Assembly: GCA_027490055.1 (NCBI GenBank)
Contig: JAIXYV010000069.1
Location: 1-42,330 of the forward strand
DNA: 42,330 nt
Origin: Bacteroidota bacterium
GTDB taxonomy: Bacteria; Bacteroidota; Bacteroidia; NS11-12g; UBA955
Direction of reading: 5' to 3'
Shown here: piece after piece, positions 1-42,330 of the stretch
Layout: each line of letters begins with the position of its first letter
Position numbering within the stretch: the first letter of the stretch is position 1
Program-made: the position numbers and the translations under genes
Notes under the pieces: model-generated
Seen by the model: the letters and a program-made list of their open reading frames with translations, nothing else
The model's database searches: none
What the model was told of the DNA's origin: nothing

Positions 1-321
1 CCTAAGCGAAAAATTACGGGTATTTTCCAGCCACATTTATTTAGCAGAACACGCGATTTTGCAGATGATTTTGCGGATGCCCTGGATATGCTTGACGAGT
101 GCTGGCTGATGGACATTTATCCGGCCAGAGAGTTGCCGATAGAGGGCATTAATGCCGAGTTTTTAGCCATCAAAATGGATAAGACACCATTATTGATTTC
201 GAAAGAAAATATTATTAAAAAACTGGAAGAACATCAGGAAGAATTACTCGTCATTTTAGGTGCCGGTGATATCGATCAGATTGTAAAACCAGTGAAAGCG
301 ATTTATGAGAAAAATAATTGA
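1..321 (+). CDS. murC: UDP-N-acetylmuramate--L-alanine ligase (MurC), C-terminal part
   Basis: This is the 3' end of murC, and the gene enters the window from the left. The reading frame is open from base 1, so the first ATG at 88 is internal and not the start. MurC adds L-alanine to UDP-MurNAc in the cytoplasm, the first step of the peptidoglycan stem peptide. The visible part is the C-terminal Mur ligase domain. Typical motifs are FQPHLFSRTRDF, the DIYPAREL.IEG segment and LGAGDID near the end, all characteristic of MurC rather than MurD/E/F. The last 17 bp overlap ftsQ, which fits a co-transcribed dcw cluster. The ATP-binding and substrate domains lie outside the window. Confidence 0.95.
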   Translation, partial: PKRKITGIFQPHLFSRTRDFADDFADALDMLDECWLMDIYPARELPIEGINAEFLAIKMDKTPLLISKENIIKKLEEHQEELLVILGAGDIDQIVKPVKAIYEKNN

Positions 322-1135
322 TTTTTTAAAATACAACCGTGTCTGGAACATGGCGCTTTGGGCAGGTATTATCCTGTTCCTGATCGTGGTATTTTCAATC
401 ATCAATCACAAGGAAAACGCTTTAAACATAACACAAATAGAAATCAGCATTGAGCCACGCGAAGAGCTATCATTTCTGGATAGTATGAAGGTGATAGAAA
501 TTATCAGAGGCAATGATTCAGGAAAGCTGATTGCAGGAGCGCCTCGCAGCAGCATGCCTATCGATAAAATGGAAGCCGATCTGGAACGTTATCCATTCAT
601 AGAAAAAGCCGATGTGTCGATAGATTTGTCTGGCAAACTGATGATAAAAGTTTTGCAGAGAAGTCCCGTGCTCAGAGTAATCAATAGTCGCTCTCAAAGT
701 TACTATGTAGCAAAAAATGGATACAAAATGCCACTGCATCCTGTGTTCAGTCCGAGGGTAGCAGTAGCCAACGGCAACATAGCGGAAACACTAATGGATT
801 CAAGCTTTGTAAGCACTCCATTATTACGGGATTTACTGGCAATTGCGAACTATTGTAGTAAAGACGAATTCTGGCATTCACAAATTGAACAACTTTATGT
901 AGATAATTATATGGACATTCTGTTGATTCCTAAGGTAGGAAATCATAGTATTGTATTTGGTTCTGCCGAACACCTGGAAGATAAATTCAGTCGACTGAGA
1001 ACCTTTTATTTTAAAGGGCTCAACAATGTCGGATGGGATATGTATTCGGTGATTAATCTCAAGTATGATTCGCAGGTAGTAGCCGAAAAAAGAAACGCAA
1101 CAATTAACACAACAACACAAACCACTCAACAATAA
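305..1135 (+). CDS. ftsQ: Cell division protein FtsQ/DivIB
   Basis: FtsQ is a bitopic membrane protein of the divisome that links early and late division proteins. The 276-residue product has a short cytoplasmic N-terminus, one hydrophobic helix at about residues 16-35, then a periplasmic part. A POTRA-like region follows at about residues 45-115 (predicted, with a PFIEKADV segment) before the FtsQ beta domain. The C-terminal tail is rich in Thr, Gln and Asn. Sequence identity with proteobacterial FtsQ is visibly low, so position between murC and ftsA is a large part of the evidence. The ATG at 305 overlaps the murC end by 17 bp, and ftsA starts 7 bp downstream of the stop. Confidence 0.9.
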   Translation: MRKIIDFLKYNRVWNMALWAGIILFLIVVFSIINHKENALNITQIEISIEPREELSFLDSMKVIEIIRGNDSGKLIAGAPRSSMPIDKMEADLERYPFIEKADVSIDLSGKLMIKVLQRSPVLRVINSRSQSYYVAKNGYKMPLHPVFSPRVAVANGNIAETLMDSSFVSTPLLRDLLAIANYCSKDEFWHSQIEQLYVDNYMDILLIPKVGNHSIVFGSAEHLEDKFSRLRTFYFKGLNNVGWDMYSVINLKYDSQVVAEKRNATINTTTQTTQQ

Positions 1136-1142
1136 AAAAATT

Positions 1143-2435
1143 ATGGCAAGTAAACTCATAGTAGGATTGGATATCGGAACAACGAAAGTATGCGCGATCG
1201 TTGGTCAGCAGAATGACAATGGAAAAATCAATATTCTCGGAATAGGCTCACAACCATCTTTGGGTGGTGTGATGCGTGGCGAGGTAACGAATATTGCTAA
1301 AACAGTAGATGCCATTAAAGGCGCTATTGCAATGGCATCAAAAGTTTCGAATGTAGAAATCAATGCCGTGCATGTTGGTATTGCCGGCGAGCATATCAAA
1401 AGTTATCAGCAAACAGGCGTAAAAATTCGCGAGAATTCAGAAGCTGAAATCACCAAAAAAGAATTGATAGCTTTAAACGAAGAACAATATAGAACGGCTG
1501 TAGATGCTGGCTCTAAAATTCTTCATGCGATGCCTCAGGAGTATACCATCGATTCGAGGTTTACGACCAAAGAACCAGAAGGTATGCCGGGTGTTAAGCT
1601 GGAATGCAAATACCACATCGTTACTGGCCAGATTAGTGCGGCTAAAACCATTGTGAAATGTGTTGAGAATGCAGGTCTGACAGCTACCGATGTGATTGTT
1701 GAACCGATTGCGTCTGCCTATGCCGTGTTAACCGAAGAAGAACTTGAAACTGGTATTGCTATCATCGATATTGGGGGTGGTACAACCGACCTTGCTATCT
1801 TCCACGATGGAAAGATCAGACATACAGCAGTAATTCCTTTCGGTGGTGAAATCATCACTGCAGATATCGTTGAAGCTTTTGGTATTTTACCTAAGCAGGC
1901 AGAGATGATTAAAACCAAATACGGTCATGCTATCGTAGAGGGTACAAGAAGCAATGTGATGATTACAGTACCTGGTATTGGAGACAGAAAGGCTAAGCAA
2001 ATCATGGAGCGCAATCTGGCACATGTGATTCATGCTCGTATCAAAGAAATTATCATGATGGTGCACGACGAGATTAAATTATCTGGTTATGCTAATAAAT
2101 TAAATCTTGGAGTTGTCTTAACTGGCGGTGGTGCTCAGTTAAAAGATCTTGGGAACCTGGTAGAATATACCCTGGGTTGCGAAGTGAAAATTGGCATGCC
2201 TGATCCGCATCTTGGCAATGGCCTTGTAGACGAAGTTAAGAGTCCGATGTACGCTACTTGTATTGGTTTAGTGTTAAAAGGATTTGAAGATATGACACCG
2301 ACCGACTCGTCTAATAATCCAAAACCTAAGAAGCAGGAAAAAGTAGTTGATGGTGATAAGAAGCCTGGCTTTATTAAAGGATTTTTAGGCAGTGTCAAAA
2401 ACTGGATGAGCGACGATCACGATGATTTTAAATAA
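1143..2435 (+). CDS. ftsA: Cell division protein FtsA
   Basis: FtsA is an actin-like ATPase that tethers FtsZ filaments to the inner membrane and recruits later divisome proteins. The 430-residue product starts with the phosphate-1 motif GLDIGTTKVCAIVG, has the family-specific 1C domain after it, the phosphate-2 motif IDIGGGTTD at about residues 208-216, and an adenosine-type motif LTGGGAQL at about residue 325. The C-terminus, after a charged linker, has GFIKGFLGSVKNWMSD, which could be the amphipathic membrane-targeting helix. The length is normal. It lies between ftsQ (7 bp) and ftsZ (21 bp), which supports one dcw transcript. Confidence 0.97.
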   Translation: MASKLIVGLDIGTTKVCAIVGQQNDNGKINILGIGSQPSLGGVMRGEVTNIAKTVDAIKGAIAMASKVSNVEINAVHVGIAGEHIKSYQQTGVKIRENSEAEITKKELIALNEEQYRTAVDAGSKILHAMPQEYTIDSRFTTKEPEGMPGVKLECKYHIVTGQISAAKTIVKCVENAGLTATDVIVEPIASAYAVLTEEELETGIAIIDIGGGTTDLAIFHDGKIRHTAVIPFGGEIITADIVEAFGILPKQAEMIKTKYGHAIVEGTRSNVMITVPGIGDRKAKQIMERNLAHVIHARIKEIIMMVHDEIKLSGYANKLNLGVVLTGGGAQLKDLGNLVEYTLGCEVKIGMPDPHLGNGLVDEVKSPMYATCIGLVLKGFEDMTPTDSSNNPKPKKQEKVVDGDKKPGFIKGFLGSVKNWMSDDHDDFK

Positions 2436-2456
2436 GACCCTTAAAAAAAGAATTGT

Positions 2457-3791
2457 ATGAATTATTTTAGAGTTGAATTACCGAAAGAACAATCTTCCAT
2501 TATCAAAGTAATGGGTGTTGGTGGTGGAGGCAGTAATGCTGTTAACTACATGTATTCGAAAGGTATCAAGGGGGTAGATTTTTATCTTTGCAACACCGAT
2601 GCTCAACACCTTGAAAAAAGTGCTGTGCAGAACAAAATACAACTGGGCAGCAACTTAACCGAAGGTTTGGGTGCTGGTGGAGATCCTGAGTTCGGCAAAC
2701 GCTGCGCCATGGAAAGTCTAACTCAGATTGAAGAAGCCTTAAAACACAATACCAAAATGTTGTTCATCACTGCCGGAATGGGTGGTGGAACTGGCACTGG
2801 AGCGGCACCTGTTATTGCTCAGAAGGCCAAGCAAATGGGCATTCTTACTATCGGTATTGTAACCCGTCCTTTTCAGAACGAGGGACCGATAAAAGCAGAG
2901 AAAGCAGAAAAAGGTATTGCCGATTTAAAGCCACACGTGGATGCCTTATTGGTCATCAATAATCAGCGCATTCTTCAGATGTTCTCAAACCTGAGAATTA
3001 TAGAAGCTTTAAGTAAAGCGGATGATGTGCTCTTTACTGCCGCTAAAGGTATTGCAGAAATTATCACTGTAGAAGGATTCCTGAACGTCGATTTCAGAGA
3101 TGTTAAAACTGCATTGGAGAACAGTGGCAGAGCGATTATGGGCACAGGTATAGCGATTGGCGACGATCGTGCACTGATTGCTTCTAAAGCGGCTTTAGAA
3201 TCGCCTTTGTTAGACGAAAACAGCATCAATGGTGCTCAGCATATCTTATTGAATATCTCTTATGGTAAAGAAGATCCATATGCTAACGAGATTGAAGCGA
3301 TATTGTCGTATTTCCAGAATGAGGCAGGTTTAAAAGCCAACCTAAAATACGGATTAACTCAGAACGACTCACTGGATAAAGAATTAGCCATTACGGTTGT
3401 CGCTACAGGCTTTGAGAGAACTCCAGCGGCAGAGTTTATAGTTGATATGGCAGAGGTAGCAGCGATAGATGATGAGGGTGTCATAGAAATCAATTTTGGC
3501 GACATCGAATCAGTATCGTTAAATACAGAGCCTGCAGAAGAAGTAAAGCCAGCCATGCAATTGCCATTTGAAGAGTTTGCAAAGAAAGACCATCAGGCAT
3601 TCAATCCATCTGCACATAGAGTAACCAATCCTCACGACCTTAACGTTCCGGCCTACAAGCGTCATCAGATAGTCTTCGAAGACCCAACACCAGGTGTCGA
3701 AATATCTAAATTAACTTTAGAAGAAGACAAAGACAAAGGTCTGCGCTTCAAGGATAACGGGAATAAGTATCTGCATGATAATGTGGATTAG
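2457..3791 (+). CDS. ftsZ: Cell division protein FtsZ
   Basis: FtsZ is the tubulin-like GTPase that forms the cytokinetic Z-ring. The 444-residue product has the N-terminal nucleotide-binding loop VGGGGSNAVNYM, the tubulin signature GGGTGTGAAP at residues 109-118, the NNQRIL and FLNVDFRDVKTAL segments near the T7 region, and a GTPase C-terminal domain. After about residue 340 there is a variable, charged linker of roughly 75-80 residues, then a short conserved tail ending in YLHDNVD, as seen in Bacteroidota FtsZ. The linker is longer than in many proteobacteria. The ATG at 2457 lies 21 bp after ftsA. No gene follows on this strand. The next gene is on the opposite strand, past a repeat island. 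Confidence 0.98.
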   Translation: MNYFRVELPKEQSSIIKVMGVGGGGSNAVNYMYSKGIKGVDFYLCNTDAQHLEKSAVQNKIQLGSNLTEGLGAGGDPEFGKRCAMESLTQIEEALKHNTKMLFITAGMGGGTGTGAAPVIAQKAKQMGILTIGIVTRPFQNEGPIKAEKAEKGIADLKPHVDALLVINNQRILQMFSNLRIIEALSKADDVLFTAAKGIAEIITVEGFLNVDFRDVKTALENSGRAIMGTGIAIGDDRALIASKAALESPLLDENSINGAQHILLNISYGKEDPYANEIEAILSYFQNEAGLKANLKYGLTQNDSLDKELAITVVATGFERTPAAEFIVDMAEVAAIDDEGVIEINFGDIESVSLNTEPAEEVKPAMQLPFEEFAKKDHQAFNPSAHRVTNPHDLNVPAYKRHQIVFEDPTPGVEISKLTLEEDKDKGLRFKDNGNKYLHDNVD

Positions 3792-3800
3792 GGTCTAAGG

Positions 3801-3877
3801 CCCTCCGCACTCCGCACTCAACCTCATCCTCACACTAGAACTCACCCTCACCCTCAAGCTCAGGCCCCTCCGGGAGG
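3801..3877. repeat. C/T-rich microrepeat tract after ftsZ
   Basis: Immediately after the ftsZ stop the + strand is almost free of G and carries short imperfect repeats: CTCCGCA twice near 3804-3818, then CTCACC-type hexamers near 3841-3858. It ends in the small palindrome CCTCCGGGAGG at 3867-3877. No ORF of significance is present. The palindrome could act as a weak terminator for the convergent transcripts of ftsZ and the lipoprotein gene, but no T-run follows on the + strand. The role is unknown. Confidence 0.6.
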
Positions 3878-3883
3878 TACCCA

Positions 3884-3954
3884 GTAGCAGAGGATAAATC
3901 CACGCTACGGGTTTCAACCCTGTAGCAGAGGATAACTCCACGCTACGGGTTTCA
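3884..3954. repeat. Two tandem copies of a REP-like stem-loop unit
   Basis: A 33-bp sequence starting GTAGCAGAGGATAA and ending GCTACGGGTTTCA occurs at 3884-3916 and again at 3922-3954 (38-bp period), with one mismatch. In each copy GTAGC and GCTAC pair across a 15-base spacer. The stem extends outward through ACCC/GGGT, with one unpaired base before GTAGC, so each unit folds as an imperfect hairpin. The join between the copies, GGGTTTCAACCC, is itself a palindrome. This resembles repetitive extragenic palindromes rather than a coding or CRISPR structure. It sits between convergent genes (ftsZ + and the lipoprotein -). Confidence 0.75.
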
Positions 3955-3998
3955 GTCGCAGATTTTTATTAAAAGGTTTTTATTATATGTTTATCGTT

Positions 3999-4664
3999 TC
4001 ATCTCTTCATCCAATACGGCAGATAATGTCCTGTGTCACTAAATAAAGTGTCATTGCCTTTGTAGCCAAGGTTCAGTTTGTAATGGGTATACCATTCTTC
4101 TAAAGTCGTGTCCTTCTCGTCTTCTGCACTATGGTCGTACCCGCTGTAATTGTATTGATAAATTCCCAGACCTTTGCCACTTTTAAACAGGTAACTGCAG
4201 CGCTCGTAAGTGTCGCCGGCATCGCCCCAAAGTTCCGATAAATTGATAAGATGTAACACTTTTCCGGTCTTGTGGTTGTATTCGAAAACATCTAAAAATG
4301 ATGATACATATTCAGAAGGACAACGAATAATCAGTCCCATTCGATCAGCATCAATCGCAAACTTGTAACAGGCGTAGAACTGTGAGAGGTAAGCGCGACT
4401 GGAGTCAAAGGCCATATCGCCATAAATATTGGCTATGTATTTGGCATCCAAACTATCTAAGGCAAAACCTTTATAAAAACTCGTATCAGCATCTATCTGA
4501 TCAGTGGTATAAACTTTTAAAGAGTCGAATTCTATCTCGGTAAACTTATTCAAAAACGAATCAATATTGTAAGCTGGTATAAGCTCTGAACTTTCTGTTT
4601 TAACAGGCGCTTCGCTACATCCGCTGTAAATCAAGAGTAAAATTACTATAGAAAAAAATCTCAT
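3999..4664 (-). CDS. Lipoprotein of unknown function
   Basis: I do not recognise this family. The 221-residue product begins with a short signal sequence and a lipobox-like IYSGC, giving a predicted lipidated Cys at residue 16, so it is probably anchored in the inner or outer membrane. The rest is mostly polar and rich in Asp, Ser and Tyr, with an odd run of Tyr-containing segments near the C-terminus (GIYQYNYSGYDHS). No catalytic motif is evident. The start overlaps the stop of the upstream helix-hairpin-helix gene by ATGA, so it is the last gene of the operon that begins with the VIT fusion. A link to iron or stress handling would be inference only. Confidence 0.75.
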   Translation of the reverse strand: MRFFSIVILLLIYSGCSEAPVKTESSELIPAYNIDSFLNKFTEIEFDSLKVYTTDQIDADTSFYKGFALDSLDAKYIANIYGDMAFDSSRAYLSQFYACYKFAIDADRMGLIIRCPSEYVSSFLDVFEYNHKTGKVLHLINLSELWGDAGDTYERCSYLFKSGKGLGIYQYNYSGYDHSAEDEKDTTLEEWYTHYKLNLGYKGNDTLFSDTGHYLPYWMKR

Positions 4665-4858
4665 TTAAAAGAAATATTAAGTCGTTTAAGTTCGTCAACT
4701 ATGTTGACCATTGCGTTGTTGCCAATGCCATGTAGGTTTCTGATGTCATCTTCTGTAAAACGTTTGAAATCTTCAGCTGTATTTATGCCCGCTTCCTTCA
4801 GTGCTTTTAAGGCTGGCTGGGCCAGTTTAAATGGTGGAATAGCTGGTGTTTTGCTCAT
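4661..4858 (-). CDS. Small helix-hairpin-helix protein (RpoA C-terminal-domain-like)
   Basis: The product has only 65 residues. The pattern LAQPALKALKEAGINTAEDF, then LHGIGNNAMVNIVDEL, matches the helix-hairpin-helix fold seen in the RNA polymerase alpha C-terminal domain and other DNA-binding proteins. It has the GIG turn of an HhH motif at about residues 45-47. The likely role is non-specific nucleic acid binding, which is inference from the fold. Stop and start overlaps of 4 bp on both sides (4661-4664 with the lipoprotein, 4855-4858 with the DinB gene) indicate translational coupling. Small proteins of this type are often annotated in Bacteroidota as DNA-binding or HhH proteins of unknown function. 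Confidence 0.8.
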   Translation of the reverse strand: MSKTPAIPPFKLAQPALKALKEAGINTAEDFKRFTEDDIRNLHGIGNNAMVNIVDELKRLNISFK

Positions 4859-5400
4859 GCCTGCGTCGCCTGGTGCGGATGGTATACTTTGATTAATATG
4901 CCGAGATGGTGTTTAGCATGTCCAAGAATGATGTATGCTAAAGCCCTGGCGGTAATAGGATGACCGTTGTTGTTGGCTTTAAAATCCCACTGCGTTGCAT
5001 TTAATGATTGAAAGGTAATCTGAGTAAGTTGTCTCAACACAACAAGCTCAGTAAGCATATCGGCAATACTTCTGTTTTCGCAGTTAGAATTGCTTACATA
5101 CTGCCAGTCTTTCATGGGTGTCAAATTAGTAATATTATCCAGTTTAGAGGCTACAAAGGCTCTGTTTAACATCACACGCTCTACATCAATTATATGCTGT
5201 AAAACTTGTTTTCTCGTCCACTTATCCGGACCATAAGCATAGCCCAGTTCGTGGTCATTCATTGGTTCGAAATACGCTTTGATGTCTTTGGTGTTGTCTT
5301 CTAACTGAGCATAGTAATCGCCTTCCTGAACTAAGTTGATATAGTTCTCGAAGTAGCTTTGGTAATCGCCTTGTGCAGGACGTGTAATGGTAGTGTTCAT
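4855..5400 (-). CDS. DinB-family (YfiT-like) putative metal-dependent protein
   Basis: The 181-residue product fits the DinB/YfiT superfamily, a four-helix bundle that usually binds a divalent metal through three histidines. The visible candidates are His69 in LQHIIDVER and His161/His164/His165 in GHAKHHLGIL. The segment GPDKWTRKQVLQHI is the typical first helix pair of DinB_2 domains. Superfamily members include thiol-S-transferases and hydrolases, and the substrate cannot be told from sequence. The name recalls damage-inducible B. subtilis DinB, not DNA polymerase IV. It overlaps the small membrane protein gene upstream and the HhH gene downstream by 4 bp each. Confidence 0.85.
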   Translation of the reverse strand: MNTTITRPAQGDYQSYFENYINLVQEGDYYAQLEDNTKDIKAYFEPMNDHELGYAYGPDKWTRKQVLQHIIDVERVMLNRAFVASKLDNITNLTPMKDWQYVSNSNCENRSIADMLTELVVLRQLTQITFQSLNATQWDFKANNNGHPITARALAYIILGHAKHHLGILIKVYHPHQATQA

Positions 5401-5549
5401 ATGATTAGGGTTTTTATAATATAGTAAATAATAAAGAGCAAAGTGCCACCAGCGGTGGCGATAAAAGCTTTCTTGTCTTTTTTAAAATCTATTCGATAGG
5501 CCCAGATAACAGCCACAATAAATAGTAATATTAAAACAAGATAAGGCAT
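5397..5549 (-). CDS. Small two-helix membrane protein, 50 residues
   Basis: This short gene starts 2 bp after the stop of the VIT fusion gene (TAG TT ATG), and its TGA overlaps the DinB start codon as ATGA. The 50-residue product begins MPYLVLILLFIVAVIWAY, a predicted transmembrane helix. A charged linker RIDFKKDKK follows, then a second hydrophobic stretch ending FIIYYIIKTLII. This suggests an alpha-helical hairpin with the basic loop in the cytoplasm (positive-inside rule). The evidence for coding is the exact fit into the operon and the clean two-helix pattern. The family is not recognised. It could be an accessory subunit of the transporter upstream, which is inference. Confidence 0.7.
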   Translation of the reverse strand: MPYLVLILLFIVAVIWAYRIDFKKDKKAFIATAGGTLLFIIYYIIKTLII

Positions 5550-5551
5550 AA

Positions 5552-6652
5552 CTATCCCAAAATTGAAACGCCTATTAATTTACCGATTCCAAAAGTGATA
5601 GCGGCGGCCATTAAGCCAAACAAAACTTGTCTAAAGCCTGAGTACCACACATTTTTTCCGGTAAACAATGTGATAGATGCTCCGATGACAAACAAACCGA
5701 TAGTACTTAATCCGGCACTTAACAATACCGCTTGCATACCGCCGGTAAAGAAGAATGGAATAACAGGCAAGATAGCACCCAAAGCAAACAACAAGAATGA
5801 AGTAACTGCAGCTTCCATGGCAGAGCCTTTCAAATCTTCAGGATTGATGCCCAGTTCTTCTCTTATAAGAATTTCGTGTGCGTGGTCTTTATTGCTGATA
5901 ATGTCTTTGGCCATTTGACGGGCTTGTTCATCAGGAATGCCTTTAGAGATATAAATAAGGGCCAGTTCTTTTTCTTCGCCTTCCGGATTGTGTTCCAATT
6001 CTTCCATCTCTAATTCCATTTGGTTTTCGTAAAGTTCTTGCGAGCTTTTCACCGAGATCCATTCGCCCAGCGACATAGAGAGAGCACCAGCCAACAAACC
6101 GGCAATACCTGTAAGCAATACCTCTTGCTGACCGCTACTGGCGCCTGCCACGCCCATTACCAAACTAAAATTAGAAACCAATCCATCGTTACCACCTAGT
6201 ACAGCAGCTCTCAAAGCATTACCACCCACAGATCTATGGCGTTTTTCGAATCGCGCCAAATTTGGTCCTGATACATTGCTGTTGTGATTAAGAATATTTT
6301 TCAGGATGGTAACGTGAGCTGTATCAGAAATAGAACTTTCGGTATTGGTTTTTTTACGGGCACCAATGATGCCGCTCGATAAACTTTTTTCGGTATCTAA
6401 CAATACCCCAAGAATATAGTCGTTGCCAAAAAATTTACCAATAGTTTTCAATATCCGGGCTCTTCTTGATGGTCCGGGTAAATGCGAGGCATCCAAACCA
6501 TTTCGTTTCATAAAAATGGTGGCATGTTCCATTTCTATCTCGCTCATTTGTCTGAAGACTTTTGCGACATGCTGATCGTCTTCTGTGTCTGCCAGGATAC
6601 CGTACAGATAAGAGGCGTCGATCTCGGTTTGTATGCTTTCAAGTTTAATCAT
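5552..6652 (-). CDS. Ferritin-like domain/VIT1 membrane transporter fusion (MbfA-like)
   Basis: The N-terminal ~130 residues form a rubrerythrin/ferritin-like helical domain with a first-helix EIDASYLYG and the second-helix metal motif EMEH (Glu40, His43). The C-terminal ~220 residues match the VIT1/CCC1 Fe2+/Mn2+ transporter family, with GGNDGLVSNFSLVMGVAGA, the SMSLGEWISVKSSQE loop and five predicted helices. Such fusions (membrane-bound ferritin, MbfA) are known in other bacteria as iron exporters that protect against peroxide stress, so iron or manganese efflux is likely. A longer frame reaches 6670, but its TTG lies inside a good -7 box (6668-6675). I therefore chose the ATG at 6652, which begins MIKLESIQTEIDA and gives 366 residues. 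It heads a five-gene operon. Confidence 0.88.
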   Translation of the reverse strand: MIKLESIQTEIDASYLYGILADTEDDQHVAKVFRQMSEIEMEHATIFMKRNGLDASHLPGPSRRARILKTIGKFFGNDYILGVLLDTEKSLSSGIIGARKKTNTESSISDTAHVTILKNILNHNSNVSGPNLARFEKRHRSVGGNALRAAVLGGNDGLVSNFSLVMGVAGASSGQQEVLLTGIAGLLAGALSMSLGEWISVKSSQELYENQMELEMEELEHNPEGEEKELALIYISKGIPDEQARQMAKDIISNKDHAHEILIREELGINPEDLKGSAMEAAVTSFLLFALGAILPVIPFFFTGGMQAVLLSAGLSTIGLFVIGASITLFTGKNVWYSGFRQVLFGLMAAAITFGIGKLIGVSILG

Positions 6653-6667
6653 ATTGTGCTTCGCTGA

Positions 6668-6675
6668 CAAATATA
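6668..6675 (-). promoter_or_regulatory. Promoter -7 box for the VIT-fusion operon
   Basis: The minus strand reads TATATTTG, an exact match to the Bacteroidota -7 consensus TAnnTTTG, ending 15 bp before the chosen ATG at 6652. I found no clear TTG -33 box at the expected 19-21 bp upstream spacing. It shows that the VIT operon can start separately from the xse genes upstream. Confidence 0.6.
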
Positions 6676-6694
6676 GTATTTATGACAGATTGTT

Positions 6695-7234
6695 TTACAT
6701 ACATTCGTCATCCAACCAATTGGTTTGAGCATGACCGCAATCAGTACAAGTCAGATCAACGGTAATGCGCTCAAAGGCGTTTACCCATTGCTCCTGAGGT
6801 CTCTCTGGCGCATTCTCTTTAAAATCTGCTATGCCCATAGAGTAAATGCCGGTTTGTAATTTGAATTCCGTTTTACCGCAGTTTTTGCACGACTTACTGT
6901 GTAGCATGTCTGCTGTGTAGGGAAACCCTTTTCCTTCGGCCGCTACATAACCATTCCATCCATGCTGATGTCTGTCGTACAAAGTATGCTGGCGCGCACA
7001 TTGGGTACAGGTAATATTGATCACCAAAGCAAAATAGTCATTGTATTCAGGATTGGGATGATTTTCGATTTGCATGGTACAGACATTTTGATCATCCTCT
7101 TCTCCAAGGTAATCCACTTTAAAAGTGGTATTTCCACAAAGGCATTCAATCACACCACTTACTTTGTATTCGTTGTGGTCGCTACAATCTGGTGCCAGCC
7201 AGTTGTCCAGGTATTCGGGTATAGGCAAAGGCAT
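6695..7234 (-). CDS. Cysteine-pair (zinc-ribbon-like) protein of unknown function
   Basis: The 179-residue product is soluble, with no signal peptide, and I do not recognise it. It carries four regularly spaced Cys pairs: CLC at about residues 32-34, CTQC at 76-79, CKNC at 116-119 and CTDC at 162-165. It looks like two zinc-ribbon-type knuckle pairs, or two beta-rich repeats each framed by two pairs. Other features are an acidic DYLGEEDDQN stretch and His-rich YDRHQHGW after the second pair. The start ATG follows the xseB stop by one base, so it is translated with exonuclease VII. Zinc binding and a nucleic-acid role are inference from the pairs and the neighbours. Confidence 0.7.
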   Translation of the reverse strand: MPLPIPEYLDNWLAPDCSDHNEYKVSGVIECLCGNTTFKVDYLGEEDDQNVCTMQIENHPNPEYNDYFALVINITCTQCARQHTLYDRHQHGWNGYVAAEGKGFPYTADMLHSKSCKNCGKTEFKLQTGIYSMGIADFKENAPERPQEQWVNAFERITVDLTCTDCGHAQTNWLDDECM

Positions 7235-7235
7235 C

Positions 7236-7439
7236 TTATTCTGCTTGATCCAGTTCTTTTAAAATGGCATTGACATCGGCTTCGGTGGAACTGAGTTTTT
7301 TCTTACAGATTTTAATCAGTGCCGCTGCGCGTTTTACCTTTTCAGATAAATCGTCCACAGAGATATCGCCTTCTTCGATGTCTGCTACTATTTGTTGTAA
7401 TTCTTCGAATGCTTCTTTGTAATTAGGAGTTTGACTCAT
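7236..7439 (-). CDS. xseB: Exodeoxyribonuclease VII small subunit
   Basis: XseB is the small subunit of exonuclease VII, which degrades single-stranded DNA from both ends, and several copies pack on one XseA. The 67-residue product has the family pattern YKEAFEELQQIVADIEEGDISVDDLSEKVKRA broken over two helices, then a second helix ALIKICKKKLSSTEADV. The length is usual. The start overlaps the 3' end of xseA by 17 bp, as expected for coupled subunits. Confidence 0.96.
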   Translation of the reverse strand: MSQTPNYKEAFEELQQIVADIEEGDISVDDLSEKVKRAAALIKICKKKLSSTEADVNAILKELDQAE

Positions 7440-8898
7440 GTTGTTGAATGTTTTGAATGGTGCTTATAATGGTGCCGTCTTTTAATTGGGTTTTAATGGT
7501 ATCGCCCGTTTGCAAATCTTTGACAGAACTTATAGATTGTTGGTCTTTTCTGGTGACAGAGAAACCTCTTTTTATTGTAAATTCTGTGCTCAGGCGTTGA
7601 ATGTTTTGTTCTGTGTAAAGGAGAGGAACTTGTGCAATTTTAAGGGCATTGCCGAAGCTTTTCTGAGCATGTTGTAAAGCCTGGTTCTGCTGAGATTGTT
7701 TGAGTTGTAGTTGTCGGAGCATGCTCTGACGAAATTGTTTTTGCAGATGTAAGAGTGATTTCTGTTCATCCTGATTAAATCTCAAACTGAGTTTACCGAG
7801 TTGTTTGCGCTGATGCAGCAATTCGGATGAGGCGGTTTGACAGATAGCAACTGAATGCGACTTTAATGCCGCTGTTGCAACAGAAAAACTGTGAGAGGCA
7901 TTGTTGAGATGCGATTGCGATAAAGAGCGAAGGTAGCGCGATGTATTACCCAGTTCAGTTTGTTCGAGTTTAAGTAATTGTGGGAGCTGTTCGCGCAGAA
8001 TTCTTTCGGCACTCTGAACTGGAACTGAAAAATCGTGGTATTTCTGTATCAGAAAATCAGCCAGCTTTGTAGGCGTAATGGCATTGTACCAGGCTACCAT
8101 TTCTGAGACAGTTTCGTTGGTAGCATGACCGATACCAGTGAAAACCGGGAGTGGAAAAGTGGCGATACAAGAAGCCATATCGATGTGGTTGTAGCAAGAT
8201 AAACCAACATCGCCGCCACCGCCTCTGATAATAGCAACAGCATCGAAATGATGAGCCACTTTTTTAATTTGAAGCAATTGCCAGATAATCGATTTTACCG
8301 CTGCTTCGCCTTGAAGCAAGGCTGGAAATAACATATAGAAAAACTGATAGCCCCAGGGATTCTTGTCAATAACCTGAGTAAAATCGGCGTACCCTTTACT
8401 GGATTCTACAGAGATAATGGCCAGTCGCTTTGGCAACAGAGCGAGGTCTTGAGATTTATTTAAATCGAACAAGCCATTGTTGCGCAAGAAGTCGATGCTG
8501 GCATGTTTCTCCAGTTCCAGATCACCGAGTGTATAGGCCGGATCAATGTCGTGGATACGCAAACTCAGACCATAAGCCGGATCAAACTGAACGCTACACA
8601 GCATCATTACTTTGATGCCATCCTTAAGCGGTTCTTTGAGGGTGTGCGCGAAGGCGGCATTGACACGATCAAAATCATCGCGCCACATTACCGAACGCAT
8701 CTGGGCAATCACTTTACCAGATTTTTTTTCCAGTAATTCAGGATAGGCATGCCCAGAATGCGAGTAATAGTTAAGTTTATTAATTTCAGATTTTACCCAA
8801 AATGTAGCAGAGAAATTATCAGCAATCGTCTGTTGCAGGCGTTTGCCAATTTCCAGCAAGGTATACACCGGTTTATTTCTGAAACTTTCTATCATCAT
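7423..8898 (-). CDS. xseA: Exodeoxyribonuclease VII large subunit
   Basis: XseA is the catalytic subunit of exonuclease VII. The 491-residue product has an N-terminal OB-fold DNA-binding domain (about residues 8-110, with FWVKSEINKLNYYSHSGHAYPEL), a middle catalytic domain with PKRLAIISVESSKGYADF, AIIRGGGGDVG and VFTGIGHATNETVSE, and a long Gln-rich coiled coil (about residues 300-430). The extended C-terminal domain ends in IKRGFSVTRKD, which is typical. The catalytic domain is more divergent than in proteobacteria. Two ATGs lie next to each other at the start (8898 and 8895), so the start may be off by one codon. xseB follows with a 17-bp overlap. Confidence 0.95.
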   Translation of the reverse strand: MMIESFRNKPVYTLLEIGKRLQQTIADNFSATFWVKSEINKLNYYSHSGHAYPELLEKKSGKVIAQMRSVMWRDDFDRVNAAFAHTLKEPLKDGIKVMMLCSVQFDPAYGLSLRIHDIDPAYTLGDLELEKHASIDFLRNNGLFDLNKSQDLALLPKRLAIISVESSKGYADFTQVIDKNPWGYQFFYMLFPALLQGEAAVKSIIWQLLQIKKVAHHFDAVAIIRGGGGDVGLSCYNHIDMASCIATFPLPVFTGIGHATNETVSEMVAWYNAITPTKLADFLIQKYHDFSVPVQSAERILREQLPQLLKLEQTELGNTSRYLRSLSQSHLNNASHSFSVATAALKSHSVAICQTASSELLHQRKQLGKLSLRFNQDEQKSLLHLQKQFRQSMLRQLQLKQSQQNQALQHAQKSFGNALKIAQVPLLYTEQNIQRLSTEFTIKRGFSVTRKDQQSISSVKDLQTGDTIKTQLKDGTIISTIQNIQQHESNS

Positions 8899-8909
8899 TA
8901 TCCGCCATA

Positions 8910-8917
8910 CAAAGTTG
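8910..8917 (-). promoter_or_regulatory. Possible -7 box of the xseA promoter
   Basis: The minus strand reads CAACTTTG, one mismatch from TAnnTTTG, ending 11 bp before the xseA ATG. The region 8899-8956 is the only gap between xseA and the lipoprotein gene, so a promoter is expected here. No confident -33 box was seen. Confidence 0.3.
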
Positions 8918-8956
8918 CGGAAATGATTTCAGAACTCTTGCATAAAATTTTAGCAA

Positions 8957-10084
8957 TTACTTTACGGTGTCGATTATTTTTTTCTTCACTGCTTCAGTCC
9001 CGCTTGCCTCCATGTTTAGGATAAGCATGCCTTGTTCTTGAATCTTATAGTCTTTAATGCAGAAATAGTATTGATTGCGCTGGTAAGCGGTGGCGATGAT
9101 AAATACTTTCTGACCGATGGGCAATACCTGTTGTTCGGCATCGTTGTGCGAGAATCCGTAGGTGTTATCGGCCTTCTTGTAACCCGGAATAAACATGTTG
9201 AGTTCTGGAATGGCCATGGTGATATAGACATCGCGAAATGAGTCGGAGGCGATGCGGGTAGTTATATTGACAGGCTTGCTTCTTCGGTCGTTGTACAAAC
9301 GATCGATATTGGCCCAACCCATTTTTTTGACAGAAAAATTGAAAGTTGGGGCTATGTTTGGGTCGACACGAAAAGAGTTAAAGCCTTTAATAGATTTATA
9401 GGGCGGTAATGGATTATCCTGGATTATTACGGTGCCTTCGCCCGGTCCTGTTAACTTATCCTCCTGTACCATTTCAATTGGCGCTATTTCTACCGATTTG
9501 TTTTCACTTTTGTCCCATTCAATAGCTGAATCCAACACTGGAATGGGAACAATAGGAACAGGATTGACCCAGTTGATACTATTATTGACCACTACCCCTT
9601 CAAACAAAGACATGTTTTTCTGTTGCTTAAAATTAGGGGTACTTACCTGAAGCTCGCTGCCCGATTTTAATTGCAGGGTTTTGCCATTCTGAAAAGCCAG
9701 AATATTGAGCATGCCGCCACTCTCTAAGGGTTTGCCATTGTGAAGGGTTGTTAAGTTTCCATTTACAAAGTCGGAGATGTGATAGGCTTCCTGAACTTGG
9801 AAATCGATTTTACCACTAACAGCTTGATTGTTGTCATCGACAAAGCAATTGGCTTTGCCTAAAATAATAGTACCCATTTTGCCTTTTACAGAAAAAGCTT
9901 TTTTGGCATCGACACTAAAGGATTGGGTTGGGATTTGAGAGGTGTTAAACAGTTCGGTAAACAAAGGAGATACTGCTATCGTATCGGTTTTAGATGCCAT
10001 AGCATTTTGTTGTTTGGTGCTGGAGTTTGGATTGGAATTACAAGCCAGAATCAGCAGGGGTAAAAATAATTTTATAGCTTTCAT
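8957..10084 (-). CDS. Lipoprotein of unknown function, 375 residues
   Basis: The product starts with a signal sequence and the lipobox LILAC, so Cys15 should be lipidated. Thereafter it has a Ser/Asn-rich linker. The core has VKGKMGTIILGKANCFVDDNNQAV split over two strands, then GKIDFQVQEAY and SGGMLNILAFQNGKTLQL. This is the pattern of a family of Bacteroidota surface lipoproteins that look like beta-sandwich domains with 'SGG' turns. I know of no defined function. The C-terminal half (YNDRRSKPVNI, YVFI-type strands) also appears beta-rich. Its own transcription start is likely, since the gap to the divergent yraN gene (10085-10229) is 145 bp. Confidence 0.75.
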   Translation of the reverse strand: MKAIKLFLPLLILACNSNPNSSTKQQNAMASKTDTIAVSPLFTELFNTSQIPTQSFSVDAKKAFSVKGKMGTIILGKANCFVDDNNQAVSGKIDFQVQEAYHISDFVNGNLTTLHNGKPLESGGMLNILAFQNGKTLQLKSGSELQVSTPNFKQQKNMSLFEGVVVNNSINWVNPVPIVPIPVLDSAIEWDKSENKSVEIAPIEMVQEDKLTGPGEGTVIIQDNPLPPYKSIKGFNSFRVDPNIAPTFNFSVKKMGWANIDRLYNDRRSKPVNITTRIASDSFRDVYITMAIPELNMFIPGYKKADNTYGFSHNDAEQQVLPIGQKVFIIATAYQRNQYYFCIKDYKIQEQGMLILNMEASGTEAVKKKIIDTVK

Positions 10085-10229
10085 AAGGCATGAATACTTT
10101 TAGTTCGGAAAAGGTAAATGACACCTAAATGGATGAGAGGAACACGGCCTTTGGTCCGCTTATGATAGTGAACTGCCCACTTATCAAGTTCTGGTTTGAA
10201 AATCGAACACTGGATTTTTATTTCACATC

Positions 10230-10616
10230 ATGACAGATCATATAGAATTAGGAAAAAAAGGAGAGGCCATTGCCACAGAGCATTTAGTTTTTTTGGGTTT
10301 TACCATCCTCGAGAGCAACTGGCGTCACAAAAAAATGGAGGTTGATATCATCGCATTAAAAGACAATGTCTTGATTATGGTAGAGGTAAAGACCAGGGGC
10401 ACCAGGCAATTCGGCGACCCAGAATCATTTGTAGACAAGAAGAAACAGCTGATGCTGGCAGATGCTGCTGAAGAGTACATCTTGCAGAACAAACTCGATG
10501 TGCCGGTGAGGTACGATATCATTTCAGTGATAATCGATGAGTTTCATACCATTGTTATGCATATTGAAGACGCATTTTTTCCGGATAATCTAAAGACACA
10601 CGAGGCGTATTATTAG
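10230..10616 (+). CDS. yraN: YraN family (UPF0102) nuclease-like protein
   Basis: The 128-residue product belongs to the UPF0102/YraN family, with a PD-(D/E)XK-type endonuclease core. The key features are GKKGEAIATEHL at the start, then NWRHKKMEVDIIALKDN and the MVEVKTRG motif, in which EVD and EVK give the catalytic acid and lysine positions. The family is often thought to be linked to Holliday-junction or DNA-repair nucleases, but its cellular role is not settled. The ATG at 10230 is the first in frame. It is divergently arranged with the lipoprotein gene upstream. Confidence 0.92.
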   Translation: MTDHIELGKKGEAIATEHLVFLGFTILESNWRHKKMEVDIIALKDNVLIMVEVKTRGTRQFGDPESFVDKKKQLMLADAAEEYILQNKLDVPVRYDIISVIIDEFHTIVMHIEDAFFPDNLKTHEAYY

Positions 10617-10659
10617 TTGTATTTTTCGGGGATAATCTGCATCTTCGCATTTTAATCGT

Positions 10660-10869
10660 ATGAAAAAAGTAGTTTTATTCTCAGTTATCGCTTTAGCATT
10701 TACCGCCTGCAGCAACCCACAAGCAGAAGCTCAGGAAGAAAAAACCAGAGACAGTAACATCAGCGTTCAGAAATCTGAAGACGAGAAACTGGTAGAAGAG
10801 ATGATGAAAGCCGATTCTATCAGAGAGGCTAACGCTGCCAAAGGCGATACGACCCAGGCTGCACACTAA
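10660..10869 (+). CDS. Small lipoprotein, 69 residues
   Basis: This product begins MKKVVLFSVIALAFTACSNP, a clear signal sequence with the lipobox FTAC, giving a lipidated Cys17. The mature part is about 50 residues, very acidic and lysine-rich (EAQEEKTRDSN, SEDEKLVEEMMKADS), and is probably disordered or helical. Many Bacteroidota genomes carry such short acidic lipoproteins with no known function. It starts 43 bp after yraN, with no convincing promoter between, so both could be co-transcribed. Confidence 0.7.
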   Translation: MKKVVLFSVIALAFTACSNPQAEAQEEKTRDSNISVQKSEDEKLVEEMMKADSIREANAAKGDTTQAAH

Positions 10870-11024
10870 GCTGCGCTCCTAAGGACACCTGCTTAACATG
10901 CTGCAGACGGCATGAACAGAAGCTTATTGCACTTGTAGTAATAATTATTTACAGGTTGTTTATGAGCACCCTAAAAGATATAAGAAAAACTTATAAGGCA
11001 ATGTCTCAATGCCCAAATAAAAGG
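10870..11024. other. Gene-free stretch before the E2 gene
   Basis: No convincing gene is visible in this stretch. It has a weak inverted repeat CATGC/GCATG at 10897-10901 and 10910-10914, and the palindrome-like TCCTAAGGA near 10877. A terminator for the small lipoprotein is possible but not clear, as no T-run follows. The promoter for the E2 gene lies directly downstream. Confidence 0.5.
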
Positions 11025-11025
11025 G

Positions 11026-11056
11026 TTGTTCATTTCATGCTTTATTATTAGGTTTG
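11026..11056 (+). promoter_or_regulatory. Bacteroidota-type promoter of the E2 gene
   Basis: A TTG (-33) at 11026-11028 and TAGGTTTG (-7, matching TAnnTTTG) at 11049-11056 are separated by 20 bp, the expected spacing. The -7 box ends 24 bp before the ATG at 11081. A longer reading frame starting at 11054 would begin inside this -7 box, so the promoter decides the start. Confidence 0.65.
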
Positions 11057-11080
11057 CAGATTAAAATAGACATTGACATT

Positions 11081-12316
11081 ATGGCTGTAGCAATCAAGAT
11101 GCCCAAAATGAGTGATACCATGACCGAAGGGGTTGTGAGAAAGTGGAACTTTAAAGTTGGCGATACCATTAAAAGCGGAGATATTCTGGCAGAAGTAGAA
11201 ACCGATAAGGCGACTATGGATCTGGAAAACTATGAGAAAGGTACCATTCTCCATTTTGCTATCTCAGAAGGTGATGCTGCTCCAGTTGATGGCATTATTG
11301 CCGTAGTTGGTAAAGCTGGCGAAGATTTCGCTGCCCTGCTCAATGGCTCTGCTCCTGCTCCGGTAGCGGCTGAATCAGCGAAGCAAGAATCTGCTCCTGC
11401 TGCCAACGCAACACCTGTTGCTGCTCCTGTTGCCGCTCCAGTATCTGGTTCAGACGATAGCAGAGTGAAAGCTTCTCCATTAGCTAAAAAACTTGCTGCC
11501 GAAAAAGGTATCAATATCAGCGCCGTTGCTGGTTCTGGTGAAAATGGTCGTATCGTTAAAAGCGATATCGAAAACTATAAAGGATCTGCTTCTTCAGGCA
11601 CTACTGCTGCTCCTGCCTCTTATGTGGCTGGTGTAGAAAGCTTCGAAGAAATCAATGTCTCTCAAATGCGCAAAACCATCGCTGGTCGTTTAGCGGAAAG
11701 TAAATTTACTGCCCCGCATTTCTACCTGACAATGGAAATCAATATGGACAAAGCTTTAGAGGCTCGTGCTGCCATCAATGCCAGCGGCGAGGTGAAAGTA
11801 TCAGTGAATGATATGATCGTTAAAGCGTCTTCAATCGCTCTGAAAAAACACCCTTGGGTGAATGCTTCCTGGTTAGGAACTAAAATCCGCTTCAATCACC
11901 ACATCCACATCGGTGTGGCCATGGCAGTTGAAGATGGTTTATTGGTGCCTGTTGTGCGTTTCGCTGATCAGAAATCATTATCAACTATCAGTTCTGAAGT
12001 GAAAGTGTTCAATGCTAAAGCTAAAGAAAAGAAATTACAACCAGCCGATTGGCAAGGAAATACCTTCACCATCTCTAATCTTGGGATGTTTGGTATAGAA
12101 GAATTTACCGCTATCATCAACCCGCCTGATGCTTGTATCCTGGCAGTTGGTGGTGTGAAAGAAACTGTCGGTATCGTAAACGGTCAGATTGCCAAAACCA
12201 ATGTTATGAAAGTTACATTGAGTTGCGATCACCGCGTAGTGGATGGTGTGGTAGGATCTAAATTCTTAAACACGCTGAAAGAGATGCTCGAAGAGCCTGT
12301 TAAAATGCTGGTTTAA
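11081..12316 (+). CDS. pdhC: 2-oxoacid (pyruvate-type) dehydrogenase complex E2, dihydrolipoamide acyltransferase
   Basis: E2 forms the core of the complex and passes the acyl group to CoA. The 411-residue product has one lipoyl domain at residues 1-80 (MPKMSDTMTEGV; lipoylated Lys43 in ETDKATMD) and an Ala/Pro-rich linker. An E3/E1-binding domain follows (ASPLAKKLAAEKGINISAV, then SGENGRIVKSDIE), then the acyltransferase domain ending in SCDHRVVDG, with the catalytic His in HRVVDG. The lipoyl motif is like that of pyruvate dehydrogenase E2, and a single lipoyl domain is common. The start at 11081 is supported by the promoter at 11026-11056. No E1 or E3 gene is adjacent. A fused E1 lies at 39-41 kb. 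Confidence 0.93.
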   Translation: MAVAIKMPKMSDTMTEGVVRKWNFKVGDTIKSGDILAEVETDKATMDLENYEKGTILHFAISEGDAAPVDGIIAVVGKAGEDFAALLNGSAPAPVAAESAKQESAPAANATPVAAPVAAPVSGSDDSRVKASPLAKKLAAEKGINISAVAGSGENGRIVKSDIENYKGSASSGTTAAPASYVAGVESFEEINVSQMRKTIAGRLAESKFTAPHFYLTMEINMDKALEARAAINASGEVKVSVNDMIVKASSIALKKHPWVNASWLGTKIRFNHHIHIGVAMAVEDGLLVPVVRFADQKSLSTISSEVKVFNAKAKEKKLQPADWQGNTFTISNLGMFGIEEFTAIINPPDACILAVGGVKETVGIVNGQIAKTNVMKVTLSCDHRVVDGVVGSKFLNTLKEMLEEPVKMLV

Positions 12317-12364
12317 TCCGCTTTTTTCAAAACACCCGGGCAGTAACTGCTCTTAATTATTACT

Positions 12365-13288
12365 ATGTTTACCCTTGCAATACACGGCGGTGCTGGTACT
12401 ATTAACAGTTCGCTGATGACGCCCGAATTGGAGGCGCAATACCTTCATGGTTTATCTTTGGCCCTCAATGCCGGAAAATCTATATTGACTTCTGGAGGTT
12501 CGGCTACTGACGCTGTAGTGGCCGCTGTTGTAGAGCTTGAAAATTTCCCATTATTTAATGCCGGCAAAGGTGCAGTATTCAATCACATCGGTCAGCATGA
12601 AATGGATGCGGCTTTAATGTCGGGTTCAGATCTTAAAGCTGGCGCAGTCTGTGGTGTCAAACATATCAAAAATCCTGTTCTTTTAGCTAAAGCTGTTATG
12701 CAGCAATCAGAGCATGTGATGATGGCTGGAGATGGTGCCGAAGCTTTTGGTAAAATGGTAGGCGCCGAATTTGCTGATGATGCCTATTTTCATACCGATC
12801 AGCGCTATCAGCAGTGGCTGGACATCAGAGATACCGACCAATTTCAACTCGACCATTCCGCAGCTTCTAATAAAAAAATGGGGACTGTTGGTGCAGTCGC
12901 TCTGGACAGCCACGGTCACTTAGCGGCAGCAACCAGTACCGGGGGCATGACCAACAAACGCTTTGGCAGAGTAGGCGATTCGCCCGTCATTGGAGCTGGC
13001 ACTTATGCCAACGATGCCACTTGTGCTATCTCTTGCACCGGTCACGGAGAATTATTTTTGCGCGCTGTCGTTGCCTACGACATCAGTTGTCTGATAGAAT
13101 ATAAAGGCTATACTTTAAAAGAAGCTTGCGACCTTGTCGTTATGAAAAAACTTGTTGACATCAAAGGAGAAGGCGGACTGATTGCTCTCGACGCGCACGG
13201 CAACATCGAACTGCCCTTTAACAGCGACGGTATGTACCGGGCGTCTGTGGATGTTAATGGGAATGAATTCTTCGGGATTTACCGCTGA
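12365..13288 (+). CDS. iaaA: Isoaspartyl peptidase/L-asparaginase (plant-type, Ntn hydrolase)
   Basis: This enzyme cleaves isoaspartyl dipeptides and L-asparagine, and it matures by self-cleavage into two chains. The 307-residue product has the family start FTLAIHGGAGT. The nucleophile is Thr174 in MGTVGAVALD, preceded by a short linker that is cut before the Thr. Next come SHGHLAAATSTGGMTNKRFGR split by domain turns, and GDSPVIGAGTYA, which lines the active site. The length matches the family. No signal peptide is seen, so it acts in the cytoplasm. It starts 48 bp after the E2 stop, with no clear promoter in between, and co-transcription is possible. The gene is followed by the longest gene-free stretch of the window. 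Confidence 0.94.
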   Translation: MFTLAIHGGAGTINSSLMTPELEAQYLHGLSLALNAGKSILTSGGSATDAVVAAVVELENFPLFNAGKGAVFNHIGQHEMDAALMSGSDLKAGAVCGVKHIKNPVLLAKAVMQQSEHVMMAGDGAEAFGKMVGAEFADDAYFHTDQRYQQWLDIRDTDQFQLDHSAASNKKMGTVGAVALDSHGHLAAATSTGGMTNKRFGRVGDSPVIGAGTYANDATCAISCTGHGELFLRAVVAYDISCLIEYKGYTLKEACDLVVMKKLVDIKGEGGLIALDAHGNIELPFNSDGMYRASVDVNGNEFFGIYR

Positions 13289-13290
13289 TG

Positions 13291-13350
13291 CCTCGTTCCT
13301 CGTCCCTCGTCCCTCTAAGGAAATAGGAATTAGGAAATAGGATTTAGGGG
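13291..13350. repeat. Two adjacent heptamer micro-arrays
   Basis: After the iaaA stop the + strand has CCTCGTT, CCTCGTC, CCTCGTC, CCTCT in tandem (13291-13316). A second 7-bp series GGAAATA, GGAATTA, GGAAATA, GGATTTA follows (13319-13346), ending in a GGGG run. Both have a period of 7. They are too short and degenerate for a satellite array but too regular for chance. The role is unknown. A similar C/T-rich tract follows ftsZ. Confidence 0.65.
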
Positions 13351-13398
13351 GGCAGGATGGGATTAAATTAAAGTTTTCTTTTGATTTTACTGGGTTTC

Positions 13399-13546
13399 CA
13401 GTGTCGCTAGACACTGAATATTGGTAGATATATTGGCGCCGCACAATTATCCCAGTCCCAACACGGCGTCTAAAGACGCCGTGTTGGGACTGGGATGTTT
13501 TTCTTTCATGTCTTTATCTACCAAGATTAGGTGTCTAACGACACCT
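13399..13546. repeat. 148-bp nested palindromic element
   Basis: Three hairpins lie in a row: 13399-13416 (7-bp stem CAGTGTC, loop GCTA), 13449-13496 (22-bp perfect stem, loop TAAA) and 13529-13546 (7-bp stem AGGTGTC, loop TAAC). All have a GTC-N4-GAC core. In addition the outer parts are inverted copies of each other: 13399-13430 and the reverse complement of 13515-13546 agree at 26 of 32 positions, including TTGGTAGATA against TATCTACCAA. The whole element is therefore symmetric around the central hairpin. It could be a REP/BIME-like or MITE-like element, or a strong terminator. It contains no ORF. Confidence 0.8.
13449..13496. terminator. Perfect 22-bp hairpin, possible terminator for iaaA
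   Basis: Arms 13449-13470 and 13475-13494 plus two more pairs (to 13496) are exactly complementary, with a TAAA loop. On the + strand the arm is followed by GTTTTTCTTT (13497-13506), a T-rich tract. This could stop transcription coming from iaaA, although the stem is much longer than a usual terminator. Confidence 0.5.
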
Positions 13547-13648
13547 TAAGATTCGTCTTAATGTAAAATTGTATCACATTGTTAATTGGGCCTTGTTTAA
13601 CTAATAAATGATAAAAGAATATCCCAAATTCATAATTAATAAAAACCC

Positions 13649-13656
13649 TATATTTG
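13649..13656 (+). promoter_or_regulatory. Promoter -7 box of the M1 aminopeptidase
   Basis: TATATTTG matches TAnnTTTG exactly and ends 17 bp before the ATG at 13674. No confident TTG -33 box is present at the right distance. The 98 bases from the palindromic element to this box are A/T-rich and otherwise featureless. Confidence 0.55.
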
Positions 13657-13673
13657 CTTTTTTTATCAAGTAA

Positions 13674-16112
13674 ATGAAATCCATTTTTACAAGTTTATTG
13701 CTGCTTTTTTGCGCATCTCTTGCTGCACAAATTGAAACCCCGCACATCCATTATCTATCTGATCCCAATGCCGCTGAGCGCCAGCATAGCGTCGATATCA
13801 CCCACATGAAAGTGGAAGTGAAATTTGAACCTGAAGCCGGCAAAGTGATTGGTAAGGTCACCCACGAATTTACAACCCTGCAAAAAGACATAGACACGCT
13901 GTTTTTTGATGCTCCTGGTATCCGTATTATCAGCGCAGAAATTGATGGTGCTCCAGTGCCTTTTAACATCAATCCTGAAGGGGTGGTTTTGCGCTTTGCC
14001 AAGCATCTGAACTGGGATGAGAAACACAGTGTGGTTTTTAATTATGAAGCAACTCCAAAGAAAGGGATCTACTTCATCGGTTGGAACCAAGCTGAAAACA
14101 CTGGCAAAGCAGATATCAATTACATCCGCAAACAAATCTGGACCCAAGGTCAGGGCATCGATAACCGCTACTGGATTCCGATGTACGACTGCATGAATGA
14201 TAAATTCACTACCGAAACAGTGGTAACCATGCCACAGCCTTATAAGGTCCTGTCAAACGGTCGTAAGCTCAGCGTTAAAGACAATAATGATAAAACCTCT
14301 ACTTGGCACTACCATCTGGAAAAACCACATGCTGGTTATTTATTAATGTTAGGCATCGGTATTTATGACGTAAAAGAAACGGTCACCAAACGCGGTACGC
14401 CGGTGCAATTCTGGTACTATCCTGAGTTCAAAGACCGTGTTGAACCTACCAGTATCTATACCGAAAAAATGATAGAACTTCTGGAAGATGAAACAGGTAC
14501 ACCTTACCCTTGGGGTTCATACTCTCAGATCATGGTGCAGAACTTCTTATACGGCGCTATGGAAAACACTTCTGCTACCATCTTTGGTGATTTCTTTACA
14601 GTAGATGCCAGAGGTTTTAAAGACAGAAATTATATGGGCGTCAACTGTCACGAACTTACCCACCAATGGTTTGGTGATTTGATCACTGCCAGAAGTGGTA
14701 ACGATGTATGGTTACAAGAGAGTTTTGCTACATTCTATCCTAAATTATTCTTTAAAGATATCGAAGGTGTGGATGCCTATCAATGGGCTGTGAGAGGCGA
14801 ATACAACAGCGCCATCGAGCAAAGTAAAAAAGACCATTTTCCAGTAAGACATACTCAAGCTGGAACTACCAGATTATACCCTAAAGGATCTGCTGTGTTA
14901 AGCATGTTGCGCTACCAGTTAGGCGACGAGAATTTCAAACGTTTCATTCAACATTACCTGTCTGTTAATGGTTTTAAAAATGTAGAAGCATGGGATTTTC
15001 AGAAGGCCCTGAAAGATAAATTAGGAATGAACTACGACTGGTTCTTCGATCAGTGGATACACCGCGGGGGCGAGCCTCACTACAAAGTATCTTACACCAA
15101 CGATGGAAAAACTATTGCCTTTAAAATTTTGCAAACACACACCACCAACGGACACGTGCGTTGCTTTAAAATGCCAATAGATTTTGCCGTGTATTACAAG
15201 AATGGCACTGTAGACAGACGCAACATCTGGGTAATGGATACCACCGAACAAACCATTAGTTTTCCCAATACTGGCGGGGCTATCGACTTCGCTCTGTTTG
15301 ATGAAGAAAGCAAAGTGATGAAGAAAGTGGAGTTCAAAAAATCTTTCGATGAATTATCCGCACAAGCCACAAAAGCCGTCAACATGATTGACCGTTATGA
15401 TGCTATCGCTGCCATGTCGGGCATTGCCTTAAACGAAAAAATGAAGTTCCTGCAAACGCGTTATGCGGCCGAAAAACATTATGCTATCAGAGCAGAAATT
15501 GCCAAGCAATTAGCCAACTGGAAAATTTTAAACAAATGGTATGTCAATATCGTTAAAGATGCTAAATCTGAAGTGAAAAACGCCTTCATTGCGGCGGATA
15601 CCAATGTGATGGATCAGAAGGACATTTTTGTGATGCTATTGAAAGACAGCAGTAATGTTGTGGTTGAAAATGCTTTGGATAAATTGATGCAGTGCAAAGA
15701 CCTTGATCAGAAAGAAAAAATCAAATACCTGAAATCTGTAGAGCACTTGAGTGGTCAGAACAACAATATCAGAACCAAATGGCTGGAGTATGCCGTGATG
15801 AACATCTATGAGCCAGAACTCAATGCATCATATTCAAAAGAACTCACCAGACTTTGCAGTCCGCTTTACGAATTCAGAACCCGCGTGAATGCGGCCAATG
15901 CCCTTAAGCGTTTGGGCTTCCTGAACGAAGAAATTGCTAACAATCTGCTGGAAGCTTGTTTAACCTATAACAGTCGCCTTTCTCAGCCTTGTGCTTCGGT
16001 ATTAAAGGAGTTGAAAAAAGGCAAGGCAGAGAATGATATACTGCAAGCTGAAATCAATAAACTCAGCAACGAGCAGCAGGCTGTGCTAAAAACATTGGGC
16101 TTAAAAGACTAG
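13674..16112 (+). CDS. Secreted M1 family zinc aminopeptidase
   Basis: This 812-residue enzyme removes N-terminal residues from peptides. It has a signal peptide (hydrophobic KSIFTSLLLLFCASLAAQ, cleavage likely after Ala18 or Ala19). The exopeptidase motif GAMEN is at residues 294-298. The zinc site is HELTH (His326, Glu327, His330) with the third ligand Glu349 in WLQESFATF. The C-terminal region has helical repeats of the ERAP/HEAT type (about residues 560-810). The length is close to that of many periplasmic M1 enzymes. The gene is alone, with its own -7 box, between a palindromic element upstream and a hairpin downstream. It may feed on peptides in the periplasm, which is inference. Confidence 0.93.
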   Translation: MKSIFTSLLLLFCASLAAQIETPHIHYLSDPNAAERQHSVDITHMKVEVKFEPEAGKVIGKVTHEFTTLQKDIDTLFFDAPGIRIISAEIDGAPVPFNINPEGVVLRFAKHLNWDEKHSVVFNYEATPKKGIYFIGWNQAENTGKADINYIRKQIWTQGQGIDNRYWIPMYDCMNDKFTTETVVTMPQPYKVLSNGRKLSVKDNNDKTSTWHYHLEKPHAGYLLMLGIGIYDVKETVTKRGTPVQFWYYPEFKDRVEPTSIYTEKMIELLEDETGTPYPWGSYSQIMVQNFLYGAMENTSATIFGDFFTVDARGFKDRNYMGVNCHELTHQWFGDLITARSGNDVWLQESFATFYPKLFFKDIEGVDAYQWAVRGEYNSAIEQSKKDHFPVRHTQAGTTRLYPKGSAVLSMLRYQLGDENFKRFIQHYLSVNGFKNVEAWDFQKALKDKLGMNYDWFFDQWIHRGGEPHYKVSYTNDGKTIAFKILQTHTTNGHVRCFKMPIDFAVYYKNGTVDRRNIWVMDTTEQTISFPNTGGAIDFALFDEESKVMKKVEFKKSFDELSAQATKAVNMIDRYDAIAAMSGIALNEKMKFLQTRYAAEKHYAIRAEIAKQLANWKILNKWYVNIVKDAKSEVKNAFIAADTNVMDQKDIFVMLLKDSSNVVVENALDKLMQCKDLDQKEKIKYLKSVEHLSGQNNNIRTKWLEYAVMNIYEPELNASYSKELTRLCSPLYEFRTRVNAANALKRLGFLNEEIANNLLEACLTYNSRLSQPCASVLKELKKGKAENDILQAEINKLSNEQQAVLKTLGLKD

Positions 16113-16131
16113 TTTAAACTCTTAAAGCTTT

Positions 16132-16169
16132 TATTTTCAGTGTTATAAATTGCTATAACACTGAAAATA
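16132..16169. terminator. Perfect 16-bp inverted repeat after the aminopeptidase
   Basis: Arms 16132-16147 and 16154-16169 (starting TATTTTCAG, ending CTGAAAATA) are exactly complementary with a 6-base loop AATTGC. The stem is A/T-rich in its outer part, so it carries T-runs on either strand. It fits a terminator for the aminopeptidase 19 bp after its stop. It could also be a protein-binding site, since it is upstream of the mevalonate operon promoter. Confidence 0.6.
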
Positions 16170-16172
16170 CTG

Positions 16173-16188
16173 AGCCTTTAAAAAGGCT
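16173..16188 (+). promoter_or_regulatory. Palindrome next to the mevalonate promoter, possible operator
   Basis: AGCCTTT and AAAGGCT form an inverted repeat with a 2-base centre. It lies 17 bp upstream of the -7 box at 16206-16213, so it covers the position where a -33 box and RNA polymerase contact would be expected. No regulator gene is adjacent. An operator role is inference. Confidence 0.35.
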
Positions 16189-16205
16189 ATTCCAAAACAA
16201 AATTG

Positions 16206-16213
16206 TATCTTTG
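16206..16213 (+). promoter_or_regulatory. Promoter -7 box of the mevalonate operon
   Basis: TATCTTTG matches TAnnTTTG exactly and ends 13 bp before the ATG at 16227. A longer frame beginning with TTG at 16203 would start upstream of this box and would be outside the transcript, so the box decides the start of the isomerase gene. Confidence 0.65.
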
Positions 16214-16226
16214 TGGTTTATTAAAA

Positions 16227-17249
16227 ATGCCGCAATCAGTTTTGGAAAGCGAACAAACCTCTAAACGCAAACAGGATCACATCGACCTGGCATTTCTTTC
16301 ACAGACTTTAGAAAGAGATGAACGGTTTTTCTATGAGCCATTTCTGGCGGCGCATCCTGATGAATCAAGTATTCCCCTTTCTTCAGTTGCAGGTAAAACA
16401 CTGCGCTTGCCGTTATGGGTAAGCAGCATGACTGGCGGAACAGAGAAAGCAGGAACCATCAATCACAATCTGGCTAAAGCCTGTGGTGAGTTTGGTATGG
16501 GCCTCGGACTGGGAAGTTGCCGTATCATATTAAAAGACAATACCTATTTCGAAGATTTCAATGTCAGACATCTAATGGGTCATGATTTGCCTTTGTTTGC
16601 CAATCTTGGAATCGCTCAGATAGAGGAGTTGCTTAGTGAAGGCAGAACCGATCTGGTAACAGAGCTGGTAAAGAAACTGGAAGCAGATGGTTTAATAGTC
16701 CATGTTAATCCACTACAAGAGTGGCTGCAACCTGAAGGTGATCATATCAGGCACAACCCGATTGAAACCATTAAACGCTTAATGGATAAAACCGACTGTA
16801 AAATTATTGTAAAGGAAGTGGGTCAGGGCTTCGGTCCCCGTTCGTTCATGGAATTATTGCAGTTGCCTGTCGAAGCAGTAGAGTTTGGTGCTCACGGAGG
16901 AACTAATTTTGCTACATTGGAATTGCACAGACAGGAAAGTGGTGTAATGGAACAATTGTCACCTCTTACTAACATCGGACATAGTGCAGCAGAAATGGTT
17001 GCTTATGCCAACGAGGCACTCGAACGATTAGGAGATAAAGCACAATGCAAAACCTTAATTGCAAGTGGGGGTATTAAGAATTTCCTGGATGGTTACTACT
17101 TAATCCGCAAATCCAATACAAATGCAGTGTATGCTCAGGCGTCTGCGTTTTTAAAACATGCTACCGGTTCTTATGAAGCACTCAGACAATATTGCGAGCT
17201 TCAAAAGAAAGGTTTGATGACATGTTACCAGTACCTGAGTGTAAAATAA
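16227..17249 (+). CDS. fni: Type 2 isopentenyl-diphosphate delta-isomerase (FMN-dependent)
   Basis: This enzyme interconverts IPP and DMAPP using reduced FMN, unlike the metal-dependent type 1. The 340-residue product has the N-terminal KRKQDHIDLAF, MTGGTEKAG (flavin/diphosphate binding), the active-site region GLGLGSCR and HVNPLQEWLQPEGD, and the Gly-rich phosphate loop ASGGIKNFLDG. The length is normal for Fni. The usual partner order in Bacteroidota places it beside HMG-CoA reductase, which starts 11 bp later. I chose the ATG at 16227 rather than an upstream TTG because the -7 box is at 16206-16213. It is the first gene of a six-gene operon. Confidence 0.93.
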   Translation: MPQSVLESEQTSKRKQDHIDLAFLSQTLERDERFFYEPFLAAHPDESSIPLSSVAGKTLRLPLWVSSMTGGTEKAGTINHNLAKACGEFGMGLGLGSCRIILKDNTYFEDFNVRHLMGHDLPLFANLGIAQIEELLSEGRTDLVTELVKKLEADGLIVHVNPLQEWLQPEGDHIRHNPIETIKRLMDKTDCKIIVKEVGQGFGPRSFMELLQLPVEAVEFGAHGGTNFATLELHRQESGVMEQLSPLTNIGHSAAEMVAYANEALERLGDKAQCKTLIASGGIKNFLDGYYLIRKSNTNAVYAQASAFLKHATGSYEALRQYCELQKKGLMTCYQYLSVK

Positions 17250-17260
17250 ATTAAAAAACA

Positions 17261-18613
17261 ATGCCTACAATTAAAGGGTTTTCAAAATTAAGCAAGGAAG
17301 CTAAAATCGAATGGATAGCGGCCAATTATCTCGGCAGTGATCCTCAAGCTATAGACTTTCTCAAAAGTTACTGGCACAACGATGCAGCGACGCAAAAATT
17401 GCACGATGAGTTCATAGAAAATACCATCACCAATTTTTATTTGCCATTTGGTGTTGCACCTAATTTCATGATCGATGGTAAGAACTATTGTGTTCCAATG
17501 GCCATCGAAGAGAGCTCTGTTGTAGCAGCGGCTGCTAAGTCGGCTAATTTCTGGCTTGATAAAGGTGGTTTCCATACCGAAGTGATTGACATGGAGAAAA
17601 TCGGCCATGTGCACTTTATCTGGAATGGCTCTGATGCCAATCGCTTACAAGCATTCTTTAATGATATTCACCAGAAGTTTTTCGACCATACCAATCATAT
17701 CACCAAGAACATGCAGGTGCGTGGTGGCGGTATATTAAGCGTCGAACTCGTTGACAAGACAGCTGAGGAAAAAGGCTATTTCCAGATCAAAGCCACTTTT
17801 GATACCTGCGATAGTATGGGCGCCAATTTTATCAATTCGGTGCTGGAAGAATTCTCTAAAATACTGAGAAACGAAATCGAGACCACACAATTGCTTAGCG
17901 AAGACGAACGCAAGGTGCAGGTGATTATGTGTATTCTTAGTAACTATACCCCTAATTGTATTGTCAGAGCCGAAGTGCGCGCACCTTTGTCGCTCATGAA
18001 TGATGGCGACGATATGACTGGTGAGGAGTTTGCAGAAAAGTTCTGCAGAGCAGTTAGAATTGCCGAAATAGAACCCTACAGAGCAACCACTCACAATAAA
18101 GGCATCATGAATGGAATTGACAGCGTTATTATCGCTACCGGAAATGATTTCAGAGCGGTTGAAGCCTGCGCTCATACCTACGCTTCGAGAAGCGGAAAGT
18201 ACCAGAGTTTAACACATGCAGAAGTTAAAGACGGTCAGTTCAGATTCTGGCTGGATATACCTCTTGCATTAGGTACTGTAGGAGGATTAACCAATCTGCA
18301 TCCTATGGTGAAAATGGCTTATAAAATGCTGGGCAATCCGAATGCACAGGAATTAATGCGCATCACGGCAGTAGTTGGATTAGCACAAAACTTCTCGGCA
18401 TTGCGTTCATTGGTTACTTCAGGTATCCAGAAAGGCCACATGAAAATGCACTTGTTGAATATCCTAAATCAATTAGAAGCAACTGAAGAAGAAAAGGTCA
18501 AGATAGTTGACTATTTTAAAGATAATGTTGTAAGCTATAGTGCTGCAGTAGAGATTTTTTGTAAGATAAGAGGAATTGAAGTGCCTGCGGTAGCATCGGC
18601 CAAATCGAAATAG
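17261..18613 (+). CDS. mvaA: Hydroxymethylglutaryl-CoA reductase, class II
   Basis: HMG-CoA reductase makes mevalonate from HMG-CoA. The 450-residue product is class II by its ENTITNFYLPFGVAPNF motif and lack of membrane helices. The catalytic residues can be read by position: Glu83 (in MAIEESSVV), Lys280 (in HNKGIMNG), Asp296 (in TGNDFRAVEA) and His393 (in IQKGHMKMHL). They correspond to the known class II Glu/Lys/Asp/His set. Class II enzymes are often called degradative, but in a mevalonate cluster a biosynthetic direction is more likely. NADH or NADPH preference cannot be told. It lies 11 bp after fni and 6 bp before the GHMP kinase. Confidence 0.95.
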   Translation: MPTIKGFSKLSKEAKIEWIAANYLGSDPQAIDFLKSYWHNDAATQKLHDEFIENTITNFYLPFGVAPNFMIDGKNYCVPMAIEESSVVAAAAKSANFWLDKGGFHTEVIDMEKIGHVHFIWNGSDANRLQAFFNDIHQKFFDHTNHITKNMQVRGGGILSVELVDKTAEEKGYFQIKATFDTCDSMGANFINSVLEEFSKILRNEIETTQLLSEDERKVQVIMCILSNYTPNCIVRAEVRAPLSLMNDGDDMTGEEFAEKFCRAVRIAEIEPYRATTHNKGIMNGIDSVIIATGNDFRAVEACAHTYASRSGKYQSLTHAEVKDGQFRFWLDIPLALGTVGGLTNLHPMVKMAYKMLGNPNAQELMRITAVVGLAQNFSALRSLVTSGIQKGHMKMHLLNILNQLEATEEEKVKIVDYFKDNVVSYSAAVEIFCKIRGIEVPAVASAKSK

Positions 18614-18619
18614 GGAAGT

Positions 18620-19534
18620 TTGGAATCAAAATCGTTTTATAGTCACGGAAAATTAATGATTTGCGGCGAATACGCCGTACTAAGCGGAGCTACTGCTTTT
18701 GTTCTGCCTACCAAGGCAGGCCAGAGTCTTAGTGTAGACACACAATTAGAATTTGATGTGCCGCATATTGAATGGACAAGTTATGATAAGGAAGGGAATA
18801 TCTGGTTTCAGGCCCGACTTTTACTGCCATATTTAATTGTTGAGTATAGCAGCGACCAGAGTGTAGCCATACAACTGGTTCGTTTTTTAACCAATGCTAA
18901 AGTTTTAAATCCCCATTTCTTAAGTGATAATCTGGCTTATAAAGTAGAGACCAGATTGGAGTTTGGGGTAGATGAGGGACTTGGAAGTAGTTCTACTTTA
19001 ACCAATAATATTGCACAATGGGCGGGTGTTAATCCGTTTTCATTGCATTTTAATTCTTTTAAGGGCAGTGGCTTTGATGTGGCAGTGGCAATGAAAGGTA
19101 AACCTTTGCTGTATACCATGAATGGCAATCACCCGGTTGTGGATGTTGTGAAGTGGCAGAAAGGCTTTACAGATAAATTGTATTTTGTGCATTTGAATGT
19201 TAAGCAAAACAGTCGCGAACAGATTGCAAGTTCACGACCAGTTCTTAATACGGCACAGTTAGCTCAGGTCACGCGAATTAGCAGATTACTGACCGTTAAC
19301 GAAGACTATTTTGAGTTTTGTTTGTTGCTGGAGCTGGCTGAGAATGAGATTGCTCAGGCATTAGGCAGAAACAGCATCAAGCACGATTTGTTTCCTGATT
19401 TTCAGGGCACCATTAAAAGTCTGGGTGCCTGGGGTGGCGATTATGTACTTGCAACTGGCAACGATACAGTCGAGTATTTTACCTCTAAAGGGTACCATCG
19501 CATCGTCCCTTTTAAAGACATGATTTTAGAATAA
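18620..19534 (+). CDS. GHMP kinase (candidate phosphomevalonate kinase)
   Basis: The 304-residue product is a GHMP kinase. It has HGKLMICGEYAVLSG at the N-terminus, the ATP loop VDEGLGSSSTLTNN at about residue 118, and a GSGFDVAVAMKG segment where the Bacteroidota 'GYDIA' kinases carry that motif. It is neither the mevalonate kinase nor the decarboxylase, both of which follow. The missing step of the pathway is phosphorylation of phosphomevalonate, so this is the best candidate, by inference. The start is TTG at 18620, 6 bp after the reductase stop. The next ATG at residue 13 would remove the first conserved strand. It lacks the typical GGGD near the end (it has LGAWGGDYVLATG), which is also a divergent feature. 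Confidence 0.85.
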   Translation: MESKSFYSHGKLMICGEYAVLSGATAFVLPTKAGQSLSVDTQLEFDVPHIEWTSYDKEGNIWFQARLLLPYLIVEYSSDQSVAIQLVRFLTNAKVLNPHFLSDNLAYKVETRLEFGVDEGLGSSSTLTNNIAQWAGVNPFSLHFNSFKGSGFDVAVAMKGKPLLYTMNGNHPVVDVVKWQKGFTDKLYFVHLNVKQNSREQIASSRPVLNTAQLAQVTRISRLLTVNEDYFEFCLLLELAENEIAQALGRNSIKHDLFPDFQGTIKSLGAWGGDYVLATGNDTVEYFTSKGYHRIVPFKDMILE

Positions 19535-19535
19535 C

Positions 19536-20579
19536 ATGAGTTCAATTTCTTATAAAAGCGCCTGGAAAAGTCCCTCTAACATTGCACTGGTTAAATACTG
19601 GGGTAAAAAGGGGATGCAATTACCAGCCAATCCCTCCATTAGTTTTACTTTAGACAATGCTTTAAGCGATACCTCCGTAGAGGCTATCGCATCAGAAAGT
19701 CAGTCTGGTATATCTGTAGAACTGTATTTTGAATCTCAGAGAAATGAGGCCTTTGAAGTTAAAATTAAAGGTTTTTTAGAGAAAGCCTTATCAGCGTTTC
19801 CGTGGTTAAATAACCACCACCTGCTGATCAATAGTACTAATACATTTCCGCATAGCAGCGGTATTGCTTCGTCTGCTTCTGCCTTCAGTGCACTGGCTTT
19901 GTGTTTGTGCAGCATCGACGAGCAGATGAAAGGAATTTCAGATCCTGCATTTTTCGAGAAAGCCAGTCATTGGGCTCGTATAGGTTCTGGCAGTGCTTGC
20001 CGCAGTGTGTATGGCGGTTTTAATTTATGGGGACAAACAACAGCTTTAAATGGGAGCAGCGACGAGTATGCAGTCAATATTGACGACATCATTCACCCTG
20101 TATTTAAAACTTTTAAAGACACTATCCTAATTATAGAAAAAGGCAAGAAAGCCGTCTCCAGTACAGCTGGTCATGCTTTGTTAAATGCGCATCCCTTTGC
20201 GGATATCCGCTATGCCAGTGGGTTTAAAAATACCGAGTTGTTACTGGAAGTGTTGGAGAGCGGCGATTTAGATAAGTTTATTCAGATTGTCGAATCAGAA
20301 GCCTTGATGTTGCACGCACTGATGATGACATCACCAACGCCGTTTATTCTAATGAAACCGCATACTTTGTCGGTAATCGAAAAAATATGGGATTTCAGAA
20401 ACCAAACCGGATTACATTTGTTATTCACTCTGGATGCCGGCGCCAACGTGCACCTTCTGAATCCTGAAAGTGAAAACGATAGGGTACAGGAATTTGTAAA
20501 AAACGAACTCGTAGGTTATTGCCAGAATGGTTTGTATCTTTGCAACGCAGTTGGCAACGGTCCGATAAAGACCCATTAA
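19536..20579 (+). CDS. mvaD: Diphosphomevalonate decarboxylase
   Basis: This GHMP-family enzyme converts mevalonate diphosphate to IPP with ATP. The 347-residue product shows SPSNIALVKYWGK with Lys20, the ATP loop HSSGIASSASAFSALA, Arg156 in GSGSACRSVYGG and the catalytic Asp300 in LDAGANVHLL. These match the Lys, Arg and Asp positions known for the classical enzyme, so it is probably a true diphosphomevalonate decarboxylase and not one acting on monophosphate. It starts one base after the upstream kinase stop, and mevalonate kinase follows after two bases, so the operon is tightly packed. Confidence 0.95.
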   Translation: MSSISYKSAWKSPSNIALVKYWGKKGMQLPANPSISFTLDNALSDTSVEAIASESQSGISVELYFESQRNEAFEVKIKGFLEKALSAFPWLNNHHLLINSTNTFPHSSGIASSASAFSALALCLCSIDEQMKGISDPAFFEKASHWARIGSGSACRSVYGGFNLWGQTTALNGSSDEYAVNIDDIIHPVFKTFKDTILIIEKGKKAVSSTAGHALLNAHPFADIRYASGFKNTELLLEVLESGDLDKFIQIVESEALMLHALMMTSPTPFILMKPHTLSVIEKIWDFRNQTGLHLLFTLDAGANVHLLNPESENDRVQEFVKNELVGYCQNGLYLCNAVGNGPIKTH

Positions 20580-20581
20580 CA

Positions 20582-21526
20582 ATGAAGCTTAAACAGTCAC
20601 TCTACTACGCAAAAATTCTTCTGTTCGGAGAATACGGTATCATCGAAGATTCGATGGGCCTGTCTATTCCGTACAACAAATTTAACGGCGCTTTAAAGCA
20701 GGATGGCAGAAAAGACGATTTTGCATTGACCTCCAATAGAGACATCAAAGCATTTACTAACTACCTTAGCGACTTAAACGACAAAGGTGAATTGAGCTGC
20801 AAGATGGATCTTGAGAAGCTTTACAGCGATATCAGCAATGGCTTATATTTTGACAGCAGCATTCCTCAGGGATTTGGTGTTGGTAGTAGTGGTGCTCTTG
20901 TAGCATCTATCTATGATACCTATTGCACCGATAAAATAGCTATTCAATCTAATCAAAGTGGTACAGAGATTCTGGCCCTTAAACAGATCTTTAGCAAACT
21001 GGAATCGTTTTTCCACGGTAAGAGCTCAGGTTTAGATCCTCTGATCTGTTATCTGAATCTACCTGTTTTAATAAAATCTAAAACTAATCTGGATACTGTC
21101 GGTTTACCAACGCCTAACGAGGCTGGTAAAGGTGCTATATTTTTGATGGACAGCGGTATTCCTGGTCAGACCCAGAACATGGTGTCCATATTTCTTGAGA
21201 AATGTAAGAATGAAGGTTTCAGACACATCATCAAGCATCAGTTCAAGAAATACAACGATGAGTGTATTGATGCATTCCTAAAAAAGGATTTCAAACCCTT
21301 GTTTCACTCTTTGAAGCAATTATCTCAATTAGTATACGATAACTTCAGTCCCATGATTCCGGATAACTACAAAACACTCTGGAAGGAAGGTATTGACAGT
21401 AATAGTTATTACCTCAAGTTATGTGGCAGCGGCGGCGGTGGATTCATTCTTGGATTTACTGAAGACTTTGAAAAAGCATCTGAGAAATTAAAGAACCAGC
21501 AATTGCAGGTGATTTATAAATTCTAA
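20582..21526 (+). CDS. mvk: Mevalonate kinase
   Basis: Mevalonate kinase phosphorylates mevalonate at the 5-hydroxyl. The 314-residue product has YYAKILLFGEYGIIED at the start, the GHMP ATP loop PQGFGVGSSGALVASIY, the catalytic Asp in GKSSGLDPLICY and the C-terminal GHMP motif LCGSGGGGFILGF. A longer frame reaches 20519, but it lies inside mvaD. The ATG at 20582 directly after the mvaD stop fits both the family start and the operon spacing. The length is close to other bacterial mevalonate kinases. The UbiA gene begins 7 bp downstream. Confidence 0.92.
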   Translation: MKLKQSLYYAKILLFGEYGIIEDSMGLSIPYNKFNGALKQDGRKDDFALTSNRDIKAFTNYLSDLNDKGELSCKMDLEKLYSDISNGLYFDSSIPQGFGVGSSGALVASIYDTYCTDKIAIQSNQSGTEILALKQIFSKLESFFHGKSSGLDPLICYLNLPVLIKSKTNLDTVGLPTPNEAGKGAIFLMDSGIPGQTQNMVSIFLEKCKNEGFRHIIKHQFKKYNDECIDAFLKKDFKPLFHSLKQLSQLVYDNFSPMIPDNYKTLWKEGIDSNSYYLKLCGSGGGGFILGFTEDFEKASEKLKNQQLQVIYKF

Positions 21527-21533
21527 TTTCGAT

Positions 21534-22412
21534 ATGACAGAATCTCGCCAGGCTGTCGTTAAAAAACCATTGGCTTTCAAGTTGATTGCTTTATTGTCTA
21601 TTGTCAGATGGTACAATATACTGCTCACTATTTTCGCTCAGTATCTATCCGCATTTGTATTGATGCGCGATGAACCGCAAACCATTCATGATTTATTAAT
21701 TGATTTTAAACTCCATGGTATTGTTCTGGCTTCGGTCTTCAGTATCGCGGGTGGATTTATCATCAACAACTTCTATGATTACGAAAAAGACCTGATCAAT
21801 CGGCCTCAGGTGACCTTGTTCAACAAATGGGTGAGCAAAAAGCGCTTATTGAATTTTTACATAGGATTTAACAGTGTTGCACTTATCATTGCTTTTCTGT
21901 CTTCATTCAAGATAGGAGTATTTTTCTCCGTCTTTATAGCAGCATTGTGGTTGTATTCGCACAAGCTTCAGAGAATGCCATTCATTAAAGAACTGGCAGC
22001 GTCGGTTTTAAGTATTGCTTGTTTCTTTGCGGTATTGCTGCATTTCTCGAGGTACTATCCTTTCATATTTATTTACGGGGCTTTTTATATGAGTATCATA
22101 TACAGTCGCGAAATCGTTAAGCAGTTTATCAATTACAATGGCGATCTGGTGCTTAATATTCAGTCATTGCCAGTGTCGCTGGGCCTCGATAAAGCCCGTT
22201 CATTTTTAGGGTTTGTGATGGTACTGTCTTTCTCTGGTGGAGCAGGCATCATTTTACATGATGGTTTGAGCACCAGAAACTACTTTATACTTTTAGCCCT
22301 GGCAGTAACGGCATTATCAGGGTATCTGATTCATAAAAATCAGTACAAAGTCGTTAACACCATGTACAAAATCATCATGGTGCTTGGTATTTTAAATATC
22401 CTTTTAATGTAA
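21534..22412 (+). CDS. UbiA-family prenyltransferase, geranylgeranylglyceryl-phosphate synthase-like
   Basis: The 292-residue product has several predicted transmembrane helices and is in the UbiA family, which transfers a prenyl chain to an acceptor in the membrane. The first Asp motif is intact (Asn79-x2-Asp82-x3-Asp86 in INNFYDYEKDLINRP). The second motif is altered: family members of this subgroup usually read REIIKDxEDxxGD, while here residues 192-204 are REIVKQFINYNGD, with only the last Asp kept. In Bacteroidota a UbiA gene of the geranylgeranylglycerol-phosphate transferase type often closes the mevalonate operon, and this one fits that position. The stop lies 2 bp from the convergent nuoN stop. 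Confidence 0.83.
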   Translation: MTESRQAVVKKPLAFKLIALLSIVRWYNILLTIFAQYLSAFVLMRDEPQTIHDLLIDFKLHGIVLASVFSIAGGFIINNFYDYEKDLINRPQVTLFNKWVSKKRLLNFYIGFNSVALIIAFLSSFKIGVFFSVFIAALWLYSHKLQRMPFIKELAASVLSIACFFAVLLHFSRYYPFIFIYGAFYMSIIYSREIVKQFINYNGDLVLNIQSLPVSLGLDKARSFLGFVMVLSFSGGAGIILHDGLSTRNYFILLALAVTALSGYLIHKNQYKVVNTMYKIIMVLGILNILLM

Positions 22413-22414
22413 AA

Positions 22415-23785
22415 TTAGCCCAGCTGGTTAATCACCAGGTTAGGGAAGATGCTCAATGCAATTAATCCGAGTGCACAAAGTACCAGGATAAATTTCTGAG
22501 AGGCAGTAATGCTGATAGGGGCTTCGTCAGACTCGTGACCGAACATAGCGATGATCACTTTGAAGTAGTAGTAAACTGCTATAAGTGAACCTACGATTCC
22601 GATTAGAGCCAACCACATGTAACCATTATCGATGGCAGCGGTAAAGACCAGGTATTTGGCCATAAAACCAGCCATAGGAGGGATACCAGACATTGACAGC
22701 ATAGAGAATGCAAATACACCAGCTAACCAGCGGTTTCTTCTGATAAGGCCTTTAAAGGCATCAATATCTTCTTTGCCATTAGATTGAGTTCTAACGATTT
22801 CGAAAATAGAGAAAGCGGCAATACTGGAGATGCTGTAGACTAACACATAGTACAACAAGATACCAGAGGTATTATTAGCCATACACAGTAAAGCGATCAT
22901 CATAAAGCCGGCATGCGAGATACTGGAATAAGCCAGTAATCTTTTCACATTGGTTTGCACAGCAGCAGTGAAGTTAGCGATTAGAAGTGTTAGCGCAGCG
23001 ATGGCAGCAAAGATGATTCTGTATTCTGCCTGCATAGAACCGAAAGTAGAACTAAACAAACGGTAGAAGGCAGCAAAGGCAACAGTTTTAACAACGGTGG
23101 CCATGAAGGCAGTGATATAACTTGGAGCACCCTGATACACATCTGGTGCCCAGAAATGGAAAGGCGCAGCAGATACTTTAAAGGCCATAGCCACCAGCAT
23201 GAGCAGCATACCAGTAAAGGCCATAGCATTTGCAGGACCTTCACTTAATTTTGCAGCGATAGTAGCGTTCTGGAAAGAACCAGTAGCGCCATAGATTAAG
23301 GCAATACCGAATAATAAGAAGGCAGTGGCAAATGCGCCAAGTAAGAAATATTTAAATGCAGCTTCGTTAGAAGACAGTTTGGTTTTATCGCTACCTACAA
23401 GAACGAACAGTGGGATAGACAGAATCTCTATACCTAAGAAAAGCATTGACATATTAGAATATGACAAGAGTACTAATCCGCCGCACATTGAAAACAATAC
23501 CAATGAAAAGTGGTCTGAGAAATTGTTATCGTTGTTGAAATAACTGCTGGCAGAGATAAACCAAAGGATAGCAGATACAGACATCACGATGTTAAAGGCC
23601 AGTGCGAAATTGTCCATCAGCATCATGCCGTAAACATCTTCGTTAAGATTCCAGTCGGCAATACTTAAACCGATATTACCCAGTAAACCAAGTATAACGA
23701 TTAGTAAAAATCCTTTTCTTAAGTTTAACAATCCCGACAAAAGCGACAGTACGCCCAGTCCCGATATTAATAGTAACTCTTTCAT
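22415..23785 (-). CDS. nuoN: NADH-quinone oxidoreductase subunit N
   Basis: NuoN is one of three antiporter-like proton-pumping subunits in the membrane arm of complex I. The 456-residue product is hydrophobic throughout, with about 13-14 predicted helices. It includes the FFLLGAFATAFLLFG-like helix with Glu/Lys nearby, the KVSAAPFHFWAPDVYQGAP motif typical of the antiporter fold, and KRLLAYSSISHAGFM. It is the last gene of the nuo operon. The start overlaps the nuoM stop by one base (TAATG). The 3' end faces the mevalonate operon. Confidence 0.96.
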   Translation of the reverse strand: MKELLLISGLGVLSLLSGLLNLRKGFLLIVILGLLGNIGLSIADWNLNEDVYGMMLMDNFALAFNIVMSVSAILWFISASSYFNNDNNFSDHFSLVLFSMCGGLVLLSYSNMSMLFLGIEILSIPLFVLVGSDKTKLSSNEAAFKYFLLGAFATAFLLFGIALIYGATGSFQNATIAAKLSEGPANAMAFTGMLLMLVAMAFKVSAAPFHFWAPDVYQGAPSYITAFMATVVKTVAFAAFYRLFSSTFGSMQAEYRIIFAAIAALTLLIANFTAAVQTNVKRLLAYSSISHAGFMMIALLCMANNTSGILLYYVLVYSISSIAAFSIFEIVRTQSNGKEDIDAFKGLIRRNRWLAGVFAFSMLSMSGIPPMAGFMAKYLVFTAAIDNGYMWLALIGIVGSLIAVYYYFKVIIAMFGHESDEAPISITASQKFILVLCALGLIALSIFPNLVINQLG

Positions 23786-25233
23786 TATTGAATGCCTTGT
23801 AATAAAGTTTGAACAGAACTTTCGGTGATGCCTAATACAATTTTAGGATACACACCCAGTCCGATAATTAGTGTAACGATGATAATTAAAGTTATTTTCT
23901 CCTGCATAGTGAGTTTTGTGAACCCTGCAGTCAGCTGATTGGTTTCGCCAAGCATCATAGTTTGGTAGGATCTGAACATATAGACAACACCGAGGATAAT
24001 GCTTAAACCAGCAAAAGAAGCGGCAATAGCATTGGCCTGGAACAATCCGATGATGAGCAGGAATTCGCCAACGAAACCATTGGTAAATGGAAGTGCTACC
24101 ACACTCAGAACGATGATGAAGAAAAGGAAAGCAAAGCTTGAATCTAAGCCTCTGATACCACCTAGTTGTTTCATTTCTGAAGTGCCCATTCTAAGGAAGA
24201 TGATATCAAAAACGAAGAACAGACCCACAGTATTGATACCGTGACTGAGCATTTCCATTAAACTACCTTGAAGACTCTGAGCGTTGCAGGCTATGATACC
24301 AGCAGAGATTAAGCCCATGTGAGCGATCGAAGAGTAGGCGATAAGGTATTTGAAATCTTTCTGAACGATAGAGATGAAAGACGCATACAAGATGCTGATT
24401 ACTGACAGTACGATCAGGATATAACCATATTCTTCAATACCTTGCGGCACCATTGGTAATACCCAGCGGATAAGACCATAAGTCGCCATTTTAGACATGA
24501 TACCAGAGAGCATCATCACACCAGGTGTTGGCGCTACGTAATAGGTATCAGGCTGCCAGGTATGGAAAGGGAAGATTGGCATCTTGATAGCGAATGCCAG
24601 GAAGAAGGCTGCCATTACCCAGGCTTGTTCTACAACAGGCAATTGTCTGCCAGCGGCATAAAGCGCTTGTATATCAAAACTTCTGTCAGGAGTTTGCAGG
24701 TAAACATAGATAAGTGCTACCAGCATGAATAAACTACCAAACAGGGTATAGATAAAGAATTTAAAGGTAACTTTTTGTCTGTTATTGCCACCCCACATCA
24801 GGATGATGAAATAGATTGGAATAAGGGCAATTTCCCAGAACAGATAGAACAGGAAGCCATCCATAGCTACGAAAGAGCCAATGATAGAACCCTGCATCAG
24901 GAACATTAGTCCGTATAAAGTATGCAGATTGTTGTAGTTTCTATTGAATGACGCATACATGATAAGCGGCATTAACAAGGTAGAGAGTAAAACCATCAGC
25001 ATGCTGATACCATCGGTATTGATATGGAATCTGATGCCAATATCTGCCAGCCATGGCATATCTATGTTTAAGAGGGCGGCTTGACCGGTTTGAACGGCAT
25101 TTAAAGTTGCAAATGCAACTGCCAGTTCGGCTACAGAAGCTGTAAAGGCTATAGCTTTAGCATGATTTCTTCCGAAGGCGAAAAGCATGATAGAACTAAA
25201 AAGCGGAATCAGTATAAGCAGTAATGTCAGCAT
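23785..25233 (-). CDS. nuoM: NADH-quinone oxidoreductase subunit M
   Basis: NuoM is an antiporter-like proton-pumping subunit of complex I. The 482-residue product has WEIALIPIYFIILMWGG near helix 5, KMPIFPFHTWQPDTYYVAPTPG, and FKYLIAYSSIAHMGLI, the usual NuoM pattern. The conserved Glu of WE in the fifth helix and Lys of AIKMPIFPFH are proton-path residues in the family. The length is normal. It starts 5 bp after nuoL ends and overlaps nuoN by one base. Confidence 0.97.
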   Translation of the reverse strand: MLTLLLILIPLFSSIMLFAFGRNHAKAIAFTASVAELAVAFATLNAVQTGQAALLNIDMPWLADIGIRFHINTDGISMLMVLLSTLLMPLIMYASFNRNYNNLHTLYGLMFLMQGSIIGSFVAMDGFLFYLFWEIALIPIYFIILMWGGNNRQKVTFKFFIYTLFGSLFMLVALIYVYLQTPDRSFDIQALYAAGRQLPVVEQAWVMAAFFLAFAIKMPIFPFHTWQPDTYYVAPTPGVMMLSGIMSKMATYGLIRWVLPMVPQGIEEYGYILIVLSVISILYASFISIVQKDFKYLIAYSSIAHMGLISAGIIACNAQSLQGSLMEMLSHGINTVGLFFVFDIIFLRMGTSEMKQLGGIRGLDSSFAFLFFIIVLSVVALPFTNGFVGEFLLIIGLFQANAIAASFAGLSIILGVVYMFRSYQTMMLGETNQLTAGFTKLTMQEKITLIIIVTLIIGLGVYPKIVLGITESSVQTLLQGIQ

Positions 25234-25238
25234 GAATG

Positions 25239-27140
25239 TCAGAAGATAAAGATTGAAAAAATTAAAATAACAGCAATTACAAAAGTGATGGCATAAGCGT
25301 TGATATTACCGCTTTGCAATTGTCTTACAAAGGCACCACCTTTTACAACCACTTGTCCGAAACCATTCACCAGACCGTTGACTATTTTGTTGTCAAAGAA
25401 ATTCTGTAAGAAAGCCGACAAGGCATCCAATGGGCGGGTAATAAAGTTGTAGTAAAACTCGTCGATGAAATATTTGTTGTAAATAACTTTCTGAACGGCA
25501 GGTCTTTCAACATTTTCAGCCATTGGTAAAGTTGCTTTTGTCACATAGAAGTGGCGGGCTATCAAGATAACAATCACTACCAGCGCAGTGGTTACACCCA
25601 TCATAGTCAACTCAGTCGACAAAGACAAATGTGAAGCTGTTTTACCTAATACAGGCTCCAGATAATGATCAAACCAGTTATGGATACCCAGCTTTTCACC
25701 TAATGCGTGTGGGAAGCCAATGAAACCAGCGAAAGCTGCAAATACTGACAATACCACCAAAGGCATGGTCATTGTAAATGGCGATTCGTGCAGGTGGTGT
25801 TCCTGTTCGTGAGTGCCTCTGAATTTACCATGGAAGGTAAGGAAGAACAAACGGAACATATAGAAAGCCGTCATCAGAGATACCAACATACCCAGAACAA
25901 ACAGGGTAGGGTTATGAGACAGCGCTTCGCTGAGGATTTGATCTTTACTAAAGAAACCAGCCAGAGGAGGAATACCAGAGATGGCAATGGTACCGATAAG
26001 GAAAGTTGTATAAGTAACAGGCATGTGTTTTTTCAGTCCGCCCATTTTACGAATATCCTGTTCGCCACCCATAGAGTGTATAACGCTACCAGAACCAAGG
26101 AATAACAAAGCTTTAAAGAAAGCGTGAGTCACAACGTGGAATACAGCCGCGGTATAGGCACCCAGACCAAGTGCCAGGAACATCAATCCGAGTTGAGAGA
26201 CAGTAGAGTAGGCCAGAACTTTTTTGATATCATTCTGGAACAGACCGATGCTAGCACCAAGCAGTGCAGTTGCGGTACCGATGATGGCAACCAGTTGCAT
26301 GGTATCAGGACTCATGCTAAAGAGCACATTGGTACGAGCCACCATATATATACCAGCGGTTACCATGGTAGCTGCGTGAATTAAGGCAGAAACAGGTGTT
26401 GGTCCCGCCATCGCATCAGGCAACCAGGTATACAATGGAATCTGAGCACTTTTTCCCATAGCACCGATGAAAAGACAAACAGTGATAATAGTAATAGTGG
26501 TTGCATCAAAAGAGAATTGTGACATGAAACCAGGTTGGAACAACTGAGTATAATTAAGTGTACCAAAGGTGAAGAATATAAGACACATGGCGATTAAGAA
26601 ACCAAGGTCGCCGACACGGTTCATGACGAAAGCCTTTTTAGCCGCATCGTTATTTTTCTGATCTTTAAACCAGAAGCCAATGAGCATGAATGAGCAGAAG
26701 CCCACACCTTCCCAGCCGATGAACATTACTAAGAAATTGTTTCCAAGTACCAGTACCAGCATGAAGAAAATAAACAAATTCAGGTAAGCGAAGAATCTTC
26801 TGAAACCATCATCGTCTTTCATGTAGCCAATAGAGAACACGTGGATAAGGAAACCCACACCAGTGATCACTAATAAGAAGATAGATGACAGAGGATCGAG
26901 CAGGAAAGAGAAGCTTGCTTTAAAGTTACCGGCGCTGATCCAGTCGAAGATAGATACTTCAACCGGGTGAAAATGCGACGACTGAGAAACGAATATCAGT
27001 ACAGAGTCGATGAAGCTGAGTAAAACACCAGTGCAGGCAAAGATAGCTGCATGGGTTTTAGTTAGTCTCCTGTTCAGCAAACCAATCAGTGCAAAACTGA
27101 TTAGCGGAAATAAGGGGATGAGTTTAACGAGTTGTTCCAT
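25239..27140 (-). CDS. nuoL: NADH-quinone oxidoreductase subunit L
   Basis: NuoL is the most distal proton-pumping subunit, with a long C-terminal lateral helix. The 633-residue product has WEGVGFCSFMLIGFWF, GKSAQIPLYTWLPDAMAGPTPVSALIHA split across helices, and KKVLAYSTVSQLGLMFLALG. These are NuoL signatures (the LIHAATMV segment is diagnostic). The last ~60 residues (YNKYFIDEFYYNFITRPLDA and a final hydrophobic helix) form the lateral helix and its anchor. It lies 25 bp after nuoK. Confidence 0.97.
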   Translation of the reverse strand: MEQLVKLIPLFPLISFALIGLLNRRLTKTHAAIFACTGVLLSFIDSVLIFVSQSSHFHPVEVSIFDWISAGNFKASFSFLLDPLSSIFLLVITGVGFLIHVFSIGYMKDDDGFRRFFAYLNLFIFFMLVLVLGNNFLVMFIGWEGVGFCSFMLIGFWFKDQKNNDAAKKAFVMNRVGDLGFLIAMCLIFFTFGTLNYTQLFQPGFMSQFSFDATTITIITVCLFIGAMGKSAQIPLYTWLPDAMAGPTPVSALIHAATMVTAGIYMVARTNVLFSMSPDTMQLVAIIGTATALLGASIGLFQNDIKKVLAYSTVSQLGLMFLALGLGAYTAAVFHVVTHAFFKALLFLGSGSVIHSMGGEQDIRKMGGLKKHMPVTYTTFLIGTIAISGIPPLAGFFSKDQILSEALSHNPTLFVLGMLVSLMTAFYMFRLFFLTFHGKFRGTHEQEHHLHESPFTMTMPLVVLSVFAAFAGFIGFPHALGEKLGIHNWFDHYLEPVLGKTASHLSLSTELTMMGVTTALVVIVILIARHFYVTKATLPMAENVERPAVQKVIYNKYFIDEFYYNFITRPLDALSAFLQNFFDNKIVNGLVNGFGQVVVKGGAFVRQLQSGNINAYAITFVIAVILIFSIFIF

Positions 27141-27165
27141 TCTTTATATTTCTATCGACGTACTA

Positions 27166-27483
27166 TTAGAATTTTAATTGGTTTAAGACTTCGGTATCTG
27201 AAGTGTTAGCGTTTCTGTAAATCATAATCAGAATGGCTAAACCGACAGCTACCTCTGCAGCCGCCACTGCCATAATAAAGAAAACGAATACCTGAGCACT
27301 GTTATCACCCATGTAGCTAGAGAAAGCTACCATAAGTAAGTTAACAGCGTTTAGCATTAATTCGATGCACATAAACATGATAATGGCATTTCTTCTGATC
27401 ATAACACCTAGAGCACCGATACTGAACATAGCAGCACTAAGGTAGATGTAATATATAAGTGGTATACCTGATATTAATTGCAT
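27166..27483 (-). CDS. nuoK: NADH-quinone oxidoreductase subunit K
   Basis: NuoK is a small three-helix membrane subunit (ND4L homologue). The 105-residue product has the first helix YYIYLSAAMFSIGALG, the second MFMCIELMLNAVNLLMVAF with the conserved Glu, and a third helix containing the second Glu (AAAEVAVGLAILI). The start overlaps the nuoJ stop by one base (TAATG). Confidence 0.97.
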   Translation of the reverse strand: MQLISGIPLIYYIYLSAAMFSIGALGVMIRRNAIIMFMCIELMLNAVNLLMVAFSSYMGDNSAQVFVFFIMAVAAAEVAVGLAILIMIYRNANTSDTEVLNQLKF

Positions 27484-27986
27484 TATTGTAAGTTCTTTTT
27501 AGATAAATAAACAGCGCCAACCATGGCAGATAAAAATAAAATTGAAGACACTTCGAAAGGTAGAAGAAACTGATTAAACAGTACTTTACCGAGGGTTTCT
27601 ACTGTGCCTACGCCAGCAGTTCGAGTTAGCTCAGGTGTATTGACTGTAGCACCTTTAAGTGCACCAACTAAAGTTATAAGCATTAGACCAATCGCCACCA
27701 CAGCGATTACTCTGACATAGGTTTTCTTTTTAGGTTCAGCATCCTGGTTGAGGTTCAGCATCATGATAACATAGAGAAACAGTACCATGATAGCACCAGC
27801 ATAAACGATGATATGCACTGCTGCCAGAAACTGGGCGCTAAGCAGGATATAATGTCCAGCGATGGCAAAGAAAGTGACAATTAAAAACAGTACACTGTAA
27901 ACGGGGTTTCTGGAGAATACCACCATCAGGGCACTCATGAGTGCTAAGAAGGAAAGGAACCAGAAAATATATTGTGTGATGCTCAT
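27483..27986 (-). CDS. nuoJ: NADH-quinone oxidoreductase subunit J
   Basis: NuoJ (ND6 homologue) is a membrane subunit next to NuoK and NuoH. The 167-residue product has five predicted helices and the characteristic FLAAVHIIVYAGAIMVLFLYVIMMLN stretch split around the pi-bulge helix, with the conserved Tyr and Gly. The length is near 165-200, as usual. It lies 36 bp after nuoI and overlaps nuoK by one base. Confidence 0.96.
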   Translation of the reverse strand: MSITQYIFWFLSFLALMSALMVVFSRNPVYSVLFLIVTFFAIAGHYILLSAQFLAAVHIIVYAGAIMVLFLYVIMMLNLNQDAEPKKKTYVRVIAVVAIGLMLITLVGALKGATVNTPELTRTAGVGTVETLGKVLFNQFLLPFEVSSILFLSAMVGAVYLSKKNLQ

Positions 27987-28022
27987 TGATTTGATGTCGT
28001 GTTACGATGAATAAATTACAGA

Positions 28023-28625
28023 TTAATGGTGTTTAGCTTTTGGCAGAACCTTATCTAAGAATGTTCTGTTGTGTTTGTGTTTTTTGTCGTTTTTGAAAGC
28101 CAGAACAGCAGGTGTCTGACGTTTTGAAACATCGACAGGCTGGTCCTTAGGTTCAACGAGTTTGTCTTTACCGTAGATGAAACTATCTCTTTCAAAAGTA
28201 CTTGGAACGATTCTATCGGTTAAGAAAATGGCTTCTTTAGGGCAAGCTTCTTCGCATAATCCGCAGAAGATGCAACGCAGCATATTGATTTCGTATTTAG
28301 AAGCGTATTTTTCTTCTCTGTATAAAGATTCTTCACCTTTTTGTCTTTCGGCAGCCGTCATGGTAATGGCTTCGGCAGGACAAGAAACAGCGCATAGTCC
28401 GCAGGCAGTGCAACGTTCGGCACCAGCTTCGTCGCGTTTAAGGACGTGCTGACCTCTGTATACTGGCGCAAATTCACGCGTTTGCTCAGGGTATTTCACT
28501 GTTGCTTTACGCATAAAAATATGTTTAAAGGTGATAGCCATACCGCTTAAGATAGCAGGGAAATAGGCGCGTTCGAGCCATGTCATTTCCCTTTTCACCA
28601 CTTGTTTACTTCTATTAGTTAACAT
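28023..28625 (-). CDS. nuoI: NADH-quinone oxidoreductase subunit I
   Basis: NuoI holds two [4Fe-4S] clusters (N6a and N6b) that pass electrons towards NuoB. The 200-residue product has both CxxCxxCxxxCP motifs: Cys72, Cys75, Cys78 with Cys82, and Cys117, Cys120, Cys123 with Cys127. The N-terminal part carries the segment FPAILSGMAITFKHIF for docking to the membrane arm. The C-terminal tail (KNDKKHKHNRTFLDKV) is basic and longer than the minimum. It lies 38 bp after nuoH. Confidence 0.97.
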   Translation of the reverse strand: MLTNRSKQVVKREMTWLERAYFPAILSGMAITFKHIFMRKATVKYPEQTREFAPVYRGQHVLKRDEAGAERCTACGLCAVSCPAEAITMTAAERQKGEESLYREEKYASKYEINMLRCIFCGLCEEACPKEAIFLTDRIVPSTFERDSFIYGKDKLVEPKDQPVDVSKRQTPAVLAFKNDKKHKHNRTFLDKVLPKAKHH

Positions 28626-28663
28626 TGTTTTTTTGAAGTTTGATACTTTTATTTTTTAAACAT

Positions 28664-29701
28664 TTATAATTTTCCCATTGCCCACATCACGATACCAGTA
28701 ACAAAAATATTGGCCAGTGATAATGGTAATAAAACTTTCCAACCAAGGTTCATCAGTTGATCGTATCTGAATCTCGGGATGGTCCATCTCACCCACATAA
28801 ATAAGAAGATAAAGAAGATAATTTTTCCGAAGAACATAACTACCTGAAGGATGCTAAGCGCATTGGCACTCATACCCAGGGCATTTGCCAGTTCGTGCTG
28901 GAACGGGAAGTTGTATCCTCCGAAGTAGAAGCTGGCGATCACTGCCGAAGAGATGAACATATTAATATATTCAGCAAACAGGTAGAAGCCCAGTTTCATG
29001 GAAGAGTATTCGGTATGGTAACCACCGATCAATTCAGTTTCACATTCCGGTAAATCGAATGGTGCTCTGTTAGTTTCGGCGAATGCACAGATGATAAAGA
29101 TAACGAATCCAACTGGCTGATATACCACATTGGCAAATCCAGCATCTTGTTGAAGCACGATTTCTTTTAAGCTCAGTGTACCGGTGGTCATCACCAAAGC
29201 AATGATGGCAAATCCCATAGCGATTTCGTAACTGATCATTTGCGAAGAAGCACGGATGGCACCCAGTAAAGAGAATTTGTTGTTAGATGCCCAGCCTCCG
29301 ATCATGATACCGTATACACCTAAAGAGACTACGCCGAATAGGTAAAGGATACCAATATTAAGATCGGTAATTTGTAAATCAAATGTTGTTTCGCCAATCG
29401 TGATTGGTCCGCCCCACGGAATTACCACACCTGTCATCGTTGCGGTGAGCATGGCAATACAAGGACCGAGGATAAAGAGCCATTTATTGGAAACAGAAGG
29501 AATGATTTCTTCCTTCATAAACATTTTAACAGCATCTGCTAATGGTTGTAATAAACCCATTGGTCCGGCACGATCCGGTCCGACACGGTCTTGCATAATA
29601 GCAGCCACTTTTCTTTCGGCGTAAGTTGAATAGGTTGCAATCAGTAATGTGATAGCAAACACAATCAGAACAATTATCGCTTTTATGATCAAAGGATCCA
29701 T
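28664..29701 (-). CDS. nuoH: NADH-quinone oxidoreductase subunit H
   Basis: NuoH (ND1 homologue) helps form the quinone-binding chamber with NuoB and NuoD. The 345-residue product has eight predicted helices and typical segments YAERKVAAIMQDRVGPDRAGP, the ETNRAPFDLPECETELIGGYHTEY loop split around the third and fourth cytoplasmic turns, and a WVRWTIPRFRYDQLM end with the conserved Arg and Tyr. The length is normal. It lies 13 bp after nuoG. Confidence 0.97.
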   Translation of the reverse strand: MDPLIIKAIIVLIVFAITLLIATYSTYAERKVAAIMQDRVGPDRAGPMGLLQPLADAVKMFMKEEIIPSVSNKWLFILGPCIAMLTATMTGVVIPWGGPITIGETTFDLQITDLNIGILYLFGVVSLGVYGIMIGGWASNNKFSLLGAIRASSQMISYEIAMGFAIIALVMTTGTLSLKEIVLQQDAGFANVVYQPVGFVIFIICAFAETNRAPFDLPECETELIGGYHTEYSSMKLGFYLFAEYINMFISSAVIASFYFGGYNFPFQHELANALGMSANALSILQVVMFFGKIIFFIFLFMWVRWTIPRFRYDQLMNLGWKVLLPLSLANIFVTGIVMWAMGKL

Positions 29702-29714
29702 AGTATCTTAAATA

Positions 29715-30749
29715 TTATTGGTTGTTAGGGTCTAATGGTCCGGCACCCAGTTCAGATTTTACTCCGTGTGGTTTAGAACCCATCATTTTAATAGTGGTTT
29801 TCTGAATGTTTTTCAGTGTATCGTAATGGTTGGCAGAGATAACAGAGTGTCTGTTAATTTTAGCGGGACCTTCGATTGTCCAGTCGCTTAGATTTTTCTT
29901 ATCATAGCGGCATTCGTTACAGATCCAGGCAGTGCTGCCATCTTCGTTGTCCATAACTTCACCAAATTCGTCTTTTCTTGCAGTTACACGCAATACTTCT
30001 TCACCCTGGTTCCAGAGTCTTACTTTACCGCAGCATTTGTCACAGTTTCTATGAGCATCTACCGGGTTAGTATACCAAACTCTGCTTTTAAAGCGGAAGG
30101 TTTTATCGGTAAGAGCACCAACCGGACAAACGTCTATCATATTACCAGAGAAATCGTTGTCGATGGCTTTTTCTATATAGGTAGAGATTTCGGCAGCTTC
30201 ACCGCGGTTGATAACACCATGGCATCTGCCATCGGTTAACTGGTCAGCCACTTTCACACATCTGTAGCAAAGGATACAGCGGTTCATGTGCAATTTGATT
30301 TTATCGCCGATATCGGTAGGTTCGTATTCGCGCTTGTCGAAATCGTAGCGCGTTTCAGCTTTACCATTTTCGTAGCTTAAATCTTGTAAATGACATTCGC
30401 CAGCCTGGTCGCACACAGGGCAATCCAGCGGGTGATTCAGCAGTAGGAATTCGACAACACCTGCGCGGGCTTCTAGGTTTTCTGGTGAAGTGATATTTCT
30501 GACTACCATTCCGTCCATAACGGTGGTACGGCAACTTGCCACTGGTTTAGGCATCGGACGAGGATCTTTAGCAGAGCCTTGTTCAACTTTTACGATGCAG
30601 GTTCTGCAATAGCCACCACTGGTTTTAAGTTTGCTGTGGTAGCACATAGCAGGCGGAACAATATCGCCACCAATCATTCTGGCAGCCTGTAATATGGTTG
30701 TTCCTTCTGGAACTTCTACTGGAATATCGTCGATTGTAACTTTTAACAT
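29715..30749 (-). CDS. nuoG: NADH-quinone oxidoreductase subunit G, short form
   Basis: NuoG carries iron-sulfur clusters of the peripheral arm. The 344-residue product has the N-terminal [2Fe-2S] set (Cys36, Cys48, Cys51, Cys73), the His/Cys set of N5 (His106, Cys110, Cys113, Cys119) and a [4Fe-4S] set (Cys158, Cys161, Cys164, Cys208). It then has a further Cys pair region (Cys236, Cys239, Cys240 and a later CNEC) resembling the start of the molybdopterin-type domain, and it stops there. Full NuoG is usually 650-900 residues, so the large C-terminal domain is absent. No remnant of it follows. nuoH starts 13 bp later. A short NuoG seems to be a Bacteroidota trait, by recollection of related genomes. 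Confidence 0.92.
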   Translation of the reverse strand: MLKVTIDDIPVEVPEGTTILQAARMIGGDIVPPAMCYHSKLKTSGGYCRTCIVKVEQGSAKDPRPMPKPVASCRTTVMDGMVVRNITSPENLEARAGVVEFLLLNHPLDCPVCDQAGECHLQDLSYENGKAETRYDFDKREYEPTDIGDKIKLHMNRCILCYRCVKVADQLTDGRCHGVINRGEAAEISTYIEKAIDNDFSGNMIDVCPVGALTDKTFRFKSRVWYTNPVDAHRNCDKCCGKVRLWNQGEEVLRVTARKDEFGEVMDNEDGSTAWICNECRYDKKNLSDWTIEGPAKINRHSVISANHYDTLKNIQKTTIKMMGSKPHGVKSELGAGPLDPNNQ

Positions 30750-30781
30750 GGTGATTGTTTAATCGTTTTTAATATGCTTAC

Positions 30782-32113
30782 TTAGTTTTGTAACCTGTAA
30801 TAATGTTTAATGTCTTTAATGCTGTCCGGATTGGTAACATAGGCTTCAAATTCAGGACGGAAGTGCCTGATGGCAGCAGCTACAGGCCATGCAGCGGCTT
30901 CGCCAAGCGGACAGATAGTTTTGCCTTCGATTTTGCTTTGGATATCCCATAGCAGATCGATGTCTGAAAGCGTACCTTTACCATCGAGGATTTTCTTCAG
31001 GATGCGTTCCATCCAGCCGGTGCCTTCGCGGCACGGACTGCATTGACCGCAGCTTTCGTGGTGGTAGAACCTCGAGAAAGTGTATAGATTTTTAACGATG
31101 CTGGTGTCTTCGTCCATGACAATAAAACCACCAGAGCCTAGCATGGTTCCGGTAGCAAAGCCACCATCACCTAAGCTCTCGTAACTCATCAGACGAGGTT
31201 CGCCATTCGCTGTTTTAAGAATCAGTTCAGTTGGTAAGATAGGCACAGAAGAACCACCGGCTACGACAGCTTTCAGTTTTCGGCCACCTCTGATACCACC
31301 GCAGTATTGATCAGAGTAGATAAATTCTTCAACTGGTAAACCCAGTTCAATTTCGTATACGCCTGGTTTATTGATATGGCCAGAAGCAGAAATCAATTTT
31401 GTTCCAGTACTTTTTCCAATACCTATTTTAGCATATTCGTCGCCACCTAACTCGAGAATCGGCACAACAGCAGCGATAGTTTCAACGTTGTTTACAACGG
31501 TAGGGCAACCATATAAACCAGCGACAGCAGGGAATGGCGGTTTGATACGTGGATTACCACGTTTACCTTCCAGACTTTCTAAAAGCGCAGTTTCTTCACC
31601 ACAGATATAAGCACCAGCACCAACCTGAACATGCAGGTCGAGGTCGTACCCCGAGTTTAAAATATTCTTTCCTAACAAGCCCGCTTTATAGGCTTCTTCG
31701 ATGGCAGTTTCCAGAATACGAGATACATAGAAATACTCACCTCTGATGTAGATATAAGCGGTATTGGCACCAAGCGCATAGCTTGACAGAATCATACCTT
31801 CCACCAAAAGGTGAGGGATACGTTCCATCAGGTAACGGTCTTTAAACGTGCCAGGTTCACTCTCGTCGGCATTACAAACAACATATCTTGGAATACCTTC
31901 AGGTTTCGCCAGGAAACTCCATTTCATACCTGTTGGGAAACCAGCGCCACCTCTACCTCTGAGGCCAGATTTTTTCACTTCTTCAACGACAGCATCCGGC
32001 GTAAGGTTTTTAAGGGTATTGGCAAGCACGGTATAACCACCGTGTTCTCTATACACTGGCAATGTGTTGATGCCAGCGATATGATCATTTTTTAATAACA
32101 GCTTTTTGCTCAT
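30782..32113 (-). CDS. nuoF: NADH-quinone oxidoreductase subunit F
   Basis: NuoF binds NADH and FMN and holds the N3 [4Fe-4S] cluster. The 443-residue product has the FMN loop GLRGRGGAGFPTGMKWSF, CNADESEPGTFKDRYLM, the NADH region GAGAYICGEETALLESLEG, and the N3 motif ESCGQCSPCREG near residue 350, with a later Cys in TICPLGEAAAWP. A longer frame would start with a TTG at 32122 and overlap nuoE by 7 bp. The ATG at 32113, 2 bp after the nuoE stop, is more likely. The length matches the family (430-450). Confidence 0.97.
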   Translation of the reverse strand: MSKKLLLKNDHIAGINTLPVYREHGGYTVLANTLKNLTPDAVVEEVKKSGLRGRGGAGFPTGMKWSFLAKPEGIPRYVVCNADESEPGTFKDRYLMERIPHLLVEGMILSSYALGANTAYIYIRGEYFYVSRILETAIEEAYKAGLLGKNILNSGYDLDLHVQVGAGAYICGEETALLESLEGKRGNPRIKPPFPAVAGLYGCPTVVNNVETIAAVVPILELGGDEYAKIGIGKSTGTKLISASGHINKPGVYEIELGLPVEEFIYSDQYCGGIRGGRKLKAVVAGGSSVPILPTELILKTANGEPRLMSYESLGDGGFATGTMLGSGGFIVMDEDTSIVKNLYTFSRFYHHESCGQCSPCREGTGWMERILKKILDGKGTLSDIDLLWDIQSKIEGKTICPLGEAAAWPVAAAIRHFRPEFEAYVTNPDSIKDIKHYYRLQN

Positions 32114-32115
32114 AC

Positions 32116-32637
32116 TTAACAATATCTGCTCTTTTTATTTTCACTTCTAAATTGGTCAAGTAAGTTGTCTACTTTATCAATTGTTAAATTTTCGTGGTAG
32201 TCGGCGCCAACCTGCATCATTGGTGCAGTTCCGCAGCTACCTAAGCATTCTACTGCTTTGAGGGTAAACATGCCATCAGGCGTAGTTTCGCCAACCTGAA
32301 TGCCGAGTTTATGTTCCAGATGGTCGATAATATCTTCGGCACCACATAACCAGCAGCTGCTGGTGCGGCAAACTTCAATCAGGCAGTTTCCTACAGGTTC
32401 GAGGTTAAACATCGAATAGAATGAGGCAACTTCGTATACTTCTATAGATTGAATTTTCAGGATAGAGGCTACGTAGTCCATAGTAGCAGGACTTAACCAG
32501 CCGCCGAATTCAGCTTGTGCAATATGCAGAATCGGAATTAATGCAGATTTATGTTTTCCAGCAGGGTAGTGTTGAATGAGTTTTTCAACCCTGTCCATGC
32601 TTTCTTTACTAAACTGTATATCGTGGGTATTTGTCAT
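32116..32637 (-). CDS. nuoE: NADH-quinone oxidoreductase subunit E
   Basis: NuoE holds the N1a [2Fe-2S] cluster and sits beside NuoF. The 173-residue product has the thioredoxin-like fold signature with Cys90 and Cys95 (CRTSSC), and Cys131 and Cys135 (CLGSC), the four ligands. The N-terminal helical part has ALIPILHIAQAEFGGWLS. Extra cysteines at residues 85 and 98 are not ligands in known members. It lies 16 bp after nuoD. Confidence 0.96.
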   Translation of the reverse strand: MTNTHDIQFSKESMDRVEKLIQHYPAGKHKSALIPILHIAQAEFGGWLSPATMDYVASILKIQSIEVYEVASFYSMFNLEPVGNCLIEVCRTSSCWLCGAEDIIDHLEHKLGIQVGETTPDGMFTLKAVECLGSCGTAPMMQVGADYHENLTIDKVDNLLDQFRSENKKSRYC

Positions 32638-32653
32638 TGTTAATATCTCTTAA

Positions 32654-33859
32654 TTATGCATCGAGTTCTCCGGCGATAACATTTAAACTACTCATAGTTA
32701 AAATGGCATCACTTAATAAACCGTTAGTGATCATTTCAGGGTAAGCCTGGTAGTAGATAAAGCAAGGTCTTCTGAAGTGCAGGCGGTAAGGGGTTCTGCC
32801 ACCATCGCTCACCAGATAGAAACCAAGTTCACCGTTACCACCTTCAACAGAGTGGTAGACTTCACCTTTAGGAATTGCTGTTTCTCCCATTACAATTTTG
32901 AAGTGGTAGATCAGGGCTTCCATTTTAGAATATACTTCTTCTTTGTCGGGCAGGAAAAATTCTGGCACATCGGCATGTATTGGTCCTTCCGGCATTTTAT
33001 CAATTGCCTGACGGATGATGCTGATACTTTCCCACATTTCCTGGATACGTACCATAAAGCGGTCGTAGGTATCACCATTCTGACCAACTGGAATTTTAAA
33101 ATCAAAATCTTCGTAGCTACTGTATGGCATTGCAACACGCACATCGTAGTCGACGCCAGCTGCTCTGAGATTCGGACCAGTAAATCCATATTCTAAAGCG
33201 CGTTCAGCGGAAATCGGACCACAGTCGATGGTACGATCCATAAAGATTCTGTTTCTTTCAATTAGTTTCTGGAATTCGCTTAAGAATTCAGGGAATTCTT
33301 TCATGAACTTATTGAGTTTTTCCCAGGCAACCGGAGAGAAGTCTCTTTCCATGCCACCGATTCTACCGATGTTAGTGGTTAGACGAGCGCCGCAAATTTC
33401 TTCAAAAATCTCGTATACCTTCTCTCTCATTTGGAAGAAGTATAAGAAGCCTGTAGTTGCGCCGGTATCCTGACCGATGATGGTAGTACAGATGACGTGG
33501 TCTGCGATTCTTGAAAGTTCCATGATGATGACACGCATGTATTGTGCGCGTTTCGGAACTTCGCAACCAATCAGTTTTTCGACAGTCATGTGCCAGCCCA
33601 TATTATTGATAGGGGATGAGCAATAGTTCAGACGATCGGTGATTGGTGTGATTTGATTGTACGGGCGGTGTTCTGCCAGTTTTTCAAATGCTCTGTGAAT
33701 ATAACCAATGGTTGGGTCTGCTTCTACGATGATTTCACCATCCATTTTAAGGATGTTCTGAAAAATACCGTGTGTAGCAGGGTGTGTTGGTCCAAGGTTT
33801 AATATATTATAAACCTTTTCTGATTCTGATGTTGTGTTGAATTCTTCCTGTTTGTTCAT
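32654..33859 (-). CDS. nuoD: NADH-quinone oxidoreductase subunit D
   Basis: NuoD (49-kDa homologue) forms the quinone site with NuoB. The 401-residue product has the family pattern LNLGPTHPATHGIFQNILKMDGE split over its first strand, GYIHRAFEKLAEHRPYNQ, the DRLNYCSSPINNMGW region, and RPCFIYYQAYPEM near the end. The conserved His in THPATHG and Tyr in RPYNQ line the quinone site. The length is normal. It lies 8 bp after nuoC. NuoC and NuoD are separate here, not fused. Confidence 0.97.
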   Translation of the reverse strand: MNKQEEFNTTSESEKVYNILNLGPTHPATHGIFQNILKMDGEIIVEADPTIGYIHRAFEKLAEHRPYNQITPITDRLNYCSSPINNMGWHMTVEKLIGCEVPKRAQYMRVIIMELSRIADHVICTTIIGQDTGATTGFLYFFQMREKVYEIFEEICGARLTTNIGRIGGMERDFSPVAWEKLNKFMKEFPEFLSEFQKLIERNRIFMDRTIDCGPISAERALEYGFTGPNLRAAGVDYDVRVAMPYSSYEDFDFKIPVGQNGDTYDRFMVRIQEMWESISIIRQAIDKMPEGPIHADVPEFFLPDKEEVYSKMEALIYHFKIVMGETAIPKGEVYHSVEGGNGELGFYLVSDGGRTPYRLHFRRPCFIYYQAYPEMITNGLLSDAILTMSSLNVIAGELDA

Positions 33860-33867
33860 GGTATAGA

Positions 33868-34386
33868 TTATCTGCCAAACATTTTATCACTTTTGTCATC
33901 CCTTGAACCGTCTTCAAGTGGATATTCTTTTCTCATAGGGAAGTAGTTCATTTCATCCATGTTTAAGATTCTTCTTAAGTCGGGATGACCTACGAATTTG
34001 AAACCAAAGAAATCGTATTCCTGTCTTTCCATCCAGTTGGCAGTTGGCCATAGGGTGGTAATGGTAGGAACTTTCATATCCTCTTTAGACATAAAGAATT
34101 TCAGTCTGATTCTTTCGTTGGTTTCCAGTTTGTGTAACTGGTACATCATACCGAATTCCTGATCTTTATTGTCTGGATAATGCAAGCCACAAAGTGTGGT
34201 TAAGAAAGCAAAGCCAGTCTCTGAATCTGATTTCAAATATGACAGGGCATCATACAGAACAGATTTATCCAAAACAAATACTGGAAAATCATAAGACGTT
34301 TCAGAGCTGATGAAAGCATCAGCAAATTTGTTTTTTAACAGGGTTTCTAAACGTTCCTGCAGTTGCATCGTGTTATTCGATTCCAT
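33868..34386 (-). CDS. nuoC: NADH-quinone oxidoreductase subunit C
   Basis: NuoC (30-kDa homologue) is a structural subunit of the peripheral arm. The 172-residue product has the signature [24 protein letters not shown]-like region (here [18 protein letters not shown], then EYDFFGFKF) and the C-terminal [22 protein letters not shown]. The length fits a free-standing NuoC. Its start overlaps the nuoB end by 14 bp. Confidence 0.96.
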
Positions 34387-34918
34387 AGAGTGCCAGTTGA
34401 GCTTTATATTCAGGAGAATCTCTTCTTCTGATACTTTCAGACTTAGTTAATTCTTGAATTTTCAGGATACCATCCAGAACTTGTTCAGGACGTGGCGGGC
34501 AACCTGGGATGTACACATCAACAGGGATAATTCTGTCGATACCCTGCAGTACGCTGTAAGTATCAAAAATACCACCGCTACTGGCACAGGCACCCATGCT
34601 TAGCACCCATTTTGGTTCAGCCATTTGTTCGTATACCTGACGTAAGATTGGTCCCATTTTTTTAGAAATAGTTCCCATTACCATCAACAAATCAGCCTGA
34701 CGTGGAGAGAAACTCAAACGCTCAGAACCAAATCTTGCTAAGTCGTAATGCGAAGCCATGGTAGCCATAAATTCGATACCGCAACATGAAGTAGCAAACG
34801 GCAATGGCCAAAGCGAATTAGCTCTGGCTAGTCCTACTACTTTGTCCAATGAGGTGGCGAAGAAACCTGCACCTTCTATGCCCTCCGGGCGATTTTCGGG
34901 TTTAATATCTATGCTCAT
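34373..34918 (-). CDS. nuoB: NADH-quinone oxidoreductase subunit B
   Basis: NuoB holds the terminal N2 [4Fe-4S] cluster that reduces quinone. The 181-residue product has the four ligands Cys45 and Cys46 (SCCGIEFMA), Cys111 (GACASSGG) and Cys140 (PGCPPRPE). The N-terminus before Cys45 is short. The C-terminal helix [13 protein letters not shown] is present. It overlaps nuoC by 14 bp and follows nuoA after 53 bp. Confidence 0.98.
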
Positions 34919-34971
34919 TAAATTTTTTTTAATTTTAGTAAATTAACAATACAGTTAGAATAGAGTTTTAA

Positions 34972-35352
34972 TTAGTCCCACTTAAGAGCGCCTTTTTTAA
35001 CAATATACAACAGTCCGATGACCAAAAAGCCCATAAACATGAACATTTCAATCAGTCCTACCAGTCCTAGTTGTTTAAAATTAACAGCCCAAGGGTACAT
35101 GAAAATGACTTCCACATCGAACAAAACAAACAGGATGGCAACCAAAAAATACTTAATAGAAAATGGTGTTCGGGCATTGCCCTGTGCTTCGATACCGCAC
35201 TCGAACGATTCATTTTTTACTTCAGATTTTTTTTTCGGTCCCAGTTTGTGCGTTGCAAACATAGAAGTTACAACAAATCCAAGAGATGCCAGAAACATAA
35301 ATAGTATCGGCATGTAAGTTAGAAAACTGCTCTCTGCAATTAGAAAAGACAT
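34972..35352 (-). CDS. nuoA: NADH-quinone oxidoreductase subunit A
   Basis: NuoA (ND3 homologue) is a small three-helix subunit near the quinone site. The 126-residue product has the cytoplasmic loop between helices 1 and 2 with ESFECGIEAQGNARTPFSIKYF, split around the conserved Cys-Gly pair, followed by VEVIFMYPWA in the third helix region. It is the first gene of the 14-gene operon. A -7-like box lies 29 bp upstream of the ATG. Confidence 0.96.
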   Translation of the reverse strand: MSFLIAESSFLTYMPILFMFLASLGFVVTSMFATHKLGPKKKSEVKNESFECGIEAQGNARTPFSIKYFLVAILFVLFDVEVIFMYPWAVNFKQLGLVGLIEMFMFMGFLVIGLLYIVKKGALKWD

Positions 35353-35380
35353 TTTAAACGCTTAATTTTATAATTGGGAG

Positions 35381-35388
35381 CGAAAATA
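35381..35388 (-). promoter_or_regulatory. Putative -7 box of the nuo operon
   Basis: The minus strand reads TATTTTCG, a one-base variant of TAnnTTTG, ending 28 bp before the nuoA ATG. The 153-bp gap between the thioesterase stop and nuoA is A/T-rich and shows no clear terminator hairpin. No certain -33 box was seen. Confidence 0.4.
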
Positions 35389-35505
35389 CAATTTATTTAA
35401 TAAAGATGCGGGGCAAAATGAATTTATTTTACAATTTTTTGAACTAGTGTTAAAATATTGTAAATCAGTAAAATAGACTGTAGGTCGCTTCTTAACGAAA
35501 CTGAC

Positions 35506-35913
35506 TCATATCAACCATAGCTTTTCAAGAATAAAAATGGGTTCTACAGGTTTGTTTTTGTGAATACAAGCTGTAAAAATTGAGGCATTCACCATCAATG
35601 CCTGATCGGCTAATCTTATAATTTGCTGATGGAAGACAATTTTCAGTCGCCCTTCTCTGCGGGTGCTTGTTTTAACCACAAACTCATCGCCACTTCTCAG
35701 AGATTTTTTGTAGTCGATTTCGGCTCTGATAACTACGGCATCATAACCATCCAAATGAAGCTGATTAAAATTAACCCCCACATCATTTAAAAATTCATGT
35801 CTGGCATGTTCCAGATAGTTCATGTAAACAGAATTATTTACAATGCCTTGTAGGTCGAGTTCGTAGTCTCTGACTTTCATGGTCAGCTCGTGTAGCATTG
35901 GCGAATTATCCAT
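35506..35913 (-). CDS. Acyl-CoA thioesterase of the 4-hydroxybenzoyl-CoA thioesterase family
   Basis: This hot-dog-fold enzyme hydrolyses acyl-CoA thioesters. The 135-residue product shows KVRDYELDLQGIVNNSVYMNYLE, the YbgC/FadM-type signature with the catalytic Asp in YELDLQG and Asn pair after it, then HARHEFLNDVG. The exact substrate (short-, medium-chain or aromatic acyl-CoA) cannot be told. The start at 35913 overlaps pth by 8 bp, which may be correct, but the Met at residue 12 (MKVRDYE) is also possible. It is last in the recJ-lptB-pth group. Confidence 0.88.
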   Translation of the reverse strand: MDNSPMLHELTMKVRDYELDLQGIVNNSVYMNYLEHARHEFLNDVGVNFNQLHLDGYDAVVIRAEIDYKKSLRSGDEFVVKTSTRREGRLKIVFHQQIIRLADQALMVNASIFTACIHKNKPVEPIFILEKLWLI

Positions 35914-36466
35914 TGTATTTTGTCATGGCTTGAGAGATACCTTCCAGCATAAAACTTTTAACGGCATCAGAGGCTTTATCAATTTTTTCGTTAATCACAG
36001 GGGCCTCATCCGTTTTCCATTTGCCCAGAACGAAATCGATTTGTCTGTGTTTGTCGAACTGATTGCCTATGCCAAAGCGCAGGCGTGGGTATTGTTGCGA
36101 ATTAAGTGTTTCTTCGATATTGCGCAGGCCGTTATGCCCACCGTGACTGCCTTTTGAACGCAATCGGATTGTTCCGACATCCAGCGCCAGGTCGTCTGTA
36201 ATCACAAGAATATTATCGGCAGTCACTTTATGCAATTGCATGTAGTACTGAACGGCTTTACCACTGAGGTTCATAAAAGTGGTAGGTTTTACCAGCAGGA
36301 AGGTCTTGTTTTTAACGCGACCTTCAGTAATCATGGCATGCTTTTGCAGGGTAAAGCTCAGGTCTAATTCTTTAGCAATAGCGTCTATCACATCGAAGCC
36401 GATGTTGTGGCGGGTATGGTTATACTGTTCGCCAATATTTCCAAGTCCGAAAATCAGGTAATTCAA
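35906..36466 (-). CDS. pth: Peptidyl-tRNA hydrolase
   Basis: Pth releases tRNA from peptidyl-tRNA that drops off the ribosome. The 186-residue product has [21 protein letters not shown] with Asn10 and catalytic His20, [14 protein letters not shown], the Asp of VITDDLALD, and [12 protein letters not shown] for tRNA binding. The length is normal. Its start overlaps the lptB stop by 4 bp (ATGA), and its stop overlaps the thioesterase start by 8 bp. Confidence 0.97.
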
Positions 36467-37215
36467 TCTATTGGTTTATTTGGGGTGAGGGCTCTTCTGA
36501 GAACAAAGTTTTTACCGAGGTAAACTTTTCTCACCATTTCGTCTTCAGCTAATTCTTCGGCAGTGCCTTGTTTCAATAGTTTTCCTTCAAACAGCAGGTA
36601 AGCGCGATCGGTAATGCTAAGGGTTTCCTGAACGTTATGATCGGTAATCAGAATGCCGATATTTTTATTTTTAAGTTTGTAAACGATGGTTTGTATGTCT
36701 TCAACAGCAATGGGGTCGACACCTGCAAATGGTTCATCCAGCAGAATGAACTTAGGGTCGGTAGCCAGAGCACGGGCGATTTCGGTTCTTCTGCGTTCGC
36801 CACCACTTAATACTTTACCAAGATTTTTTCTAACGCGGTGCAATGAAAATTCGTCGAGCAAACTCTCTAGTTTTTCGGCCTGTTCGGCTTTAGTGAGTTT
36901 GGTGAGTTCGAGCACTGCTTTGATATTGTCTTCTACGCTAAGGTCGCGGTATACAGAAGCTTCCTGTGGTAAGTAACCAACGCCTTTCTGGGCCCTTTTA
37001 TACATAGGGAGATTGGTGATGTCTAAATCGTCCAGAAAGATATTGCCTTCATCGGGGTGAACAAGACCGACAGTCATGTAAAAAGAGGTGGTTTTGCCGG
37101 CGCCGTTCGGACCGAGTAAACCGACGATTTCGCCCTGTTCCACGTAAATGGAAACATCATTAACGACTCTTTTTTGCTTGTACTGCTTTACTAATTTTTC
37201 TGCTCTCAGTTTCAT
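36463..37215 (-). CDS. lptB: LPS export ABC transporter ATP-binding protein LptB
   Basis: LptB powers transport of lipopolysaccharide from the inner membrane to the outer membrane with LptF and LptG. The 250-residue product has Walker [14 protein letters not shown], the Q-loop region, the signature [15 protein letters not shown], Walker [17 protein letters not shown] and the switch His in ITDHNVQET. The FAGVDP Walker B extension and FYMTVGLV after Walker A are typical of LptB. lptF/lptG and lptA/C are not in the window. The start overlaps the recJ stop by 4 bp. Confidence 0.95.
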
Positions 37216-38909
37216 AAAGACGGACGAATATCTCTTACTTTTAACTGTAGGTTCTTTTTGCCTTTGTATTCATTCATTTCGAGTGAATAGCAAATATCAA
37301 ATGGCATGTTTTTGCTGATCAGGGGATAGAAATCGCTCATGTTAAAAGCAATACCGTCAAATTTTATACCCTTTTGAACAGCCATTAGTTTTAGGTGTTT
37401 TTCTTTGACAATCCGACTACCGGCGTCGTGCAGGTTATTGGTTCTGAATATAGGCACCATATTGCCCGGTCCGTGCGGTTTAAACTGGTCGAGTACAGCA
37501 AAAAACTTAGAGGTAATATTCTCAAAATTGAGCTCCATATCGTATTCAATTTCTGGAGTTCTAAGTTCTTCTGTTGAATTCATTGCCACTATTTCTTCAA
37601 ACTTTTCTGTGAAAGCTTCGAAGGATTCTTTTTTAATAGTTAATCCAGCGGCATATTTGTGTCCACCGTATTGGATTACTAAGTCGCCGCAAGCCCCTAT
37701 CGCATCATGCACATCAAAGTCTTTTATACTTCTGGCTGAGCCAGTCAGCATACCATTGACCTCGCTAAAGATGATTGTAGGTTTATAGTAAGTTTCTATT
37801 AGTCGTGAGGCCACGATACCAATGACGCCTTTATGCCATTTTTCGCTGTAAAGCACCGTGCTTTTCCTCTGACGGAGTGCTTCGCTGGCTTCAAGAATAT
37901 CCATGGCTTCTTTGGTGATATCGTTGTCAATATCTTTTCTCTCGGTATTGTTTTCGATGAGGGTTTTAGCCAGATTGAGCGCGTGGTGAAAGTCTTCTTC
38001 GATTAATAGTTTAACAGAAGATTTAGCATCGGCGATACGACCAGCGGCATTGATTTTTGGACCAATTCCGAAGACGATATCCGACACTTCATATTCTTGC
38101 TTGATCTGATAACTCTGAAGCAGAGCTTGCAAACCAATACAAGGGTCTTCATTGATTTTTTTCAAACCATAATAGACCATGATGCGATTTTCGTCTCGTA
38201 TTTCAACAATATCGCTACAAGTGCTCACTGCTACTAAGTCGAGGTATTTTGTCGCCTCTTCAAATGGCATATCGCAGGCTTGAGCATAGGCTTGAAGGAG
38301 TTTAAATCCGATGCCACAACCAGAGAGCTCTTTGTACGGGTAATCGCAATCTCTTCTTTTCGGATTTAGTAAAGCTACAGCATCTGGTAATTGATCGCCA
38401 GGCAAGTGGTGATCGCAAACAATAAAATCGATGTTATTGTCTTTAGCGTATTGAATCAGTTCAATAGAACGCGTGCCACAATCCAGGGCAATAATCAGAT
38501 TTACGCCAGTGGAAACGGCGTAGTCTATGCCAATTTTCGAAACACCATAACCTTCCTTGTAACGGTCAGGAATATAGTATTCGATATTGGGAGTTATTTT
38601 TTTAAAGAACGAATAGACGATAGAGACAGAAGTTGTGCCATCTACATCATAATCGCCGTAAATAAGAAAACGTTCTTTGTTAGCGATAGCAGACTGGATT
38701 CTGGCAATAGCTTTATCCATATCCTTCATCAGGAAAGGATCGTATAAATCGCTTAACTGGGGTCTGAAAAATTTCTTGGCTTGCTCGTAAGTTTCAACAC
38801 CGCGCTGAAGAAGGAGGGTTGCAATTGCTGGAGAAACATTAATGCGTTCCGCGAGTTGTTCAACCTTCTGATCATTAAGTTTCGGGGAAGCCGTCCAGCG
38901 ATAAGCCAT
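37212..38909 (-). CDS. recJ: Single-stranded-DNA-specific exonuclease RecJ
   Basis: RecJ is a 5'-to-3' single-strand exonuclease in recombination and mismatch repair. The 565-residue product has the DHH phosphoesterase motifs [10 protein letters not shown] (motif I, near residue 85) and CDHHLPG (motif III, near residue 168), then GAGAR-like [13 protein letters not shown]. It also has a DHHA1 domain with [11 protein letters not shown], and a C-terminal OB-fold ending with [12 protein letters not shown]. The length is normal. A -7-like TATCTTCG lies 8 bp upstream of the ATG. It is the first gene of the operon recJ-lptB-pth-thioesterase. Confidence 0.97.
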
Positions 38910-38917
38910 ATTAGGCG

Positions 38918-38925
38918 CGAAGATA
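38918..38925 (-). promoter_or_regulatory. Putative -7 box of recJ
   Basis: The minus strand reads TATCTTCG, one base from TAnnTTTG, ending 8 bp before the recJ ATG. TTCG occurs 18 bp further upstream and may serve as a weak -33 box. If correct, the leader is only a few bases long. Confidence 0.45.
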
Positions 38926-39006
38926 AAGAAAAAAAATGGAGTGCGAAGGAATAATATATTGACAGTGCCATCGACTTTGTAAGTGGGCGTTTTGATTGAT
39001 AACTAG

Positions 39007-39036
39007 CCCTTTATCTTTATAAGTGTGCATAAAGGG
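39007..39036. repeat. Inverted repeat between E1 and recJ
   Basis: CCCTTTAT at 39007-39014 and ATAAAGGG at 39029-39036 are exactly complementary with a 14-base loop. It sits downstream of the E1 stop on the minus strand, so it may be part of its terminator. The surrounding 38926-39124 holds no gene. Confidence 0.5.
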
Positions 39037-39053
39037 TCATTATTTTAATTCTC

Positions 39054-39068
39054 CACCCTGACAGGGTG
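39054..39068 (-). terminator. Small palindrome after the E1 gene
   Basis: CACCCT and AGGGTG pair with a 3-base loop. On the minus strand, reading away from E1, it lies 56 bp past the stop. No clear T-run follows on that strand, so terminator function is uncertain. It could also belong to a dispersed short palindrome family. Confidence 0.35.
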
Positions 39069-39124
39069 TTTTGAAATAAAATAAGTATTATTTCTAACAG
39101 CTCAATTTCAACTAAGCGCTGCTT

Positions 39125-41098
39125 TTACCAGGCTCTCAGTTCTTCGAGGGCCTCTATCAGACGTTTTTTAGGCAAAAAGTTCTCTTCTAAGTCTTTAGCC
39201 AATGGAACAGGTGTATCTAAGCTTGCCACACGTTTTACAGGAGCGTCCAATGCGGTGAAGCAATGTTCGCTGATCCATGCAGCTATTTCTGCGCCTATAC
39301 CACCAATCATGGTATCCTCGTGCAGTACCAGGACTTTTCCGGTTTTTTCGACCGCAGTTTTAACGGTGTCTTTATCCCATGGCAGCAAGGTTTTAAGATC
39401 TACTATTTCTGCATTGATGCCGAGTTTCTGACAGGCTTCAATGGCCCAGTGCACACCCCATCCATACGTAATAATAGTAAGCTCGTCGCCGCTGGCAACA
39501 ACACCTGCTTTCCCAATTTCGAGGGTATAGTAAGCATCTGGCACTTCTGCTTCTATACTTCTGTAGAGTGCTTTATGCTCGAAGTACATTACTGGATTTG
39601 GATCTTCGATCGATGCACACAATAAACCTTTGGCATCAAACGGATTGCTAGGGTATACTATTTTCAGTCCTGGTACATGAAAGAACCAAGCCTCTGTACT
39701 TTGCGAGTGAAACGGTCCGGCACCCACGCCAGCCCCTGTAGGCATTCTCACTACCACATCGGCAGCTTGTGCCCAGCGGTAATGACTTTTAGCCAGGTTA
39801 TTGACAATCTGATTAAAGCCGCAGCTCACAAAATCGGAGAATTGCATTTCAACAATGGCTTTATAACCTTTAATGGCTAAACCATAGCCAGCGCCAAGTA
39901 TAGATGATTCGGTGATAGGAGTATTGCGAACACGGCCCTTGCCAAACTGTTTGTAGAAGTTATCGGTAATTTTGAAAACGCCACCGTATTCGGCCACATC
40001 CTGACCCATAACAACGGTATTGTCAAATTTCTCCATCGATTGTTTCAATCCGTCAGAGATGGCATCTACCAATCGCTTTGTGCTTTTTGGTCCCTGCGCC
40101 TCAGTAATTTGTTGTTGGTACGGTGCGTAGATATCGGCAAGTTCTTCCTGGGTATCGGCCACCACTTCAGGTTCAGCAAATACTGCAGCCAGATCATCGT
40201 CCATGCCTTGTTTCAATTCGTCGTAAACTTCTTGTTTCAAGGTATCGTTCAACACACCTTCTGCAAAAAGGAAAGCTTCGTAATTGCTGATTGGGTCTTT
40301 TTTGCCCCATTCGTCAAACAGTTCTTGCGGAACATATTTGGTGCCACTGGCTTCTTCGTGACCGCGCATACGGAAGGTCATGCACTCCAGTAATACCGGA
40401 CGCGGCGCTTTTCTCATGCTTTCGGTTAGTTCAGACATTTTGTGGTACACTTCCAGGATATTGTTACCATCTACCTGATAAGCCTCCATACCATAGCCGA
40501 TGCCTTTATCGATGAACTGTTTGCATTTAAACTGTTCGTTGCTGGGCGTACTTAAGCCATAGCCATTATTTTCAATCAAGAATACCACTGGCAGACTCCA
40601 TACAGCCGCTACGTTCATAGCTTCATGGAAATCGCCTTCGCTGGTACCACCATCACCGCTAAACACCAGGGATACTTTTTTATCGTTGTTGAGCAGGTGA
40701 GCGGTAGAGATACCGTTAGCAACACCCAGCATAGCGCCGAGGTGCGAGATCATACCCACAATGTGGTACTCGTTGGTACCGAAGTGGAAACTGCGGTCGC
40801 GACCTTTAGTAAAGCCACTTTTTTTACCTTGCCATTGAGCAAAGAGTTTTTTGAACGGAATTTTGCGACTAGTAAAAACGCCAAGATTTCTGTGCAAAGG
40901 CATGATGTATTCGTCGGGCTCGAGTGCCAGAGTAGCGCCAACAGAGATGGCTTCCTGACCGATGCCACTGAACCATTTACCGATTTTACCTTGTCTCAGT
41001 AAGATCAGCATTTTTTCTTCGATGATGCGTGGATACAGAAGTTCCTTGTATATGTTCAGCAGTTGATCGTTGCTGAGTTGTCTACGGTTAAAATTCAC
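39125..41098 (-). CDS. 2-oxoacid dehydrogenase E1, fused alpha and beta subunits
   Basis: E1 decarboxylates a 2-oxoacid with thiamine diphosphate and acylates the E2 lipoyl group. The 657-residue product fuses both subunits: the alpha part (about residues 1-330) holds the thiamine diphosphate motif GDGGTSEGDFHEAMN and ENNGYGLSTP. The beta part (from about residue 340) holds MGQDVAEYGGVFKIT, the TPITESSILGAGYGLAI segment and MPTGAGVGAGPFHSQS. Such fusions in Bacteroidota are annotated as branched-chain or pyruvate E1, and the substrate is not decided by sequence. The start is GTG at 41098; the -7 box TACTTTTG ends 4 bp upstream of it. The only E2 in the window is 27 kb away. Confidence 0.92.
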   Translation of the reverse strand: MNFNRRQLSNDQLLNIYKELLYPRIIEEKMLILLRQGKIGKWFSGIGQEAISVGATLALEPDEYIMPLHRNLGVFTSRKIPFKKLFAQWQGKKSGFTKGRDRSFHFGTNEYHIVGMISHLGAMLGVANGISTAHLLNNDKKVSLVFSGDGGTSEGDFHEAMNVAAVWSLPVVFLIENNGYGLSTPSNEQFKCKQFIDKGIGYGMEAYQVDGNNILEVYHKMSELTESMRKAPRPVLLECMTFRMRGHEEASGTKYVPQELFDEWGKKDPISNYEAFLFAEGVLNDTLKQEVYDELKQGMDDDLAAVFAEPEVVADTQEELADIYAPYQQQITEAQGPKSTKRLVDAISDGLKQSMEKFDNTVVMGQDVAEYGGVFKITDNFYKQFGKGRVRNTPITESSILGAGYGLAIKGYKAIVEMQFSDFVSCGFNQIVNNLAKSHYRWAQAADVVVRMPTGAGVGAGPFHSQSTEAWFFHVPGLKIVYPSNPFDAKGLLCASIEDPNPVMYFEHKALYRSIEAEVPDAYYTLEIGKAGVVASGDELTIITYGWGVHWAIEACQKLGINAEIVDLKTLLPWDKDTVKTAVEKTGKVLVLHEDTMIGGIGAEIAAWISEHCFTALDAPVKRVASLDTPVPLAKDLEENFLPKKRLIEALEELRAW

Positions 41099-41102
41099 GC
41101 TG

Positions 41103-41118
41103 CAAAAGTACTACTTTT
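41103..41118 (-). promoter_or_regulatory. E1 promoter -7 box within a 15-bp palindrome
   Basis: The minus strand reads TACTTTTG (41103-41110), an exact TAnnTTTG match. It lies inside the odd palindrome AAAAGTA-C-TACTTTT (41104-41118). The box is 4 bp from the GTG, so the transcription start would fall at or next to the start codon. A repressor or activator binding to the palindrome is inference. Confidence 0.5.
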
Positions 41119-41148
41119 AGTAAGAAATTAAATGATTAATCGCTTTTA

Positions 41149-41247
41149 TTTGGGCGCCTTTCCGTGCCTTATGGCTGCGCTTCGCTCCGGTAGCCTTGGC
41201 TTGCGCCTGCGGCTACTTCCCGCCGGTCATCGGGGCGCGGCATCCGT
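41149..41247. repeat. GC-rich intergenic element
   Basis: This tract is clearly richer in G and C than the flanking A/T-rich bases. It contains the inverted repeat GTAGCC (41190-41195) and GGCTAC (41211-41216), and a run of GCGC/CGGGGCG-type words. It lies directly downstream of the YARHG gene stop and upstream of E1. Similar GC-rich interspersed elements with words such as GGGCGCC and CGGGGCG are common in Bacteroidota genomes, by recollection; copy number cannot be checked here. No ORF is supported. Confidence 0.5.
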
Positions 41248-41248
41248 T

Positions 41249-42330
41249 TCAAATTTTAAGTTCTTTCAGCCATTTTTGTTCTTCATCTGTCAGTTCAGAA
41301 AGTGTAGCCACATAGGATGGATCGGGCGAATACCAGGGCATTGTAGAAAAATAGTCTTGCAGTTCTTTTGTTTTAAACACATAACCTCTGCGGGCATAGG
41401 GTAGGTTTTTAAGAAGTTTTAAGGATGATTCGTCTATTGCGAATACAGGCTGGTAAAGATGAGAGAAGACCAGTTGATGGGTCTTCATGTTAAAAGTATC
41501 AATAGATTCCCAATTGTTTTCAGCTTGAGGCCAAAGTGCATATAGAGATAATTCAGAAGTGGTTTTAAAATTGGTTTTATGAAAACTGATGGAACCTTTT
41601 TGAATATAGAAGACACTGTTTTTGCGCTGATATTCGTAGCTACTATCTTTATCCATCCTCTTGCCTTTGCCAATCAGTTGCCAATCGGTATAGGATTTAA
41701 AAAACGTTTTATCGATATACAGTGTCTGAAAATCACCCACATCTATGTTCAGGGTAAAATCATCTATTTGTTTGTTGCCCCAGCGCATGGCAGCTGTAAG
41801 CACATAATCAAGGTCATATTCGTTTTCAACTGAGCCAGCACTGGCAAAACGATAGGTATGAATGATGGTATTGAGTCCTTTTTTGAAATGCGCTTTAAAG
41901 TGGTAAACATACATATTGTCGAAGATATAATCATCTGCTGTTCCATCGTCTTTTTTTGGCCATTCAGCAGTGATGTATTTGCCATCTTTATAGTATTTAT
42001 CACTATCAACTATGGCTATTTTAAAATCCTGATTCACCTCATTCATATTCACTGTAAATTCATAAATATAGGGATGTCTTCCATTGATGGGCAGACTGCC
42101 TTCTCGTTCGCCGCCAGGACTGTTAGCTTCGAACCCAACTTCCAGATCGCGGGCCTCATCAGGGTTGTACATTTCATAGTATACACAAATCAGGAAATCG
42201 CGTCCCACTTTTTTGATATTGAGGATTTCTTTTTTAACAGAAATTCTTGTTTCAACTATGGGAATTAACTGATTGCCGGAAGTGTAATACACCCCATCAT
42301 TGGCATGCGCAGCAAAGACTAAAAACAACA
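41249..42330 (-). CDS. Secreted YARHG-domain protein, 5' end outside the window
   Basis: The gene enters from the right edge. The frame is open to 42328, and the only codon there is TTG, inside a hydrophobic stretch FLVFAAHANDG that looks like the end of a signal peptide, so the true start lies beyond the window. About 359 residues are visible. The C-terminal ~55 residues carry a YARHG-type domain (NLPYARRGYVFKTKELQDYF, then MPWYSPDPSYVATLSELTDEE), usually extracellular. The middle part is beta-rich and resembles a domain with GWYYTSGNQLIP-like start, of no known function. The YARHG motif reads YARRG here, one change from the name. Confidence 0.8.
   Translation of the reverse strand, partial: LFLVFAAHANDGVYYTSGNQLIPIVETRISVKKEILNIKKVGRDFLICVYYEMYNPDEARDLEVGFEANSPGGEREGSLPINGRHPYIYEFTVNMNEVNQDFKIAIVDSDKYYKDGKYITAEWPKKDDGTADDYIFDNMYVYHFKAHFKKGLNTIIHTYRFASAGSVENEYDLDYVLTAAMRWGNKQIDDFTLNIDVGDFQTLYIDKTFFKSYTDWQLIGKGKRMDKDSSYEYQRKNSVFYIQKGSISFHKTNFKTTSELSLYALWPQAENNWESIDTFNMKTHQLVFSHLYQPVFAIDESSLKLLKNLPYARRGYVFKTKELQDYFSTMPWYSPDPSYVATLSELTDEEQKWLKELKI

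Follow-up and report, generated by a model that had tools for sequence, protein, structure and literature searches.

The window examined here, a stretch of 42,330 nucleotides, is contig C40 of the G000 assembly (3.02 Mb, 121 contigs; estimated 96.8% complete). It contains a gap without genes between the genes at 12365-13288 and 13674-16112 which, from reading their translations, we take to encode an asparaginase-like protein and an M1 aminopeptidase-like protein. In this gap lies a composite palindrome of 148 bases made of three hairpins (Table 1), which is far beyond what can be expected by chance. Folded as a single strand, the region 13370-13580 reaches -93.9 kcal/mol against -44.6 (sd 3.8) for shuffled sequences (z = -13). 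A preliminary description of this DNA had already pointed to the gene-free location, to the outer arms (13399-13430 and 13515-13546) as inverted copies of each other and to a perfect 22-bp central hairpin with a TAAA loop, and these observations were confirmed, the arms agreeing at 26 of the 32 positions. On the plus strand the letters of the right outer hairpin are AGGTGTC-TAAC-GACACCT. Near the start of the aminopeptidase gene, and downstream of the element, TATATTTG resembles a Bacteroidota promoter, and it recurs in the sister species. The element is adjoined by degenerate short-word repeats (CCTCGTCCCTCGTCCCTC, AATAGGAATTAGGAAATAGG; window 13288-13350), and comparable stretches built of other words are seen at locus L011 of the same genome and at a sister site (L100). 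Elsewhere in the window, a 38-bp repeat is present at 3879-3954 as two tandem copies that are 95% alike.

Table 1. Positions of the composite element and its parts in the window.
Feature	Position	Strand	Remark
Whole composite element	13399..13554	.	Unit, central hairpin, inverted unit and the 8-base tail common to the three copies
Left unit hairpin	13399..13416	+	CAGTGTC-GCTA-GACACTG
Left tag	13417..13427	+	AATATTGGTAG; GTAG starts 14 nt past the loop
Central hairpin	13449..13496	.	Perfect 22-bp stem, loop TAAA
Right tag	13518..13528	-	Minus-strand reading AATCTTGGTAG
Right unit hairpin	13529..13546	-	Minus-strand reading AGGTGTC-GTTA-GACACCT
Tail	13547..13554	.	TAAGATTC; the C46 and C121 copies have TTAGATTC at this place

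The element is not unique in its genome, uniqueness being the outcome that the preliminary description had named as counting against its reading. The genome search that it proposed, done by BLAST, turned up two further copies, one complete (C46:269-428) and one in which the left unit is missing (C121:10642-10756); these copies were found by search only. The copy number is low. All three copies are intergenic and two of them are complete inverted pairs, as in REP, BIME and REPIN repeats. The outer units are near-identical among the three copies and the tip of the central hairpin, ACGGCGTC-TAAA, is kept, the loop being reversed (TTTA) in the C121 copy. The outer part of the central stem differs between copies at 7-9 positions, and every change is compensated on the other strand. 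The earlier suggestion that pairing rather than the bases is conserved is thus borne out by stems which differ and are nevertheless perfectly paired. A tail, T[AT]AGATTC, follows 3' of the right hairpin in all the copies. An isolated degraded piece, AGGTATCGTTAGACACTG, with AATATTAGTAGAT about 70 bases off, was also seen at L011 (G000:C13:39391) and may be a decayed copy.

It could be argued that this is the ordinary intrinsic terminator of the asparaginase-like gene and that the additional inverted repeats are accidental, an explanation that we consider improbable. At the window copy the central hairpin is followed on the plus strand by GTTTTTCTTT, which gives a GC-rich hairpin and then a T run and scores terminator-like. 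Nevertheless neither the C46 nor the C121 copy keeps the T run directly 3' of its hairpin. Moreover a terminator leaves the tagged outer units, the copies elsewhere and the linkage to transposase genes described below without explanation. Termination may be a side effect at the window site.

The repeating unit of the element consists of a short hairpin and, at a constant distance 3' of it, the tag AATATTGGTAG. A BLAST search with the element in 59 relatives gave no match outside its own genome because only the tags and the pairing are conserved; the plasmids and phages searched gave no match, nor did the viral contigs. A scan of the named genomes for GTCGNTAGACNNNNAATNTTGGTAG led to Flavobacterium sp. 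Leaf82, '[Flexibacter]' sp. ATCC 35103 and one Paludibacteraceae assembly, the first two having complete composites with a different central hairpin. The pattern TAG-N6-AATNTTGGTAGA was matched in 18 of 296 Bacteroidota genomes; many of these matches are preceded by hairpins of quite different stems and some are chance matches without a hairpin. As a rough control, the same scan with seven free bases instead of six matched 11 genomes, the own genome being absent from them. When inverted pairs of units were searched for, the order of unit, central hairpin and inverted unit was found at L024, L041, L043, L057 and L063 and in the own copies, with a spacing of 21-38 nt on each side of the central hairpin. 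L047/L062 presented arrays of inverted unit pairs with no clear central stem.

For an unbiased test of the hairpin, 130 tag sites were taken first, no hairpin being required. A perfect 5-bp stem was present at the fixed place in 58 of them, compared with 1.3% after shuffling of the 5' part, and the commonest loop-to-GTAG distance is 14. In a gapless alignment of 18 units six of the seven stem pairs change on both sides. This gives 38 two-sided cells, where shuffles gave 15 and slid alignments 3-7, although these units had been chosen for a 5-bp stem, which biases the inner five pairs in favour of pairing. What is conserved in the stem is its pairing, and the tag and its distance are fixed. The GTC-N4-GAC core, by which the preliminary description had united the hairpins, is indeed present in those of the window, but it does not define the family: the stem letters of the relatives vary, whereas the tag and the loop-to-GTAG distance are constant. 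The window element belongs to a widespread and apparently undescribed family of mobile-looking Bacteroidota repeats. In the open-access literature searched, neither the letters of the tag nor Bacteroidota repeats of this kind were found described, and an earlier description elsewhere is possible.

Genes of the Y1 transposase family (PF01797) were present in 12 of the 14 genomes tested and several of them directly adjoin units. Eight of 19 pattern matches lay within 2.6 kb of such a gene, the expected number being 0.13. The proteins linked to units are about 140-165 aa long, contain the motifs DH[IVL]H (or NHVH), WQ and Y[IV]xNQ..HH and match solved transposases of the IS200/IS605 type (IS608 and ISDra2-type). 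By alignment they show DH[IV]H, WQ and Y---Q--HH, which are the stated marks of TnpA-Y1 subclass 1.2 (PMC6006769). This subclass was listed in the 2018 classification without REP sequences and without IS-type ends (PMC6006769). The automatic REP search of that work required GT[AG]G 0-2 nt 5' of the stem (PMC6006769), and units with a 3' tag would therefore be missed.

Subclass-1.2 loci were then gathered across the order to which the genome of the window belongs. When no GC filter was applied, AT-rich hairpins dominated the hairpin scan. Relative to control loci, the subclass-1.2 loci had a 3.8 times higher density of GC-rich hairpins, with GTAG standing out (38 times) at an offset of +9 from the foot of the hairpin. 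Under a strict definition 75 units were counted in 151 kb around 53 subclass-1.2 genes against 9 in 136 kb of control (p = 5e-13), and of the 29 nearest units 22 had their tag pointing to the gene (p = 0.008). As the loci are mutually related, these p values overstate independence. The type of tag clusters on a tree of 52 of these proteins, with 25 changes against 34.8 in shuffles (none of 200 was as low); for the tags GGTAG and TGTAG the changes were three each against 7.0. A strict unit was found at only 24 of the 53 gene loci and some protein clades had none, so that the link may cover only part of the subclass. The gene is adjoined by three composites in tandem in the one-contig genome G264 and by two in G134. 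Other arrangements were also seen near these genes. Upstream of the gene in L084 (G264:C1:2692761 region) there are repeated blocks in which a GTAG tag is both 3' to a hairpin and immediately 5' to a second one (CAACGGATTTTAATCCGTTG), which looks like a combination of the two tag positions, and a head-to-tail array of units of about 25 bp (TAGGCATGAAATATTGGTAG...) adjoins a subclass-1.2 gene in L050 (G234:C42:12722 region).

The asparaginase and aminopeptidase genes are also adjacent in three sister species (G008, G010 and G014). The gap is short in both G008 and G014, and the element is absent from it. The gap of G010 (L101, G010:C133) holds a complete subclass-1.2 gene with the motif YISNQEEHH, preceded by hairpin-tag units CCCCAKCGGGGTGACATATTTGTAG and followed by inverted units. 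Its layout, hairpin-GTAG [gene] CTAC-hairpin, therefore parallels the hairpin-GTAG [central hairpin] CTAC-hairpin of the window. As the units of G010 and of the window differ in their letters, we do not propose that either arrangement is what remains of its counterpart. G009 belongs to the same genus and has a gene which falls with the GGTAG clade on the protein tree; downstream of this gene comes CGTACCTACGGCACG, which is nearly the arm of the Flavobacterium central hairpin, and then CTAC and a hairpin.

A MITE that has terminal inverted repeats, derives from a common insertion sequence of the DDE type and is unrelated to Y1 enzymes would be a further explanation, to which we give about as little weight as to the terminator. 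In its favour, a short non-coding centre is bordered by 32-bp outer arms that form an imperfect inverted repeat, and the copies are dispersed; MITEs and ERIC-like imperfect palindromes are likewise short non-coding inverted-repeat elements of intergenic DNA. These are however usually tied to double-strand DDE transposases, whereas here the units adjoin Y1 genes. Moreover each arm is itself a hairpin with a covarying stem, for which double-stranded recognition of terminal repeats has no need, and the difference between the left and the right hairpin is the same from copy to copy. By eye no target-site duplication was noted in the flanks of the copies, the sister sites being too diverged to fix a junction, and no transposition event was observed. 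A structured non-coding or cis-regulatory RNA of no known family would suit the very stable fold and the covarying stems, yet it is the least credible explanation, given that no Rfam family reached its gathering score and that the units are found in either orientation, as arrays and in the surroundings of transposase genes. The Rfam matches were at chance level and to unrelated hairpin families. An attC or integron site was likewise rejected: R-box-like letters are present, but their order is opposite to that of attC.

Compared with known systems, the element has features in common with the REP, BIME and REPIN repeats and the REPtrons of class-2 TnpA-REP (RAYT) enzymes, which also consist of short GTAG-tagged hairpins in inverted pairs, mostly intergenic, with conserved tag and pairing, and in which, as in the relatives here, a Y1 gene is flanked by its own type of hairpin. 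Canonical REPs have GT[AG]G 0-2 nt 5' of the hairpin foot (PMC6006769). In the present units GTAG is 3' of the hairpin, 7-9 nt off and about 14 nt from the loop, and for this reason they fall outside the published definition. In addition, the hairpins are here outside and the tags inside the pair, a central hairpin lies between them, the linked enzyme is of class 1 (Y-x-x-x-Q) and not of class 2 (NP motif), and copies are few whereas hundreds are typical of REPs. The REP/BIME-like reading of the preliminary description thus holds as regards a repeated composite of inverted hairpin units linked to Y1 genes in relatives, but not as regards a canonical REP with a classical RAYT partner. The double-foot REPs of subclass 2.4 and the atypical structures of subclass 2.6, the latter mostly in Bacteroidota, are likewise palindromes that are associated with Y1 enzymes and deviate from the plain REP plan (PMC6006769). 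Their descriptions set them apart, as they were reported for class-2 enzymes and the double-foot REPs have the tag outside one hairpin (PMC6006769). The IS200/IS605 elements (IS608, ISDra2; TnpA subclass 1.1) have a class-1 Y1 enzyme and hairpins near both ends. Unlike these, the window element is non-coding, with no gene inside 13399-13554 and so no tnpA of its own, and its two ends are inverted copies. The linked proteins moreover have WQ and Y-x-x-x-Q-x-x-HH, which place them in subclass 1.2, without IS properties (PMC6006769).

We therefore regard the element, with a probability of about 0.75, as a REP-like composite palindrome that is non-autonomous and belongs to the type found alongside subclass 1.2 HuH/Y1 transposases in Bacteroidota. 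The units would be mobilised by the transposase. Each end would be a recognition unit, formed by the short hairpin and the GTAG tag about 14 nt from the loop, and the two units face each other across the central hairpin. TnpA may bind the folded units in single-stranded DNA, for example on the lagging-strand template, and may cut it through a 5'-phosphotyrosine, close to either the tag or the outer foot. The cut segment could then be moved or rearranged, as is done by IS200/IS605 and REP enzymes. In such a scheme the central hairpin would occupy the place of tnpA in a parent arrangement hairpin-GTAG [tnpA] CTAC-hairpin and may serve to bring the two units together.

We also lean, with less assurance, towards the wider proposal that, across Bacteroidota, TnpA of subclass 1.2 have their own REPtron-like systems, whose substrates are units of a hairpin and a 3' GTAG and three-hairpin composites. 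If this is true, the REP/RAYT relationship would have a second, independent counterpart within the IS200 class, and it suggests that IS200-type enzymes became paired with palindromic repeats not only in class 2 but also in class 1. For a transposase subclass that has had no settled function since its description in 2018, it would provide a candidate substrate and hence the means of a direct test. Furthermore it would account for a set of palindromic intergenic Bacteroidota repeats of which no description was found in the literature.

In the own genome of the window no match to a subclass-1.2 gene was obtained at E <= 1e-10, and because of this its three copies are probably orphans, either inert remnants or dependent on a gene from outside. 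The one PF01797 gene found there, in C67, has the motif YIHHNP and is class-2-like. A RAYT-type transposase as partner, for which the preliminary description had proposed a test, was not supported, as this NP-motif gene has other palindromes and the genes adjoining units are of class 1, subclass 1.2, with Y-x-x-x-Q; a cognate class-2 NP-motif gene flanked by the repeats, as in a REPtron, is not what is found. The C67 gene is flanked on both sides (L027:1098-1130 and 1939-1971) by the perfect palindrome CGACACCTTCCAGGTC-TAA-GACCTGGAAGGTGTC, which is possibly its own REP-like repeat. The GTC-TAA-GAC tip of this palindrome resembles the tip of the central hairpin in the window.
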